Below the pieces are notes generated by a model. It worked only from the letters and a program-made list of their open reading frames with translations, made no database searches and was not told the DNA's origin. A stretch of 64,000 nucleotides of DNA. Origin: Dialister hominis (GTDB lineage Bacteria > Bacillota > Negativicutes > Veillonellales > Dialisteraceae). The stretch lies in NCBI RefSeq assembly GCF_007164725.1, contig NZ_AP019697.1, positions 850,001-914,000 of the forward strand, read 5' to 3'. This document shows, one piece after another, positions 1 to 64,000 of this stretch; position 1 is the first letter of the stretch, and every line of letters starts with the position of its first letter. The position numbers and the translations under genes were made by a program.

Positions 1-336
1 GATGGGGTAGAAGTTGTCATCGAACTGTCCCTCGAAGAGCTGAGCCCTGTTATGAAAAAAATCATGAAGCCTGTCTTATCGTCTGTTAAAAGGGCTATAG
101 CAGAAGCAACACCGGATATGGCAGGCGATCTGCTGAAGAATGGCCTGCTCCTTTCTGGCGGCAGCGCACTATTGTCCGGATTAAAGGACTGGCTTTCTTT
201 TGAATTGGGGATTCCTGTGCTCGTTCCGGATAATCCCGCAGATATTATTTCAGAAGGCTGCCTGAAAGCTTTTGACAAGCAGAAACATCTTTCTCTCTTG
301 ATAGAGAATGGTGAAAAATATTATGGAGGCGCTTAA
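1..336 (+). CDS. mreB: Rod-shape determining protein MreB/Mbl, C-terminal fragment
   Basis: Only the last 111 residues are in the window; the reading frame is open from base 1. The segment contains the actin-fold motif LLSGGSALLSGL, which matches the adenosine-binding LTGGGALL motif near the C-terminus of MreB. It is followed by a GIPVLVPDNP strand and a closing helix, as in the family. MreB forms membrane-bound actin-like filaments that guide lateral wall synthesis. The next genes are mreC and mreD with 2-bp and -1-bp spacing, the normal order of this operon. Whether it is the mreB or the mbl paralogue cannot be decided from the tail alone. Confidence 0.85.
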   Translation, partial: DGVEVVIELSLEELSPVMKKIMKPVLSSVKRAIAEATPDMAGDLLKNGLLLSGGSALLSGLKDWLSFELGIPVLVPDNPADIISEGCLKAFDKQKHLSLLIENGEKYYGGA

Positions 337-338
337 TC

Positions 339-1250
339 GTGATATTTTTTGATAGGAAGAAGATAGTATTTGCCATTCTTCTTTTTATATTTGCAGGAGC
401 TTGCGGCTGGTTCTGGAGGCACAGAGAATATATTCCCTTTGTTTCCCAGCCTCTTTCCACCGGAGCAGCACCCTTTGAATATGGGGTAAGCCGCGCAGCC
501 TGGAATACAAGAGATGGATTGGGAATCCTTTCTCAGGTTCTGAATAACTGGAAAGAATTGGATTCTCTTAAAAAAGAAAACGAGAGCCTGAAAGCTGAAC
601 AGTCAGGTTATAGTGAAATATTGGCTGAAAACATAAGGCTCAGGAGTCTCTTGCAATTCAAGCAGGGTTATAAGCAGTACAATATGCTTGGAGCATCAGT
701 CATTACGAGAGATTATGGCGGATGGACACAGACCATGGTGATTGACCGCGGAGAAGACAGCGGTTTAAAGAAGTATATGCCGGTTATTGTTCCGCCCGGT
801 CTGGTCGGATTCATCAGCGAAGTCTATGAAAATTCAGCCCGTGTTCAGCTTCTTCTTGATCCAAGGACTACAGTTGGCGGCATTGTAGAGAGACCGGCTT
901 CCCGTGTCGTTTCTATGGTATCGGGAAACAGCGGCAGTCCTGACAAGCTTGCCTTTATAAATCTCGCAAGAGAGGCAGATGTCCTAAAGGGTGATGTTAT
1001 CATCACTTCGGGCTATGGCGGAGTTTATCCGAAGGGTCTGGTTATTGGAACAGTTTCTAATGTTGATGTGGATACGATAGGCGGAAGCCAGGTCGCATAT
1101 ATAACGCCGGCTGCTGATTTTTCTCATTTAGAAGAGGTATTCGTTATTACGGATCAAGTACAAAAAACAGCACCCGGGAGTATTACGGCTAATGCACCTA
1201 AGCGTGAACCGCCAATGAACCCCAACAAGGTGCAGGCAGGTGAGAAATAA
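339..1250 (+). CDS. mreC: Rod-shape determining protein MreC
   Basis: 303 residues, GTG start at 339, two bases after the mreB stop. One N-terminal membrane helix (about residues 9-27) is followed by a coiled-coil stretch rich in Leu/Lys/Glu (about 70-105) and the beta-barrel MreC core (about 110-275). The tail after residue 280 is Pro/Ala-rich and probably disordered. MreC is a bitopic protein that links MreB to the RodA/PBP2 elongation machinery and activates PBP2. The stop codon overlaps the mreD start (TAATG), which implies translational coupling. The GTG start is chosen because it directly follows mreB and no better downstream start is present. Confidence 0.95.
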   Translation: MIFFDRKKIVFAILLFIFAGACGWFWRHREYIPFVSQPLSTGAAPFEYGVSRAAWNTRDGLGILSQVLNNWKELDSLKKENESLKAEQSGYSEILAENIRLRSLLQFKQGYKQYNMLGASVITRDYGGWTQTMVIDRGEDSGLKKYMPVIVPPGLVGFISEVYENSARVQLLLDPRTTVGGIVERPASRVVSMVSGNSGSPDKLAFINLAREADVLKGDVIITSGYGGVYPKGLVIGTVSNVDVDTIGGSQVAYITPAADFSHLEEVFVITDQVQKTAPGSITANAPKREPPMNPNKVQAGEK

Positions 1251-1741
1251 TGAGTTCTTTTTCGATAACGATTTTCATACTTGTCGTTATTTTTATTCAG
1301 GCTTCATTTGCTCCAATGCTTTTTCATGGATTGGTCCAGCCGGATCTGATCCTGACCAGTATTGCCATTGCAGCACTTCTTTTTGATAAAAGGAAAGCTT
1401 TTGCCATAGCAATGGCCGGCGGGCTCATTCAGGACATTATCATTGGCAACTTTTTTGGCCTTCATTTACTGCCATACTTATTGATAACAGCGCTTCTGGT
1501 CAGATTTGGAAGAGGAAGATATACACGCCACTGGTATATATCTTTGCTTGCTGTTGTTATGGCAACGATTGTGTACTTGCTGTTCTCCAGTTTGATTTTG
1601 TGGTGGGGAGGAAGTCATTATCTTTCCTATTCCTACTTCTTGAGTCTAGGTATTCCGCTGACTTTCTTAAATGGTCTTTCGTCTATAATCCTTTATAATT
1701 TATTGTGGAGGATGAAGCGTGAAAGTGAGCCCAAATGGTGA
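1250..1741 (+). CDS. mreD: Rod-shape determining protein MreD
   Basis: 163 residues, strongly hydrophobic, with about five predicted membrane segments and the family-typical PDLILTSIAIAALLFDKRKA region near the first loop. MreD is an integral membrane partner of MreC in the elongasome. The length is normal for the family. The start overlaps the mreC stop by one base and the end overlaps mrdA by 7 bases, so the three genes are read from one message. Confidence 0.93.
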   Translation: MSSFSITIFILVVIFIQASFAPMLFHGLVQPDLILTSIAIAALLFDKRKAFAIAMAGGLIQDIIIGNFFGLHLLPYLLITALLVRFGRGRYTRHWYISLLAVVMATIVYLLFSSLILWWGGSHYLSYSYFLSLGIPLTFLNGLSSIILYNLLWRMKRESEPKW

Positions 1742-3603
1742 AAAGAAAAAACATACCAACTTTTTTGACAAGCTTATTAAAAAATAAAGAAGAATCCAGA
1801 TATGCCCGGATGATTTATGCTGCAATCATTCTCTTGTTCATATTGTCAGCCAGATTATTTTACATGCAGGTGGTCGAGGGCAGTTACTATAAAGAAGAAG
1901 CAGATGGAAACAGAATCCGCAGTATTCCTGTTCAGGCTACCCGCGGAGTCATGTATGACAGGAACGGAGTCATTCTGGCAGGTTCAAGGCCTGCATACAG
2001 CGTCATCATGCCTGTTGACAGGAAGGGAAATACCTTAAGTGATGACGAACTGCAGAAATTATCAGTCCTGCTAAAAATGCCTGTTGCTGATCTGAAGAAA
2101 AAGATAGAAGACAATAAGAGAGCTTTTGGTGCTATTTATCTTGCCAATGATGTCGGCGTAGATGTAGCAACACAGATTGAAGAAAAGAAAGATGATTTCC
2201 CGGGAATTCAGATCGAGGTCAATCCTCTTAGAGTGTATCCTTTAGGAGCGGCTGGAGCGCAGGTACTTGGATACGTTGGTGAAGCCGGTCCGGATGATAA
2301 GGATGCTGATGGAAATCCATATACAACAGCAACTTTGATCGGAAGAGCCGGAATCGAAAGGAAATACAACCAATACCTTGAAGGGAAAAACGGATCAAAA
2401 ACAATTGAAGTCAATGCTTCGGGGCAACCGGTCGGTTATGTCGGCGGTACACCTGCCGTTTCCGGAAACAATATCCGATTGACACTTGATGCCAACCTGC
2501 AGAAAGCTGCAGAGGATGCGATTGATTCCCAGGTCAAGATTCTGGCGAAATCAGGTATTTATGCAACGGGAGCTTCTGCTGTAGCGATTGATCCTAACAG
2601 CGGCGCGGTACTGGCTATGGTCAGCGAACCAAGTTATGATCCGAACCGCTTCAGCAAAGGAATTTCAACTGCTGACTGGAATCAGATTATTAATAATAAA
2701 AATCATCCTATGCAGAACCGTACCATTGCATCCATGTATCCTCCCGGATCCCTGTTCAAGGTCGTTACGGGGGCGGCTGCGCTGGAAGCAAAAGTCATGT
2801 CGCCGACAGAGAGGATTTTTGACAGCGGCAAGCACTGGCTTGTAGATAAAAGGAATGCGCAGGGCGAAGCCTTTGGGTGGATTGATTTTTATGAAGCCCT
2901 GGAAAAATCAGATAATGTGTATTTCTATGAAATGGGCCGCCGCCTTGGAATCGATAAGTTATCCCAGATGGCGCGCGAGTTTGGATTAGGCAAGCCAACT
3001 GGGATAGATCTTGCTGGTGAAGCTGACGGAAACGTTGCCAGTGAAGAGTATAAAAAGAAAGTCTTTGATCAGGACTGGTATCTGGGCGAAACAATGGATG
3101 CTGCTATAGGGCAAAGTTATACATTGACTACGCCAATCCAGATGGCCATGGTCTATTCGTCCATTGCAAACGGCGGCTTCAAATATCAGCCGTATCTTGT
3201 AAACCGTATTGATAAGCTGGATGGTTCTCCTTTAAAGATTTATTCTCCTAAGCGTGTCGGATCGCTTCCTGTATCCAAAGCAACTTTGGACGATATCCAC
3301 ACTGGTTTAAGGATGGTTATGTCCAAAGACGGTACCGGCGGGATGCTGTTCCATGACTATCCGGTAAGCATTGCCGGGAAGTCGGGAACCGCAGAAACGA
3401 ATGGTCTGGATAATGGCTGGTTTGTAGCATATGCTCCATTTGACAAACCGGAAATTGTCGTTTTATGTATGTTTGAACACAGCGGATTTGGTGCAGATTC
3501 TGCAGCACCAGTGGTTAAGGAAATCATGGATGCATACTTCCATTTTGGAAAATATGCTAAGTCAGCTGCATCTAAGGATTCCGGGACAGGAGGTAAATCC
3601 TAA
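1735..3603 (+). CDS. mrdA: Penicillin-binding protein 2, elongasome transpeptidase
   Basis: 622 residues. A membrane anchor (about residues 24-46) precedes the pedestal domain (about 55-230, beginning with VQATRGVMYDRNG) and the transpeptidase domain. All three class B PBP motifs are visible: S339-L-F-K342 with the catalytic serine, S392-D-N394, and K549-S-G-T552. It cross-links peptidoglycan during lateral growth together with RodA. The start overlaps mreD by 7 bases and the stop overlaps the MinD-like gene by one base (TAATG). Length and motif spacing are normal. Confidence 0.96.
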   Translation: MVKRKNIPTFLTSLLKNKEESRYARMIYAAIILLFILSARLFYMQVVEGSYYKEEADGNRIRSIPVQATRGVMYDRNGVILAGSRPAYSVIMPVDRKGNTLSDDELQKLSVLLKMPVADLKKKIEDNKRAFGAIYLANDVGVDVATQIEEKKDDFPGIQIEVNPLRVYPLGAAGAQVLGYVGEAGPDDKDADGNPYTTATLIGRAGIERKYNQYLEGKNGSKTIEVNASGQPVGYVGGTPAVSGNNIRLTLDANLQKAAEDAIDSQVKILAKSGIYATGASAVAIDPNSGAVLAMVSEPSYDPNRFSKGISTADWNQIINNKNHPMQNRTIASMYPPGSLFKVVTGAAALEAKVMSPTERIFDSGKHWLVDKRNAQGEAFGWIDFYEALEKSDNVYFYEMGRRLGIDKLSQMAREFGLGKPTGIDLAGEADGNVASEEYKKKVFDQDWYLGETMDAAIGQSYTLTTPIQMAMVYSSIANGGFKYQPYLVNRIDKLDGSPLKIYSPKRVGSLPVSKATLDDIHTGLRMVMSKDGTGGMLFHDYPVSIAGKSGTAETNGLDNGWFVAYAPFDKPEIVVLCMFEHSGFGADSAAPVVKEIMDAYFHFGKYAKSAASKDSGTGGKS

Positions 3604-4466
3604 TGGCTAAAGTCTTATCTATAGCTTCCGGAAAGGGCGGGGTAGGCAAGACGCTTTTGACAGCCTCATTGGGGATAGTCATGGCCCATAAAGGTTACAG
3701 AGTCCTGCTCATAGATGGAGACATGGGCTTAAGAAACATGGATTTGATTCTTGGTTTGGAAAATGAATGCTTCTATAATATTTTAGATTTGGCTGAAGGC
3801 AGATGCTTCATGAATGATGTAAAGCTTTCTGTCAGCAAAAATCTTGACTTTATTCCCGCAGCACAGGCAGAAACATGGGATGAAATATTCCCTGCAGCTA
3901 TCAGTGTCATACTTGATGATGCCGGCGATGATTATGATTTCATCTTATTGGACTGCCCTGCAGGAGTAGGGAGCGGAATTCAGTTCGCAGCAGATGTTTC
4001 AGATAAGTTTATGATCGTTGTGGCTCCTTCGTGGGCATCCAGACGGACGGCTGACCAGGCCGCTCAAATGATTAAGCCCAAAGTTGATTTCTCTTATGTG
4101 ATGAATCAATTTTCGTTCTCCAATCAGAATCAGGCATCCTTTCAGGAAATGCTCGAAACGATCGATTCGGAGTATTTCGGTGGAGTGATTCCTTTTTCTG
4201 TAGAAGCAGCTCGTCTTGCAGGTCATGGAAATCTGAAGGATTTAAAGCTGAACGGGCCTTTTGGAAAAGCGGTTGATTACGTATACAGATCAGTCATTGA
4301 AGGGAAGGAATTTCCGTTAAGTGTCTGGTCAAAGCTTATCCGGGGCTGTGACAATGAAGCTGATGAGATCTTGAATAAGAGCGCTGGTTTGGTTCCTGTT
4401 ATTAACAAGCCTGGGCTTTCCTGGAACTCAGGAAGCCAGTTTTACAAATGGCGGAGAAGGAGATGA
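3603..4466 (+). CDS. MinD/ParA-family ATPase (MinC and MinE not adjacent)
   Basis: 287 residues. The deviant Walker A KGGVGKT (K11, K16), the DGDMGLRNMD motif and the LLDCPAGV switch II motif are those of MinD rather than a chromosomal ParA. MinD normally positions the division septum by recruiting MinC. In related bacteria minC usually sits directly before minD in the wall operon, but here the gene overlaps the mrdA stop and rodA follows, with no minC or minE in between. The C-terminus ends in a strongly basic YKWRRRR, which could serve as a membrane-targeting tail, but the usual amphipathic helix is not obvious. Naming it minD outright would go beyond the evidence. Confidence 0.85.
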   Translation: MAKVLSIASGKGGVGKTLLTASLGIVMAHKGYRVLLIDGDMGLRNMDLILGLENECFYNILDLAEGRCFMNDVKLSVSKNLDFIPAAQAETWDEIFPAAISVILDDAGDDYDFILLDCPAGVGSGIQFAADVSDKFMIVVAPSWASRRTADQAAQMIKPKVDFSYVMNQFSFSNQNQASFQEMLETIDSEYFGGVIPFSVEAARLAGHGNLKDLKLNGPFGKAVDYVYRSVIEGKEFPLSVWSKLIRGCDNEADEILNKSAGLVPVINKPGLSWNSGSQFYKWRRRR

Positions 4467-4472
4467 ACCGTA

Positions 4473-5588
4473 TTGAATTTGATTCATTATTGGCGCCGTA
4501 TTGACAGTACGCTTTTATTGACGGTTCTTGGACTGGGCATCATCTGCCTTTTGATCATTGCAAGTGCTACACATGCAAATATTCCTGATTATCCCGGCAG
4601 ATATGATTTTGTTATGAAACAAGGCGTTTTTCTTGTAGGCGGAATCTGTATTGCCGCAGGAACGCTTTATTTCGACTACAGGAAATTATATAGATTGGTT
4701 CCTGCATTATATATCATTAATGCAGTCATGCTTTTAATCGTAAAATTTGCCGGAACAAGTGCCCTGGGGGCGCAGCGCTGGATCCAGATCGGACCTTTTA
4801 CACTTCAGCCTTCAGAATTTGCCAAGCTGATCATGATTATCTGTCTGGCCCGCCTGCTTTCTACCAACCATACAGGGTTTAAAACATGGAAGAGTCTGAT
4901 TCCGGTTGCCGGCATGATGTTTTTGCCGACAATACTGATATTTATCCAGCCGGATCTGGGAACGAGTCTCGTCTTTGCCGCGATTGCTTTCGGCATGCTT
5001 TACATTTGCGGACTCCGGATGGAGCTTGTAAAAAGAGCGCTCATTGCGTTAGTTGTCATGTTTCCGGTAATTTGGTTCTTCGTTCTTCACAGCTATCAGA
5101 AGATGAGAATTCTGGTTCTTTTCAATCCAAGTGTTGACCCGTACGGATCTGGTTACCATGTCATCCAGTCCAAAATATCTATCGGTAGCGGCGGATTTTT
5201 GGGACAGGGACTTTTTGAAGGGACGCAAAGCCAGCTGAACTTCCTCCCGGAAAATCATACGGATTTTATTTTCTCTGTTATTGGGGAAGAGCTTGGATTT
5301 ATCGGTGCCATCTTTGTCATATTCCTGTATTTTGTACTGCTTTACAGAACGATTATGATTTCCCGCTCATCAGGAGATTCCTTTGGCAGCCTTCTGGCAT
5401 GCGGAATCTTTTCGATGTGGCTGTTTCAGGTATTTATTAATGTGGGAATGACGTTAGGAATCATGCCTGTTACAGGCATTCCTCTGCCCTTTATGAGTTA
5501 CGGCGGCAGTGCATTAGTTATGAATCTGCTGTGCGTTGGTATTTTGATGAACATTTATTTAAGACGTAAGAAGTTAATGTTTGACTAG
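4473..5588 (+). CDS. rodA: RodA, SEDS-family peptidoglycan glycosyltransferase
   Basis: 371 residues with about ten membrane helices. The SEDS signature regions are present: GAQRWIQIGPFTLQPSEFAK, the QPDLGTSLVF motif, the LPENHTDFIFSVIGEELG loop and the final GIPLPFMSYGGSALV motif. RodA polymerises lipid II during elongation and works with PBP2 from the same operon. I use the TTG at 4473 as start because a GGAGAAGGAG ribosome site lies about 10 bases upstream; the ATG at 4464 is in another frame and stops at once. Confidence 0.95.
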   Translation: MNLIHYWRRIDSTLLLTVLGLGIICLLIIASATHANIPDYPGRYDFVMKQGVFLVGGICIAAGTLYFDYRKLYRLVPALYIINAVMLLIVKFAGTSALGAQRWIQIGPFTLQPSEFAKLIMIICLARLLSTNHTGFKTWKSLIPVAGMMFLPTILIFIQPDLGTSLVFAAIAFGMLYICGLRMELVKRALIALVVMFPVIWFFVLHSYQKMRILVLFNPSVDPYGSGYHVIQSKISIGSGGFLGQGLFEGTQSQLNFLPENHTDFIFSVIGEELGFIGAIFVIFLYFVLLYRTIMISRSSGDSFGSLLACGIFSMWLFQVFINVGMTLGIMPVTGIPLPFMSYGGSALVMNLLCVGILMNIYLRRKKLMFD

Positions 5589-5597
5589 GAGAAGAAA

Positions 5598-7493
5598 ATG
5601 AATCGAGTAGAAATAGATCCAGTTTGGTTAATGCATGTCCAGAAACCAGCCAGATATGTCGGCGGCGAATGGAACAGTGTAATGAAAAATCATGCAGACG
5701 TGGATGTAAAGGTCGCTCTCGCGTTTCCTGATGTTTATGAAGTCGGAATGAGCCATTTAGGGCTGAAAATCATTTACAGCGTCATCAACTCCAGAAAAGA
5801 TGCCCTGGCTGAACGAGTCTATACACCATGGGTTGATATGGAAAAAATGATGAGAGAAAGAAATATACCTCTCTATGCACTGGAATCCAAAGCGCCGATT
5901 AAAGACTTTGACGTTCTTGGTCTTACAATGCCCTATGAAATGTGTTACACCAACATCCTCAATATGATCGATCTGTCTGGAATCCCAGTGCTTTCCAAAG
6001 ACCGCACAGATGAGGATCCTATTGTTGTTTCCGGAGGCCCCTGTGTTTATAATGCTGAGCCGATGACTGATTTTATCGATGTATTTTTTATCGGCGAGTC
6101 AGAAGAAGCCATTCAGGAAATGGTTGAAGTCATAAAAAAATGGAAAGCAGAAAATAAACCCGGCGGAAGATGGGAAGCCATTCATAGACTGGCTGAAATC
6201 AAGGGATGCTATGTTCCTTCTCTGTATGAAACTTCTTACTACGAAAATGGCATATTCAGAGCCATAAAGCCGATTGATCCATCGGCACAATTTCCTGTTG
6301 AAAAGAGAGTCATAAAAGACGTCGATCATGTTATCGTAGACGATAAGCCGATACTTCCTCATATCGAGATTGTCCATGACCGCGCTGTGCTTGAGATGTT
6401 CAGAGGCTGCAGCAGAGGCTGCCGTTTCTGTCAGGCGGGCATGATTTACAGGCCGGTCAGAGAAAAGAGTGAGGAAAAGCTCCAGGAAATTGCTGATACT
6501 TTGATTAAGAATACCGGATATAATGAAATTTCCTTAATGTCACTGTCCTCGGCAGATTATTCCTGCCTTCCGGAACTGGTCGATCATTTGATGGATAATT
6601 TCAAGGACAAGAGAGTCAGCGTAAGCCTTCCGTCCCTGCGTGTCGACAGTTTCTCCGTCGATATTGCCAAAAAGGTGCAGCAGGTCAGGAAGAGCGGTCT
6701 TACCTTAGCACCGGAAGCCGGTACACAGAGGCTTCGCGATGTAATTAATAAAGGCATTACCGAAGATGACATCATGGGAGCATGTTCAAACGCATTCAGA
6801 AATGGATGGGACCGCGTTAAGCTGTACTTTATGATGGGTCTTCCTACAGAAACTGATGAAGACCTGAAGGGGATTGCTGATTTAGCAAACAGGATCAATG
6901 AACTGTATCATGAGATACGCGGCAAGTATGGGTGCAGAATCACTGTCAGCGTTGCAAGCTTTGTACCAAAGCCTTTTACTCCGTTCCAGTGGATGCCTCA
7001 GTGTAGCGTAGAAGAAATAGAAAGAAAGCAGAAATATTTAAAGAGCCTGTTTACCAACAGACATATTAAGTTTGCATACCATGACGCACGGACCGGCTAT
7101 ATGGAAGCCGTTCTTGCAAGAGGTGACAGGAAGCTTAATCAGGTTATCCTCAAGGCCTGGCAGAAGGGCTGTGAATATGACAGCTGGACAGAATTCTTTG
7201 ATTTCGATAAATGGATGTCATGTTTTGAAGAGTGCGGAGTCGATCCGGATCAGTACGCTGCCAGAGACAGGGATGAATATGAAGCTGAACCCTGGGACCA
7301 TATTGACTGCGGAGTAACAAAAGATTATCTTCGCAAGGAATGGAAGCTTGCACAGAAGGGCATTCTCACACACGACTGCAGGCATCTGGCATGCAATGGC
7401 TGTGCAGTCTGCCCGATACTTGACGTAGCATTGATTGATCATAAAGAGGAGAATTGGAATGATAAGGCTGTTTTTATCTATAAGCAAAGGTGA
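5598..7493 (+). CDS. B12-binding-type radical SAM protein, TIGR03960 family
   Basis: 631 residues. The N-terminus carries a cobalamin-binding-like Rossmann region (VKVALAFPDVYEVGMSHLGL), followed by a radical SAM core with C271-x3-C275-x2-C278 (FRGCSRGCRFCQAG). The C-terminal part holds further Cys residues (CRHLACNGCAVCP). The substrate of this family is not known to me; it is generally found with a TIGR03936 partner and RNase G, as here. The ribosome site AGGAGAAG lies just before the ATG. The end overlaps the next gene by about 35 bases. Confidence 0.88.
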   Translation: MNRVEIDPVWLMHVQKPARYVGGEWNSVMKNHADVDVKVALAFPDVYEVGMSHLGLKIIYSVINSRKDALAERVYTPWVDMEKMMRERNIPLYALESKAPIKDFDVLGLTMPYEMCYTNILNMIDLSGIPVLSKDRTDEDPIVVSGGPCVYNAEPMTDFIDVFFIGESEEAIQEMVEVIKKWKAENKPGGRWEAIHRLAEIKGCYVPSLYETSYYENGIFRAIKPIDPSAQFPVEKRVIKDVDHVIVDDKPILPHIEIVHDRAVLEMFRGCSRGCRFCQAGMIYRPVREKSEEKLQEIADTLIKNTGYNEISLMSLSSADYSCLPELVDHLMDNFKDKRVSVSLPSLRVDSFSVDIAKKVQQVRKSGLTLAPEAGTQRLRDVINKGITEDDIMGACSNAFRNGWDRVKLYFMMGLPTETDEDLKGIADLANRINELYHEIRGKYGCRITVSVASFVPKPFTPFQWMPQCSVEEIERKQKYLKSLFTNRHIKFAYHDARTGYMEAVLARGDRKLNQVILKAWQKGCEYDSWTEFFDFDKWMSCFEECGVDPDQYAARDRDEYEAEPWDHIDCGVTKDYLRKEWKLAQKGILTHDCRHLACNGCAVCPILDVALIDHKEENWNDKAVFIYKQR

Positions 7494-8184
7494 GGAACTG
7501 AGATTTCTGGGGCATTTGGATTACTTAAGAACTATGGAAAGAGCCATTATGAGATCCGGCCTTCCGGTAGCATTTTCAGAAGGATTCAATCCGCACATGA
7601 AAATATCAATGGACTCTGCGCTGGGCGTAGGGGTTACTGCGGATCCTCTTTATATGGAAATGGATCTTGAAAGAGAAGTTCCTCTTGATGAAGTTAAGTC
7701 AAGCCTGACAAGCCAGCTGCCTGGAGGAATCTCTATTAATGGAATCATTGTTGTCGTAAAAGAATGCCCCAAGCTTTCCGCGATTTTCAACGAAGATGTA
7801 TATCAGATGGAAGGCCCTGTTTATGAAGATTATGACGCTGCCAAAGCCGAAGCAGGCATCCAGAAATTCAATGATTTATCTTCTTTTATTTATAAAAGAG
7901 TAACTCCTAAGAAAGTCAGGGAGATGGATGTAAAACCTATGATTCTTGAACCTCTCCGCTTAAGCATCAGGAATAACAGGGCTTACCTTACCTTTTCCCT
8001 GGTCAGGAGCACTACGGGAACCGTGCAGCCTAAGGATATCTGGAAAATGCTGTCGGACTCCTTTGGCCTTCCCTGGGTCAATGATGAATTTATATGCTCA
8101 AGGGCAGGTACCTATCAGCGCGACGGGGAGAAGAGAAAGACACCATTCGATCCTGAATTTATTGAAGTTTATTCGAAAGGGTAA
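7459..8184 (+). CDS. TIGR03936/DUF2344 family protein
   Basis: 241 residues from the ATG at 7459, which has AAAGAGGAGA 8-10 bases upstream; an in-frame ATG at 7435 lacks such a site and is less likely. The N-terminal KGEELRFLGHLDYLRTMERA and the GFNPHMKISMDSALGVGVTA block are typical of the family. This protein is often fused to or encoded beside the TIGR03960 radical SAM enzyme, so a joint role, probably in RNA or translation-related chemistry, is inferred. No catalytic motif of its own is visible. Confidence 0.85.
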   Translation: MIRLFLSISKGEELRFLGHLDYLRTMERAIMRSGLPVAFSEGFNPHMKISMDSALGVGVTADPLYMEMDLEREVPLDEVKSSLTSQLPGGISINGIIVVVKECPKLSAIFNEDVYQMEGPVYEDYDAAKAEAGIQKFNDLSSFIYKRVTPKKVREMDVKPMILEPLRLSIRNNRAYLTFSLVRSTTGTVQPKDIWKMLSDSFGLPWVNDEFICSRAGTYQRDGEKRKTPFDPEFIEVYSKG

Positions 8185-8189
8185 TATAA

Positions 8190-9605
8190 ATGAGACAGAT
8201 TCTTCTTCATGTCGAGCCGGATGAAAAGATATTTGCCGCGCTTGATGATGGTATCTTAAATGATCTTGAGATCGAACGTAATAATAATTTGGATATAGTC
8301 GGAAGAGTCTATAAAGGAATCGTCAGAAATTCAGTTCCTTCTATAAACGGATATTTTATTGATATCGGTATTGGAAGGAATGCGTTTCTGAGGAAGAGAG
8401 ATTTGCCTGCGGATACAAATATTACCGAAGGAAGCACTGTTCTGGTGCAGGTCGAAAAAGACAGCACGGAAACAAAAAGCCCCTTAGTGACCGGCAAAAT
8501 CGGCATACAGGGCAAGTATTTTGTTATGCTTGTAAATAGCAGCTATGTTGGCGTATCCAAGAAGATTGTAGATACAAAGCGCAGAAGCAGCCTGAGGAGC
8601 TGGGTAAAATCTGTGCGTCCGGATGGCAAGGGTATCATTATACGAACTGCGGCTGCAAACGTCGAAGAGGATGTACTTAAAGAGGAAATCGAGTATCTGG
8701 ATCATATATTCAACATTATTTCCAAACGATCCAAAGTGGAAAGGGGACCGGTGCTTTTATACAGAGGAAGCGATCTTATCGTCAAGGGGATAAGAGATTA
8801 CATGAATGATGATGTGGAATCGTTCTTTATTGATGATGAGGAGTCCTTTGACCGTGCTTCTGAATTAGAAAAGAAGAAACCCAACAGTCTTGAAGACAGG
8901 CTGCATTATTACCATGGACCGGAGCTTTTACTTGAGAAATTTCATGTCGAAGAACAGATAGAGCAGCTGTTTGACCGAAAAGTCGAGCTAAAATCCGGGG
9001 CTTACTTTGTTATTGATTACACCGAAGCTTTGACCGTCATTGATATTAATTCAGGATCCTTTAAAGGGAATGGAATCCCTCACAGCGAGTCGGCTTTCCT
9101 GATCAACAAGGAAGCCGCTGTTGAGATTGCAAGACAAATCAAACTTAGGGAAATCGGAGGAATCATTCTCGTTGATTTCATTGATATGAATAAGAAATCG
9201 CAGAAGGATGAACTGCTTGATACGCTGAAGCAAGCATTTCAGAAAGATCATAACAAAGCCGTTGTATGCGGAATCACATCGCTTGGCCTTGTTGAAATAA
9301 CAAGGAAGAGAACCAATCAGAGACTTTGGCAAAATTATTTTGATGCGTGTCCGGTGTGCCATGGTACGGGGATAGTACTTTCTCCTGAATCGATTGCCCG
9401 TTCTATCTACCATGATCTTCAAAAAAGGAAATCAGGGACTGGAATTAAGACAGGAATTACAATAGTATGTAATAAAGAAGTTGCAGATTTTATAAGTATA
9501 AAGGATAATATAACTAACTTTGAGACACTTGTTAATAAGCCGGTTAAACTGGAAGCAGATGATAGTCTCAAATGGGGGGTATATAGTATATTGTCAGAAA
9601 GATAA
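8190..9605 (+). CDS. rng: Ribonuclease G/E family endoribonuclease
   Basis: 471 residues. An S1 RNA-binding domain covers about residues 35-125 (GRVYKGIVRNSVPSINGYFI). The RNase H-like catalytic domain has the two conserved metal-binding aspartates, D285 in VIDINSGSF and D329 in ILVDFIDM. The zinc-link C387-x2-C390 (CPVCHGTG) needed for dimerisation in this family is present. It would process 16S rRNA 5' ends and degrade mRNA. Length fits RNase G without the long RNase E scaffold tail. It starts 5 bases after the DUF2344 gene, so the three genes form one unit. Confidence 0.93.
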   Translation: MRQILLHVEPDEKIFAALDDGILNDLEIERNNNLDIVGRVYKGIVRNSVPSINGYFIDIGIGRNAFLRKRDLPADTNITEGSTVLVQVEKDSTETKSPLVTGKIGIQGKYFVMLVNSSYVGVSKKIVDTKRRSSLRSWVKSVRPDGKGIIIRTAAANVEEDVLKEEIEYLDHIFNIISKRSKVERGPVLLYRGSDLIVKGIRDYMNDDVESFFIDDEESFDRASELEKKKPNSLEDRLHYYHGPELLLEKFHVEEQIEQLFDRKVELKSGAYFVIDYTEALTVIDINSGSFKGNGIPHSESAFLINKEAAVEIARQIKLREIGGIILVDFIDMNKKSQKDELLDTLKQAFQKDHNKAVVCGITSLGLVEITRKRTNQRLWQNYFDACPVCHGTGIVLSPESIARSIYHDLQKRKSGTGIKTGITIVCNKEVADFISIKDNITNFETLVNKPVKLEADDSLKWGVYSILSER

Positions 9606-9617
9606 GAGGGGAAAACT

Positions 9618-9950
9618 ATGGCTGTAGATATTCACTCAAAGCAAAATCTGGAAGATGAAGTTTATCAGAAGGATGGATATGTCCTTTTGAACCTATGGGC
9701 TGCATGGTGCCGTCCTTGTCAGGTCATGGAACCAACCTTGAAATTTGCTGAAGAAAAGTTTAAAGACAAAATTTCCTTTTGCAGATTAGAAGTAGAAGAA
9801 CAGGAAGCACTGGCTGATTTATTCCAGACTGTCGGCATTCCGACTTTTGTCTTGTTTAAAGACGGGAAGGAAATCGGCAGGATCATTGGATATCGTCAGA
9901 AGGCCAAGTTCGTTGATGAAATAGCTAATATCATTAGGGACGGCCAGTAA
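9618..9950 (+). CDS. Thioredoxin with WCRPC active site
   Basis: 110 residues of thioredoxin fold. The active site W30-C31-R32-P33-C34 has Arg instead of the usual Gly, a variant seen in some thioredoxin-like proteins that may shift redox potential. The cis-proline motif GIPTFVLFKDG follows at the expected place. It is a cytoplasmic disulfide reductase by homology. It lies 12 bases after the RNase G gene behind AAGAGGGGAA and probably shares its transcript. Confidence 0.9.
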   Translation: MAVDIHSKQNLEDEVYQKDGYVLLNLWAAWCRPCQVMEPTLKFAEEKFKDKISFCRLEVEEQEALADLFQTVGIPTFVLFKDGKEIGRIIGYRQKAKFVDEIANIIRDGQ

Positions 9951-10014
9951 ACGAAGAGCCGGTCTTACAAGCTGATTTTATTGCAGAAATGGAATATTAT
10001 TTTATTTCCTTTCC

Positions 10015-10043
10015 TTGCATTACCAGATTTCTTCTGATATAAT
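10015..10043 (+). promoter_or_regulatory. Sigma-70 type promoter of the L31 gene
   Basis: TTGCAT (10015-10020), a 17-base spacer and a perfect TATAAT (10038-10043) stand about 40 bases before the L31 start. It is one of the best promoter matches in the window. Confidence 0.75.
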
Positions 10044-10084
10044 AACAAAGAATTATCTATGTATTTGAAGTGAGGTGCAATTAA

Positions 10085-10336
10085 GTGAAGAAGGACATCC
10101 ATCCGGACTATCATCCTGTCGTTTTCCGCGATATCGGTGCTGACTATTCCTTTCTGACTCGTTCTACAGCTGTTTCCAACCAGACTGTTAAATGGGAAGA
10201 TGGAAATGAATACCCGCTGATCAATATTGATATCAGCAGCAAATCTCATCCGTTCTATACGGGACAGCAGCGTTTCGGTAAGGCTCGCGGCCGTATCGAA
10301 AAGTTCAACAAACGTTACGGAAAAACATCAGACTAA
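10085..10336 (+). CDS. rpmE2: 50S ribosomal protein L31, type B (zinc-free form)
   Basis: 83 residues. The sequence [14 protein letters not shown] and the C-terminal [11 protein letters not shown] are diagnostic of L31. The CxxC zinc-ribbon cysteines of the type A form are absent, so this is the zinc-independent paralogue, which in many bacteria replaces the zinc form when zinc is scarce. A GTG start at 10085 follows TGAGGTG by 7 bases. The gene occupies the rpmE-prfA-prmC locus where other Firmicutes often carry the zinc-containing form. It has its own promoter and a strong terminator, so it is a single-gene unit. Confidence 0.92.
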
Positions 10337-10338
10337 GA

Positions 10339-10364
10339 AACAGGGCTATGAAGCCCTGTTTTTT
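10339..10364 (+). terminator. Rho-independent terminator after L31
   Basis: A perfect 9-bp stem AACAGGGCT / AGCCCTGTT with a 4-base loop is followed by a T run. Confidence 0.9.
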
Positions 10365-10399
10365 AATTTCATTTTTTAGGGATGGAATGCCTGCACACT

Positions 10400-10429
10400 T
10401 TGTTATTCATAGTGATATTCTGTTATACT
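10400..10429 (+). promoter_or_regulatory. Promoter of prfA-prmC operon
   Basis: TTGTTA (10400-10405), an 18-base spacer and TATACT (10424-10429) precede prfA by about 95 bases and follow the L31 terminator. Confidence 0.55.
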
Positions 10430-10522
10430 GTACAATATAGTTTATTAACAGAATGGGATGAAATGGACTGTCATCATCCTGATATGAATTTATTTTTATA
10501 GTTTGAAGGAGCGTTTTGAAAT

Positions 10523-11605
10523 ATGCAGATCAATAAGTTGGATAAAATGGAAGCCAGGTTTATTTCACTGGAAGACCAGCTGAGTGATCCTTCTGTTATA
10601 GCCGACCAAAATAAATGGAGAGAACTTTCAAAAGAGCATTCTGAGCTGGCAGAAGTCGTCTCTAAATATAGAGAATATAAAGAAGTGCTGGATCAGGCGA
10701 AAGAGGCTTTGGAAATTCTTGGAGATAAATCACAATCAGACCTGCATGAGCTTGCCAAGGAAGAACTTAAGGAAAGCGAAAAACGCAGGGATGAACTGGA
10801 TTTGGAAATACATAAATTGCTGATTCCAAAGGATCCCAATGACAGCAAGAATGTCATTCTTGAAATCAGAGCCGGAACAGGCGGTGAAGAGGCAGCGCTT
10901 TTTGCTGCAGATCTTTTAAAGATGTATCTGAAGTTCGCTGAGAGAAAGGGCTGGAAGGCAGAAATTGCAAGTGCTAACGAAACCGATCTGGGCGGATTTA
11001 AGGAAGTAACATGCACGATTGAAGGAAAGAACGCTTACTCCATTCTTAAATTTGAAAGCGGTGTTCACAGAGTACAGAGAATTCCTGAGACGGAAAGTCA
11101 GGGGAGAGTGCATACTTCTGCTGTCACCGTGGCAGTTCTGCCAGAAGCTGAGGATGTAGATATCGACATAAAACGTGATGATTTAAGGATAGATGTATAT
11201 CGTTCTTCAGGTGCAGGCGGACAGCATATCAATAAGACATCTTCGGCTATCCGTATTACGCATATTCCTTCCAGTATGGTTGTTACCTGTCAGAATGAAC
11301 GAAGCCAGAGACAGAATAAGGAAAAGGCGCTCCAGATTCTTAAGTCCAGATTATATGACCAGGCCCTGCAGAACAGCCAGAGCAAAGAGGCAGAAGACAG
11401 GAAGAATCAGGTTGGATCAGGAGACCGCTCCGAACGAATCCGTACATATAATTTCCCGCAGGGACGTGTTACCGATCACAGAATCAATATGAGCATCTAT
11501 CAGCTGGATGATTTTTTAAATGGTGACATGGACGCGATACTTGACAGGCTCATCGAGGAAGACCTGTCGCGAAGAATGAAGGAAGGGGATTCCAGTGGCC
11601 GGTAA
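10523..11605 (+). CDS. prfA: Peptide chain release factor 1
   Basis: 360 residues. The class I release-factor motif G232-G233-Q234 (SSGAGGQHINKTSSAIR) is present for peptidyl-tRNA hydrolysis. The RIPETESQGRVHTSAVTVAVLPE block is RF1 type, with the PxT stop-codon recognition motif as PET, so it reads UAA and UAG. The ribosome site GAAGGAG is well placed. The 3' end overlaps prmC, the enzyme that methylates the GGQ glutamine, by 11 bases; this coupling of substrate and modifier is common. Confidence 0.96.
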   Translation: MQINKLDKMEARFISLEDQLSDPSVIADQNKWRELSKEHSELAEVVSKYREYKEVLDQAKEALEILGDKSQSDLHELAKEELKESEKRRDELDLEIHKLLIPKDPNDSKNVILEIRAGTGGEEAALFAADLLKMYLKFAERKGWKAEIASANETDLGGFKEVTCTIEGKNAYSILKFESGVHRVQRIPETESQGRVHTSAVTVAVLPEAEDVDIDIKRDDLRIDVYRSSGAGGQHINKTSSAIRITHIPSSMVVTCQNERSQRQNKEKALQILKSRLYDQALQNSQSKEAEDRKNQVGSGDRSERIRTYNFPQGRVTDHRINMSIYQLDDFLNGDMDAILDRLIEEDLSRRMKEGDSSGR

Positions 11606-12464
11606 TACAATATGGACGATTAATAAATTAATAACATGGACAACGCATTATTTTAAAGACCATCATATAGAATCGCCACGTCTTGATGCGGAAATCCTTC
11701 TTGCCCATGTGCTGAATAAATCACGCATTTATCTCTATACTAATTTTGATTTAATCGTCAATCCGGATGAGCTGGCCATGTATCGCGGATATATCAAAAA
11801 GCGCATTGAAGGATATTCGGTAGCAGCCATAACGGGTGAAAAGGAGTTTATGGGGCTCACCTTCAAGCTGAGTGAAAATACATTGATTCCAAGGCAGGAT
11901 ACGGAAACCTGGCTTGAAAAGGTCATACAGTATCATAGAAATGATCCTGAATTGTTTGTCGCTGATCTTGGGACGGGGAGCGGAGCTATTCTTCTTAGCT
12001 TCCTCTACTATTGCGAAGGTGCGCATGGTGTCGGTATTGATATATCTGAAGATGCGCTTGCAATTGCCAAGGGAAACGGAATTCAGCTGAAAATGGAAGA
12101 CCGCGTGGAATGGCGTTTGGGCAATTACCTGACAATGCTCAAAGAAGGAGAGCTGTTTGACGGCATATTGAGCAATCCTCCGTACATTCCGTCAAAGGAT
12201 ATTTCAGGACTGGCTCCTGAAGTACAGAGAGAACCCAGAATTGCATTAGACGGCGGGGAAGACGGCCTTGATTTTTACAGAGAGCTTGCCAAGGAAGCGG
12301 CAAATCATTTAAAAGAAGGCGGTTTTCTGGCTGTTGAATATGGCATTGGGCAGACGCAGCCAATACTGGATATGCTGAAAGACAGCGGTTCATTTGAGGA
12401 TTTCGAAGTCATAAAGGATTACGGCGGTATAGAAAGAGCTATATATTGCAGAAAGAAGTTTTAA
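11595..12464 (+). CDS. prmC: Release factor glutamine methyltransferase PrmC
   Basis: 289 residues starting at a GTG inside the prfA 3' end. An N-terminal helical domain recognises the release factor, and the Rossmann SAM domain has the DLGTGSGA motif. N194-P-P-Y197 is the glutamine-binding catalytic motif. It N5-methylates the GGQ glutamine of RF1/RF2. Length is normal. Confidence 0.94.
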   Translation: MAGNTIWTINKLITWTTHYFKDHHIESPRLDAEILLAHVLNKSRIYLYTNFDLIVNPDELAMYRGYIKKRIEGYSVAAITGEKEFMGLTFKLSENTLIPRQDTETWLEKVIQYHRNDPELFVADLGTGSGAILLSFLYYCEGAHGVGIDISEDALAIAKGNGIQLKMEDRVEWRLGNYLTMLKEGELFDGILSNPPYIPSKDISGLAPEVQREPRIALDGGEDGLDFYRELAKEAANHLKEGGFLAVEYGIGQTQPILDMLKDSGSFEDFEVIKDYGGIERAIYCRKKF

Positions 12465-12466
12465 AA

Positions 12467-13513
12467 ATGGATACAAAACGAATTCATGTAAATGAGTCGT
12501 ATTATAAAGAAGAAGTTTTCAAGTTAGGTAAAATATTAAGAGAGGGCGGACTTGTTGCGTTTCCAACGGAAACAGTATACGGACTTGGCGGCAATGCGCT
12601 GGATGCAGATGCTGCGAAAAAAATATATGCGGCAAAAGGAAGGCCATCCGATAATCCGCTGATTGTACATGTTTCCGGCAGGGATGAAGTAGAAAAATAT
12701 GTAGAGCATGTAGGAAGCATAGAAAACAAATTAATAGAGAAGTTCTGGCCCGGGCCGCTTACGATTGTTTTTCCGAAGAAAGATATCATTCCGAAAGAAA
12801 CCAGCGGAGGTCTTGATACAGTTGCATTAAGGTGCCCGCAGAATGCTGCGACAAGAGCCCTTATTAAGGCAGCCGGTGTTCCTCTTGCGGGCCCCAGTGC
12901 AAACATTTCGGGAAGGCCCAGTCCGACAACAGCAGATGATGTGCTCCATGATATGAATGGGAGAATCAGTGCTGTAGTGGATGATGGTCCATGCAACATA
13001 GGGCTTGAATCTACCATTATCGGTGTAGAAAATGGAGAAATCGTTGTTTACCGGCCCGGCGGCATCACGCTTGAAATGCTTCAGGAAATAGGACCCGCCA
13101 GAATGGACAGCAATCTGATTGTTGATACAGGTCATCCTAAAGCACCGGGCATGAAGTACAGGCACTATGCACCGAAAGCGCCTTTGACTGTATACACAGG
13201 AGACAGAGATTCTGCAGCCGCTAAAATCCTTGAAAAGGTTCATGAAGGAGATGTAAGTAAAATCGGATTTTTTGTCAGTGAAGAAACGGCTAAGATGCTT
13301 CCTGAAGATGCGATCTGCTATATCTGGGGCAAAAGAGAGGATAAGGAAAGCTTCGCACATAACTTATTCACAGGGCTGTTATATTTCAATGAGCAGCCTG
13401 TTGAGCAGATATACGGTGAAGGAACAGATCAGGCAGGTATAGGCCGCGCCATCATGAACAGACTGAAAAAAGCATCAGGCGGGCATATCGTGGTCGAGGA
13501 AAAAGAAACTTAA
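12467..13513 (+). CDS. L-threonylcarbamoyladenylate synthase, Sua5-type with C-terminal domain
   Basis: 348 residues from the ATG at 12467, which follows AGAAAGAAG; a TTG at 12446 inside prmC is less likely. The YrdC/Sua5 catalytic domain (about 1-205) includes FPTETVYGLG, the KxR-type KGRPSDNPLIVH and the SANISGRPSPT motif. A linker and the Sua5 domain follow (about 230-345). The enzyme makes threonylcarbamoyl-AMP for tRNA t6A37 formation. It lies 2 bases after prmC and ends the operon. Confidence 0.93.
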   Translation: MDTKRIHVNESYYKEEVFKLGKILREGGLVAFPTETVYGLGGNALDADAAKKIYAAKGRPSDNPLIVHVSGRDEVEKYVEHVGSIENKLIEKFWPGPLTIVFPKKDIIPKETSGGLDTVALRCPQNAATRALIKAAGVPLAGPSANISGRPSPTTADDVLHDMNGRISAVVDDGPCNIGLESTIIGVENGEIVVYRPGGITLEMLQEIGPARMDSNLIVDTGHPKAPGMKYRHYAPKAPLTVYTGDRDSAAAKILEKVHEGDVSKIGFFVSEETAKMLPEDAICYIWGKREDKESFAHNLFTGLLYFNEQPVEQIYGEGTDQAGIGRAIMNRLKKASGGHIVVEEKET

Positions 13514-13612
13514 TATAAAATTATTATGTATACACTTAATAGGTAATTGAATGAAGCTTTAAGTGCAGTAGCGGTAATTGATACATTTAAACCGTACATA
13601 GTGCATATTTAT

Positions 13613-13641
13613 TTGCAATAAACTCCAATAAGGAGTATACT
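13613..13641 (+). promoter_or_regulatory. Promoter of rpiB operon
   Basis: TTGCAA (13613-13618), a 17-base spacer and TATACT (13636-13641) lie about 40 bases before rpiB. A 7-bp inverted repeat CACTTAA / TTAAGTG (13533-13565) sits further upstream and has no T run. Confidence 0.65.
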
Positions 13642-13680
13642 TTACGTAAAAGTTTATGTATTTTGACGAAAGGGAAAAAT

Positions 13681-14127
13681 ATGAAAATAGCCATTGCAAG
13701 TGACCATGGCGGAGTGGGATTAAAATCAGTTTTGATTAAACATTTATCCGACAAGAACATTGATTATGTTGATTGCGGCACTTATACAGAAGAATCCTGT
13801 GATTACCCTGACTATGCAGAAAAAGCGTGCAGGCTGGTGCAGAATGGCGAGGCAACGTATGCTGTCCTTGTTTGCGGTACCGGTATCGGCATGTGCATCG
13901 CAGCTAATAAAATGAAGGGAATCAGAGCGGCACTGTGCGGTGATGAATTTTCAGCACACTTTACCCGTGCCCATAATGATGCCAATGTATTGACACTTGG
14001 CGCAAGGGTTATCGGGCCAGGACTTGCTGAATCTATTCTCGACACTTTTTTATCCAGTGAATTTGAGGGCGGACGTCATGCCCGTCGTTTGGAGAAAATA
14101 AAAAAGATAGAAAACGAGGAATTGTAA
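13681..14127 (+). CDS. rpiB: Ribose 5-phosphate isomerase B
   Basis: 148 residues from the ATG at 13681. MKIAIASDHGGVGLK, the CGTGIGMCIAANK anion-hole region with its catalytic Cys, and the C-terminal NVLTLGARVIGP are RpiB/LacAB family motifs. It interconverts ribose 5-phosphate and ribulose 5-phosphate. LacA/LacB galactose-6-phosphate isomerases are relatives, but no galactose genes are nearby. The upstream TTG at 13663 lacks support as start. Confidence 0.92.
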   Translation: MKIAIASDHGGVGLKSVLIKHLSDKNIDYVDCGTYTEESCDYPDYAEKACRLVQNGEATYAVLVCGTGIGMCIAANKMKGIRAALCGDEFSAHFTRAHNDANVLTLGARVIGPGLAESILDTFLSSEFEGGRHARRLEKIKKIENEEL

Positions 14128-14128
14128 G

Positions 14129-14686
14129 ATGTATGAAGATCTCAAGGAACAAACAAGAAATTCCTTTAATGAGCTTTGCGAAACAGCCCAGTTTAAACCT
14201 GGCAGTTTAATTGTGGTCGGAGGATCGTCCAGTGAAGTAAGGGGAGGCGTGATTGGAAAGGACAGCTCTTATGAAGTTGGAAAGACTGTTACAAGTACAA
14301 TTATCGAGGAAGCGGGCAAAAGACATTTGAGGCTTGCTTTTCAGTGCTGTGAACATTTAAACCGTGCTCTCATTATGGAAAGGGAAGATGCTGAATTCTT
14401 TGGGTATGATGAAGTTACAGTCGTTCCATGGCTTCATGCCGGCGGTGCATTTTCTACAAGTGCCTTCTATCAGTTCAAGGATCCTGTTGCAGTTGAAAGA
14501 GTAGCTGCCAGCGGAGGTATTGATATAGGTTTGACTATGATTGGAATGCATCTTAAGAGAGTGGCTGTACCCATCCGGCTGAAAGCAAACAGAATCGGAC
14601 AGGCTTATGTTTCTGGTGCAAAAACCAGGCCGCCTCTTATAGGTGGTGAACGTGCCCATTATACAAGAGAGGATGGAATGGATTAA
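14129..14686 (+). CDS. UPF0340 / TIGR01440 family protein
   Basis: 185 residues, start one base after the rpiB stop. It matches the YwlG family, which in Firmicutes is typically encoded between rpiB and glyA, exactly as here. It has a glycine-rich LIVVGGSSSEVRGGVIGK segment and a C-terminal TRPPLIGGERAHYT motif. The function of the family is not established as far as I know. Confidence 0.88.
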   Translation: MYEDLKEQTRNSFNELCETAQFKPGSLIVVGGSSSEVRGGVIGKDSSYEVGKTVTSTIIEEAGKRHLRLAFQCCEHLNRALIMEREDAEFFGYDEVTVVPWLHAGGAFSTSAFYQFKDPVAVERVAASGGIDIGLTMIGMHLKRVAVPIRLKANRIGQAYVSGAKTRPPLIGGERAHYTREDGMD

Positions 14687-14759
14687 GATTTCAGAATCTC
14701 TTTATGGAATGATAATTGGAAATAGTTAAATTCGTGGGGATTTCAAGGAGGAAGGGAAT

Positions 14760-15998
14760 ATGGAGCATTTAAAAGCTGATCAGGCAGTATATGAAGCAAT
14801 CCAGAAGGAATTAGGCCGCCAGAGGGATAAACTGGAAATGATCGCCTCTGAAAATATTGTCAGCTATGCTGTAATGGAAGCTCAGGGAAGCGTATTGACC
14901 AATAAATATGCGGAAGGATATCCGGGCAAGAGATATTATGGCGGATGTGAATATGTTGATATCGTTGAGCAATTGGCTATCGACCGTGCTAAAGAACTTT
15001 TTGGTGCAGAACATGTCAATGTTCAGCCGCATTCCGGCTCACAGGCAAATTTTGCCGTTTATTATGGGCTGCTGAATCCTGGTGACACAGTCATGGGCAT
15101 GAACCTTACGGACGGTGGTCATCTGACACACGGAAGTACGGTCAATATCTCCGGAAACTATTTCAATTTCGTTCCTTACGGTGTCAGAAAAGAAGATGAA
15201 CTTCTTGATTATGAAGCAATGGAAAAGATTGCCAAGGAAGTACAGCCAAAATTAATTATCGGCGGCACCAGCGCGTATTCCCGTATTATCGACTTTGAAC
15301 GTATTGCAGCAATTGCAAAAGAAGTTGGCGCATTATTCATGGTCGATATGGCTCATTTTGCAGGTCTGGTTGCAGGCGGCGAATATCCAAGTCCGATTCC
15401 TTGGGCAGATATCGTAACGACAACTACACATAAGACACTTCGCGGACCAAGAGGCGGTGTCATCATGTGCAAGGAACAGTATGCAAAAGCCATTGATAAG
15501 GCTGTTTTCCCAGGCATGCAGGGGGGACCGCTGATGCATATCATTGCAGCAAAAGCGGTTGCTTTCGGTGAAGCACTCTCTGATGACTTCAAACAATACG
15601 CTAAACAGATCAAACGCAATGAAAAAGTTCTTTCTGATGAACTGCAGCGTGTCGGAATCCGTGTTGTTTCCGGCGGTACGGATACTCATGTACTCTTAGC
15701 TGATATGCAGGCCGTAGGCACAACCGGCAAAATAGCACAGAATGCTTTGGATGAAGTCGGCATTACTGTCAATAAGAACACAATTCCATTCGAAACGCTC
15801 AGCCCGTTTGTGACAAGCGGCATTCGTCTGGGATCCCCGGCCTTAACAACCAGAGGGTTTGTTGAGGAAGACTTTGTTGAAATTGCTGATATCATTGCAA
15901 CAGTAGTCAAGAATCCTGAAGATGAAGCTGTTAAATCAGCATGTGCTGAAAGAGTCAAAAAACTTTGTGAAAAGTATCCGCTCTATCAGGATCTCTAA
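14760..15998 (+). CDS. glyA: Serine hydroxymethyltransferase
   Basis: 412 residues, behind the strong ribosome site AAGGAGGAAGGG. The PLP-binding lysine K225 lies in [14 protein letters not shown], and the N-terminal [16 protein letters not shown] and the YPGKRYYGG motif are typical. It converts serine and tetrahydrofolate to glycine and methylene-tetrahydrofolate. It is the last gene of the rpiB cluster and is followed by a terminator. Confidence 0.97.
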
Positions 15999-16016
15999 TT
16001 GAACGAATATAATTTC

Positions 16017-16064
16017 AAAAAGGGTGAGTACGTAATGCAGGCGCAGGCGTACCCGCCCTTTTTT
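16017..16064 (+). terminator. Rho-independent terminator after glyA
   Basis: A 16-base imperfect stem (AAAAAGGGTGAGTACG pairing with the arm at 16048-16063) ends in a T run. One mismatch and one G-T pair are present. Confidence 0.75.
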
Positions 16065-16076
16065 GATTCAGTGATA

Positions 16077-16106
16077 TTGGGGGCAGTGCATCATGTGTGC
16101 TATAAT
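16077..16106 (+). promoter_or_regulatory. Promoter of the MacAB-type export operon
   Basis: A TATAAT at 16101-16106 is preceded by TGC (extended -10) and by a weak TTGGGG -35 at 16077-16082 with an 18-base spacer. Confidence 0.55.
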
Positions 16107-16155
16107 TTAAACCATAGGGAATGGAATTCAAACACTCGATAAGGAGTTGGTGTAT

Positions 16156-17253
16156 ATGACAAAGAAAAAAGGCATAATAGCAATTATTGTTGTCATCTTG
16201 ATTATTATTTCAGGTGCATACTATTGGTACACGAAATCAAATGAAACTAAAAAGGATGATTACACACTGGGAACTGTTGCAAGGAGCAATATAGGTTTGT
16301 CTATTGATGCGACAGGAACTATTGAACCGGTAAACAGCGTTGATTTGTCTGCGACAGCATCCGGTACATTGGAAAAGGTTTATGTCAAGCAGAATGAAAA
16401 AGTCACTAAGGGCGAGACATTGGCAACCATCGAATCAAAAGCACTGACCTCCACAATGAAACAGGCTCAGAATACATTGTCGAATAAGGAATCCTATTAC
16501 GACAGATTGAATAACCTTTATAAACAGGGAGCGATATCTTATCAGGAAATGGACAATGCCAGACTTGATTATTTGAATGCACAGGCATCCTATGACAAAG
16601 CACAGGCAGATGTCAATGATACAGTCATTGTTTCCCCAATGGATGGGGTTGTCATCGGTGAACCAATGAAGGAAGGGGAAACCGTCTCCCAGGGGCTGTC
16701 CAGCCAGATGGTCATTGTGAGCGTTGCTGACCTTTCTTCCATGCGTATTGAGCTTCTGGTAGATGAAACAGATATTGGAGAAGTAGCCGTCGGACAGGGT
16801 GTAGAATTCACCGTTGATGCGTATCCGAATAAGACATTCCATGGTGTTGTTACTGATATTTCCAAAAAGCAGTATTCCTCATCCAGCTCTTCCTCCAGCT
16901 CCTCCAGCTCTGTCGTATATTATACGGTTTATGTTGGAATCAATAAGGACGAATTGGATGGGCTCTACCCCTCTATGACTGCCCGCGCAACAATCAAGGG
17001 ACGTCAGGATGATGATGTCTTGACTGTTCCGGTAACTGCAGTCAGAACAGATTCAAATGGATCTTACCTATATGTAAAGGATGGAGACGGAATCAAAAAG
17101 TCCTATATAAAGACAGGAATTACGACAGATAAGGCCGTAGAGGTGCTTTCTGGTGTAAGCGAAGGCGATCAAATCGTCGTAAGCGGTACTGTATCTCAGG
17201 AAAAAGCTGCGGCTCCGACGACAAGGGATACGCGGAGAGGACCGGGGTTCTAA
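16156..17253 (+). CDS. MacA/HlyD-type periplasmic adaptor subunit
   Basis: 365 residues from the ATG at 16156, nine bases after TAAGGAG. One membrane helix (about 6-25) anchors the protein. Lipoyl and helical hairpin regions (about 55-165) and beta-barrel and membrane-proximal domains follow. It would couple the MacB-like transporter to an outer-membrane channel, or act as a stand-alone adaptor. A run of 12 serines (residues 241-252, bases 16876-16911) interrupts the beta-barrel region. Substrate is unknown; macrolide export should not be assumed. Confidence 0.88.
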   Translation: MTKKKGIIAIIVVILIIISGAYYWYTKSNETKKDDYTLGTVARSNIGLSIDATGTIEPVNSVDLSATASGTLEKVYVKQNEKVTKGETLATIESKALTSTMKQAQNTLSNKESYYDRLNNLYKQGAISYQEMDNARLDYLNAQASYDKAQADVNDTVIVSPMDGVVIGEPMKEGETVSQGLSSQMVIVSVADLSSMRIELLVDETDIGEVAVGQGVEFTVDAYPNKTFHGVVTDISKKQYSSSSSSSSSSSSVVYYTVYVGINKDELDGLYPSMTARATIKGRQDDDVLTVPVTAVRTDSNGSYLYVKDGDGIKKSYIKTGITTDKAVEVLSGVSEGDQIVVSGTVSQEKAAAPTTRDTRRGPGF

Positions 17254-17969
17254 TGGCAATAAAAACAGATGAGCAAGCTGAAGAAGTTATCCGGCTCCAG
17301 GGAATAGGAAAGAGTTACTACATCGGTGATCAGGAAGTGCCTGTATTGACGCATATAGATCTTTCCATCACTAAGGGGGAATTCGTGTCGATTATGGGCC
17401 CTTCCGGGGCTGGCAAGTCCACACTGATGAATATCTTAGGCTGTCTTGACCGGCCGACAAAAGGGTCCTATAAATTAGACGGAAAAGAAGTCGCTAATCT
17501 GACAGATAAAGAATTGGCATATACCAGAAACAAGAAGATTGGATTTGTTTTCCAGAGCTTTAATCTGCTGCCGCGCCTGTCAGCTCTTGATAATGTTATT
17601 CTTCCAATGATATATGGAAATGTCTTTAAAAAAGAGCGCAAAGAACGTGCAGTGAAAATGCTGGAATCAGTGGGGCTGGGTGACCGTATAGACCACATGC
17701 CGGCGGAAATGTCAGGCGGCCAGAGACAACGCGTTGCCATCGCCAGAGCATTGGTCAATGATCCCGCCATTATCATGGCAGATGAACCTACAGGGAATCT
17801 TGACAGCCACTCGACCAGGGAAGTCATGGAGATATTTGCTGATCTTTATAAAATGGGGAAGACGGTTATACTGGTTACCCACGAAACGGATGTAGCCAAT
17901 TATGCCAACCGCCATGTGGTATTGTCTGATGGCCATATTAGCAAAGACTTTAAGGGGCGATTGCTATGA
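17253..17969 (+). CDS. MacB/LolD-type ABC transporter ATP-binding protein
   Basis: 238 residues with Walker A GPSGAGKST, Q-loop FVFQSFNLLPRLSALDNV, signature MSGGQRQRVAIARAL and Walker B IIMADEPTGNLD. The start overlaps the adaptor stop by one base and the end overlaps the permease by 4 bases. It powers the type VII (mechanotransmission) ABC system formed with its two neighbours. Confidence 0.93.
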   Translation: MAIKTDEQAEEVIRLQGIGKSYYIGDQEVPVLTHIDLSITKGEFVSIMGPSGAGKSTLMNILGCLDRPTKGSYKLDGKEVANLTDKELAYTRNKKIGFVFQSFNLLPRLSALDNVILPMIYGNVFKKERKERAVKMLESVGLGDRIDHMPAEMSGGQRQRVAIARALVNDPAIIMADEPTGNLDSHSTREVMEIFADLYKMGKTVILVTHETDVANYANRHVVLSDGHISKDFKGRLL

Positions 17970-19180
17970 CAAATATATATTTTGAAAGTGTATTGATGGC
18001 CTGGAGTTCTATCATCAGCAATAAAATGCGGTCGCTATTGACAATGCTCGGTATTATTATCGGTGTTGCTGCGGTCATTGCATTGATGTCTATAGGTTAT
18101 GGTGTCCAGTCATCAATCGAAAGCAATATCTCAAGCCTGGGAACGAATACAATCACTATTACTCCTGGTACAGGCAGAAAGCCCGGCATAAGGCCGGCTG
18201 CCGGTTCTATGCAGACTTTGACATACAAGGATTATGAAGCAATAAAGAATCTTCCTAATATCTCTTATGCAGCGCCGCTGGTCAATACGAGCTATGTCGT
18301 TGTCAATGGCAACAAGAACTGGACAACCCGCATCTATGGATGTACAGAAGACTATGCCAAGCTTTCAGATCTGAATGTTTCAGAAGGACGTTTCTGGACG
18401 GCAAGAGAATATAATGAAAGAGCAAGAGTGGCTGTTATCGGCCAGACGGTAGCAACAAGCTTATTTGGAGAGGAATCCCCGATCGGGCAGAAGATACGTA
18501 TCAATGGCGATCCGTTTACCGTTATCGGACTGCTTGAGGCGAAAGGGTATTCCTTTATGGATCAGGACGATCGTATCCTCATTCCGTTTACTACCGTACA
18601 GGAAAGAATGCTCCATATAACATATGTCAATAATATTGCCATCTCATCGGAAAACAGCAGTGATTTAAGCCAGATAGAAACGGATGTTACGAACCTGCTG
18701 AGACTCAGGCATCATATAGCAACCGGGGCTGATGATGATTTTTCCATTCAGAATTCTCAGGATCTTCTGAAGACAATGGAATCAACGACCAGAACATTGA
18801 CCATTTTCCTGGGAAGTATCGCTGCTATTTCCCTTTTGGTAGGCGGTATCGGCATCATGAATATCATGCTCGTTTCCGTTACGGAGCGTACCAAGGAAAT
18901 CGGCATCAGGAAAGCACTTGGAGCAACTTATGAAATGATTATTGTCCAGTTCTTGATTGAATCTGTGACAGTCAGTGTCGCCGGCGGGCTGATCGGGGTC
19001 ATCCTTGGAATTATTATTTCAAAGATCATTCCTTATGTTTCTACCTTAACCACGGTTTTGACAGTAACCCCAATCTTGGGATCTTTCTTATTCTCTGTGC
19101 TTATTGGTTTGATTTTTGGTATATATCCAGCACAAAAGGCTGCCAAATTGAACCCAATTGATGCCCTTCATTATGAATAA
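17966..19180 (+). CDS. MacB-type ABC transporter permease (FtsX fold)
   Basis: 404 residues. One N-terminal membrane helix is followed by a large extracytoplasmic MacB_PCD domain (about 45-265) and three C-terminal helices with the FtsX-type motif TERTKEIGIRKALGAT. The topology is that of MacB permeases lacking the fused ATPase. With the adaptor and ATPase it forms a tripartite exporter; the cargo could be a peptide, lipoprotein or drug. Confidence 0.92.
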   Translation: MTNIYFESVLMAWSSIISNKMRSLLTMLGIIIGVAAVIALMSIGYGVQSSIESNISSLGTNTITITPGTGRKPGIRPAAGSMQTLTYKDYEAIKNLPNISYAAPLVNTSYVVVNGNKNWTTRIYGCTEDYAKLSDLNVSEGRFWTAREYNERARVAVIGQTVATSLFGEESPIGQKIRINGDPFTVIGLLEAKGYSFMDQDDRILIPFTTVQERMLHITYVNNIAISSENSSDLSQIETDVTNLLRLRHHIATGADDDFSIQNSQDLLKTMESTTRTLTIFLGSIAAISLLVGGIGIMNIMLVSVTERTKEIGIRKALGATYEMIIVQFLIESVTVSVAGGLIGVILGIIISKIIPYVSTLTTVLTVTPILGSFLFSVLIGLIFGIYPAQKAAKLNPIDALHYE

Positions 19181-19237
19181 GTCAGATAATTGATTTCCTG
19201 TTTTATAGAACTGATTATTTCTTTATTATGTCTGATA

Positions 19238-19246
19238 TGCTAAAAT
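19238..19246 (+). promoter_or_regulatory. Extended -10 promoter element before acyl-CoA dehydrogenase
   Basis: TGC followed by TAAAAT (19241-19246) lies about 125 bases before the gene. No good -35 is present, and nothing else is recognised in the 190-base gap. Confidence 0.35.
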
Positions 19247-19372
19247 TTTACAGAGATCAGCATTAACTTGCATCTGATGATTTTTCAGACTATTTCACAG
19301 TATAAGCAAAATAGGGAAGAGACCGTTGAACTGATGTATTGTTAATTTTTATGTACCTAATGGAGGTAAAGT

Positions 19373-20509
19373 ATGGATTTTTCGCTGACAGCCAAACAGC
19401 AGGAGCTAATCGGATTAGCTAAAGAAATTAGTGAGAAGGAAATAGCTCCCAGAGCCTTGGATATTGATAAAAGCGGAGTTATGGATGAAGATCTTCTTAA
19501 TATTTTGAAACAGTCAGGAATGACTACCCTGGCTGTGCCAGCTGAGTATGGCGGACCAGGACTTGATCTTCTTACGGTTGCTCTGGTGACAGAAGAAATC
19601 GCAAAGGGGTGCGCTGGTGTTGCTACTGTCTGTGCTGCTAACTCCTTAGCTTCTTTCCCGGTTGTTGTAGCGGGTTCTGAAGAACAGAAAAAAGAATACT
19701 TCGACTGCCTGAATAAGGGCGGCATGGCATGTTTCGCACTTACCGAACCGGGGGCAGGATCTGATGCCGGGGCTGTTGCGTGCAAGGCAAAAAAAGTAGA
19801 AGGCGGATATCTGCTTAATGGTACGAAATGCTTCATCACCAATGCACCGATTGCTGATAAGATCACTCTCTTTGCAAATACAAGAGAATTCGGCGGCATT
19901 CGCGGGCTGACTGTATTTATGGTGGATAGAAATACACCGGGCGTTACAATTGGCAAAGAAGAAGACAAGATGGGTATCAGAGCATCTGCTACATCTGAAA
20001 TCATTCTTGATGACTGCTTCGTGCCGGCAACGGCTCTGGTAGGCAGAAATGGTATGGGATTCCGTATTGCGATGGAAACTTTAGAGAAGGCCCGTCCTAT
20101 TGTAGGCGCCATTTCCGTCGGCATTGCACAGGCGGCTCTTGAACATGCCATTCACTATGCCCACCAGCGCAAGCAGTTCGGACAGAAGATTGCATCGTTC
20201 GAAATGGTTCAGGAAATGATTGCCGATATGGTCATGAAGACAGAAGCTGCAAGAGCTCTTGTTTATAAAGCCTGCTGGCTTGAAATGAACAATGATAAAC
20301 AGGCTTCTCTGTATTCTTCCATGTCCAAGTGCTATGCATCTGATGTGGCAATGGAAGTAACTACGACTGCCGTGCAGGTTATGGGCGGCAATGGATATTC
20401 CCGTGAAAATCCGAATGAAAAATACATGCGCGACGCCAAGATCATGCAGATTTATGAAGGAACCAATCAGGTACAGAGACTGGTTATCGCCAATGCTGCA
20501 TTGTATTAA
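19373..20509 (+). CDS. Acyl-CoA dehydrogenase, short-chain/butyryl type
   Basis: 378 residues, full length. The FAD and substrate motifs CFALTEPGAGSDAGA and LNGTKCFITNAP, and the C-terminal IYEGTNQVQR with catalytic base E362, match the short-chain/butyryl-CoA dehydrogenase subgroup. Such enzymes reduce crotonyl-CoA or similar enoyl-CoAs, often with an electron-transfer flavoprotein, but no etfAB genes are next to it. The stop codon lies inside a 13-bp repeat created by the IS30 insertion that follows directly. Confidence 0.92.
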   Translation: MDFSLTAKQQELIGLAKEISEKEIAPRALDIDKSGVMDEDLLNILKQSGMTTLAVPAEYGGPGLDLLTVALVTEEIAKGCAGVATVCAANSLASFPVVVAGSEEQKKEYFDCLNKGGMACFALTEPGAGSDAGAVACKAKKVEGGYLLNGTKCFITNAPIADKITLFANTREFGGIRGLTVFMVDRNTPGVTIGKEEDKMGIRASATSEIILDDCFVPATALVGRNGMGFRIAMETLEKARPIVGAISVGIAQAALEHAIHYAHQRKQFGQKIASFEMVQEMIADMVMKTEAARALVYKACWLEMNNDKQASLYSSMSKCYASDVAMEVTTTAVQVMGGNGYSRENPNEKYMRDAKIMQIYEGTNQVQRLVIANAALY

Positions 20510-20511
20510 TT
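20499..20511 (+). repeat. Left copy of the 13-bp direct repeat flanking the IS30 element
   Basis: CATTGTATTAATT occurs here and again at 21702-21714. It includes the last codons and stop of the acyl-CoA dehydrogenase gene and is probably the target duplication. Confidence 0.8.
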
Positions 20512-21701
20512 CCCGAATTGCAATAATAAGTTGAACACCCGGCGAACCTTTATGCAGTAAGTGCTGCAAGCATTTCTTCCCTAAAGCACTCCTCGGGTGT
20601 CTTATAGCCGAGTATTTTTCTTGGCAGGGTGTTGGCCCAGCACTCTACTCTGGAAATGTGTTCCACTGGGTAATCCTGGATTTTCTTCCCTTTGGGAAGA
20701 AATTGACGGAATAAGCCGTTGTGATTCTCATTCGTACCTTTGTCGCCGGAGCAGTACGGATGCGCATAATAGATCCGTGTGTGACTTAGTTTCTCTAGCT
20801 CCGACAGGCTGGAAAACTCACTGCCATTGTCTGTCGTAATGCTGAGGAACACTCGGCTGAAACAGCCGCGGAACATTCCATCCTTCAATTTTCTGAAGGC
20901 TGCTATTACAGAGGCACTTTCCTTGTTGGGCAGTTTTCTGATGAGGGAACAGCGTGTCTTGCGCTCAACCAGAGTCAGCAGTACTTCGTCCTTTGAGCGA
21001 GATCCCAGTACAAGGTCACACTCCCAATGCCCGAAATCCTGACGCTCATCCACAGAAGGATCGCGCTCATCTATACTGCGGCCGAACTTCTTCTTACGCT
21101 CACGAACCCGCTTCCTGGCGTTTTTTCGCTTGACGCGCAAGGGCAGGTCAATACTCTTGATTTTTCCTAGGAGCCCCAGCGTGACATAGTTGTACAGGGT
21201 TTTCGTACAGACCATCTCGCCACGTTGACATTCTCCCGTAACCAGTGCCCTGCCAAAGCAGGCATCGAGCGACCAGTGATGTTCCTGAAGTCTCTTCTGC
21301 ACATAGTCGAGGAATGCTCCCTTTGCTATGGCGTCGCATTTGCGACCACAGTTTTCGCGATGCGCCTCATAGGTGCTTTGCCCGTCTGCTGCGCGATAGC
21401 GTTCCACCTTGCCGTTATAGCAAAGAACCTTGCCACGCTTCACCTCGTTGCGTACCGTATTGACACAGCACCCAATCTCACGGGCTATGCTCCGATACGA
21501 TTGCTTGTCGCGGAGACGCGTTTGGATAATGACTCGTTCCTCAAAAGTTAAATGAGCCCCTTTTTTGCGTAACGTATCCGTGGTAAAATGATTTTGATCC
21601 ATAGCGATTCTCCTTTGTGGTTGTGTTTTTTGTGCAACTACATTTTACCACAAGGGTTCGCTATGGATTTTTAAGTGTTCAACTTAATTATACAATCCGC
21701 C
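20512..21701 (-). mobile_element. IS30-family insertion sequence
   Basis: About 1190 bases between two copies of CATTGTATTAATT. The ends share TAAGTTGAACAC in inverted orientation (20527-20538 and 21675-21686) within longer imperfect inverted repeats, and a second matching block GCGAACC lies further in. One intact transposase gene is carried. The outermost three or so bases of the ends do not match, so the exact borders may be off by a few bases. Confidence 0.88.
20550..21602 (-). CDS. IS30-family transposase
   Basis: 350 residues. An N-terminal helix-turn-helix region (LTFEERVIIQTRLRDKQSYR, SIAREIGCCVNTVRNEV) is followed by the DDE catalytic domain, with Asp in FGHWECDLVLG, Asp in ITTDNGSEF and Glu in GTNENHNGLFRQFLP. 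The GC content and codon use (many CGC, CTG, GCG-type codons) differ from the surrounding genes, which suggests recent arrival. The gene is intact and opposite in direction to its neighbours. The start ATG lies behind AAAGGAG. Confidence 0.95.
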   Translation of the reverse strand: MDQNHFTTDTLRKKGAHLTFEERVIIQTRLRDKQSYRSIAREIGCCVNTVRNEVKRGKVLCYNGKVERYRAADGQSTYEAHRENCGRKCDAIAKGAFLDYVQKRLQEHHWSLDACFGRALVTGECQRGEMVCTKTLYNYVTLGLLGKIKSIDLPLRVKRKNARKRVRERKKKFGRSIDERDPSVDERQDFGHWECDLVLGSRSKDEVLLTLVERKTRCSLIRKLPNKESASVIAAFRKLKDGMFRGCFSRVFLSITTDNGSEFSSLSELEKLSHTRIYYAHPYCSGDKGTNENHNGLFRQFLPKGKKIQDYPVEHISRVECWANTLPRKILGYKTPEECFREEMLAALTA

Positions 21702-21714
21702 CATTGTATTAATT
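21702..21714 (+). repeat. Right copy of the 13-bp direct repeat flanking the IS30 element
   Basis: Identical to 20499-20511 (CATTGTATTAATT), directly outside the right end of the element. Confidence 0.8.
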
Positions 21715-21725
21715 GGAAATTTTAA

Positions 21726-21753
21726 TTGACATTTCCGTCTGGAATGTTAAAAT
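21726..21753 (+). promoter_or_regulatory. Promoter of the pheST operon
   Basis: A perfect TTGACA (21726-21731), a 16-base spacer and TAAAAT (21748-21753) with an extended TGT just before. It lies between the IS30 insertion and the T-box leader, so the element did not separate it from pheST. Confidence 0.75.
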
Positions 21754-21769
21754 ATTTTTATCATTATAG

Positions 21770-21980
21770 CAATGACGAAGACAGAACTCCCAAGTTCTCT
21801 CATAGGGATCCGATGATAGTGGAACATTGGAAGGGTACCGGAGTTTATTCACTTCAGAGCTTTTGGCTGAACGGAGTAGGCCAAACGTAGGGACTGCGTT
21901 AAGGTTTTCAAGATATAAATTAGGGTGGTACCGCGAGTAAGAGAACCTCGCCCCTTTGCCGGGGCTGGGTTCTTTTTTTA
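21770..21980 (+). promoter_or_regulatory. T-box leader controlling pheST
   Basis: The conserved T-box core AGGGTGGTACCGCG is at 21922-21935. It is followed by a terminator hairpin (21942-21954 paired with 21961-21973) and a T run. Upstream sequence from about 21770 can form the stem I region. T-box leaders sense uncharged tRNA, here expected to be tRNA-Phe through a UUC specifier. Two UUC triplets (21848-21850 and 21853-21855) are in the right area and I cannot tell which is used. Confidence 0.92.
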
Positions 21981-22048
21981 TTTAATTATTTGATTGTTCA
22001 CTTTTCTGATTACATCAAAAAAGTATTTTTACAGGAGGGGACTGGAAC

Positions 22049-23266
22049 ATGGACAAGGATTTAGAAGAGCTTAAGGTAAAAGCTCAGCAAATGCTTAAAA
22101 AATGCAGAGAGGGTGACTTAAGTGTAGAAAACCTGCCTGATGTCCGCAAATCTTTAAACAATCTGCTGAATGATATCAAATCTCACAAATTGCTCGAGGA
22201 TGTCGAATTCATGAAAATTGCAAAGGAACTTGGCAATGAGGTTGTTAATTTCATCAATACTGATTTAGCTGAATTGCAGAAATCTGCCGAAGAAAAAATC
22301 AGTGCAGCAGTTGATGAAAGAGAACTGCAGGATGCCAAAGTATTTTATCTTGGCAAGAAAGGAAAGCTGACCGCAATCCTTAAAAACATGAAAGACGTTC
22401 CCGCAGACCAGCGTCCGGTTATCGGCACTGCAGCGAATACAGTCAGGGCTGCTGTTGAATCTTTCATCGGTGAAAAGCAGGCACAGCTTAAGGCAAAGCG
22501 TCTCGAAAGCCAGATTAAAAATGAGACCGTTGATATTACACTGCCCGCCAGACACCATAAGGCCGGCCATGTCCATCCATTGGACAAAGCTTTGAGAAAG
22601 ATCATGGAATCCTTTGTTCGTATGGGTTACTCTGTCGAAGAAGGACCGGAAATCGAATCGGATTATTATAACTTTGAATGCCTCAACCTGCCGAAAGATC
22701 ATCCCGCCAGAGATATGCAGGATTCATTCTACATAACAAATGAAATTCTCTTAAGAACACACACTTCTCCGGTTCAGGCCCGCACCCTTAGAAGACATGA
22801 ACCAAACTCTCCAATCAGAATGATTGCTCCTGGCAAAGTTTTCCGCTGGGATAATGATGCTACACATTCTCCTGTATTCCATCAGGTAGAAGGCTTAGTC
22901 GTCGATAAGGGCATCAGCTTTGCTGATTTGAAAGGAACACTGGAAATTTTCTTAAAGGATCTGTTTGGTTCCGATACAAAGATCAGATTCAGAGCCAGCT
23001 ACTTCCCGTTCACAGAACCATCTGCTGAAGTCGACATCTCCTTTGCTTCCAGAACTCATGATGAGGGCGGAGATCCTGACTGGCTGGAAATTCTTGGCTG
23101 CGGCATGGTGCATCCTCAGGTATTGAGCCTTAACGGGTATGATCCGCAGCAGGTGAGCGGCTTTGCCTTCGGTATGGGTATTGAACGTATTGCCATGCTG
23201 CTTTACGGAATTGATGATCTTAGAAACTTCTATGAAAATGATGTAAGATTTTTGGAACAGTTCTAA
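22049..23266 (+). CDS. pheS: Phenylalanine-tRNA ligase alpha subunit, with extended N-terminus
   Basis: 405 residues, about 65 longer than the usual 340. The typical coiled-coil start (about residue 72 on), the [13 protein letters not shown] block, class II motif 2 ([21 protein letters not shown]) and motif 3 ([17 protein letters not shown]) are all present. The extra 70 or so residues before the coiled coil are helical and charged. The start at 22049 is supported by AGGAGGGG eight bases upstream. With PheT it charges tRNA-Phe. Confidence 0.95.
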
Positions 23267-23286
23267 GACAGAGAGGGGATATTAGA

Positions 23287-25758
23287 ATGAATGTATCTTT
23301 AAAATGGCTGAGTACATTAGTTGATATAAAGGGCCTTGATGCTGAAGAAATGGCCGAAACTCTGACTATAGACGGAATACCGGTTGAACATGTCATTTAT
23401 CCGGGAAAGAACCTCAGGGGCGTTGTAACCGGGGAAATACTCAGCGTTGACAAGCATCCTGATGCAGACCGCCTTTTAGTCTGCAAGGTCAATGTTGGAA
23501 GCGGCAAAACCGTTCAGATTGTTACCAGTGCACATAATGTTGAACCGGGACAGATTGTACCGGTCGCTCTGGATGGTGCACATGTGCCGGCAACTCATGA
23601 TGCAAGCCAGCCTTCGGGTCTGAAATTTGGTGATACACTGATCAAGGCAGGAAAGCTCAGAGGTGTTGAATCTGCCGGAATGATGTGTTCCGCTGGTGAG
23701 ATGGGCCTTGATTTGAATCTTTATCCTGAACTTAATAAGGAAGGTATTCTGATTCTTCCCAAGGATACACCTGTAGGGAATGATATTCATACCTTATTTG
23801 ACTTGGATGACGTTGTTTATGAAATGGAACTGACTGCCAACAGAGCCGACTGCTTCAGTATGATAGGTATGGCGCTTGAAGTTGGTGCAATTTTCAACCG
23901 CAAGGTCACTTTGCGGGAAATCGCAGTCAGGGAAACGGGTCTCCCGATTGCTGGCCGCGCTTCCGTTCATATCAGTGATTCCAAATACTGCAAGCGTTTT
24001 TGCGGACGCCTCCTGGAAAATGTCACCATTACACGTTCTCCTGTGTGGATTGAAAACCGCCTGAGAAGCAACGGAATCAGGCCAATCAATAATGTGGTTG
24101 ATGCGGCCAATTACGTTATGCTCGAAATCGGGCAGCCTCTTCATACGTATGATTATGACAAGATTGACGGCCATTCATTGACATGCCGTCATGCAGAAGA
24201 GGGAGAAAAGATAGTAACCCTCGATGAAAACGAGAGAATCTTATCCTCTTCCGATCTTGTTATTTCTGATGGAAGCAATACGGCTGCATGCATCGCCGGT
24301 GTCATGGGAGGACTGAATTCCGAAGTTACGGAATCGACGAAGAACGTCCTCCTGGAAGCAGCTGTTTTCGACAGCGCATCCATAAGACGTACTTCACGCC
24401 GCCTGGGCCTTCGTTCTGAAGCGTCCGGCCGTTACGAAAAGGGAATCAACCCTGCAAGAACGGAAATGGCCATTAATAGAATCTGCCAGCTTCTGGAAGA
24501 ACAGGGAGCCTGCCAGGTTGCATCCGGAATGGTTGATGAATATCCGGTCAAAGCTGAGCCGCAGATCATCGTTACATCTGTAAGAAAAATCAATGAATAT
24601 ATCGGCATTGAAATTCCTGCTGAAAGAATCATCAATATCCTGACCAGCCTTCATTTCGATGTCAAGGAATCGGAAGGAACGCTTGCGGTCACTGTTCCTG
24701 ATTTCAGGCTTGATCTTGAAGGAATGCCTGATCTGGCAGAAGAAGTGGCAAGAGTATACGGGTATGCGAATATTCCTAATAAGACCCCATGGAGTGCTAT
24801 TAAGAAGGGCAGCATCTCAGATGAGCAGAAAGTTCTCTTCAATATCAGCGATACCTTGATTGCCGACGGAATGTCTCAGGTTGTAAATTACAGCTTCATG
24901 GATAAGAAGGAACTGAAAAAGCTCAACTATCCTGAAACGGATAAGGTTTACAACGCAATCAAGATCATGAATCCTATTTCAGAAGAATATCCTGATATGA
25001 GAACAACGCTGCTGCCAGGACTTCTTCACACTCTGGCTTACAATCTGGCACAGCATAATGAACAGATTTCTATCTTTGAACATGGACATGTTTATCAGCC
25101 AAAGTCGCTTCCATTAACAGAACTTCCTTATGAATATGCACTGGTTTCCGGTCTGCTTTGCGGTGGTCCTGAAGAAAAAGGATATCCAAACAGCAACAGG
25201 GAATATGATTTCTTTGATGTCAAGGGAATCATGGAAGATGTATTCAAGGCACTGAACATCAAGGGGTATGAAACTGTAAGGTCCACATATCCTGTATTCC
25301 ATCCAGGTATTTCTGCGGACTTTGTCAAAGATGGAAAGGTAATCGCTTCTTTTGGCGCATTGCATCCTTCCGTGCTGGATCAGATGAATATAAAGAAAAA
25401 GGTTTTCGGTTTTGTCATTTCCATTCCGGAAGTCCTTGGCATTGTCGATGAGGTCATAGATTATCATAAGATTCCTAAATTCCCATCCTCGACAAGAGAT
25501 CTGTCAATGATGGTTCCGACGCAGTACATGAATATTGATGTAGAAAAGATCATTCATGATGCAGCAGGAGATAATCTGGAATCCCTGTATCTGTTCGATC
25601 TGTATCAGGGAGAACAGGTTAAGGAAGGCTTCAAGAGCATGGCCTACAAACTGTCTTTCCGCGCAGCAGACAGAACCCTTACCGATGCAGAAGTGGATCA
25701 GTGGGTGAACAATATTGTCAATGCACTTGCAAAGGCAGGAATTAATTTAAGAGCGTAA
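23287..25758 (+). CDS. pheT: Phenylalanine-tRNA ligase beta subunit
   Basis: 823 residues. In order: the EMAP-type tRNA-binding domain (about 40-150), the B3/B4 editing domain (about 205-385), B5 (about 405-475), the catalytic-like core, and the C-terminal FDX-ACB anticodon-binding domain (about 730-823, KFPSSTRDLSMMVP). Length and order are normal. It follows pheS by 20 bases with the AGAGAGGGG ribosome site. Confidence 0.96.
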   Translation: MNVSLKWLSTLVDIKGLDAEEMAETLTIDGIPVEHVIYPGKNLRGVVTGEILSVDKHPDADRLLVCKVNVGSGKTVQIVTSAHNVEPGQIVPVALDGAHVPATHDASQPSGLKFGDTLIKAGKLRGVESAGMMCSAGEMGLDLNLYPELNKEGILILPKDTPVGNDIHTLFDLDDVVYEMELTANRADCFSMIGMALEVGAIFNRKVTLREIAVRETGLPIAGRASVHISDSKYCKRFCGRLLENVTITRSPVWIENRLRSNGIRPINNVVDAANYVMLEIGQPLHTYDYDKIDGHSLTCRHAEEGEKIVTLDENERILSSSDLVISDGSNTAACIAGVMGGLNSEVTESTKNVLLEAAVFDSASIRRTSRRLGLRSEASGRYEKGINPARTEMAINRICQLLEEQGACQVASGMVDEYPVKAEPQIIVTSVRKINEYIGIEIPAERIINILTSLHFDVKESEGTLAVTVPDFRLDLEGMPDLAEEVARVYGYANIPNKTPWSAIKKGSISDEQKVLFNISDTLIADGMSQVVNYSFMDKKELKKLNYPETDKVYNAIKIMNPISEEYPDMRTTLLPGLLHTLAYNLAQHNEQISIFEHGHVYQPKSLPLTELPYEYALVSGLLCGGPEEKGYPNSNREYDFFDVKGIMEDVFKALNIKGYETVRSTYPVFHPGISADFVKDGKVIASFGALHPSVLDQMNIKKKVFGFVISIPEVLGIVDEVIDYHKIPKFPSSTRDLSMMVPTQYMNIDVEKIIHDAAGDNLESLYLFDLYQGEQVKEGFKSMAYKLSFRAADRTLTDAEVDQWVNNIVNALAKAGINLRA

Positions 25759-25770
25759 CACCAATAAAAA

Positions 25771-25806
25771 AGGAGCACATGCCGAAAAGGCAGTGCTCTT
25801 TTTTTA
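25771..25806 (+). terminator. Rho-independent terminator after pheT
   Basis: A GAGCAC-TGCC / GGCA-GTGCTC stem with a GAAAA loop is followed by a T run. It also lies at the end of the convergent SpeD-like gene. Confidence 0.88.
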
Positions 25807-25849
25807 ATTGGTATGGATCCTGATAAACGAATATATTGAACCGCAGAAG

Positions 25850-26344
25850 TTATTCCGGCCCAAGTCCGCCTCTCTTTTCATTCCGGTGGACAATGTAGCT
25901 GGCTACTTTCTTTCCGGCAGCCGACATCTGATGTCCTGTATTTTTGAACTTATGCATCGTTGTCGATTTCGAATGGATATTAGGCTTCATATCAGGATTT
26001 ATATTTCCTCTCTTGACTGAGGTTGCCCTGATTTTCTCCGGATGGAAATAGTTTCTGAGCATCACCATGGTCCGGGTCGGTTTTAAATCTGCATCAAAGC
26101 TGTAAATATCCACGGCTGCATAACAAAGCTGCGGGTAAGCATGTACGCAGATATGAGATTTATCTCCGTAAGCAGCAATGATTACCTCATCTTCGCTTTC
26201 ATGGCAGAAGTTTTCTTTTAATGTCATTCCGATTTTTTCAGCAGCATCAATCATGGCTGCAAGCAGATCTGGTGACGAATCTATAGAAGAAGGTCTGCAT
26301 CCATAGCAGTCAACCAGCAAATGCTTTCCGATATAATTATCCAT
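25850..26344 (-). CDS. SpeD-like (AdoMet decarboxylase-fold) pyruvoyl-enzyme homologue
   Basis: 164 residues from the ATG at 26344, seven bases after GAGGGA; an ATG at 26350 sits too close to that site. The N-terminus GKHLLVDCYGC and the block KSHICVHAYPQLCYAAVD match the prokaryotic class 1B AdoMet decarboxylase. Ser63, the cleavage and pyruvoyl-forming residue, and His68 are kept. The catalytic Cys83 of the true enzyme is Phe here, in IYSFD. A basic tail of about 45 residues after the core is not typical. It may be a decarboxylase with another substrate, or an inactive paralogue. No spermidine synthase gene is nearby. Confidence 0.8.
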   Translation of the reverse strand: MDNYIGKHLLVDCYGCRPSSIDSSPDLLAAMIDAAEKIGMTLKENFCHESEDEVIIAAYGDKSHICVHAYPQLCYAAVDIYSFDADLKPTRTMVMLRNYFHPEKIRATSVKRGNINPDMKPNIHSKSTTMHKFKNTGHQMSAAGKKVASYIVHRNEKRGGLGPE

Positions 26345-26535
26345 ATACATATCCCTCTATACAATGAATTGATTTTCTTTATTAAATTATAACAGAATAT
26401 CCGATTTCATGCATTTATTTTGCAATTGTTTGCATTATCAAGAGCGTTAAACGGACGAAAGCAGAAAATCCTGACTGAAAACTTAATAAAATTTCAGGAA
26501 AGTGATCCGTAAAAAGAATTTTTATACAGAAATCA

Positions 26536-26564
26536 TTGACCTTATTCACTAAATGCTTTAAAAT
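26536..26564 (+). promoter_or_regulatory. Promoter of argR-recN with possible ARG half sites
   Basis: TTGACC (26536-26541), a 17-base spacer and TAAAAT (26559-26564). The sequence TTGACCTTATTCAC over the -35 and a second ATATTCA at 26575-26581 resemble ArgR half sites (TGAAT/ATTCA), so autoregulation is possible but unproven. Confidence 0.6.
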
Positions 26565-26604
26565 TTATAATAAATATTCATAGGATTTAAAGTATGTCTA
26601 TTCA

Positions 26605-26650
26605 TTTGCAGGGATCTCATCTTGAACCGATGACTGAAGACTCCTGCAAA
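26605..26650 (+). promoter_or_regulatory. Long hairpin in the argR 5' leader
   Basis: TTTGCAGG (26605-26612) pairs perfectly with CCTGCAAA (26643-26650), and inner bases can add TCAT / ATGA pairs. It ends 11 bases before the ribosome site and has no T run, so it is not a terminator. Confidence 0.5.
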
Positions 26651-26675
26651 GGAAGCAATAGGAAAGGTAGATATA

Positions 26676-27131
26676 ATGAAAAGATATAGAATAATGAAGA
26701 TAAAGGAAATCATACAGAATCAGGTCATTGAAACGCAGGAAGAATTGGCCGCTGCTTTGAAAAAAGAGGGGATCGTAGTTACACAGGCAACTGTATCCAG
26801 AGATATCAAGGAGCTTATGCTGATTAAGGTTCCCTACAAGGACAGGCATTACAGATACGCTTTATCTGATGAAAAGCAAAATGTCATGCCCAAGAACCAC
26901 ACAGCCATGTTGTTTCAGCAGGCAGTCACAAAGATTGACAGCAGCATGAATCTTGTCGTTTTACACACGATTCCCGGTTCCGCATCGGCAGTTGCATTTG
27001 CTATCGATCATGCCAATTCTGATGTGGTTATAGGAACGCTGGCCGGGGACGATACGATTCTGATCATTTTGAAGAGCCCGGAAGACGTTCCTGTCTTTCT
27101 TGAACATATTCAAGGACTCTTAAAGTCATAA
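26676..27131 (+). CDS. argR: Arginine repressor ArgR
   Basis: 151 residues. An N-terminal winged helix (KIKEIIQNQVIETQEELAAAL, VTQATVSRDIKELML) and a C-terminal oligomerisation and arginine-binding domain with GSASAVAFAIDHANSDVVIGTLAGDDTILI. It controls arginine synthesis and breakdown. In Firmicutes it is commonly encoded just upstream of recN, as here (17 bases apart). Confidence 0.95.
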   Translation: MKRYRIMKIKEIIQNQVIETQEELAAALKKEGIVVTQATVSRDIKELMLIKVPYKDRHYRYALSDEKQNVMPKNHTAMLFQQAVTKIDSSMNLVVLHTIPGSASAVAFAIDHANSDVVIGTLAGDDTILIILKSPEDVPVFLEHIQGLLKS

Positions 27132-27148
27132 AAGTGAGGCGGTGAACA

Positions 27149-28813
27149 ATGCTTCAAAGTCTTCATATCATTAACTTTGCAATCATTAAAGATACTGTTC
27201 TTGATCCGGCATCCGGCGTGACAATCTGCACGGGCGAGACCGGATCGGGAAAGTCTATCGTTATTGATGCACTGGCAGTTTTAATGGGAAGGCGTGCAAA
27301 GACTGATTTCATACGTACGGGAGCCGATTACTTCAAAATTGAAGGTGTGTTTTATGTAGATGACACTATCATCGAAGATCTTCAGAAGGAAGGGATCGAT
27401 ACCGACGGCAATCAGCTTATTTTATCCAGAAGACTCAATAGGAATGGAAGAGGCATATGCACAATTAATGGCAATTTCTGTACGGTTCGCCAGCTGCAGA
27501 GTCTGGGAAGCAAGCTCGTGAGGCTTCACGAGCAAAATGATAATATGGAACTTCTGTCGATCCCGTTTTGCGAAAGAATGGTGGATACAGGTACTCCGGA
27601 TGTCATAGCATCATATAAGAAATACCGGGAACTATACAAAGAATGGAAAAAATTAAAAGATGATCTCGATGATTATAAGTTAAGGAAACAGGAGAGAGAA
27701 CGCAGGCTTGATACCCTGGAATGGGAACTCAACCAAATCAATGCAGCAAATCTCCATGAGGGAGAGGATGAAGAGGTAACCAGCAAGCTAAATATCCTCC
27801 AGAATCATGAGAAGATCCTGAGGGCATTGCAGGGAGCACTGGATATTATCACAGCTGATAATGGGGTACAGGATTGTATAGCAAAAGCGGTCAAGGAGGT
27901 ATCCATTGCCTCTTCCTATGACAACTCCATTGCATCACTCTCGGAATCCTTGGATTCAGCAGCATATTCTCTGGAAGACGCAATTACGGGAATTGAATCA
28001 TACTTGTCAGGCAGTGATTTCTCCGAGGAGGAACTTAGCGGGCTTCAGGAAAGAAATGAAGTTATTCTTGAAATGAAGAAAAAATTTGGCCCTGCCATTA
28101 AGGATGTAATCGCATATGAAGCCAATGCAAAGGCAGAGTATGACTCCCTCAAGGAAATTATTTATGATAATGACAGTATGCGGGAAAAATTCAGCGTATT
28201 GACGAAGATGGTTATGCAGGCAGCAGAATCATTGAATCACTTAAGACAGGTTTCCTCCGCCAGAATCCTGAACCGTGTAGTCGATATCTTGAAAGATATG
28301 GGTATGAATAATGCCAGGATGGAGCTGCACCTCGTACCTGCGAAAGAACCAGTTCCCAACGGTGCTCTTGAAATGGAATTTTATTTTTCCGCCAATACGG
28401 GCGAACCTTTAAGAAGCATGAAGGATACAGCGTCCGGCGGCGAAATATCCAGAATTGCGTTAGCCATTGAAATGGTGATTTCCAACCTCTTGAAAAGACA
28501 GACACTGATATTTGATGAAATTGATGTGGGCATCAGCGGGCGTGTTGCTATTCAGGTCGCGAAGAAAATCGGAATTCTATCCAAATCTCTGCAGATCTTA
28601 TGTATTACGCATCTTCCCCAGACCGCATGCATTGCGGATAAGCATTATAAAATTGCTAAGAAAGTCATTGACGGGCATACTTTTGCTGAGGCAGACCTCC
28701 TTAATGAAAGCCAGCATCTGAATGCCATTGCTCTGATGATTTCCGGCACCTATGATTCGGCAAGCGCCTTAGAGTCTGCCAGAGAAATGGAAAAAAGCGT
28801 CAAAAACGGTTAA
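27149..28813 (+). CDS. recN: DNA repair protein RecN
   Basis: 554 residues of SMC-like architecture. Walker A G29-E-T-G-S-G-K-S36, coiled-coil arms (about 150-355), the signature TASGGEISRIALAIEMV and Walker B TLIFDEIDVGISG are present. It acts on double-strand breaks and tethers DNA ends. It shares a transcript with argR and ends at a strong terminator. Confidence 0.96.
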   Translation: MLQSLHIINFAIIKDTVLDPASGVTICTGETGSGKSIVIDALAVLMGRRAKTDFIRTGADYFKIEGVFYVDDTIIEDLQKEGIDTDGNQLILSRRLNRNGRGICTINGNFCTVRQLQSLGSKLVRLHEQNDNMELLSIPFCERMVDTGTPDVIASYKKYRELYKEWKKLKDDLDDYKLRKQERERRLDTLEWELNQINAANLHEGEDEEVTSKLNILQNHEKILRALQGALDIITADNGVQDCIAKAVKEVSIASSYDNSIASLSESLDSAAYSLEDAITGIESYLSGSDFSEEELSGLQERNEVILEMKKKFGPAIKDVIAYEANAKAEYDSLKEIIYDNDSMREKFSVLTKMVMQAAESLNHLRQVSSARILNRVVDILKDMGMNNARMELHLVPAKEPVPNGALEMEFYFSANTGEPLRSMKDTASGGEISRIALAIEMVISNLLKRQTLIFDEIDVGISGRVAIQVAKKIGILSKSLQILCITHLPQTACIADKHYKIAKKVIDGHTFAEADLLNESQHLNAIALMISGTYDSASALESAREMEKSVKNG

Positions 28814-28816
28814 TAA

Positions 28817-28850
28817 AAAAGGAGACCAGTTTCAAATGCGGTCTCCTTTT
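28817..28850. terminator. Bidirectional terminator between recN and the DUF4127 gene
   Basis: A perfect 11-bp stem AAAAGGAGACC / GGTCTCCTTTT has A and T runs on both sides and so can serve both convergent genes. Confidence 0.85.
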
Positions 28851-28863
28851 CTGCTGCAGATTT

Positions 28864-30591
28864 TTATTTATTTATATAGACGGTCGAGATATCCGTACCT
28901 TCGGATACATTGCTTCCCTTAGCCTGCACGGGAACGGAAGCGGATTCGGCTTTTGCTTTCTGCTGTTCCTGAGCTTCTTTCAATTTTCTGGCAGCTTCCT
29001 GCTCTTCTTTAAGTCTCTTGGCTGCCTGCGTCATATAGACGGGGTATATAGGATTCGGAGAGACTTTTGCATCAATTTCAAACAGGCGGTTCCATGGGAA
29101 ATCTGCTGAAACGGTGGCCGGATTCAATCCTAATTTTCTCTTCGCAAAATCCTGGACTTCAGCTATCATTTCTTCCTTGATATCCGGGGTAGGGATATAG
29201 TTTGTATGCTGAGATTCACACATTCTGGTTATATCCTTGCGGATATTTGCCTGATAAGCCCAGTTGTCGAGATATTGCTCGGTAAGCATATCTTTATGAT
29301 CCTGCGCGGACATGTCAGGAGCCAGGATAGCCTGTGCGATGGCAAATCCGATTGTATTCGACGCAGTATTCCATCCGTCATAGGCAGCTACTTTGTAGAG
29401 AATGTCATGCTTCTGCATAAGCTTCATTAAAGTATTATCGGAGCCGTTTGCAAAGTAAACATCAACCATGGCAACCGGGATTCCGCGATCGATAATGCTG
29501 TCGACCTGGTTCATGAAATCTGTTGTGCTTTGTTTCATCATGCCGTAGTTGCTGAATGTTCCGGATTCTCCAGTCGAAACAAGAGGCGTATTAACGGCAA
29601 GCATAATATCCGGTGTGTTCTTTTTGATAATCGTTCCGCCGGCCGCAATGACATGTTCTTCTATCGTCTTTCCAATCGGCTGATTCTCATAACTTGGAAC
29701 CGTATCTTCTTCACGGCCTAAAGGATAGATTACAGAAAATGTCGGCTTCAGGTGATTGGCATCATTGTGGTATCTGGCAATTAAAAGCAGGGCCAGCTGA
29801 TCGGCGCCTGGGAAGGAACCGTAAATTTTAGGGGAGAGTCCCTTCGCATCCTTGGTCAGGTATCTGGACTCCAGAGCGGACTGAGAGTTCTTGCTGTTAT
29901 CATCATGTCCTTTGCAGAAGTACGCAAAAACACCTTCCCGTGTATCTTCGATCAGTTTCCTGTTGATGATTGTATTTTTAGTTCTTCTTTTATACCAGTC
30001 CTGAAGGTATTCTGAAGGGACAGAGAGTTTCAAAGAAAGAAGCTCAGCAGTTTCAGCATTGGAGATCGTCCCGATATCCATTTTGTCCTGCAGAGCAGAA
30101 ATTCTGTATAATGATGTCCCGTAGCTGGTATAGTAATAGGGCTCTACTCCTCCGCTGGAAGCATAAGGAGTTCTCATAATTGTACCGAATGCATAAATCG
30201 GAACACTCGGGAATCTTCTGTGAAGTGTGCGGATTCGGTCAGCTCTGTTCTCCAAAGTCTCAAGTGATTCATTATGTTTTCTGGAATCAACGAGTCCTCC
30301 GTAAATCAAGGTATCAGTGGAGAGGATGGCAGCATCTGCTTTGCCTATGTTCCTGTCTACCCATTGCCAGATAAGATCGGGGCTTCCCTGATAATTTTTC
30401 CCGGACAGATATGCGTCCGGAGGCGTAAGGACCGTATAGCCTGCCTTTGTTGCTGTTGAAACTGTATAAGATAAGCTTACGGGACGGTTATCCTGAGGAA
30501 CCAGAAGCAGGGTCTTGGCATCGGAAGATAGAATCCCGCCTGCAATGAAAAGAGCAGAGGCCAATACGAATAGTTTTCTTTTCAGTACCAA
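28864..30591 (-). CDS. Exported DUF4127 family protein
   Basis: 575 residues from a TTG at 30591, which has GGAGG eight bases upstream; the ATG at 30606 overlaps that ribosome site and is unlikely. The first residues (MVLKRKLFVLASALFIAGGI) form a signal peptide. LLLVPQDNRPVS near the N-terminus and the DTLIYGGLVDSRKH motif are typical of DUF4127. The last 60 residues are Ala/Lys/Glu-rich and probably coiled and disordered. No function is known to me. It is a single-gene unit behind the tRNA-Ser terminator. Confidence 0.88.
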   Translation of the reverse strand: MVLKRKLFVLASALFIAGGILSSDAKTLLLVPQDNRPVSLSYTVSTATKAGYTVLTPPDAYLSGKNYQGSPDLIWQWVDRNIGKADAAILSTDTLIYGGLVDSRKHNESLETLENRADRIRTLHRRFPSVPIYAFGTIMRTPYASSGGVEPYYYTSYGTSLYRISALQDKMDIGTISNAETAELLSLKLSVPSEYLQDWYKRRTKNTIINRKLIEDTREGVFAYFCKGHDDNSKNSQSALESRYLTKDAKGLSPKIYGSFPGADQLALLLIARYHNDANHLKPTFSVIYPLGREEDTVPSYENQPIGKTIEEHVIAAGGTIIKKNTPDIMLAVNTPLVSTGESGTFSNYGMMKQSTTDFMNQVDSIIDRGIPVAMVDVYFANGSDNTLMKLMQKHDILYKVAAYDGWNTASNTIGFAIAQAILAPDMSAQDHKDMLTEQYLDNWAYQANIRKDITRMCESQHTNYIPTPDIKEEMIAEVQDFAKRKLGLNPATVSADFPWNRLFEIDAKVSPNPIYPVYMTQAAKRLKEEQEAARKLKEAQEQQKAKAESASVPVQAKGSNVSEGTDISTVYINK

Positions 30592-30685
30592 GTTAAAATC
30601 CTCCATAGTTAAAAGTTATTTTAAATATTATATCACGTACAGGATAAGTAATAAATTTTCCGTGCAATAGAAAAAGCAGAATTAG

Positions 30686-30723
30686 AAAAAGCAGAATTTT
30701 CCCGAAAAAGATAATTCTGCTTT
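30686..30723 (-). terminator. Terminator of the tadA-tRNA-Ser transcript
   Basis: On the minus strand AAAGCAGAATT pairs with AATTCTGCTTT and is followed by a T run. It starts a few bases after the tRNA CCA end. A further copy of the AGCAGAATT arm lies just beyond it. Confidence 0.8.
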
Positions 30724-30729
30724 AATTTC

Positions 30730-30818
30730 TGGCGGAGCAGGTGGGATTCGAACCCACGGGCCGCGAACGGCTAACGGATTTCGAGTCCGCCTCGTTATGA
30801 CCACTTCGATACTGCTCC
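30730..30818 (-). tRNA. tRNA-Ser (anticodon CGA)
   Basis: 89 bases including an encoded CCA. The acceptor stem GGAGCAG / CTGCTCC, the T arm GTGGGTTCGAATCCCAC and the long variable arm (GCCGTTCGCGGC) are class II features. The anticodon loop CTCGAAA on a 5-bp stem gives anticodon CGA, reading UCG. It begins 8 bases after the tadA stop, so the two are probably one transcript. Confidence 0.96.
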
Positions 30819-30826
30819 ATATTAAG

Positions 30827-31282
30827 TTAATGGCTCTCCCGGCTCAATAAAAAGAACTTGTCCATCAGTTCTTTGCACTCATTGAATCTGACTCCGGCAG
30901 TAATGGAGAGATTATGGTTGAGTGCCTGAGACTGCCCGATCTGAAAGATGGAATTAATCCCACCATACTGCATATTAGGAGCTCCGTACACAAGTCTTGA
31001 TATACGGGAACCCATAATTGCACCGGCGCACATAGGGCATGGCTCTATGGTAACATAAAGAGAACAACCCGTCAAACGCCAGCGGGACAGGAATTTTGAG
31101 GCACTTTTTATTACCTGTATCTCGGCATGGCCCGAGGGATCATTCATCGTTTCTTTGGTGTTATGGCCTATGGCAATGACAAAATCGTCAAGGGTCAGGA
31201 CAGCACCGATTGGAACTTCTCCTGCGGACAATCCCTTCAGCCCTTCTTTAATGGCTAGATTCATATATTTTGTGTCATCCAT
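30827..31282 (-). CDS. tadA: tRNA-specific adenosine deaminase TadA
   Basis: 151 residues of the cytidine deaminase fold. H52-A-E54 gives the first zinc ligand and proton shuttle; P81-C82-P-M-C85 gives the other two ligands. It deaminates A34 to inosine in tRNA-Arg(ACG). The gene is directly followed by tRNA-Ser. An IS256-family element now sits 64 bases upstream of its start. Confidence 0.94.
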   Translation of the reverse strand: MDDTKYMNLAIKEGLKGLSAGEVPIGAVLTLDDFVIAIGHNTKETMNDPSGHAEIQVIKSASKFLSRWRLTGCSLYVTIEPCPMCAGAIMGSRISRLVYGAPNMQYGGINSIFQIGQSQALNHNLSITAGVRFNECKELMDKFFLLSRESH

Positions 31283-31338
31283 TATAACCTCTGTTATAGA
31301 GCATTCGTAAATAACAATACTTTCTGTATTTTGCTAAT

Positions 31339-31346
31339 CATAATTC
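31339..31346 (+). repeat. Left 8-bp target duplication of the IS256 element
   Basis: CATAATTC, identical to 32715-32722 on the other side of the element. Confidence 0.92.
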
Positions 31347-31436
31347 GGGAGTGTAAAATAGTTTGTGTAAATCGGTATTGCATGAATCTACTTTATGCCC
31401 CATACTGGGGTAAACAAAGATAAGGACGGTAACAGA

Positions 31437-32684
31437 ATGGCAAAGTGTAAAACTCCACCAACTACCCCAGGCGAGCAGATTGCTCAGCAAATCCTCAACA
31501 ACTACGACATCAAGAGCGCGGAAGACGTACAGGACGTCCTGAAGCAGATTTTTGGCCCCATTTTTGAGTCCATGCTCAAAGGTGAGATGGAAAATCATCT
31601 CGGCCATAAGAAGCATGAGCGCTCCGAAGACGGTGACAATGTCCGGAACGGCTATTCATCCAAGACGCTCAAGACCTCTCTGGGCGAGGTTCCTATCCGC
31701 GTCCCTAGGGATCGCCAGAGTACGTTTGAACCGCAGATCATCAAGAAGCACCAGCGCGACGTTTCGTCCATCGAGGGCAAGGTACTGTCGATGTATGCCC
31801 GTGGCATGAGCCAACGCGACATCGCTGCAACCATCGAAGACATCTACGGCTTCCAGATGTCACATGAACAGATCTCCACCATCACAGGCTGCGTCATGGA
31901 AGAGGTCGAGGCATGGCGGAATCGTCCGCTCCAGTCGTTCTATCCATTTGCTTTCGTCGACTGCATCTACGTATCGCTGCGCACGGAGTATGGCGTCCAG
32001 CAGGTGGCCGTCTATGTCATGCTTGCCTATGACGTCAACGGCTGCAAGGATGTCCTTGGCCTCTGGATCAACGAGACGGAGAGCAAGCATGACTGGATGC
32101 AGATCTTCGACGAGCTGCGGGCTCGCGGCGTTAAGGATCTTGGCATCCTGTCCATGGATGGCGTGAGCGGATTGGAGGAAGGCGCCAAGGCTGTATTCCC
32201 GCATGCCACGGTTCAGCGCTGCATCGTACACCTCATCCGCAATTCCATCCGCTACATCCCACGCAAGCAGTGGAGTGCATTCACGAAGCAGCTGAAGCTC
32301 ATCTATGGTGCCATCAACGTCAAGCAGGCCCGTCAGGAATTCGAGAAGTTCAAGACCGACTGGCAGGCTTATCCAGGCGCGGTCAGCGTATGGGAAAACA
32401 ATTTCTCACACGTCGAGCAGCTCTATAACTATGGCAGTGCCGTGCGCAAGATCATGTACACGACCAATGCCATCGAGAGCGTCAACTCTAGCTTCCGCAA
32501 GGTGACCAAGAAAGGCGCTTTCCCCAACGAGGATGCAGTCTTCAAGATTTTCTACCTACGCATCCAAGAGCTCTATAAAAAATGGAAAGGTCGTCACGTC
32601 GCAAGCTGGGCGATGGTCCGGAACCAGCTGCTCATGGACGACAGGATGTCTCAGCTTATGCAGCAATACGATGTTGCTTATTGA
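31437..32684 (+). CDS. IS256-family (mutator type) transposase
   Basis: 415 residues from the ATG at 31437, seven bases after ATAAGGACGG; an in-frame ATG at 31395 lacks a good ribosome site. The DDE residues lie in FVDCIYVSLR, LSMDGVSGLEE and TNAIESVNSSFRK, and the RNGYSSKTLKT and YARGMSQRDIAATIEDIYG motifs are family-typical. Codon use is clearly richer in GC than the neighbouring genes, in line with horizontal arrival. Confidence 0.96.
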   Translation: MAKCKTPPTTPGEQIAQQILNNYDIKSAEDVQDVLKQIFGPIFESMLKGEMENHLGHKKHERSEDGDNVRNGYSSKTLKTSLGEVPIRVPRDRQSTFEPQIIKKHQRDVSSIEGKVLSMYARGMSQRDIAATIEDIYGFQMSHEQISTITGCVMEEVEAWRNRPLQSFYPFAFVDCIYVSLRTEYGVQQVAVYVMLAYDVNGCKDVLGLWINETESKHDWMQIFDELRARGVKDLGILSMDGVSGLEEGAKAVFPHATVQRCIVHLIRNSIRYIPRKQWSAFTKQLKLIYGAINVKQARQEFEKFKTDWQAYPGAVSVWENNFSHVEQLYNYGSAVRKIMYTTNAIESVNSSFRKVTKKGAFPNEDAVFKIFYLRIQELYKKWKGRHVASWAMVRNQLLMDDRMSQLMQQYDVAY

Positions 32685-32703
32685 ATCGATTTACACAAAA
32701 CTC

Positions 32704-32709
32704 TTGACA
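32704..32709 (+). promoter_or_regulatory. Outward-facing TTGACA -35 in the right end of the IS256 element
   Basis: A perfect TTGACA points out of the element toward the gene at 32805. Possible -10 boxes in the flank are TATAGT (32723-32728, spacer 13) and TGTAAT (32730-32735, spacer 20); neither spacing is ideal. A separate TGGAAA-17-TAGAAT (32737-32765) could be the native promoter. Confidence 0.4.
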
Positions 32710-32714
32710 CACCC

Positions 32715-32722
32715 CATAATTC
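32715..32722 (+). repeat. Right 8-bp target duplication of the IS256 element
   Basis: CATAATTC, identical to 31339-31346. Confidence 0.92.
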
Positions 32723-32804
32723 TATAGTATGTAATATGGAAATAAATTACAAGTTAGTGTAGAATAAAAAAGAGATTTATATTTTAATTGGAGGGTAATT
32801 ATAA

Positions 32805-33251
32805 ATGGCAGAAGAAATCAGAGTGAACGGAAAAGCTGGCAAATTTGAACAGTACACACAGGAAAAGAACATGAATTTCTTCAATAAGAATGAACTTCAT
32901 GATGAAGCAGGCACTGTTGTTTTCCAGTCTAACATTAAAGTAGAAGGCCAGACAATCCCTGTAGGAATCATTACCGATAACACGATTTATACGATTATCC
33001 GTGTTCAGGTAGGAAGCGGACTTGTAAAAGAAGGAAATAAGGCAAAATTCCTGGAATACATCAACAACCTGAACAGAAGCTATAAAGTATTCAAGTATGT
33101 GGCAGCTGAAGATGGTTCTTTGTTCCTTGATGCATGCCTGCCAAGCACAAATGAAAGCTTTGATGCTGACATCGTGCGCGTTGTCCTTGATGTTATTGTT
33201 GACCATTTGACACAGGAATACAAAAATATCATGAAGGAAGCTTGGGAATAA
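32805..33251 (+). CDS. YbjN-like small cytoplasmic protein
   Basis: 148 residues, behind TTGGAGGG. There is no signal peptide, membrane helix or catalytic motif. The second half (FLEYINNLNRSYKVFKYVAAEDGSLFLDACLP, then a closing helical pair ending NIMKEAWE) resembles the YbjN / type III secretion chaperone-like fold. That assignment is an inference from pattern and not a firm match. It stands alone between an IS256 element and a terminator. Function unknown. Confidence 0.7.
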   Translation: MAEEIRVNGKAGKFEQYTQEKNMNFFNKNELHDEAGTVVFQSNIKVEGQTIPVGIITDNTIYTIIRVQVGSGLVKEGNKAKFLEYINNLNRSYKVFKYVAAEDGSLFLDACLPSTNESFDADIVRVVLDVIVDHLTQEYKNIMKEAWE

Positions 33252-33270
33252 AAGAATAAGCTTATCAATG

Positions 33271-33299
33271 AAGGACCCCGGGGGAAGCGGGGTCTTTTA
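33271..33299 (+). terminator. Rho-independent terminator after the YbjN-like gene
   Basis: Stem AAGGACCCC / GGGGTCTTTT with a G-rich loop and a T run. Confidence 0.85.
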
Positions 33300-33396
33300 T
33301 TATGCCGTTTTAATTTTGAGAATGATAATAAAAAATAGAAATTGAGAATAAAAGGTGATAGAATAAAAAGGAATATACTTGAACTGAGGAAATCAT

Positions 33397-35382
33397 ATGA
33401 ATACGGATAAATACAAGTGGCATATTCTAAATTCCTTAAATAAGACGGAAACAGGAGTGCCTGAATTTTCCAAAAAATATAATATAACTGAAGAACTAGC
33501 TAAGATACTGATGAATCGCGGAATAGATGATGAGTCTAAGTTATCCCACTACCTATTTGATTCTGCTGCAGATCTGGGAGATCCATTCCTGATGAAGGGA
33601 ATGCCTGAAGCAGTCGACAGGATTCTGCGCGCGATAGATGGCAGGGAGAAAATCGTTATTTATGGCGATTATGATGTGGACGGGATTACCTCGACATCGA
33701 TTCTATACCGGGGGCTTAAGAGCCTTAAGGCCGATGTCGGCTTCTATATTCCTCATAGGGAATCTGAAGGATACGGGCTTAACGCGAAAGCTGTCGAAAA
33801 ATTAGCCAATGATGGCTTTAAGCTGTTAATTACAGTGGACTGCGGGATCAGCTCGGCAGACCTGATCAAGGAATTCCAGGGGAAGATAGATATCATAGTT
33901 ACCGATCATCACACGCCTCCGGAAAATCTTCCGCAGTGCATTGCGGTTTTGAATCCTCACCAGTCTGACTGCGGTTATCCATATAAAGAATTGGCGGGAT
34001 GCGGCGTCGCATTTACTCTTTGCAGAGGACTCATGCTGAAAAAATATGGAGTCAGTTATACAGATAATATAGAACTGGCCGCTCTTGGCACTATAGCTGA
34101 TGTAGTATCCCTGACAGGGGAGAATCGGATTATAGTTAAAGAAGGCATGAAAAGATTCTTGTCCACTCCGGTAAAGGGGCTTTTTGCTTTAATTCAGGCT
34201 GCCGGGCTTATAAAGGATACGACACAAAGCATTACTCATGCGGATCAGATTTCTTTCGGCCTTGCACCACGCCTCAATGCGGCCGGGAGAATATCGCATG
34301 CCAAAGAAGGCGTCGAGCTCATGATCACAGATTCGACGCAGGAAGCACAGCAGCTGGCTGAAAGGCTGTGCAGTACAAATGTCACGAGACGGGAAATAGA
34401 AAAAGACATCTGCACGCAGGCGGAAGAACGTATAAAACAATTAGGCATTGAAAAAGACATGGCGATCGTTGTAGACGGTCCTAATTGGCATCCGGGCGTT
34501 ATCGGAATTGTAGCTTCCCGTATCCTGGATGAACTCCATCGCCCGGTTCTGGTGATTACTGTTAATGACGGGATCGGTAAAGGATCCTGCAGAAGTATAC
34601 CGGCATTTAATATTTATGAAGCCCTCGCAGCGCAGTCAGATCTTCTGATCCAATTCGGAGGCCACAAAATGGCAGCCGGCTTTTCTATCAAGGCTGAGAA
34701 TATTGAAGAGTTCCGGAAGCGGATGAATGAGTACGCAAAGGAACATCTGACAGAAGAAGACTGCATACCGGTTTTGGATATTGAAGAAGTGATTCCGGTA
34801 GAAAAATTAACGGTAGATTTCGTTAAGTCATTAGACTTATTGGAACCATGCGGCTGCGATAACCCAAAGCCTTTATTTGCTTCAAATAACATTTTTGTTG
34901 AGACCGCCAGATACATAGGCGCAGACAAGCGGCATTTTAAATGTCAGCTGGGGAAAAATTCCGATCTTATTGATGCTATATTCTGGGGAGCCGGAGAACC
35001 GCAGCCATGCAGAGCCGGAGACAATATTAATATAGTCTTTGAACCGGAAATCCATGAATGGTATGGTGAACACGTCCAGCTGATCTGCAAAGATATACGG
35101 GTAGACAAGAAAAGAATAATAACCAGGGATTTTCTGGCAGACGTGTATCGCAAAATCAGGAGTATACTACGGGAACCTCGCCTGGCAGAAGACGTTAAGC
35201 GGCTCCTGACAGAAGGAACCGGATTCGATGCTGCTGATATTGATATAGCGCTGGCGGTGTTTGAAGAATTGCGGTTAATATCCAGATATAATTTCGATGG
35301 TGAAGAATTCTATCAGTTCCAGATGGTCAATAAAAAGATGGATTTGCTCTCATCTTCGGTATACAGAAGGCATATGCGCTAA
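33397..35382 (+). CDS. recJ: Single-stranded-DNA-specific exonuclease RecJ
   Basis: 661 residues. The DHH phosphoesterase motifs are present: D91-Y-D-V-D-G96 (motif I), TVDCGIS, D170-H-H172 (motif III) and GCGVAF. The DHHA1 domain follows with PGVIGIVASRI and the QFGGHKMAAGFS motif, then an OB fold. It degrades ssDNA 5'-3' in recombination and mismatch repair. The rel gene follows after 12 bases. Confidence 0.95.
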   Translation: MNTDKYKWHILNSLNKTETGVPEFSKKYNITEELAKILMNRGIDDESKLSHYLFDSAADLGDPFLMKGMPEAVDRILRAIDGREKIVIYGDYDVDGITSTSILYRGLKSLKADVGFYIPHRESEGYGLNAKAVEKLANDGFKLLITVDCGISSADLIKEFQGKIDIIVTDHHTPPENLPQCIAVLNPHQSDCGYPYKELAGCGVAFTLCRGLMLKKYGVSYTDNIELAALGTIADVVSLTGENRIIVKEGMKRFLSTPVKGLFALIQAAGLIKDTTQSITHADQISFGLAPRLNAAGRISHAKEGVELMITDSTQEAQQLAERLCSTNVTRREIEKDICTQAEERIKQLGIEKDMAIVVDGPNWHPGVIGIVASRILDELHRPVLVITVNDGIGKGSCRSIPAFNIYEALAAQSDLLIQFGGHKMAAGFSIKAENIEEFRKRMNEYAKEHLTEEDCIPVLDIEEVIPVEKLTVDFVKSLDLLEPCGCDNPKPLFASNNIFVETARYIGADKRHFKCQLGKNSDLIDAIFWGAGEPQPCRAGDNINIVFEPEIHEWYGEHVQLICKDIRVDKKRIITRDFLADVYRKIRSILREPRLAEDVKRLLTEGTGFDAADIDIALAVFEELRLISRYNFDGEEFYQFQMVNKKMDLLSSSVYRRHMR

Positions 35383-35394
35383 GGAGAGGATATT

Positions 35395-37815
35395 ATGGAT
35401 AAAAATATCGAAAAAGACGGAACGCAGGCAGTGACGGAGCAAGAGAATGTACGCACTCCGGTCAGCAAGAACGTTAATACCAAAGCGGCAGTCTTCAATA
35501 AGAACCTGAATGAAGAGACGATACATACAGATGCGTCTGCCTCGACTCTGGCAGAGTTCCTGATTCATCAGGATGAATATGTAAAAAAACAGCATGAAAA
35601 GAAAGATTTTGCCGGAGAAGAAGCAGCAGAGTACCAGAAGCTGATTGATAAGGTCAAGACGTACATAACTGACAAGAAAAGTCTTGAAGCCATCAGAGAG
35701 GCATATGAACTTGCAGACAAAGCACACAGCGGACAGATCCGGGCTACCGGAGAACCATATATTGTCCATCCTCTCGCAGTCGCATATATTCTGGCTGAAC
35801 TCGAAATTGATACGCAGGGAATCATTGCGGCACTCCTTCATGATGTAGTGGAAGACACGGATTACACACTCGATGATATAAAAATGCTCTTCGGAGATGA
35901 AGTTGCGTTTCTTGTAGACGGTGTCACGAAACTTTCTCAATTCCATTACAAGGATAAGGAAGATCAGCAGCTGGAAAACTTCAGGAAAATGTTCCTGGCG
36001 ATGGCTAAGGATATCAGAGTTGTCGTTATAAAACTGGCTGACAGACTTCACAATATGCGTACGCTCGGCGTATTCCGCAAGGACAAGCAGCAGCGTATAG
36101 CAAGAGAAACGATAGAAATATATGCTCCTCTGGCTCACCGTCTTGGTATTTACAATATCAAATGGGAGCTGGAAGATCTGTGCTTCCATTACCTGCATCC
36201 GGATGAATATTATGACCTTGTCCGTCAGATGAAGCAGAAGAGGAAGGCCCGTGAAGAAATCGTTAATGATACGATGAGAGTCCTTCACGAAAACATAGAG
36301 AAGGCCGGAATCCAGGCAACAATAACGGGAAGACCGAAGCATTTTTACAGCATATATAAGAAAATGAAGAGGGATGGCAAGGACTTATCCCAGATTTATG
36401 ATCTGTATGCAGTCAGGGTTATTGTCGACACGATTCCGCAGTGTTATGCAATTTTGGGAATTGTGCATACGCTTTGGAAACCGCTGCCTAACAGGTTCAA
36501 GGATTATATCGCTGTTCCTAAGCCTAATATGTATCAGTCCCTCCATACAACAGTCATCGGTACTAAGGGACAGCCGGTTGAAATCCAGATAAGAACATGG
36601 GAAATGCATCATATTTCTGAATATGGTGTAGCAGCCCACTGGCGCTACAAGGAAGGGAAACAGGCCGGTTCAAAGGATTTTGATACGAAAATCAGCTGGC
36701 TCCGCAGGATTCTCGAATGGCAGGATACCAGCAATCCGAAAGAGTTCATGAATGCATTGAAACTCGATGTATTTTCAGACGAGGTATTCGTATTCACACC
36801 AAAAGGTGATGTCACCAATCTGCCTAAAGGGTCGATCCCGATCGATTTCGCATATAGGATTCATACGGAGGTCGGCAACAGATGTGTTGGGGCAAAAATA
36901 AATAATAAGATTGTCCCGCTCGATACAAAACTCAAGAATGGCGATATTGTTTCGATTATAACATCAAAGACGGGAAAACCTAGCTATGACTGGATCAATA
37001 TGGTTGGGGCAGCTGATAGTAAAGCTAAAATCAGGAGCTGGTTCAAGAAGGAAAATAAACCGGAGAATATTGCCCGCGGCCAGGAGCTTCTGATCCAGGA
37101 AGCAGACCGTCTTGGATTTGAATGGAAGAAACTGACACAGAAGAACAGGCTTGAAGATATTGCCAAAACTTTCAATAATATTACGGAAGAGGATCTTCTT
37201 GCATCTGTAGGATATGGTGGAATCCCATCCAAGAGCGTCATACTCAAGCTTGCCGAAGTATACAAAAAAGAACTGAATGCACAGAAAAATACTGCGCAGA
37301 AAACGGCAAAAGATCTTGAAAACCTGAAAATGCGCAGCGTAAAGACCAGATCCAACAGCGGCATTCTCGTAAAAGGAGAGGAAGGTCTTGTCGTACATTT
37401 GGCCAAGTGCTGCAATCCGGTACCTGGTGATAACATAGTAGGCTTTGTTACAAGGGGAAGGGGCGTATCTGTACACTGTGTGGACTGCCCGAATGCTGTT
37501 AATTTCCCTGACAAGGACCGGATGATTGATGTATCCTGGGAAGATCAGTCTGGCGGAGTTTTCCTTGTAACCATTGAAGTTATCAGTTATGACCGTACAG
37601 GTTTGATGGCAGATATTCTGGCGGCACTGACTGAAATGAAGTTGTCAGTTTCTTCTGCAAATGTAAAAGTAGAAAATAGTGGTATGGCTGTAATGAATCT
37701 GGGAATCCAGATCAAGGATCTCCAGCAGCTTGATTATATTATGACAAAAGTCAGACGAATCAAGGGCGTTCATTCTGTACGCCGTATGAGATCAGCACAG
37801 CAGGGAGAGGCCTGA
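35395..37815 (+). CDS. rel: Bifunctional (p)ppGpp synthetase/hydrolase Rel
   Basis: 806 residues. The HD hydrolase domain keeps H149-D150 and E153-D154 in LLHDVVEDT. The synthetase domain has RFKDYIAVPKPNMYQSLHTTV and EYGVAAHWRYKEG. TGS (about 460-520), a zinc-finger-like region (HLAKCCNPVPGD) and a C-terminal ACT domain follow. It makes and degrades the stringent-response alarmone. The first 85 residues before the HD domain are longer than in most Rel proteins and of low complexity. dtd follows after 3 bases. Confidence 0.95.
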   Translation: MDKNIEKDGTQAVTEQENVRTPVSKNVNTKAAVFNKNLNEETIHTDASASTLAEFLIHQDEYVKKQHEKKDFAGEEAAEYQKLIDKVKTYITDKKSLEAIREAYELADKAHSGQIRATGEPYIVHPLAVAYILAELEIDTQGIIAALLHDVVEDTDYTLDDIKMLFGDEVAFLVDGVTKLSQFHYKDKEDQQLENFRKMFLAMAKDIRVVVIKLADRLHNMRTLGVFRKDKQQRIARETIEIYAPLAHRLGIYNIKWELEDLCFHYLHPDEYYDLVRQMKQKRKAREEIVNDTMRVLHENIEKAGIQATITGRPKHFYSIYKKMKRDGKDLSQIYDLYAVRVIVDTIPQCYAILGIVHTLWKPLPNRFKDYIAVPKPNMYQSLHTTVIGTKGQPVEIQIRTWEMHHISEYGVAAHWRYKEGKQAGSKDFDTKISWLRRILEWQDTSNPKEFMNALKLDVFSDEVFVFTPKGDVTNLPKGSIPIDFAYRIHTEVGNRCVGAKINNKIVPLDTKLKNGDIVSIITSKTGKPSYDWINMVGAADSKAKIRSWFKKENKPENIARGQELLIQEADRLGFEWKKLTQKNRLEDIAKTFNNITEEDLLASVGYGGIPSKSVILKLAEVYKKELNAQKNTAQKTAKDLENLKMRSVKTRSNSGILVKGEEGLVVHLAKCCNPVPGDNIVGFVTRGRGVSVHCVDCPNAVNFPDKDRMIDVSWEDQSGGVFLVTIEVISYDRTGLMADILAALTEMKLSVSSANVKVENSGMAVMNLGIQIKDLQQLDYIMTKVRRIKGVHSVRRMRSAQQGEA

Positions 37816-37818
37816 ATT

Positions 37819-38268
37819 ATGAGAGCAGTCGTACAACGATGCAATTGGTGCAAAATCACTCTTGAAAACGGAGAAGTCTCCGAAACGGGAAAGGGACTAG
37901 TCGTTCTTCTTGGGGTCGGTAAGGAAGATAATGATAATGATGTAAATTATATTGCCGATAAAGTTATGAATATGAGAGTTTTTGAAGATGAAAACCAGAA
38001 AATGAATCTTTCTCTCAAAGATGTGAATGGAGAGCTTGCCATTGTATCGCAATTCACTTTATATGGTGATATGAGAAAAGGGAGACGTCCCAGTTTCTTT
38101 GAAGCGGAAGCTCCGGAACGTGCCAATGAATTATATAACCAGCTCGTTGAGAGGTGCAGAGATTCCGGAGTGCATGTCAAGACAGGAGAGTTTCAGACCT
38201 ATATGAAAATCAATCTGGAGAATGACGGACCTGTTACGATTCTCCTGGACAGCAAAAGGAATTTCTAA
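37819..38268 (+). CDS. dtd: D-aminoacyl-tRNA deacylase
   Basis: 149 residues. MRAVVQRCNWCKITLENG, the SQFTLYGDMRKGRRPSF motif with its catalytic threonine region, and the Gly-Pro-containing C-terminus (NDGPVTILLDSK) are diagnostic. It recycles D-aminoacyl-tRNAs. The rel-dtd order is the usual one in Firmicutes. Confidence 0.95.
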   Translation: MRAVVQRCNWCKITLENGEVSETGKGLVVLLGVGKEDNDNDVNYIADKVMNMRVFEDENQKMNLSLKDVNGELAIVSQFTLYGDMRKGRRPSFFEAEAPERANELYNQLVERCRDSGVHVKTGEFQTYMKINLENDGPVTILLDSKRNF

Positions 38269-38292
38269 TATTCCTTTGAAAGGAGAATACCA

Positions 38293-38931
38293 GTGAAAAT
38301 TGAATATATGACTCTTGGGCCGTTTGCGACAAACACTTATATTGTTTATGATGAAAAAACTTTACATGGTGTAGTAATAGACCCTTCTTTTTCACCAGAT
38401 AAATATATCAGCGAATTGAATGACAAGAAAATAATCTTGGAATCCATTCTCCTGACGCATGCACATGTGGATCATCTGGCAGGTTTGAATCAGCTGCGGG
38501 AAGCTTTTCCTGATGCCAAGTTTTACATGGATAAAAGAGACGAGGAGCTTCTCCGTGATCCGAATATGAATTTATCTGATTTTCTGCCGGAACCCATTGT
38601 CTGCAAGCCTGCAGATGTATGGGTCAAAGACAGAGATATAATCAAGACCTGCGGGCTGGAATTTACAGTTCTTGATACCGCCGGTCATACGCCGGGAGGG
38701 ATTTCCTTCTATCTGAAAAATGAGGGAATCGTTTTTACCGGGGACTCGCTGTTCCAGGGGTCCATTGGACGAACTGATTTCCCCGGCGGGAATCTGAAAG
38801 AATTATTGACAAATATCATGCAAAATCTGTTCCAGCTGCCTGATTCGGTCCGCGTGCTTTCAGGGCATGGCGAGATAACGACAGTGGGTTATGAAAAAGA
38901 AAGCAATCCTTTTTTTCAGGAGGAATTTTAA
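38293..38931 (+). CDS. Metallo-beta-lactamase fold hydrolase (YcbL/glyoxalase II-like)
   Basis: 212 residues, GTG start at 38293 behind AAAGGAGA. H56-A-H58-V-D60-H61 and the later TAGHTPGG and SGHGEITTVG motifs supply the two-metal site. Such proteins often hydrolyse thioesters like S-lactoylglutathione, but the substrate cannot be read from the sequence. It sits in the rel-dtd operon and abuts the next gene without a gap. Confidence 0.88.
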   Translation: MKIEYMTLGPFATNTYIVYDEKTLHGVVIDPSFSPDKYISELNDKKIILESILLTHAHVDHLAGLNQLREAFPDAKFYMDKRDEELLRDPNMNLSDFLPEPIVCKPADVWVKDRDIIKTCGLEFTVLDTAGHTPGGISFYLKNEGIVFTGDSLFQGSIGRTDFPGGNLKELLTNIMQNLFQLPDSVRVLSGHGEITTVGYEKESNPFFQEEF

Positions 38932-39984
38932 ATGAGGTGGGGCGCTGAGTTTTGGCTTCGTGTTGTTATTGTAGCCATGTTTTGCGTTTTAATAATTAAA
39001 GCACCTATAGTTTTATTCCCATTCATTACTTCTTTAATTATTACTATTCTTTTAACGCCTCTGGCCCGCTTTATTTATAAAGGAGCAGGGCGCCTAGGAA
39101 TAAAACGTTTTCCTTATGATGCAGCTATCCTGATATCATTTGCAGTTTTTGTTGCGGTCATATATCTTATTGCAGTTCATGTGTTTGTTCCGTTCATCAA
39201 GGAATTCAGGGAATTTATAAAAAGTGTTCCGGGGATGCTTGATACGGCACAGCTTGCCATACCGGAAATCGAACGCCAGTACCAATTGGATTTACTGCCG
39301 CCAGAGGCCAAAAATCTGATATCAAGATTTGTTCAGGATGTAGGGGAATATACATTAAAGCTTGCACAATTCAGTCTTTCCGCGATTTTCAGTTTTGCCA
39401 GCACGATTATTGAGCTGATCGTCGTACCATTTGTCACATTTTATATGATGAAAAAAGGAGGCGCTTTTATTTCTTCTTTCATCGGTATATTTCCTGACAG
39501 ATATCATGCACACCTGACACAATTATTCAGAGAAATCCATTTTGTGCTGAATGCGTATATAAGAGGGCAGCTCCTTCTTTCCATATTGATGTCCATCGTT
39601 GTTTTCCTTGGCATGTGGTCCATGAACATACCGTACCCGCTTGTGATTGGCTTCCTTGCCGGAATTGTTGAAATGATTCCGCTGATCGGACCGATTATCG
39701 GAGCGGTACCCCCGGTGCTCCTCGGACTTCTGCAGGGGACGGGAGTCATGTTCCAGGTTATAATTTTTTATATCATTGTTCAGCAGCTTGACGGACACTT
39801 TGTGATGCCGAAATTAATGGGCAGCATTATTGATGTACATCCGGTTGCCATCATCGCCGGTGTGCTTGTGGGTGGGCATTTATTCGGTGTTGTTGGAATG
39901 ATGATATCAGTTCCTCTTGTTGCAGTACTTCAGGTTTTACTGCGGCATATGTGGTTCTATGATAGATACAGAACGATGAGGTAG
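38932..39984 (+). CDS. AI-2E family transporter (UPF0118 membrane protein)
   Basis: 350 residues with seven to eight membrane helices. The family pattern includes the YIRGQLLLSILMSIVVFLGM segment, the EMIPLIGPIIGAVP motif and PKLMGSIIDVHPVAIIAGVLVGG near the end. Members move small molecules or ions (AI-2 export, Na+/H+ exchange); which applies here is unknown. The ATG follows the hydrolase stop directly. Confidence 0.88.
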   Translation: MRWGAEFWLRVVIVAMFCVLIIKAPIVLFPFITSLIITILLTPLARFIYKGAGRLGIKRFPYDAAILISFAVFVAVIYLIAVHVFVPFIKEFREFIKSVPGMLDTAQLAIPEIERQYQLDLLPPEAKNLISRFVQDVGEYTLKLAQFSLSAIFSFASTIIELIVVPFVTFYMMKKGGAFISSFIGIFPDRYHAHLTQLFREIHFVLNAYIRGQLLLSILMSIVVFLGMWSMNIPYPLVIGFLAGIVEMIPLIGPIIGAVPPVLLGLLQGTGVMFQVIIFYIIVQQLDGHFVMPKLMGSIIDVHPVAIIAGVLVGGHLFGVVGMMISVPLVAVLQVLLRHMWFYDRYRTMR

Positions 39985-39994
39985 GAGACAGGTT

Positions 39995-40459
39995 ATGAAA
40001 AAAGCAACCGTAATGAGCACGCTTAAGAAGAAAATAAAAGAGCATCAGTATAAATTCACGACGCAAAGGAAGATTGTGCTTCAGGCGTTTCTGGACAGCA
40101 AAGAGAACCATATGAGTGCTGAGGACGTATATGAAATCGTACATGAAGAAAATCCTGCGATTGGTTTGGCAACTGTATATCGTTCTTTGGAACTGTTTAC
40201 ATCTTTGGAATTGCTCAAGAAGCTGGACTTTGGTGACGGCAGAAGCCGGTATGAATTGAACGATAAAACAATTACGCATTCCCATCATCATCTGATTTGT
40301 CTGGGATGCGGAAAAGTTGTTGAATTTTCGTATGATTTCCTGAACGATGTCAAGGATAAAATACAGAAAGAAAATGGATTTAATATCGTAGATTACCAGT
40401 TGAAATTTTATGGCTATTGCAAGGATTGCATAAAAAAGGCAAATAATAATAAAGGATGA
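39995..40459 (+). CDS. Fur-family metal-dependent transcription regulator
   Basis: 154 residues. An N-terminal winged helix (KFTTQRKIVLQAFL, GLATVYRSLELFTSLELL) is followed by a metal-binding domain with the THSHHHLICLGCGKVVEF motif and a second CKDC pair, giving two CxxC structural zinc sites. Fur, PerR and Zur cannot be separated confidently by sight; general Fur is most likely. It lies 10 bases after the AI-2E gene. Confidence 0.9.
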   Translation: MKKATVMSTLKKKIKEHQYKFTTQRKIVLQAFLDSKENHMSAEDVYEIVHEENPAIGLATVYRSLELFTSLELLKKLDFGDGRSRYELNDKTITHSHHHLICLGCGKVVEFSYDFLNDVKDKIQKENGFNIVDYQLKFYGYCKDCIKKANNNKG

Positions 40460-40481
40460 CTGCATAATGAGCAGTTAAAAT

Positions 40482-40511
40482 TTGCCAATGAAGTATAGAA
40501 AATGATACAAT
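40482..40511 (+). promoter_or_regulatory. Promoter of hisS-aspS
   Basis: TTGCCA (40482-40487), an 18-base spacer and TACAAT (40506-40511). The gap to hisS is too short for a T-box and none is seen. Confidence 0.5.
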
Positions 40512-40574
40512 TCAAATGTTAATCTCTAACGAATAAATCTTAGTAGTAATATTTTAAAGAGGTGTCGTGCAAAG

Positions 40575-41837
40575 ATGCAGGCGTTAAAAGGGACCCATGA
40601 CATTTTACCCAGTGAAGTGTATAAATGGGATTATATGGAAAGCGTTATACGAGACGTATGTGCTCGCTATGGATACAAAGAGATTAGAACACCTATCATT
40701 GAAGCAACTGAACTTTTTCAGCGCGGAATTGGGGACTCGACGGATGTCGTATCTAAAGAAATGTACACATTTCTTGACAGAGGCAACAGATCTGTAACAC
40801 TGAGACCTGAAAATACAGCTTCTGCAGTCCGTGCATTCCTGGAACATAAACTGTATGCTGACCAGCAGGTTCATAAGATGTTTTATATTGGATCAATGTT
40901 CAGATATGACAGGCCGCAGGCAGGGAGATACAGAGAATTCCATCAATTCGGGCTGGAAGTACTGGGAGCATCTTCTCCGCTGGCTGATGCTGAAGTTATT
41001 GCCATGGCTTGTGAAATATTCCATAAGCTTGGATTAAAAGACCTTGATCTTCATATCAATTCAATCGGGGATAAGAATTGCCGTCCTGCATACAGGCAGA
41101 AATTGATTGATTTCTTCATGCCTAAAGTTGATCAGTTATGTGATGACTGCAAGGAAAGGCTTCTGAAAAATCCGCTCCGCATATTAGACTGCAAGGAAGA
41201 AGGCTGCAAGGCTGCATCTGTTGGAGCGCCTGTGATTACCGATTATCTTTGTGAAGACTGCAATACCAAATTCGAAGCAGTCAAAAAGTATCTGACTGCT
41301 TTAGGAATCGATTATACGGTAGACCCCAAGCTTGTCAGGGGATTGGATTATTATACCAACACCGCTTTTGAAATTCAGTATCCGCCTCTTGGCGCACAGA
41401 GCGCTGTTTGCGGCGGAGGCAGATATGATGGTCTGGTTGAAGAAATGGGCGGGCCGTCCACTCCTGGAATCGGATTCGCCATCGGTCTTGAAAGACTGCT
41501 GCTCGCTTTGGAAATGCAGAATCTGATTCCTGTTCCGCAAAGCGCACATAAAGTTTATATTGCTTCTTTAGGACAGGATGCAGTCATTGAAGGAATAAAG
41601 ATCCAGCATCTGCTCCGCTCTGAAGGAGTGATTGCGGAAATGGATCTTCAGGATAAGAGCCTGAAGGGACAGATGAAGCAGGCAGGCAAATCAAAAGCTG
41701 ATTTTGCAATTATCATTGGCAGCAATGAATTGGAAGAAAAAGCTGTAACCGTTAAAAACATGAATAATGGGGAACAAAAGCAGGTTCCTTTCGATAATGT
41801 TGCTGAATATATCCCTTCAGCTTTGAAAAACAATTGA
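40575..41837 (+). CDS. hisS: Histidine-tRNA ligase
   Basis: 420 residues of class II synthetase. Motif 1 region, motif 2 (FYIGSMFRYDRPQAGRYREFHQFG), the histidine-binding motif LVRGLDYYTNTAFE and motif 3 (GIGFAIGLERLLLAL) are present, followed by a C-terminal anticodon-binding domain (about 330-420). The start is supported by AAGAGGTG. The hisS-aspS pair is the usual Firmicutes arrangement. Confidence 0.97.
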   Translation: MQALKGTHDILPSEVYKWDYMESVIRDVCARYGYKEIRTPIIEATELFQRGIGDSTDVVSKEMYTFLDRGNRSVTLRPENTASAVRAFLEHKLYADQQVHKMFYIGSMFRYDRPQAGRYREFHQFGLEVLGASSPLADAEVIAMACEIFHKLGLKDLDLHINSIGDKNCRPAYRQKLIDFFMPKVDQLCDDCKERLLKNPLRILDCKEEGCKAASVGAPVITDYLCEDCNTKFEAVKKYLTALGIDYTVDPKLVRGLDYYTNTAFEIQYPPLGAQSAVCGGGRYDGLVEEMGGPSTPGIGFAIGLERLLLALEMQNLIPVPQSAHKVYIASLGQDAVIEGIKIQHLLRSEGVIAEMDLQDKSLKGQMKQAGKSKADFAIIIGSNELEEKAVTVKNMNNGEQKQVPFDNVAEYIPSALKNN

Positions 41838-41890
41838 TAAATCTGGCCTAAGCCATCATTTATATATTATTAATGGAGAGGTGTTTGAAT

Positions 41891-43705
41891 ATGGAAACAA
41901 TGGCAGGTATGCATCGATCCTGCGGATGCGGTCATGTAACAGAACTTGACTATGGCAAAGAACTTACATTAGCTGGATGGGTTAATACACGAAGAGATCA
42001 TGGCGGATTGATCTTTATTGATCTTCGTGATCGCAGCGGGATTGTACAGCTGGTCATGAGTCCACAGTATGGTGAGGAAGCTTTCCATAAGGCTGAATCC
42101 GTACGCAGTGAATATGTTCTTGCAATTAAGGGAAAAGTAAGAGCAAGAAGCGAAGATACAATCAACCCGAAGATGAAAACAGGCAAAGTTGAGGTTGTAG
42201 TAACTGAACTTCGCATTTTGAATAAATCCAAGACTCCTCCATTCTACGTTGAGGATGGAATTGATGTAGATGAAAACGTTCGCCTGAAGTACAGATACAT
42301 TGATTTGAGACGTCCGGAAATGCAGAATAACCTGATCATGCGTCATAAGATTGTTCATGAAATGAGAACATTCCTTGACAAACATGATTTCCTTGAAATT
42401 GAAACCCCGATGCTTACAAAGAGCACACCGGAAGGCGCACGCGACTATTTGGTTCCCAGCCGTGTCAACTTGGGCAAGTTCTATGCACTTCCTCAGTCAC
42501 CACAGCTCTTCAAACAGCTTCTGATGGTGTCTGGATTTGAAAGATATTTCCAGGTTGCACGCTGCTTCAGAGACGAAGATCTGCGCGCTGACAGACAGCC
42601 GGAATTCACTCAGCTGGATATGGAACTTTCCTTTGAAGATCAGGACTTCATCCTTGATCTGATGGAACACATGATGCAGACGGTTTTCAAGAATGTTTTA
42701 GACATTGATATCCAGATTCCGTTTAAACGTATTAAATGGGATGATGCAATGAATCTTTACGGATCTGATAAACCAGATCTGAGATTTGATATGCATTTCT
42801 ATGATGTATCTTCTTTATTGGTCGATACAGGATTTAAGGTATTCCGTTCTGTTCTCGATAATGGCGGCGTAGTCAAGGCTATTAATGTTAAGGGCTATGC
42901 AGGCATTCCACGCCGTGAATTAGACGGACTTGTCGATTATGTTGGAAGATATGGCGCAAAGGGCCTTGCATGGATCGGATTCAATAACGACGGCAGCCTG
43001 AAATGCCAGATTACCAAATTCCTCGGCGAAGAAAAAATCAGAGAAATTGGCAAGGCCTGCGAAGCAGAACTTGGCGATTTGATCCTTATTATTGCTGATA
43101 AGCCGAAGGTAGTAGCTCAGGCTTTGGGCGAACTGCGCCTTGAAATGGGACGCAGAATGAATCTGATTGATCCGAACGAATTCTGCTTCCGCTGGGTTAC
43201 CGATTTCCCGATGTTTGAATACAGCGAAGAAGAACATAGATATGTAGCTGAACATCATCCTTTCACTGCACCGCGTGATGAAGACATTCAGTATCTCTCC
43301 ACTGATCCGTCCAAGGTATATGCTAAAGCTTACGACATGGTTCTCAATGGTGTCGAAGCCGGCGGCGGAAGCCTCCGTATCTATCAGGAAGATCTGCAGG
43401 AGAAGGTATTTAGGGCAATTGGAATTACCGAAGAAGAAGCTCAGCAGAAATTCGGATTCCTTCTTGATGCATTCAAGTATGGTGCACCGCCGCATGCAGG
43501 CATTGCACTCGGCCTTGACAGACTCGTTATGCTGATGCTTCATCTGGAATCTATCCGCGACGTAATTGCATTCCCGAAGACACAGAGCGCTATTGATCCA
43601 TTGACACAGGCTCCATCTTATGTTGCTGACAAACAGCTGAAAGAACTGCACATTAAAGTTGAAACGAAGAAAGATAAAGAAAAAGATCTTTTTGAAGACG
43701 ATTAA
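41891..43705 (+). CDS. aspS: Aspartate-tRNA ligase
   Basis: 604 residues from the ATG at 41891, placed eight bases after GGAGAGGTG; the ATG at 41873 overlaps that site. The N-terminal OB anticodon-binding domain (about 15-105) is followed by the class II core with YALPQSPQLFKQLLMVSGFERYFQVARCFRDED (motif 2 area), the bacterial insertion (GAD) domain (about 305-425) and motif 3 (GIALGLDRLVMLM). The C-terminal helix is charged. Whether it is discriminating or also charges tRNA-Asn is not readable here. Confidence 0.96.
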   Translation: METMAGMHRSCGCGHVTELDYGKELTLAGWVNTRRDHGGLIFIDLRDRSGIVQLVMSPQYGEEAFHKAESVRSEYVLAIKGKVRARSEDTINPKMKTGKVEVVVTELRILNKSKTPPFYVEDGIDVDENVRLKYRYIDLRRPEMQNNLIMRHKIVHEMRTFLDKHDFLEIETPMLTKSTPEGARDYLVPSRVNLGKFYALPQSPQLFKQLLMVSGFERYFQVARCFRDEDLRADRQPEFTQLDMELSFEDQDFILDLMEHMMQTVFKNVLDIDIQIPFKRIKWDDAMNLYGSDKPDLRFDMHFYDVSSLLVDTGFKVFRSVLDNGGVVKAINVKGYAGIPRRELDGLVDYVGRYGAKGLAWIGFNNDGSLKCQITKFLGEEKIREIGKACEAELGDLILIIADKPKVVAQALGELRLEMGRRMNLIDPNEFCFRWVTDFPMFEYSEEEHRYVAEHHPFTAPRDEDIQYLSTDPSKVYAKAYDMVLNGVEAGGGSLRIYQEDLQEKVFRAIGITEEEAQQKFGFLLDAFKYGAPPHAGIALGLDRLVMLMLHLESIRDVIAFPKTQSAIDPLTQAPSYVADKQLKELHIKVETKKDKEKDLFEDD

Positions 43706-43722
43706 GACTGAATGTGCTCATC

Positions 43723-43751
43723 TTGTAAATTCACAGATGATTTGTTAAACT
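43723..43751 (+). promoter_or_regulatory. Promoter of 6S RNA
   Basis: TTGTAA (43723-43728), a 17-base spacer and TAAACT (43746-43751) with an extended TG before the -10. Transcription would start near 43758. Confidence 0.6.
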
Positions 43752-43759
43752 ATATGTAA

Positions 43760-43945
43760 GTAAAGAACCCTGCTGTGCACGTGCAGCTTTATATTTTGAA
43801 CCAACACCTTTACCTAGGGAGTTCGGATTTGGATGGAAATAGTCTATGCCCCTTTTGGGGGACAGATGAAACTCTTCAAGAGAACACCCACCTGCAATTA
43901 TGCAGACTCAAAATACGGCAATTAACGACATGGTGGGGTATGGAT
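43760..43945 (+). ncRNA. ssrS: 6S RNA
   Basis: The region between aspS and rarA folds as a long rod. An outer helix of 11 contiguous pairs (with G-U) joins 43767-43777 to 43929-43939. The next helix TATTTTGA (43792-43799) pairs perfectly with TCAAAATA (43908-43915). GAGTT / AACTC and a GTCTATGCCCC / GGGGGACAGAT hairpin lie further in, and a small CTGCA-ATTA-TGCAG hairpin sits on the 3' side, as in Firmicutes 6S RNAs. 6S RNA binds sigma-70 RNA polymerase in stationary phase. Placement upstream of rarA matches Bacillus bsrA. The exact ends are estimated. Confidence 0.82.
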
Positions 43946-43948
43946 ACT

Positions 43949-43982
43949 AATACCGTCAAGATTATCTTGGCGGTATTTTTAT
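43949..43982 (+). terminator. Terminator of 6S RNA
   Basis: Stem AATACCGTCAAG / CTTGGCGGTATT followed by a T run. Confidence 0.85.
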
Positions 43983-44098
43983 TTTGCATTTTACTCTCAA
44001 TAATGGCATACTATACTAAACAGATGTTTTCTCACGAATGGATGTTTTAACTTTCATTCTTTAACGGTATGAACAGTCTTGAATGTTGAGGCATTATA

Positions 44099-45409
44099 AT
44101 GGATTCACTATTTGATCTAGACCAGAATGACCACATGAAATTTGCACCTCTTGCAGAGAGAATGCGGCCTAAGAAGTTGTCCGATGTCGTAGGACAGGAG
44201 CTTGCTGTCGGCCCAAATTCATTTCTAGCTAAGATGATTCAAAAGGACATGGTTCCTTCCATTCTGCTATTTGGGCCTCCCGGCTGCGGAAAGACCACGA
44301 TTGCTACTGTCATTGCCAATATAACTAAAAGCAAGTTTGTGAAATTGAATGCGACTGCCAGCGGCATAAAGGAAATCAGGGATTTGGCCAAAAGCGCGAA
44401 GGATGAGCTTCAGTTTTATCAGAGACGCACTATTGTTTTTGTTGATGAAATTCATCGTTTCAATAAAGGACAGCAGGATATTCTGCTGCCATATGTTGAG
44501 GATGGAACATTTATATTAATCGGCGCAACGACCGAAAATCCTTATTTTGAGATCAATGCACCGCTTTTATCAAGATTAAGGCTGATCCGCTTAAAAGCAC
44601 TGGATGAGGAAAGCATTGTTGAAATACTTGAACGGGCACTCAATGACAGGGAGCGGGGACTTGGAAAACATGGCTACCATGTTTCGAGGCCCGTATTGAA
44701 AATGGTAGCTTCCTATGCTTCAGGGGATTCACGCGCAGCGCTCAACTTATTAGAGCAGGCAACGGCACTTCTTGAGGACAATGGAACGCTTACAGAAAAG
44801 GAACTCAAGGAGCTGGCGGGCGAAAAGATACTCAACTATGATAAAAACGGGGATTATCATTATGATGTTGTCTCAGCCTTTATAAAAAGCATGCGCGGCA
44901 GTGATCCGGATGCTGCACTCCATTATCTGGCCAGAATGATCAACAGCGGGGAGAAACCCTCATTCATTTCAAGAAGAATCATCATCTGTGCTGCTGAAGA
45001 TGTCGGCCTGGCTGATCCCAATGCATTGACCGTTGCAGTGGAAGCTGCAAAAGCGGCTGAATTTGTTGGATTTCCAGAGGCACAGATTCCTTTGGCAGAA
45101 GCTGTCTTATACATATGTCTTGCACCTAAGAGCAACAGCGCTGTTATGGGGATCATGGCAGCTTCCGCAGAGGCGGGGAAACGGTCCGACTGGTCAATTC
45201 CTGATTACCTGAGAGATGCTCATTATGCGGGCGCCGCGAAATTAGGTCATGGCAATGGATATTTATATCCACATGATTTTGGCGGATGGGTGGAGCAGGA
45301 ATATATGCCAAGTGAACTTAAGGGGCATGTTTATTATTCACCGGGAAAGAACGGTATGGAGTCTTCGCTTGAAAGCAGATGGAATAATTTTAGACGGAAA
45401 AACAAATAA
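44099..45409 (+). CDS. rarA: Replication-associated recombination protein RarA (MgsA)
   Basis: 436 residues. The AAA+ core has Walker A GPPGCGKTT (about residues 59-67), Walker B IVFVDEIHRFNKGQQD, sensor 1 LIGATTENPYFEINAPLLSR, and the C-terminal MgsA tetramerisation domain (about 260-425, with KSMRGSDPDAALHYLARM). It works at stalled replication forks. Length is normal. Confidence 0.95.
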   Translation: MDSLFDLDQNDHMKFAPLAERMRPKKLSDVVGQELAVGPNSFLAKMIQKDMVPSILLFGPPGCGKTTIATVIANITKSKFVKLNATASGIKEIRDLAKSAKDELQFYQRRTIVFVDEIHRFNKGQQDILLPYVEDGTFILIGATTENPYFEINAPLLSRLRLIRLKALDEESIVEILERALNDRERGLGKHGYHVSRPVLKMVASYASGDSRAALNLLEQATALLEDNGTLTEKELKELAGEKILNYDKNGDYHYDVVSAFIKSMRGSDPDAALHYLARMINSGEKPSFISRRIIICAAEDVGLADPNALTVAVEAAKAAEFVGFPEAQIPLAEAVLYICLAPKSNSAVMGIMAASAEAGKRSDWSIPDYLRDAHYAGAAKLGHGNGYLYPHDFGGWVEQEYMPSELKGHVYYSPGKNGMESSLESRWNNFRRKNK

Positions 45410-45434
45410 TGATTAGGAGCGGATTTTTTCTATT

Positions 45435-47930
45435 ATGCGAAATAAAACTCAGAAAAAGAAAGATGTACAGTTAAAACAGAATAATAGAAATTATGAGATA
45501 ACCGGAATTATAATGCTTCTTTTTGGTGTCTTTTCTTTTGTGAGCCTGGCCAACTACAATACGGGAATTCTCGGGAGCTGGGCAAATAATGGACTCCATT
45601 TCTTATTTGGCATGGGAGCTTTTTTGTCTGTTCTGGTTATCATATTCATGGGTGGTTATTATGTTTTAACAGCAAAGCCATTTCATTCAAACCGCTATTT
45701 TTACTACTTTGGAGTTTTGTTTTGCTTATGTTTGTCGCTGATTCATCATTTCTTTGTGCCAATAGGAGAGGAATTTGGTATTTCGAATCTCCTTGAGTAT
45801 GGCGGTGCCATTGGCTCTGCCATTTCCTGGGCACTTCATATCTCGGTCGGGGAAATGGGTACGTCTATCATTCTTGTCGGAGCCATAGTGATTGATATTT
45901 TACTCCTGACACATTGGTCGGTATCCAATGGAGCCAGGAAGGTGGGCGTGAAAGCACAAAAAATAGGCTTAAAAACAGAGCAGAAACTGGAAGATGCTGC
46001 ATCTTACTGGAAGCAGAAAAGGGCACAGATCAATGCAGAGAAATCTGCTGCCAGACTGGAACCATTGGAAGAAAGCAGGGGTGAATTCATTTACAAGAAG
46101 TCAGGAAATGAAACACCGGATGATGAAGAAAAGAGCGCAGATTTTTCAGCTAAAGATGATGAGCCGATACCAGACGATATTGCAGAACTGCTTAATTCCG
46201 AAGAAAGTAGTTCACCCGTACAGGCCGAACAAAATGGTCCTGATTTGAAGCCTATAGATGAAGAAAATATGCCTTTTGAGGCAACTCGAATAGAGCCTGT
46301 AGAAACAGAAAAGGAAGCTGAAGAAGTGTCCGCAGGACAAGAAGGTCAGGAATCTGAAGCTGCGGAGAATCAAAAACCAAATGGCGGCCTGCATGCCGAT
46401 GAGCATCTTCCTGATAAGTCCAAAGTCATCAGCAGTTCTGATCAAAAGAATACAGATGAACCGGCTGCTCAGGAATATGTGTTCCCGCCGCTGTCACTGC
46501 TGCATACGGATGGTCCGGTGCATGCCAAACAGGATGATATCCAGCATAAGGCCAAAATCATTGAATCTACGCTGGCAAGCTTTGGCGTGGGTGCAAAAGT
46601 AATCAATGCCAGTGTCGGGCCGACTGTCACAAGATTTGAACTCAAACCCGAAATCGGTGTAAGAGTCAGCAAGATCGAAGGTTTGTCAAATGAACTTGCT
46701 ATGGCACTTGCAGCCACACATATCCGCATCGAGGCACCAATTCCAGGTAAATCAGCAGTTGGAATAGAGATACCAAACAGCAAAATTATTCCTGTACCTC
46801 TCAGGGATGTTCTTGCAAGTGATGAATTCCAAAAGGGGAAGGGACATATTCTGGTTGCCTTAGGGAAGGATATCACGGGAAAACCAGTTGTTACTGATTT
46901 ATCAAAAATGCCGCATTTGTTGATTGCAGGTTCTACAGGGAGCGGCAAGAGCGTATGCATTAATTCCATCATCACAAGTATTATTTATAAGAGCAAGCCA
47001 AGCGACGTGAAATTAATGCTGATCGATCCAAAGGTCGTTGAGCTCAGTGTCTATAATGGAATTCCGCACCTTCGTACGGAAGTTGTCACGGATATGAAGA
47101 AAGCACAGGGAACGCTGAATTGGGCTGTGCGTGAAATGGAATCAAGGTATCAGCTTTTTGCCGGCTGTAAAGTCAGGAATATTGAAGGTTATAATAATCT
47201 GAATCCTGATAAGAAGATGCCTTATATTCTGATCATAGTCGATGAATTTGCCGATTTGATGAACGTAGCGGCCAAAGAAGTTGAAGTCCTGATCCAGAGA
47301 CTTACACAAAAGGCAAGAGCAGCCGGAATCCATCTGATACTTGCGACACAGCGCCCGTCTGCTGATGTCATTACAGGGGTTATCAAGTCTAATATCCCAA
47401 GCAGAATTTCCTTTATGGTGGAATCCAATCTGAACTCCAGAATCATCCTTGATGAAGGGGGCGCTGAATCGTTACTTGGAAAGGGTGATATGCTGTTTAA
47501 GCGCGCAGGCGCGCTCAACCTTGTAAGAATCCAGGGCGCTTTTATTCCCGATGAAGAAGTTGAGAACGTTGTCAATTATGTGAAGAACGAGTGCCTGAAG
47601 CAGGAATCTGAGCCTGTAAAGTATGAACCGATTGATTTGTCCATTCCTGAAAAATCTTCGAATGAGGCGAATGCGGAAGATATGATGGATGATCTGCTGC
47701 AAGAGGCTTCCGAATGGGTTTTAGACACCAAACGTGCATCCGTATCTGCTCTTCAGAGAAGATTCCGTATCGGATACACGCGTGCGGGCCGGCTTATGGA
47801 CTCCATGGAGAAAATGGGAATCGTTGGACCTGCGGAAGGTGCCAAGCCGCGTGAAATCCTGATGACTAAAGATAAAGTATCTGAAATGTTTATGAATATG
47901 GAAAATTCTAAGGAAGAAGAACAACAATAG
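45435..47930 (+). CDS. ftsK: DNA translocase FtsK/SpoIIIE
   Basis: 831 residues. Four or five membrane helices lie in the first 165 residues. An acidic linker rich in Glu/Asp/Pro (about 190-340) follows, then the RecA-like motor with Walker A G499-S-T-G-S-G-K-S506 and Walker B ILIIVDEFADLM. The DNA-orienting gamma winged helix (about 760-825, VSALQRRFRIGYTRAGRLMDSM) is at the end. It pumps chromosome DNA through the septum during division. Confidence 0.96.
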   Translation: MRNKTQKKKDVQLKQNNRNYEITGIIMLLFGVFSFVSLANYNTGILGSWANNGLHFLFGMGAFLSVLVIIFMGGYYVLTAKPFHSNRYFYYFGVLFCLCLSLIHHFFVPIGEEFGISNLLEYGGAIGSAISWALHISVGEMGTSIILVGAIVIDILLLTHWSVSNGARKVGVKAQKIGLKTEQKLEDAASYWKQKRAQINAEKSAARLEPLEESRGEFIYKKSGNETPDDEEKSADFSAKDDEPIPDDIAELLNSEESSSPVQAEQNGPDLKPIDEENMPFEATRIEPVETEKEAEEVSAGQEGQESEAAENQKPNGGLHADEHLPDKSKVISSSDQKNTDEPAAQEYVFPPLSLLHTDGPVHAKQDDIQHKAKIIESTLASFGVGAKVINASVGPTVTRFELKPEIGVRVSKIEGLSNELAMALAATHIRIEAPIPGKSAVGIEIPNSKIIPVPLRDVLASDEFQKGKGHILVALGKDITGKPVVTDLSKMPHLLIAGSTGSGKSVCINSIITSIIYKSKPSDVKLMLIDPKVVELSVYNGIPHLRTEVVTDMKKAQGTLNWAVREMESRYQLFAGCKVRNIEGYNNLNPDKKMPYILIIVDEFADLMNVAAKEVEVLIQRLTQKARAAGIHLILATQRPSADVITGVIKSNIPSRISFMVESNLNSRIILDEGGAESLLGKGDMLFKRAGALNLVRIQGAFIPDEEVENVVNYVKNECLKQESEPVKYEPIDLSIPEKSSNEANAEDMMDDLLQEASEWVLDTKRASVSALQRRFRIGYTRAGRLMDSMEKMGIVGPAEGAKPREILMTKDKVSEMFMNMENSKEEEQQ

Positions 47931-47977
47931 CTCTATTGCTGCGGATTGCTATTAGTAATTAGCTGCTGGAGATGGTA

Positions 47978-47986
47978 TGATATAAT
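47978..47986 (+). promoter_or_regulatory. Extended -10 promoter before the solute-binding-like gene
   Basis: TGA followed by a perfect TATAAT (47981-47986), about 27 bases before the gene; the -35 is poor (TTAGCT at 47959-47964). Confidence 0.55.
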
Positions 47987-48012
47987 TCTTATTGGGAATC
48001 GGGGTGAAAAAT

Positions 48013-49053
48013 ATGAAGCGTCTGCTTTCCGTTATCCTGTTTCTGATACTTGCGGGGGCGGCATATCTGGGCATTTTCCAATATGCAAAAAATCAGGAAA
48101 ACCTGAAAAAACAGAGATCTGATACCACGGAAAAAGTCGTAGTATATACCGATTTGCAGTCAGGAATGCTGGAACCGCTGAATGCGCCTTTCTATAAGGA
48201 AACCGGAATGAAACTGGATATCGTATATTTGACCTCGAATCAGATGGTGCAGGGATCTTCAGATTCTGATAAAATACCCGATGTCTATATCACATCCCAG
48301 GATTCTCTGGTCAAATTGAAAGATAATAAAATGTTAGAGCCATATTTTTCATCACGCACAGATACAGCTTTGAATGTTTTTCGTGATGATGATTCATACT
48401 GGACAGGCATCTGGATAGATCCGGTTATATTTGCAGTCAATAAGGATTTCTTTTTAAAGCATCCTGCATTCAGCTATACCTGGACAGAGGTGCTTACCAG
48501 GAAATCAGTTCAGTTATCAATGACAGATTTCATTGCTGCAGATATGGCTGAAGACCTGCTTATGTGCATGGCAGAACATTTCGGTATCAATGAAACCTTC
48601 CAGCTTTTATACCAGGCACAGGGGCATGTAGTTCAGTACGGCAAGTATCTGTCTACTCCTTCAAGAATGGCTGCCATGGGAAAATGCGATATCGGTATCT
48701 CGGGGCTTAATGAAACGCTTCGTACAAGAAATGAGAACATGCCCGTTACTATTATTTATCCGGAAGATGGTTCTCCATGGTATCTTTATGGAGCAGGTCT
48801 TTCAAAAAGCAGCCTGAATCCGGACCGGGGCAGACAATTCATAGAATGGCTGCTTAATCCGGAAGGATACAAGAAGATAATGGAACAGAATCAATATTAT
48901 TATGTTTATGTTAATGATGAAGATATGAAGCCGGACGTTATTGGCGGAGATCTTCGCTTCTGGGATTTGAAAAAGATGTATTTTGATGAAGGGAAAAAGG
49001 ATTTGCTCAACCAATGGGCTGACAAAATTCGTTTTGGAGGAACAAATAATTGA
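48013..49053 (+). CDS. Membrane-anchored extracellular solute-binding-like protein (type 2 fold)
   Basis: 346 residues from the ATG at 48013, seven bases after GGGGTG. The N-terminal helix (about 5-22) lacks a lipobox cysteine, so it may be an uncleaved anchor or a plain signal. The rest resembles iron/polyamine-type ABC binding proteins: KVVVYTDLQSGMLEPL, PDVYITSQDSLVKL, TGIWIDPVIFAVNKDFF, and the C-terminal GRQFIEWLLNPEGYKKIM. No permease or ATPase gene is near, so it may be an orphan receptor. It has its own promoter and overlaps rimO by 4 bases. Confidence 0.75.
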   Translation: MKRLLSVILFLILAGAAYLGIFQYAKNQENLKKQRSDTTEKVVVYTDLQSGMLEPLNAPFYKETGMKLDIVYLTSNQMVQGSSDSDKIPDVYITSQDSLVKLKDNKMLEPYFSSRTDTALNVFRDDDSYWTGIWIDPVIFAVNKDFFLKHPAFSYTWTEVLTRKSVQLSMTDFIAADMAEDLLMCMAEHFGINETFQLLYQAQGHVVQYGKYLSTPSRMAAMGKCDIGISGLNETLRTRNENMPVTIIYPEDGSPWYLYGAGLSKSSLNPDRGRQFIEWLLNPEGYKKIMEQNQYYYVYVNDEDMKPDVIGGDLRFWDLKKMYFDEGKKDLLNQWADKIRFGGTNN

Positions 49054-50396
49054 CAGTTAAAACTTTAGGAGTTGTAAGCTTAGGCTGCTCTAAGAATCTC
49101 GTTGATACGGAAATGATGGTAGGCATTCTTGAAAAAGATGGCTACAAAATGGTAGATGATCTGGATGATGCACAAGTCATTTTTGTAAATACTTGTACGT
49201 TTATTGATGCAGCCAAAGAAGAATCCATACAGACGATTTTGCAGGCAGCTGAATATAAGAAGTCGGGCATTTGCGAAAAATTGGTTGTGGCAGGCTGTCT
49301 TGCACAGCAATACAAGAAGAGCCTCAGCGCTGAACTGCCGGAAGTGGATATTTTCATCGGAACCGAATCATGGCAGCTTATTTCCGAAGCATTGAAGGAA
49401 TCCTATGCTGAGCAAGGGGAAAATGTTTTCAAGTTCAACATGAAACCCTGCAATAATGAAGAATCAATGCCAAGAGAAATATTGACGCCAAAATATTCTG
49501 CTTATGTGAAAATTGCAGAAGGATGCAGCAACGGATGCACATTCTGCTATATCCCGTATGTTCGCGGACCGATGAGAAGCCGTCCCGTTGCATCTATTGT
49601 GCATGAAGTCAGAAGACTGGCTGCCGATGGCGTGAGAGAGTTCAATTTAATAGCACAGGACTTAAGCTGCTACGGAAGAGATTTGAGTGAACCGGCAAGT
49701 CTTGCCAAGCTTCTAAAAGAGCTTGTAAGGATTGAAGGCGTAAAAAGGATAAGACTTTTCTACCTTTACCCGACTTATTTTGATGATGAACTTTTGCAGA
49801 TCATTCTGACTGAACCCAAAATCTGCAAATATGTTGATATTCCATTGCAGCATATTAGCAATAATGTGCTGAAACGTATGAACCGCAAGGACTCAACGGA
49901 AAGTATCAGGGAGTTGTTGTCAAAGATACGTTCATCTTCTCCACGCATGACAGTCAGAACTACTTTGATGGTCGGCTTCCCTGGAGAAACAGATCAGGAT
50001 TTCCAAGAACTTTGCGATTTCATCAAGGAAGTAAAATTTGATGATATGGGTGCTTTCATGTTCTCACCGCAGGAAGGTACACCGGCTGCAGGAATGGCAG
50101 ACCAGATTCCTGAAGAGGTTAAGGAATCCCGCTATCATGAATTAATGTCTATCCAGGCCGGCATTTCTGAAGAAAATAATGAAAATCTGATAGGCACTGA
50201 AACGGAAGTCCTTGTCGAGGAACTTATTGATACCGGTGACGGGAATATCCAGGCAAAAGGACGTGCATCTTTCCAGGCTCCGGAAGTTGATGGAAATGTG
50301 TATATCGATCAGCCGGATGACCTTCAGCCCGGTGATTTTGTAAATGTAAAAATTGTTGATGGCTATGCATACGATTTAATTGGCGAAAAGATCTAA
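49050..50396 (+). CDS. rimO: Ribosomal protein S12 methylthiotransferase RimO
   Basis: 448 residues, TTG start at 49050 nine bases after TTTTGGAGG and overlapping the previous stop. The UPF0004 domain has three Cys for one Fe-S cluster (SLGCSKN, VNTCTF, VAGCLAQQY). The radical SAM core has C159-x3-C163-x2-C166 in GCSNGCTFCYIPYVRGPMRS, and a TRAM domain closes the protein. It adds a methylthio group to Asp of ribosomal protein S12. The GCSNGCTFC context and gene order with cinA and recA favour RimO over MiaB. Confidence 0.94.
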   Translation: MTVKTLGVVSLGCSKNLVDTEMMVGILEKDGYKMVDDLDDAQVIFVNTCTFIDAAKEESIQTILQAAEYKKSGICEKLVVAGCLAQQYKKSLSAELPEVDIFIGTESWQLISEALKESYAEQGENVFKFNMKPCNNEESMPREILTPKYSAYVKIAEGCSNGCTFCYIPYVRGPMRSRPVASIVHEVRRLAADGVREFNLIAQDLSCYGRDLSEPASLAKLLKELVRIEGVKRIRLFYLYPTYFDDELLQIILTEPKICKYVDIPLQHISNNVLKRMNRKDSTESIRELLSKIRSSSPRMTVRTTLMVGFPGETDQDFQELCDFIKEVKFDDMGAFMFSPQEGTPAAGMADQIPEEVKESRYHELMSIQAGISEENNENLIGTETEVLVEELIDTGDGNIQAKGRASFQAPEVDGNVYIDQPDDLQPGDFVNVKIVDGYAYDLIGEKI

Positions 50397-50416
50397 TGAC
50401 CTTCTGAGAGGGAATC

Positions 50417-51688
50417 ATGATAACTGAAATCATAACCACAGGCACTGAGCTGCTTTTGGGAGAGATTGTTAACGAGAATGCGCAGTGGCTTGCATCTTTT
50501 ATGAATGAACATGGTTATACTGTGGCATATTTGACCACAGCAGGGGATAACCCGAAACGTTTGGAAGAGACTTTCAAGACTGCTCTGGCAAGAGCGGATA
50601 TTGTTATCACTTCAGGCGGACTGGGCTCAACTATGGGAGATATTACAAAGAAAGCCGGAGCTGACGCATTGGGGATTCCATTCATGCTAAATGCTGACGA
50701 ATCCATTCGGCTGAAGTCATATTATGAACAGAAGAAGCGTAAATATCTTCCGTCTTTAGAAAGGCAGGCCTGGTTTGCCAAAGGGGCTGTTTTACTGAAA
50801 AACGAGTATGGTTCCGCTTCCGGATCAGTAACAGAATGCAATGGCAAATTGCTGATTCATCTGCCCGGACCTCCATTTGAAATGAAAATGATGGCGCAGA
50901 ATCAGATGATGCCATTCCTTGAGGAAAAATTCGGGAATCAGGGCGTGATTCGTTCTGCTGAACTGCCGGTCAAAGGATTATCGGAAGCTGAAATAGAAAC
51001 AAGGATCAGCCATTTATTAAAAGCCCAGAATAATCCTACAATCGCGCTCCTGGCAAGACCGGGATATATTCTGGTCAGGGTGACTGGAAAGGGATGCAGT
51101 GCAGATGATACCTATCATCTGATGGAACCGGTCATAAAGCAGATAGGAGAATTGCTGCCTGTCTCAAGTTATCATATAGAAAAGAATGCAAGGGAAGATT
51201 TAGTCAAGGAAATCCAAAACAATAAGCTGACTATAAGTGCCGCAGAATCTTGCACAGGCGGATTGATTGGGAAACTTCTCACGGATCTGCCCGGCAGTTC
51301 TGATTATTTCAAAGGCAGTGCGGTGACGTACTGGAATGAAGCGAAAGAAAATGTACTGCATGTCGATCCTGAAGTGCTTGAAAAATACACGGCAGTCAGT
51401 GAAAATGTGGCAAAAGAGATGGCAGAAGGGGCACGCAGACTTTATAAGAGTGACATATCCGTTTCTACTACAGGTTATGCCGGACCAGGCTCCGGAGAAA
51501 GGGGAGAACCGGCCGGGCTTGTTTATATCGGGGTTTCAGGGCCAATCGGGACTGTAGTTTACGAAGAACATTTCATGGGTTCACGTAAAGGCGTCCGTTA
51601 TGCCGCTGCAGAAACGGCTTTCTATTATGCTATGAAATACATTAAGAAGTTAGTGCAGGAAGAGAGGGAAAAAGATGGCAACAGATAG
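50417..51688 (+). CDS. cinA: CinA, competence/damage-inducible protein
   Basis: 423 residues. The N-terminal MoaB-like domain (about 1-170, [31 protein letters not shown]) is followed by a linker and the C-terminal nicotinamide-nucleotide amidase domain (about 260-415, [27 protein letters not shown]). It hydrolyses NMN and related damaged nucleotides. Its end overlaps recA by 14 bases, so recA is at least partly read from this operon. Confidence 0.94.
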
Positions 51689-52730
51689 TAATGCAGAAAA
51701 GAGAAAAGCTCTTGATAATGCAATCCATCAGATTACTCGTGAATTTGGCGCCGGATCGATTATGCGTCTTGGCGATATGGGGAATAAATTAGATATTGAT
51801 GTTATTCCTACAGGTTCCTTAGCACTCGATATTGCTGTCGGTGTTGGCGGATATCCACGCGGCAGAGTGATTGAAATTTATGGTCCGGAATCTTCCGGTA
51901 AGACCACACTGGCCCTGCATGCAATTGCTGAAGCCCAGAAATTAGGCGGATTCGCTGCTTTTATTGATGCTGAACACGCATTGGACCCAATGTATGCTCA
52001 TCGGCTTGGCGTTGATACTAAGGATTTATTAATATCCCAGCCGGACAGTGGTGAACAGGCACTCAGCATTTGTGAATCTTTGGTCAGAAGCGGCGCTGTT
52101 GATATCGTAGTCATCGACTCCGTTGCGGCATTGGTTCCAAAACAGGAAATTGAAGGCGATATTGGCGATCAGTCTGTCGGCCTTCAGGCAAGACTGATGA
52201 GTAAAGCACTCAGAAAACTGACCGGCATCATAAGCAAATCCAAAACAATCGTCATTTTCATTAACCAGATTCGTGAAAAAGTCGGCGTTATGTTTGGCAA
52301 CCCGGAAACCACGACAGGCGGACGCGCACTTAAATTCTATGCATCCATGCGTATTGAAATAAGAAGAGCGGAAGCCATAAAGAATGGCACGGATGTTATC
52401 GGAAACAGGACAAGGGCAAAGGTTGTAAAGAACAAAGTGGCTCCTCCGTTTAAGGTGGCTGAATTTGATATCATGTATGGGGAAGGCATTTCTGTAGAAG
52501 GAACACTTCTTGATATTGCTGTAAATATGGATATTATCCAGAAGAGCGGAGCCTGGTATTCCTATAATGGAAGCAGAATCAGCCAGGGACGTGAAGCAGC
52601 CAAGACATACTTAAAAGAACATCCGGATGTTGCTGCTGAGATTGATAAAACCATCAGGGATACACTTGTCGTTGAGCCTGGCCATTTTGAAGATGGCGTA
52701 TTATCTGAACAAGATGAAGAGGACAAATAA
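51675..52730 (+). CDS. recA: Recombinase RecA
   Basis: 351 residues. Walker A GPESSGKT, Walker [15 protein letters not shown], loop L1 ([25 protein letters not shown]) and L2 ([16 protein letters not shown]) are intact. It forms ssDNA filaments for homologous recombination and the SOS signal. The acidic tail ends DEEDK. I see no LexA-type GAAC-N4-GTTC box just upstream, but the region is inside cinA and SOS control could be from further up. Confidence 0.98.
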
Positions 52731-53166
52731 GACTGCATATGAATCAGCAATTCATTTATTGAATTACAGACCCCAAAGTGAATATGAACTTAGAACCAAA
52801 CTGGCCCGCAAAGGATATGATCCTGATGAGATCGGCAAAGTCATGGATAAGTTAAAGCACTATGGGTATCTGAATGATTCTGAGCTCGCGGATGATTTGT
52901 TTGATTCATTCAGGAACAGAAAATGTTATGGGGACACCTATATTCATCAGAAGCTTAAGTCCAGAGGGCTCCATACCAATAAGCATTTAACGGCGGAGGA
53001 AGAAATAGATATTGCCGTTTCCTTACTGGAAGAAAAAGTTCGGATCAAACCGGAGTTATTAATTAATTACAGGAAGGCCGCCGCATTTCTTCTGAGGCGC
53101 GGACTCTCGCAAAGTGCAGTGATGACAGCTTTAAGAGAAGTAAGAACATTCGAATACGAAGATTAG
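52714..53166 (+). CDS. recX: Regulatory protein RecX
   Basis: 150 residues from the ATG at 52714, which lies inside the recA 3' end (17-base overlap); a longer open frame from 52627 would bury the gene in recA. Three RecX helical repeats are visible ([46 protein letters not shown], and a C-terminal repeat). It limits RecA filament growth. Translation is coupled to recA. Confidence 0.9.
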
Positions 53167-53242
53167 TCTCTTATAGTACCTGCCACATTTACAAAGAGTC
53201 CCGTAATTTGGGACATTTCAGAAATTTCAAATTTGAATTGAT

Positions 53243-53273
53243 AAAGCCATGCTGAAGTTCAGCATGGCTTTTC
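53243..53273 (+). terminator. Rho-independent terminator after recX
   Basis: A perfect 13-bp stem AAAGCCATGCTGA / TCAGCATGGCTTT with an AGT loop is followed by a short T run. A smaller GTCCC / GGGAC hairpin at 53198-53214 lies before it. Confidence 0.88.
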
Positions 53274-53380
53274 ATGTTTGGTAAATAGATATGCGCGCAG
53301 GTTTCAACCATGATATTCGGGGAAAACCGTCCGTTGGCAGAATAGTTTTGATGGAATAAAAAAATAATCAGATAGTTTAC

Positions 53381-53417
53381 TTTGACCTATTGACTTTTTG
53401 ATTTATTGTTTTATAAT
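53381..53417 (+). promoter_or_regulatory. Promoter of ctsR operon with CtsR-like operator
   Basis: TTGACT (53390-53395), a 16-base spacer and TATAAT (53412-53417). TTTGACC at 53381-53387 is a perfect CtsR heptad (reverse GGTCAAA); the expected second heptad is only partly kept (TGACTTT at 53391-53397). Autoregulation by CtsR is likely but the site is degenerate. Confidence 0.65.
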
Positions 53418-53454
53418 ATAGAGAAGAATCAATGGAAGGGAGGGCTGGCAAGCA

Positions 53455-53958
53455 ATGAATAATTCAATGTTATCTGACAGGATTGAAAAGTTTATTTTGG
53501 AAATGCTGGGTAAACAGTCAACTGATGAAATTTTACTGAAAAGGAAAGATGTGGCAGATTTATTAGAATGTGCTCCTTCTCAAGTTACGTATGTAATTAA
53601 TACCAGATTTTCTCCCGATAATCGTTTTGTCGTGGAATCAAGGCGCGGAAGCGGAGGATATATCAAGATATCGTTAAGGGAAGATAATGCACCTTCACAT
53701 TCTAAGGATCAGGCTTCATCCAAGACCAGAAGCAGTACCAGCACAGGAGGGAAACAACGAACCAATGAAATTCATCCCAATAGTATTACAGAAATAGAGA
53801 ATGGATTAGACAGCTATTTCAGAATGCTCTTAGACTATGAAATTATCTCGTCCAGAGAATACAGATTAATTTGTACACTAACTCATACAATGCTGGAGTA
53901 TTGTCCTGAAAGCCACCGTCGTGAGGCGGCCAAGACAATGATTCATAGAATTGAATAG
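53455..53958 (+). CDS. ctsR: Transcriptional repressor CtsR
   Basis: 167 residues. The DNA-binding winged helix keeps ADLLECAPSQVTYVINTRF and the glycine-rich wing ESRRGSGGYIKI that reads the operator. The C-terminal domain (about 110-165) contains the SSREYRLI region. CtsR represses clp genes and is inactivated by heat or by the McsA/McsB pair. A Ser/Thr-rich linker of about 25 residues between the domains is longer than usual. The ribosome site AAGGGAGGG is strong. Confidence 0.94.
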   Translation: MNNSMLSDRIEKFILEMLGKQSTDEILLKRKDVADLLECAPSQVTYVINTRFSPDNRFVVESRRGSGGYIKISLREDNAPSHSKDQASSKTRSSTSTGGKQRTNEIHPNSITEIENGLDSYFRMLLDYEIISSREYRLICTLTHTMLEYCPESHRREAAKTMIHRIE

Positions 53959-53977
53959 GTCACGAAAGGAGAATAAA

Positions 53978-54508
53978 ATGCTTTGTGATTCTTGTCATCA
54001 AAAAGAAGCTGTCATTCATATGACGCAAGTGGTTAATGGCAGAAGATCTGAACGGCATTTATGCCGGGATTGTGCCAGGAAAGAAAATTTGATCAACGAT
54101 CCGTTTGATCTTTGGAATCAGGAAGTTTTTGCTCATCCATTTGATTCCTTTTTCGGTAATGACTTTGTCAATCCTTTCCAGCATGCAGAGCAGAACCTGC
54201 AGCCTGGTTTGTCATGTTCCAATTGCGGGAAGACATATCAGGATTTTAGAAAGGATGGTCTGCTTGGCTGCGAGGAGTGCTATAACCAGTTCCGTTCCAA
54301 ATTGAAAAATTTCCTGAATAAAAATCAGGGAACTGATCAGCATAGCGGAAAGGCTCCTGGTAAACAGGACGAGGAAAAAACAGAAGGAATGTCTGAAATC
54401 AATCGGCTGAAAAGTGAGCTCAAGAAGTGCATCAAGGAAGAAAACTACGAACAGGCAGCTGTAATCAGAGATCAGATTAATAAACTTGAGGGAGGCAGCT
54501 CTAAATGA
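53978..54508 (+). CDS. mcsA: McsA, zinc-binding activator of the CtsR-Clp system
   Basis: 176 residues from the ATG at 53978 behind AAAGGAGA; a TTG at 53951 within ctsR is unlikely. C3-x2-C6 and C29-x2-C32 form the first zinc site, a second CSNC / CEEC pair follows near residues 79-100, and a UVR coiled-coil motif closes the protein (SELKKCIKEENYEQAAVIRDQ). McsA normally activates McsB. It overlaps mcsB by 4 bases. Confidence 0.92.
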   Translation: MLCDSCHQKEAVIHMTQVVNGRRSERHLCRDCARKENLINDPFDLWNQEVFAHPFDSFFGNDFVNPFQHAEQNLQPGLSCSNCGKTYQDFRKDGLLGCEECYNQFRSKLKNFLNKNQGTDQHSGKAPGKQDEEKTEGMSEINRLKSELKKCIKEENYEQAAVIRDQINKLEGGSSK

Positions 54509-55548
54509 AATTAGAGGAGTTTTTAGCCGGCCCGGCAGGCGGCTTGACTGATGGAAACCAGGATCGGTCTGAATTTGGGAAGCGAATCTGCATCAGGAGG
54601 AATATAAGCGGATTTCATTTTCCGGAGAAGCTTTCCATGCAGGAAAGACAAAAGGTCTTGTCTGAAATACAAAGGGCTCTTGATGCAGCTGGACTTGATG
54701 CTGAAGAGTATCCGCTGGCAGGCATGGATTCAAACGAAAGACAGGTATTGCTTGACAGAGGCATGATTCCGAAAAAGAGTCTGCGGAATTTAAATGGAAT
54801 AAGTTTGTTCCCGATTGGAGACGGACATATTTCTCTCCTGTCTAATGCATTGGATCATATATGCCTCAATGCAGTCGGCCATGCGGATTCTTTCTCTGGC
54901 AGCTGGAAAGATTTAACACAAATTGATGATAAATTATCTCAATCAATCCGCTATGCTTATGATAATCAATTCGGCTATTTAACGGGATCTATTTTTAATA
55001 CGGGTACCGGATTAGCTGCCGAGGCAATGCTCTTCCTTCCAGGTCTTACTGCCAACGGCAGGATCAGGGATCTGGCCAGGGCTGTTGAACGGCAGGGATT
55101 TTCCATCAGGAGCCTGACAGGTAATGATTCCTGGAATAGTGCCTTTTATGAAATAAAGTCTACACAGACGATCGGTGTCCAGGAAGAAAAGTATATGCAA
55201 AGATTTGATTCGCTTCTTTCGGATATCAACGACATCGAAAACCAGTACTGGGAAAAGATGTTCAAAGGTTCTGAGATAACTATCAGGGATCAGATCTGGA
55301 GGGCATTGGGAACTTTGAAATATGCCCGGCAGATTGACGGACAGGAAGCGATGAAACTGGCAGGCCTTATAAAAGCTGGCGTAAAAGAGAAAATGATACC
55401 AGATAAGAATGGGTTATTATTTCATCAAATCTTTTCTCTGGTTTCAAATAACCAGGTCGCTTATACGACACATAAAGAAATGGATGATGCACAATCAATC
55501 AATGCATGGCGTGCTGCTTTGCTGAGAGATGCAGTTAAAGAATTATAA
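54505..55548 (+). CDS. mcsB: McsB-family guanido-kinase homologue, probably catalytically dead
   Basis: 347 residues, aligned over the full length with protein-arginine kinase McsB. The scaffold is kept (RRNISGFHFP, FGYLT, NTGTGL, YEIKSTQTIG). The key residues are not. The NEEDH loop is N114-A-L-D-H118, so the catalytic Glu121 equivalent is L116. The Glu212 equivalent is N207 in GND. The Cys167 equivalent is S162. The ATP-binding Arg in GTGLR is A171, and SSRIRLARN is GKRICIRRN. The gene is intact, has normal codon use and lies between mcsA and clpC, so it is likely kept for a non-catalytic task such as binding CtsR, McsA or ClpC. Confidence 0.88.
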   Translation: MKLEEFLAGPAGGLTDGNQDRSEFGKRICIRRNISGFHFPEKLSMQERQKVLSEIQRALDAAGLDAEEYPLAGMDSNERQVLLDRGMIPKKSLRNLNGISLFPIGDGHISLLSNALDHICLNAVGHADSFSGSWKDLTQIDDKLSQSIRYAYDNQFGYLTGSIFNTGTGLAAEAMLFLPGLTANGRIRDLARAVERQGFSIRSLTGNDSWNSAFYEIKSTQTIGVQEEKYMQRFDSLLSDINDIENQYWEKMFKGSEITIRDQIWRALGTLKYARQIDGQEAMKLAGLIKAGVKEKMIPDKNGLLFHQIFSLVSNNQVAYTTHKEMDDAQSINAWRAALLRDAVKEL

Positions 55549-55584
55549 TGAAAGATTATTTTACCCTTATAAGGAGGGATTAAT

Positions 55585-57996
55585 ATGGAAGATAGATATA
55601 CTGATGGTGTTAAGAATGCCTGGAAATTTGCAGCACAGGAAGCTGCAAAATTGGGCAGCGATTACATCGGTACTGAGCACTTGCTGATTGGCATTGCTCA
55701 TGAAGGAGATTCCGCAGGCGGAAAGATTTTAAATTCCCTGGGGATTACTGTTGGTACTCTGGAAGAGCTTTTGTCCGGCAGCAGAAATACATCCCTGTCC
55801 CGGAGATCCGAACTGTATGTTGCACCGCGTACAAAACGCGTACTGGAGATGGCTGTCGAAGAAGCCAATGAACTCGGAAATTCTTATGTCGGGACAGAAC
55901 ATCTGCTTCTGGCAATACTGCACGAAGGCGGCCTGGCTGTAAGAATTTTAGAGCAGCTGGGAGTCACTGAGGATAAACTTCAGAAAGCATTTGAAGATGT
56001 ACTTTCTGAGGATAATTCCAAGAGTGATCAATCGGCTTCCCTTGGCGATTTAAGTGACTTTGCCATTGATTTGAATGAACGTGCCAAACAGGGAAAAATC
56101 GATCCTGTCATTGGCCGCGAGGAAGAAATCAACAGAGTTATTCAAATTCTGTCCAGAAGAAGCAAAAACAATCCTGTGCTTATTGGCGAACCTGGCGTTG
56201 GTAAAACTGCTATCGCGGAAGGCCTGGCTCAGAGAATCGTAAACAATGATGTGCCTGAAATATTGAAAAACTGCCATATTATTTCACTGAATATGTCTGC
56301 AGTTGTTGCTGGCACAAAGTACAGAGGTGAATTTGAGGAAAGGCTGAAAAAGGTGCTGGATACCGTCAAGCAGCATCCCGACTGGATTCTGTTCATTGAT
56401 GAACTCCATACACTGGTAGGAGCAGGTTCCAGCGAAGGTTCCATGGATGCAGCAAATATCATGAAACCTGCACTTGCAAGAGGTGAGCTTCACTGCATTG
56501 GCGCTACAACCCTGAAAGAATATAAAAAATATATCGAAAAGGATGCAGCTTTGGAAAGACGTTTCCAGCCTGTAAAGGTAGGAGAACCGAATCCTGCAGA
56601 TACCCTTCGTATTCTGGAAGGCCTGCGCGACAGATATGAGGCATTCCATAAGGCTAAAATTACTGATGAAGCATTGAAGGCTGCTGTTGAGCTTTCCGGA
56701 CGTTATATTACGGATAGATTCCAGCCGGATAAATCAATTGATGTAATCGATGAAGCGGCTGCCAAGGTACGTATGGAAGCTTCTTCAGCACCAGAAGGAC
56801 TTAAAAACAAGGAAGCCCAGCTTGCATCCCTGCAGAAAGAAAAGGAAGCGGCAATCTCCACGCAGGACTATGAACGCGCTGCTATTTACCGTGACCAGTC
56901 CAAGAAGCTTGAAGCGGATATCGAACAGTTGAAGAAAGAATGGAAAGGTGCTGACCATGATCATCTTACTGTAACTGAAGAAGATGTTGCAGAAGTTGTT
57001 TCCAAATGGACAGGTGTTCCTCTCCAGAACCTGAAGAAGAGCGATTCCGAACGTCTGCTTCACCTGGAAGATGAACTCCATAAGAGAGTCATCGGACAGG
57101 ATGATGCTGTTCATGCGGTTGCTACTGCAATCCGCCGTGCGAGAGCAGGCATGAAGGATCCAAAACGCCCGATTGGTTCTTTCCTGTTCCTCGGTTCGAC
57201 CGGTGTCGGCAAAACGGAACTGGCACGTGCCCTGGCAGAGACAATGTTTGGCAGCGAAAAGAATATGATTCGTTTTGATATGTCCGAATACATGGAAAAG
57301 CATGAAGTTTCGCGTCTGGTCGGTGCACCTCCAGGATACGTCGGATACGAAGAAGGCGGTCAATTGACAGATGCCGTCAGAAAGAATCCTTACAGTGTCA
57401 TTCTCTTTGATGAAGTAGAAAAAGCTCACATGGATTTCTTCAATATCCTGCTGCAGGTATTGGATGACGGCCGCCTGACAGACGGTCAGGGACGTACGGT
57501 TGATTTCACAAACTGTGTCATCATAATGACAAGCAACCTGGGATCCAATTATCTCAAGGGACACGTAAAGAAACCGGGCTTCTCTTCTGATAGTGATGAT
57601 AAGAAGGATGAAGATTTCGAATCGATCAAGGAAACAATCCTTGCTGAAGTAAAGCGTACCTTCAGACCGGAATTCATCAACCGTATCGATGAAATCATTG
57701 TTTTCCATCCATTGACGGAAGAGAACCTTTCTGCCATCGTAAATCTGCTTTTGAAAGATGTAGAAAAGAAACTGGAACATTTCAATGTAAGTCTTGAAAT
57801 TTCTGATTCCGCTAAGAAGCTTCTGATCAAAGATGGTACAGATATTGAGTATGGTGCCCGTCCTTTGAAGAGGGTTATTCAGAAAGAAATCGAAGATCCG
57901 GTTGCCAACTTGATTCTGGAAGATGGATTGGAAGGCAAGTCAGTACTTCAGATTAATACGGACGACAAGAATAAATTGACTTTTACAGCTAAATAA
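55585..57996 (+). CDS. clpC: ATP-dependent Clp protease ATP-binding subunit ClpC
   Basis: 803 residues. Two N-terminal Clp repeats (about 1-145) each keep GTEH, whose Glu residues bind phospho-arginine in Bacillus ClpC. Then come AAA1 with GEPGVGKT, a middle domain with a UVR motif (about 415-450), and AAA2 with GSTGVGKT and the [10 protein letters not shown] pore-loop region. It unfolds substrates for ClpP. It is the last gene of the ctsR operon, with AAGGAGGG before the start. Confidence 0.97.
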
Positions 57997-58022
57997 TTTC
58001 AGTTATATAAACGTATAGTATA

Positions 58023-58058
58023 ATGGATACAGGCCGCATTGCCTGTATCCATTTTTTT
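58023..58058 (+). terminator. Rho-independent terminator after clpC
   Basis: Stem ATGGATACAGGC / GCCTGTATCCAT with a CGCATT-type loop and a run of seven T. Confidence 0.92.
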
Positions 58059-58074
58059 GTATGAGGTATTTAAC

Positions 58075-59466
58075 ATGAGTGGGAAAAATAATAAAAATAT
58101 TAAATATAAATGTTCGAACTGTGGTGCAGAAACACTAAAATGGATGGGTAGATGTCCACAATGTGGGGAATGGAATACCCTTGAAGAGAAAATTGAAGTG
58201 TCTGCTCCCAAAAATATAAGAATCAGTGGTGCTGAAACCATTTCAAAGGCTCCTGTCAGCCTTTCCAAAATCAATCTGTCGAACCATAACAGAATTAAGC
58301 TGGGTCTTTCTGAAGTAGACCGGCCGCTTGGCGGCGGCGTCGTTCCAGGGTCCGTAATTTTATGGGGCGGTGAGCCTGGTATAGGCAAGTCTACACTTAT
58401 CCTGCAGATATGTAATGCTATGGCGAAAACCGGGAACACGGTCCTTTATTGCAGCGGAGAGGAATCAGAAGAGCAGATCAAGCTCCGGGCTGAACGTCTT
58501 AACATCAATGAAGATGCCTGCTATATTTATTCGGGCGGAGATCTTGAGGCAATTATCAACGAGGCCAACGAAATCAAGCCTAATATGCTTGTTATTGACT
58601 CCATCCAGACCATGTACATTTCAGATAACGATTCTCCCATGGGGAGTCCCGCTCAGATACGAGATTGTACAGCTGCTCTTGTCAGGTTTGCAAAAGCGAA
58701 TAATATAACAGTCATGATTATAGGGCATGTTACCAAAGAGGGTAATTTGGCAGGACCCCGTATTTTGGAACATATGGTGGATGTCGTACTTTATCTGGAA
58801 GGCGACCGGAGCTATCAGTTCAGGGTTCTGCGGACAGTAAAGAACAGATTTGGCTCTACTGCAGATTCAGGCCTTTTTGTCATGGAAGGAAAGGGATTAA
58901 TCGGAATTCAAGATCCGTCAACCTATCTGTTAAGAGACCGCGCTGAAATGGTGCCCGGGTCTATCGTCATGGCATGCATGGAAGGCCTCAGGCCGATATT
59001 GATTGAAATTCAGGCGCTGACAACACATTCTGTGCTGGCCATACCAAGAAGGATTTCTTCAGGATATGACTATAACAGGCTTGTTATACTTCTTGCTGTT
59101 CTGGAAAAGCGCGGGCATGTTATGTTTTCTTCAGATGATGTCTATCTTAATGTTGCCGGCGGATTTAAGGTGAGGGAAACAGCGGCTGATCTTGCTGTTG
59201 CGCTGGCCTTGGTTTCAATGAAGAAGGAAAAACCTATACCATCCGGGCTGATGGCCCTTGGGGAAATCGGGCTGACAGGTGAAATACTCCCTGTTTCTCA
59301 TATAGGTATCCGACTCAAAGAGGGGATAAAGATGAATTTCAAACAATTTATTCTTCCTTCCAGAAATAAAAATGAGGTATTATCTCTTGAAAAAAGTGGT
59401 AAAATTGGTCATGGTTTAGATATTCATTTTGTTGAAAAGATTACGCAGGCTCTTGATTTTTTATAA
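58075..59466 (+). CDS. radA: DNA repair protein RadA (Sms)
   Basis: 463 residues from the ATG at 58075, behind GAGG; the upstream ATG at 58039 lies in the clpC terminator. An N-terminal zinc finger (CSNCG, CPQCGEW) is followed by a RecA-like core with Walker A GEPGIGKST, the RadA-specific KNRFGS motif, and a Lon-protease-like C-terminal domain (about 360-460). It promotes branch migration in recombination. It follows clpC, a frequent order in Firmicutes (clpC-radA). Confidence 0.96.
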   Translation: MSGKNNKNIKYKCSNCGAETLKWMGRCPQCGEWNTLEEKIEVSAPKNIRISGAETISKAPVSLSKINLSNHNRIKLGLSEVDRPLGGGVVPGSVILWGGEPGIGKSTLILQICNAMAKTGNTVLYCSGEESEEQIKLRAERLNINEDACYIYSGGDLEAIINEANEIKPNMLVIDSIQTMYISDNDSPMGSPAQIRDCTAALVRFAKANNITVMIIGHVTKEGNLAGPRILEHMVDVVLYLEGDRSYQFRVLRTVKNRFGSTADSGLFVMEGKGLIGIQDPSTYLLRDRAEMVPGSIVMACMEGLRPILIEIQALTTHSVLAIPRRISSGYDYNRLVILLAVLEKRGHVMFSSDDVYLNVAGGFKVRETAADLAVALALVSMKKEKPIPSGLMALGEIGLTGEILPVSHIGIRLKEGIKMNFKQFILPSRNKNEVLSLEKSGKIGHGLDIHFVEKITQALDFL

Positions 59467-59492
59467 TGTCTCGTTTTTTCTAGCAAGAGTAG

Positions 59493-59521
59493 TGTAAATC
59501 GCATGCATATTTTGGTATAAT
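59493..59521 (+). promoter_or_regulatory. Promoter before the PIN/TRAM gene
   Basis: TGTAAA (59493-59498), a 17-base spacer and a perfect TATAAT (59516-59521) with an upstream TG. The 157-base gap holds nothing else I recognise. Confidence 0.55.
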
Positions 59522-59623
59522 AAAAAAATACATAAAACATACATAAGAATGAACTAAACTCATAAGATTTTTGTTTCAATTTGTTTATGACACTACTTTT
59601 TTTAATTAAGAGGAAATTTTAAG

Positions 59624-60727
59624 ATGCCGGAAAAAATACTGAGAGCAATATTTGTCTTGCTTTTCACTGTCCTCGGAATCGTTTTATCGAGGCAGGGAGA
59701 AACAGTACTTGCATTGCTGCTGCCAAACTCAGTTCTGACTGAAACTATTTTAGGAATTACATTTATGTCGCTGGCTGCCATGCTGGTTGGCGGTATATTC
59801 GGGGCAATTATCGGGAGCTTTATTTCACCATACCTGATCAAGAGCCTCTTTATGTTCACATCAACAGTAGAAAAGTCTCTTTCAGCCATGTCCACGCAGG
59901 ATCTCATTGCGGGAACCCTGGGGCTGTTTTTGGGTCTCATTATTGCAAACCTTGTGGGACTGGCATTTGGGAGTGTTCCCTATATCGGGCCATATGTTTC
60001 CGTAGCTTTGAGTATTATTCTCGGCTATCTTGGAATGCACTTGGTGGTCAGTAAAAAAAGTGAATTGGCAGGCTGGCTGCATTTGCATGCAGAAGGATCT
60101 TTTGATAAGAAAAAGAATAAAGATCATCATACCGGCAAATTATTGGATACAAATGTTATCATAGATGGACGTGTAGCAGACATTTACAGATCAGGATTTC
60201 TTGAAGGGCCGATCATCGTCCCTGTTTTTGTCTTGGAAGAGCTGCAGAAGATTGCTGACAGTTCTGATATTCTTAAGAGAAACCGTGGACGCAGGGGACT
60301 CGACATACTCAATCATATGAGAAAGAACAGCAAGGATGATGTGATCATCGTAACAAATGATTTTGAGGATATTTCTGAAGTCGATTCCAAACTTGTGAAG
60401 CTGGCACGTGAGAAAAATTACAAAATAGTCACTAATGACTATAATTTGAATAAGGTAGCTGAGCTGCAGGGCGTTGCTGTTCTGAACATAAATGATCTGG
60501 CAATAGCCGTGAAGCCTGCTGTAATTCCGGGCGAGCAGATTTTTGTCCAATTGGTCAAGAGCGGCAAGGAAGAAGGACAAGGCGTTGCTTATCTTGAAGA
60601 TGGCACAATGATCGTTGTTGAAAACGGGAGCCAGTGCATAGGAAAAGAGGTTCCGGTCATCATTACATCTGTATTACAAACTTCTGCCGGAAAAATGATA
60701 TTTGCAAAATTGGAAAGTGACGAATGA
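59624..60727 (+). CDS. PIN/TRAM domain membrane protein (YacL family)
   Basis: 367 residues. Four N-terminal membrane helices (about 1-145) are followed by a PIN nuclease-like domain (about 168-290) with the acidic residues in LLDTNVIIDGRVAD, FVLEELQKIAD and VTNDYNLNKVA. A TRAM RNA-binding domain closes it (about 300-365). The family is usually encoded beside ispD, as here. The function is not settled; membrane-linked RNA processing is suggested by the domains. It overlaps ispDF by 4 bases (ATGA). Confidence 0.92.
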   Translation: MPEKILRAIFVLLFTVLGIVLSRQGETVLALLLPNSVLTETILGITFMSLAAMLVGGIFGAIIGSFISPYLIKSLFMFTSTVEKSLSAMSTQDLIAGTLGLFLGLIIANLVGLAFGSVPYIGPYVSVALSIILGYLGMHLVVSKKSELAGWLHLHAEGSFDKKKNKDHHTGKLLDTNVIIDGRVADIYRSGFLEGPIIVPVFVLEELQKIADSSDILKRNRGRRGLDILNHMRKNSKDDVIIVTNDFEDISEVDSKLVKLAREKNYKIVTNDYNLNKVAELQGVAVLNINDLAIAVKPAVIPGEQIFVQLVKSGKEEGQGVAYLEDGTMIVVENGSQCIGKEVPVIITSVLQTSAGKMIFAKLESDE

Positions 60728-61887
60728 ATAGTTTGATCTTAGTTGCTGCAGGTAAGGGTACCAGAATGAATGCAGCAAAAAATAAACTGTTTTTGGAGTA
60801 CCAAGGATATCCCTTAATTTATTACACGCTGAAAAATATTCAGAAAAGCAGGCTGCTTTCTGAATTGATTGTTGTCGCCAGCAAGGAAGAACTCAGTATT
60901 TTTCTCCCTTTAGTCGAATCTCTCAATTTTAAGATTCCTGTGAAATTTGCATCAGGCGGAGCCAGAAGAATTGATTCAGTCAGAAATGGTCTGGCACAGG
61001 TGTCAGATCGTTCAGAAAAGGTACTGGTCCATGACGGGGCAAGACCTTTCGTGGATGGAGAAATAATCGATCTCGCGTTCATCTCTATTGATTCCCGTCA
61101 TCCTGCCGTTATGGTTGGAATACCCTGTGTTGACACGATGAAGGCTGTGTCATATGACACTATAGTAAAGACGCTGGATCGTTCCAATTTGATCAGGGCA
61201 CAAACTCCGCAGGGCGCTTATACAGATATTTTCCAAAAGGCAGTATCTGCATTGGAAAATGACAGCACTATTACAGATGATGCTTCCATTTTGGAAAATA
61301 AAGGCATAAAAGTCAGCGTAGTGCCTGGGAAAGAATCATATTTTAAGGTAACAACACCAGAAGATTGGGATCGATTCAAGACAATGATGAATAAAGATAA
61401 TGCGTTTTGCCGCATAGGGCAGGGGTATGATATTCACCAGATGGATGAATCATCACCGCTTGTCATCGGTGGTGTCAAAATTAGAGATCATCATGGATTA
61501 AAGGGGCATTCTGATGCGGATGTTCTGATACATGCCATCATAGATGCTCTGCTGGGTGCCGCCGGGCTGCGGGATATTGGGTATTATTTCCCCGATACTG
61601 ATGACAGGTATAAGGGGATTTCCAGTTTGAAACTGCTTGAGAATGTCGGTAAAATGATAACTGAATCTGGTTTCCTGATTGGAAATATAGATACGACTGT
61701 TATTGCTGAGAAACCTAAGCTGGCAGGATATATTGATACTATGAAGGCTAACATTGCCGGTGTATTGGATATCCCGGTTTCCAAATTGGGGATTAAGGCA
61801 AAAACAAATGAAAAATTAGATGCAGCAGGCAGAGAAGAAGGAATTGCGTCTTTTGCATCTGCGATATTATTTAGGAGGGATTTTTAA
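60724..61887 (+). CDS. ispDF: Bifunctional IspD/IspF isoprenoid synthesis enzyme
   Basis: 387 residues. Residues 1 to about 225 are IspD (LVAAGKGTRMNAAKNKLFL, VHDGARPFV, RAQTPQGAYTDIF), which makes CDP-methylerythritol. About 230 to 387 are IspF, with the zinc site D236-I-H238 and the GHSDADVLIHAIIDALLGA motif, which makes the cyclodiphosphate. IspE, the intermediate step, is not in the window. The fused form is known from several bacterial groups. The stop overlaps gltX by one base. Confidence 0.95.
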   Translation: MNSLILVAAGKGTRMNAAKNKLFLEYQGYPLIYYTLKNIQKSRLLSELIVVASKEELSIFLPLVESLNFKIPVKFASGGARRIDSVRNGLAQVSDRSEKVLVHDGARPFVDGEIIDLAFISIDSRHPAVMVGIPCVDTMKAVSYDTIVKTLDRSNLIRAQTPQGAYTDIFQKAVSALENDSTITDDASILENKGIKVSVVPGKESYFKVTTPEDWDRFKTMMNKDNAFCRIGQGYDIHQMDESSPLVIGGVKIRDHHGLKGHSDADVLIHAIIDALLGAAGLRDIGYYFPDTDDRYKGISSLKLLENVGKMITESGFLIGNIDTTVIAEKPKLAGYIDTMKANIAGVLDIPVSKLGIKAKTNEKLDAAGREEGIASFASAILFRRDF

Positions 61888-63356
61888 TGGAGAAGAAAGT
61901 TAAAGTTCGTTTTGCACCAAGTCCTACAGGGCCTTTTCATATTGGCGGCGCCAGATCTGCTTTGTTCAACTGGCTCTATGCACATCATATGAATGGTACA
62001 TTCCTGGTTAGAATTGAAGACACAGACTTAAAGAGATCTACGAAAGAATCCGAAGAAAACATAAAGGATTCTCTGAAATGGCTGGGACTTAACTGGGATG
62101 AAGGCATCGATGTGGGAGGAGACAATGGCCCATATAGACAGACTGAACGCCTCGATATTTACAATGCAGAAGTTAAGAAACTGATTGACGAAGGAAAAGC
62201 CTACTACTGCTACTGCACAGAAGAAGAACTGGAAGAAAGCAGAAAAGAACAGATAGCAGCAGGCAAGACTCCGGTTTATGATGGACATTGCGAACATTTA
62301 ACGCAGGAACAGATTGATCAGTATAAGGCTGAAGGTCGCAAACCGGTCGTCCGCCTGAAAGTCAGAAAAGATGGTGTGTTTGCATTTGATGATATGGTCA
62401 GAGGCCATGTTGAGTTCCAGGCATCCGGAATCGGTGATTTCATCATTGTAAAATCCGATGGCATTCCGGTGTATAACTTCGCAGTAGTTATCGATGATGC
62501 CAAGATGGGGATCACTCACGTTATCCGTGCTGAAGAACACCTTTCCAATACACCCAGACAGTTAGCTATTTATGAAGCGCTGGGTTATGAAGTTCCTAAG
62601 TTTGGTCATATTTCTCTGATTCTGGGTGCTGACCATAAGAAGATGAGCAAGAGACATGGCGCTACCTCAGTGACTGAATATAGAAATATGGGATATCTTC
62701 CGCAGGCTATGTTCAATTACCTGGCTTTGCTTGGATGGGCTCCGCAGGGAGAACAGGAAATTTTCTCAGTAGATGAATTAGTCAAGCAGTTCTCTATGAA
62801 CCGTGTTTCCTCCAATGATGCTGTTTTTGATATTGAAAAGCTGAACTGGATTAATTTCCAGTATATGAAGCAGTTAACACCGGATCAGCTGCTGGAACTG
62901 ACTCTGCCATTTATTGAAAAGGCAGGATACGTGCAGGAACCTATCGATGCTGATAAGAAAGAATGGCTCAAAGCAGTCGTGTGGTATGTACGTGATCATT
63001 TGTATTATGGTGCGCAGGCTCCGGAAAATGTTAAGGTTTTCTTTGAAGATCTCCCGGCGCTTCAGGATCCGGAGCTGCTTGCTGTCATGAAGGCTGAAAC
63101 AAGTGCATTGATTATCAAATCCTTTGCAGAAGAACTGAAAAAGCTGGAATCCTTCGATGCTGATTCTATCAAGAGCTGTTTTACCCGCCTGATGAAGGAA
63201 ACAAAAGTCAAAGGAAAAGCTGCATTTGAACCAGTCAGAATTGCTTTGACAGGCGTTACCCATGGACCTGGCCTCTATGATATGATTGCATTATTTGGTA
63301 AAGAAAAGGCCGTCAAACTCTTAGAAGATGCTTTGGCGTATTGTTCTGACAATTAA
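61887..63356 (+). CDS. gltX: Glutamate-tRNA ligase
   Basis: 489 residues of class I synthetase. The HIGH-type motif is SPTGPFHIGGARSALFNWLYA and the KMSKR motif is K252-M-S-K-R256. The C-terminal helical anticodon-binding region is complete. The gene keeps the ispDF-gltX order common in Firmicutes. Whether it discriminates against tRNA-Gln is not readable by eye. Confidence 0.97.
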   Translation: MEKKVKVRFAPSPTGPFHIGGARSALFNWLYAHHMNGTFLVRIEDTDLKRSTKESEENIKDSLKWLGLNWDEGIDVGGDNGPYRQTERLDIYNAEVKKLIDEGKAYYCYCTEEELEESRKEQIAAGKTPVYDGHCEHLTQEQIDQYKAEGRKPVVRLKVRKDGVFAFDDMVRGHVEFQASGIGDFIIVKSDGIPVYNFAVVIDDAKMGITHVIRAEEHLSNTPRQLAIYEALGYEVPKFGHISLILGADHKKMSKRHGATSVTEYRNMGYLPQAMFNYLALLGWAPQGEQEIFSVDELVKQFSMNRVSSNDAVFDIEKLNWINFQYMKQLTPDQLLELTLPFIEKAGYVQEPIDADKKEWLKAVVWYVRDHLYYGAQAPENVKVFFEDLPALQDPELLAVMKAETSALIIKSFAEELKKLESFDADSIKSCFTRLMKETKVKGKAAFEPVRIALTGVTHGPGLYDMIALFGKEKAVKLLEDALAYCSDN

Positions 63357-63437
63357 GAATTTGGCTAAATCTTAGCTGCCAATTATTGGTGTTGTTTATT
63401 GATGGTCAGATTTAGTCAGATATAAGGAGAAGTCTCG

Positions 63438-64000
63438 ATGGATTTTGAACTTATTGAGCATGCCCTTCCCATACTGCTTCTTGGAGCAGGTGTGACGATT
63501 GAAATCACAGCGGTCAGCGTTGCCATTGGTTTCTTTATTGGCTTGTTTGTGGGCATTGCCAGAATTTCCCAGATGAAAATTTTAAGAATTCTGGCCACTA
63601 TTTACGCTGACTGCATCAGAGGAACTCCTCTGCTGGTGCAAATCTTCCTTATATATTTTGCACTGCCAATTGTTACAGGGCACAGAGTTGAACCTTTTGC
63701 AGCTGCCGTTATTGCCTGCGGTATTAACAGCGGTGCTTATGTTTCTGAAATTTTCAGAGCAGGAATCCAGTCAATCGATATCGGTCAGACCGAAGCAGGA
63801 AGATCTTTGGGATTAACATGGTGGCAGACGATGTACTATGTAATACTGCCGCAGGCGGTCAGAAACATTCTGCCGCCGCTCGGTAATGAATTCATTGCGA
63901 TGCTGAAAGATTCTTCTTTGGTTTCAGTTATTGGATTTGAAGAATTGACAAGAAGAGGACAGTTAATTATTGCTCAGACGTATGGATCCTTTGAAATTTG
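63438..64000 (+). CDS. Polar amino acid ABC transporter permease, 5' part
   Basis: The first 187 residues of a frame that runs off the window. The ATG at 63438 follows ATAAGGAGA. Hydrophobic helices and the conserved segments IRGTPLLVQIFLIYFALP and the EAA loop (EAGRSLGLTWWQTMYYVILPQA) are those of His/Glu/Gln/Arg-family permeases. It would form the membrane channel of an amino acid importer whose other subunits lie outside. The 81 bases after gltX hold no clear terminator. Confidence 0.92.
   Translation, partial: MDFELIEHALPILLLGAGVTIEITAVSVAIGFFIGLFVGIARISQMKILRILATIYADCIRGTPLLVQIFLIYFALPIVTGHRVEPFAAAVIACGINSGAYVSEIFRAGIQSIDIGQTEAGRSLGLTWWQTMYYVILPQAVRNILPPLGNEFIAMLKDSSLVSVIGFEELTRRGQLIIAQTYGSFEI

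Follow-up and report, generated by a model that had tools for sequence, protein, structure and literature searches.

Comparison with related proteins indicates that the mcsB gene of the window (the whole 64,000-nucleotide stretch of Dialister hominis DNA analyzed here) encodes a protein that has lost the arginine-kinase active site, and this conclusion is well supported by the residues replaced. We lean toward the reading that the gene product is a pseudokinase McsB, bound to McsA and modulating CtsR independently of phosphorylation, in a lineage without arginine phosphorylation.

The pseudo-mcsB gene (54505 to 55548, 347 aa) was recognized from its open reading frame, profile matches, alignment and predicted model. 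It is in frame and full length, with mcsA on one side, clpC on the other and ctsR upstream, all on the + strand in the order ctsR-mcsA-mcsB-clpC. The heat-shock repressor gene ctsR occupies 53455 to 53958 (Pfam CtsR, E = 7.4e-27), and mcsA occupies 53978 to 54508 (NCBIfam McsA model, E = 6.3e-36; UVR, E = 2.1e-11), for which the ATG at 53978 is a likelier start than the TTG codon at 53951. Comparison with relatives demonstrated that zinc fingers 1 and 2 and the UVR motif of McsA are intact; finger 2, the McsB-binding finger, spans 54215 to 54280 on the + strand (C89 to C110, numbered from 53951). The clpC gene (55585 to 57996) was assigned from its open reading frame and comparison with relatives. 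Window McsB matched Pfam ATP-gua_Ptrans (E = 8e-29) and the NCBIfam McsB models (E down to 1e-58), yet scored 80-199 bits against cut-offs of 381-679, and it missed the NCBIfam equivalog cut-off (NF053707, 500 bits) with 148.8 bits. Both the guanido-kinase catalytic domain and the McsB dimerization domain are present (Pfam, Foldseek). The open reading frame, Pfam and NCBIfam data bear out a first-pass annotation of this DNA, which had placed a full-length gene in a normal operon. A second guanido kinase, for which that annotation had proposed a search, was ruled out: the genome (2.41 Mb, one contig) yielded a single PF00217 match, the window mcsB itself.

Window McsB was aligned with B. subtilis McsB, S. 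aureus McsB and 114 relatives, and seven sites were scored (R29, E121, R125, C167, R176, R207 and E212; B. subtilis numbering). Five of these seven catalytic or ATP-site residues are replaced, as is R31; the positions that follow are all on the + strand. L116 (54850 to 54852) stands in place of catalytic E121, S162 (54988 to 54990) in place of C167, and N207 (55123 to 55125) in place of catalytic E212, within a lid loop that is degenerate by regional conservation. Among the essential arginines R29, R31, R34, R125, R176 and R207, three are gone: R31 is C29 (54589 to 54591), the ATP-site R125 is C120 (54862 to 54864), and R176 of the GTGLR motif is A171 (55015 to 55017), with R29 (as R27), R34 and R207 retained. 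In B. subtilis McsB, in vitro activity is lost with any one of R29K, R31K, R34K, R125K, R176K, R207K and R337K, and the usual kinase-inactive mutant is C167S (PMC7235348). The E121, C167, R176 and E212 replacements had been named in the first-pass annotation, with a constant offset of 5 residues at three sites; all are real and in register, and this offset holds at all four downstream sites, with an offset of 2 at R29. The change of SSR to GKR that it had reported is also real, R29 itself being kept. The alignment with McsB proteins, which it had proposed as a check, added the R125 and R31 changes to its list, and the replacements together support its claim that the protein-arginine kinase active site is lost. 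At the C-terminus, the alignment demonstrated INAWRA (55498 to 55515) where the phospho-arginine receptor motif RDxxRA was expected; the first Arg and the Asp of this motif are also missing in S. aureus McsB, so the change is supportive only. R337 of the motif was not used as a sign of an active kinase, since S. aureus McsB is without it, as are several other families of the class.

The same degeneracy was observed in relatives. The window's own family, Dialisteraceae of the order Veillonellales, is called f1 here; f2, f3 and f4 are other families of the order, and f14 is a further family. McsB was degenerate in 9 of 9 f1 copies and 16 of 16 f2 copies, and all seven sites were intact in the 28 of 28 copies read from f3 and f4. 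Chance, misalignment and sequencing error were excluded, since the losses recur in every f1 copy, from independent genomes, and every copy from the two intact families keeps the seven sites. The degeneracy described in the first-pass annotation is therefore real, but its picture of a single odd gene did not hold, the loss being a trait of whole families. Among 80 named-genome loci, 73 were intact and 7 degenerate (six from the window's order and one from Pectinatus). A first scan of the genome contigs with the window protein alone as query gave no match.

The residues lost differ between families. E121 is lost throughout f1, as is E212 apart from one doubtful case (G009, with a Glu aligned beside a gap), and the f2 copies lost R125, R176 and R207, often keeping E121 or E212. 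Common to both families are C167S (other residues in a few f2 copies) and the loss of TN from CPTN. Decay is graded in f14, which includes the Pectinatus-type McsB: E121D, E212D, C167Y/S/V/Q and R207H/Q occur in many of its 29 copies, and two copies are fully intact. The f14 loci L177-L196, L213-L216, L056, L060, L073 and L074 run from all sites intact to the loss of four or five, in a family where no YwlE was found. This graded decay is possibly a time series of kinase loss.

It is very improbable that window McsB still has a kinase or another ATP-dependent activity provided by other side chains. The retained R29, R34 and R207 would suit such an activity, as would the R125, R176 and R207 kept in f1 genera g3 and g4. 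However, the E121 and E212 positions vary freely across f1 with no consistent compensating acid, the catalytic lid in genome G007 is six residues shorter, and the phosphatase YwlE is absent. In f2 it is the ATP-site arginines that were lost, which points to a general release of constraint.

Low-molecular-weight phosphatases (PF01451) were present in most genomes of the order and sorted into an ordinary type with the motif CHGNICRS, an ArsC-like type, and the YwlE type with the motif CTGNTCRS. The YwlE-type arginine phosphatase, a search for which had also been proposed in the first-pass annotation, was absent from the window genome by motif pattern and phosphatase tree; the motifs seen there were only CHGNICRS, CTHNACRS and that of one degenerate paralogue. 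By pattern, the YwlE motif was found in 0 of 29 f1 and f2 genomes versus 31 of 32 f3 and f4 genomes. The CHGNICRS group lies on one side of a well-supported branch of the phosphatase tree, apart from the YwlE type, and both types can co-occur in f3 and f4 genomes; f1 and f2 therefore lost the YwlE gene and did not just change its motif. The lone exception in f3 and f4, G046 (f4, L145), carries a decayed YwlE (CSDNTYQS), and McsB and ClpC of this type are also absent from it. A second low-molecular-weight phosphatase paralogue in f1 (L108, in G000 at about 2322404-2322820; L113, L114 and L115) has a degenerate P-loop, such as HTGTGQPP or HTGTGEPP, and is apparently a pseudophosphatase.

Over the 115 McsB copies of the class, which are non-independent and yield three contrasts on supported branches of the tree, 55 were intact with YwlE, 52 degenerate without YwlE, 8 intact without YwlE, and none degenerate with YwlE. 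The eight intact copies without YwlE comprise four whose genomes carry YwlE-like proteins with a variant motif (CSGNTCRS in three, CTGNICRS in one), two from incomplete genomes, and two true cases from f14. In a sign test on the tree, about two contrasts agreed and none opposed; with only three independent contrasts, significance is unreachable. An order of loss with the eraser (YwlE) first and the writer (McsB) second fits the f14 pattern.

That f1 and f2 go back to one ancestral loss, as their common C167S and lost TN had suggested, was rejected by the ClpC tree, which groups f1 with intact f3 (support 99) and rejects an f1 plus f2 clade (p-AU 0.003). Independent losses in f1 and f2 are favoured on this basis, with a long-branch caveat. 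Tentatively, three families may have independently dismantled arginine phosphorylation, the eraser being lost and the writer then killed, with McsB kept as a non-catalytic CtsR regulator.

The inactive protein appears to have kept its fold. The AlphaFold model of window McsB (pLDDT 91.2, pTM 0.87) matched known structures over its full length in Foldseek (6tv6, TM 0.89; 6fh1, TM 0.89; 8gqd, TM 0.84), one TM 0.89 target being the octameric B. subtilis McsB and the TM 0.84 target the McsB of a McsA-McsB complex, and the McsB fold is predicted to be retained. In S. aureus McsB, Y147-Y153 forms the McsA-contact loop (PMC12467219). Its counterpart in the window is YDNQFGY (residues 152-158; 54958 to 54978, + strand). 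Within f1 this loop is the most conserved region, its identity being 2.2 times the mean for the protein, versus about 1.0 in f3 and f4. The catalytic lid goes the other way, from 1.3 times the mean in f3 and f4 down to 0.70 in f1, where it is among the least conserved regions. Both features looked for in a scaffold, the contact loop and zinc finger 2 of McsA, are thus retained.

Selection on mcsB in f1 is relaxed yet present, with dN/dS well below 1. The ratio was 0.11 for G003/G005 and 0.17-0.26 within g3, whereas clpC of these pairs gave 0.03-0.06 (mcsB about four times clpC) and mcsB of active f4 pairs gave 0.03-0.09; these values are rough because several dS estimates are near saturation. 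The model and the dN/dS values support a folded protein that selection maintains. An alternative is that mcsB is on its way out after the loss of YwlE and the kinase, only weakly kept, with deletion as the end point. Consistent with this are the dN/dS above that of neighbouring clpC, the great length of branches in the McsB tree, and the complete loss of mcsB in two sister genomes (G001 and G002). The alternative is nevertheless quite improbable, as the open reading frame is intact in 8 of 8 f1 copies uncut by a contig end and in 16 of 16 f2 copies, dN/dS stays well below 1, conservation of the McsA-contact loop exceeds that in the active families, and new residues (W134, W249, F177 and W335) have become invariant specifically in f1.

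Natural separations of McsB, McsA and ClpC were found in three genomes. In G001 and G002, of the same genus as the window, mcsB has been lost by deletion, leaving mcsA directly next to clpC; McsA has kept zinc finger 1 and its finger 2 is gone. Since both genomes are near complete, mcsB is not essential in every species. The deletion is clean at L224 (G002) and L226 (G001), and ClpC of G002 carries E106 to A. In G016 (f2; L345, 4332-6297), ctsR, mcsA and pseudo-mcsB are followed by radA, and a whole-genome search for clpC at E 1e-100 found none, only ClpB-like matches; here it is zinc finger 1 of McsA that is missing, with finger 2 retained. The window has finger 2, as do all McsB-bearing genomes for which the reading of McsA extended far enough. 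This finger therefore tracks McsB and not kinase activity, being lost without McsB (G001 and G002) and kept with a pseudo-McsB, and G016 indicates that pseudo-McsB can persist without ClpC. As the first pattern was seen in two genomes and the second in one, the co-retention of finger 2 with McsB and the ClpC-free persistence are suggestive rather than statistical. The HxGKVPxRG stretch after McsA zinc finger 2 (window about 54281-54380) is conserved in f2 and many McsA proteins and is degenerate in f1 genus g1.

The first-pass annotation had proposed a pseudokinase acting as an adaptor. The pseudokinase part stands; for its function, the comparative evidence, including pseudo-McsB without ClpC in G016, favours binding to McsA and control of CtsR. 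It is unlikely that pseudo-McsB is an adaptor delivering CtsR and misfolded proteins to ClpC without phosphorylation. In favour of such an adaptor, mcsB and clpC are neighbours in the window, as they are in the examined f1 and f2 genomes having both, window ClpC keeps both GTEH glutamates, and B. subtilis McsB C167S retains partial adaptor function, in MgsR turnover (PMC7235348). Against it, pseudo-McsB occurs without ClpC in G016, ClpC occurs without McsB in G001 and G002, and the GTEH motifs are kept also where McsB is absent. Both GTEH motifs were indeed present in window ClpC, as first annotated, but their use as a sign of phospho-arginine reading was rejected, because they are kept whether McsB is active or not, and G001 keeps both glutamates without any McsB. 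The f1 ClpC pocket is also drifting (T81 to A/S; T31 to I/V/L in some; E106 to A in G002), so ClpC says little about phospho-arginine.

The probable ctsR-operon promoter (53381 to 53417, + strand) comprises a heptad TTTGACC (53381-53387), a -35 element TTGACT (53390-53395) and a -10 element TATAAT (53412-53417). TTTGACY/TATTGACY repeats occur at the same place upstream of ctsR in relatives. Upstream of ctsR in the window and at L248, L250, L251 and L224, TTTGACY heptads lie at 8-base steps over the -35 element; they face the opposite way to the AGTCAAA repeats seen in other families, and canonical CtsR spacing is 10 bases. A canonical 17-bp CtsR box was not found upstream of window ctsR. Because the TTTGACC and TTGACT elements lie around a good -35/-10 pair and are repeated in relatives, the sequence suggests that CtsR autoregulation persists in the window lineage, and CtsR would bind at this promoter.

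Under the preferred reading of a McsA-bound CtsR modulator, McsA zinc finger 2 would hold the McsB dimer through the contact loop, pseudo-McsB would bind McsA and CtsR, and a step releasing CtsR would follow, with arginine phosphorylation gone from the lineage as its writer would be dead and its eraser gone. In B. subtilis, thiol stress oxidizes McsA finger 2, and the released McsB removes CtsR from DNA independently of its kinase activity (PMC5506225, PMC7235348). Because B. subtilis McsB has such kinase-independent activity, the simplest account is that a scaffold function is what remains, and window McsB may well serve as a scaffold. Counting against this reading, most McsB adaptor activity toward ClpC in B. 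subtilis is kinase-dependent (PMC5506225), and mcsB evolves faster than clpC, has been deleted in two genomes and follows a promoter region without a canonical CtsR box.

The McsB family, the operon and kinase-independent functions are already known. Window McsB resembles the McsB kinases of B. subtilis, G. stearothermophilus and S. aureus in its two-domain full-length fold, operon position, two-finger McsA partner, McsA-contact loop and conserved dimerization helices, and differs in the replacement of E121, E212, C167, R125 and R176, the absence of YwlE, and the missing first half of the receptor motif. It shares the Cys to Ser change with the B. subtilis C167S mutant, which retains kinase-independent function (PMC7235348), but the window change is natural, fixed across families, and accompanied by the loss of many more residues. 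Like eukaryotic and bacterial Ser/Thr pseudokinases, it would be a dead kinase fold kept as a scaffold or allosteric partner, although its guanido-kinase fold is unrelated. A literature search that fell short of most subscription journals found no published account of any pseudokinase in the McsB family, nor of a natural and family-wide dead McsB tied to YwlE loss, and no paper on McsB in Negativicutes; matches for Megasphaera and for Dialister with arginine kinase were unrelated.

In B. subtilis, the entanglement of the kinase and adaptor functions of McsB has made it difficult to tell scaffold and phosphorylation roles apart (PMC5506225). These lineages have pulled them apart by nature, with a dead McsB retained alongside McsA in some genomes, ClpC left after the deletion of McsB in others, and McsB persisting without ClpC in one. 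The annotation "protein arginine kinase" is probably wrong in these bacteria, and degradation tagging by phospho-arginine should be absent from them. If three families did dismantle arginine phosphorylation independently, what selection preserves longest in McsB would be the scaffold function and not the kinase.
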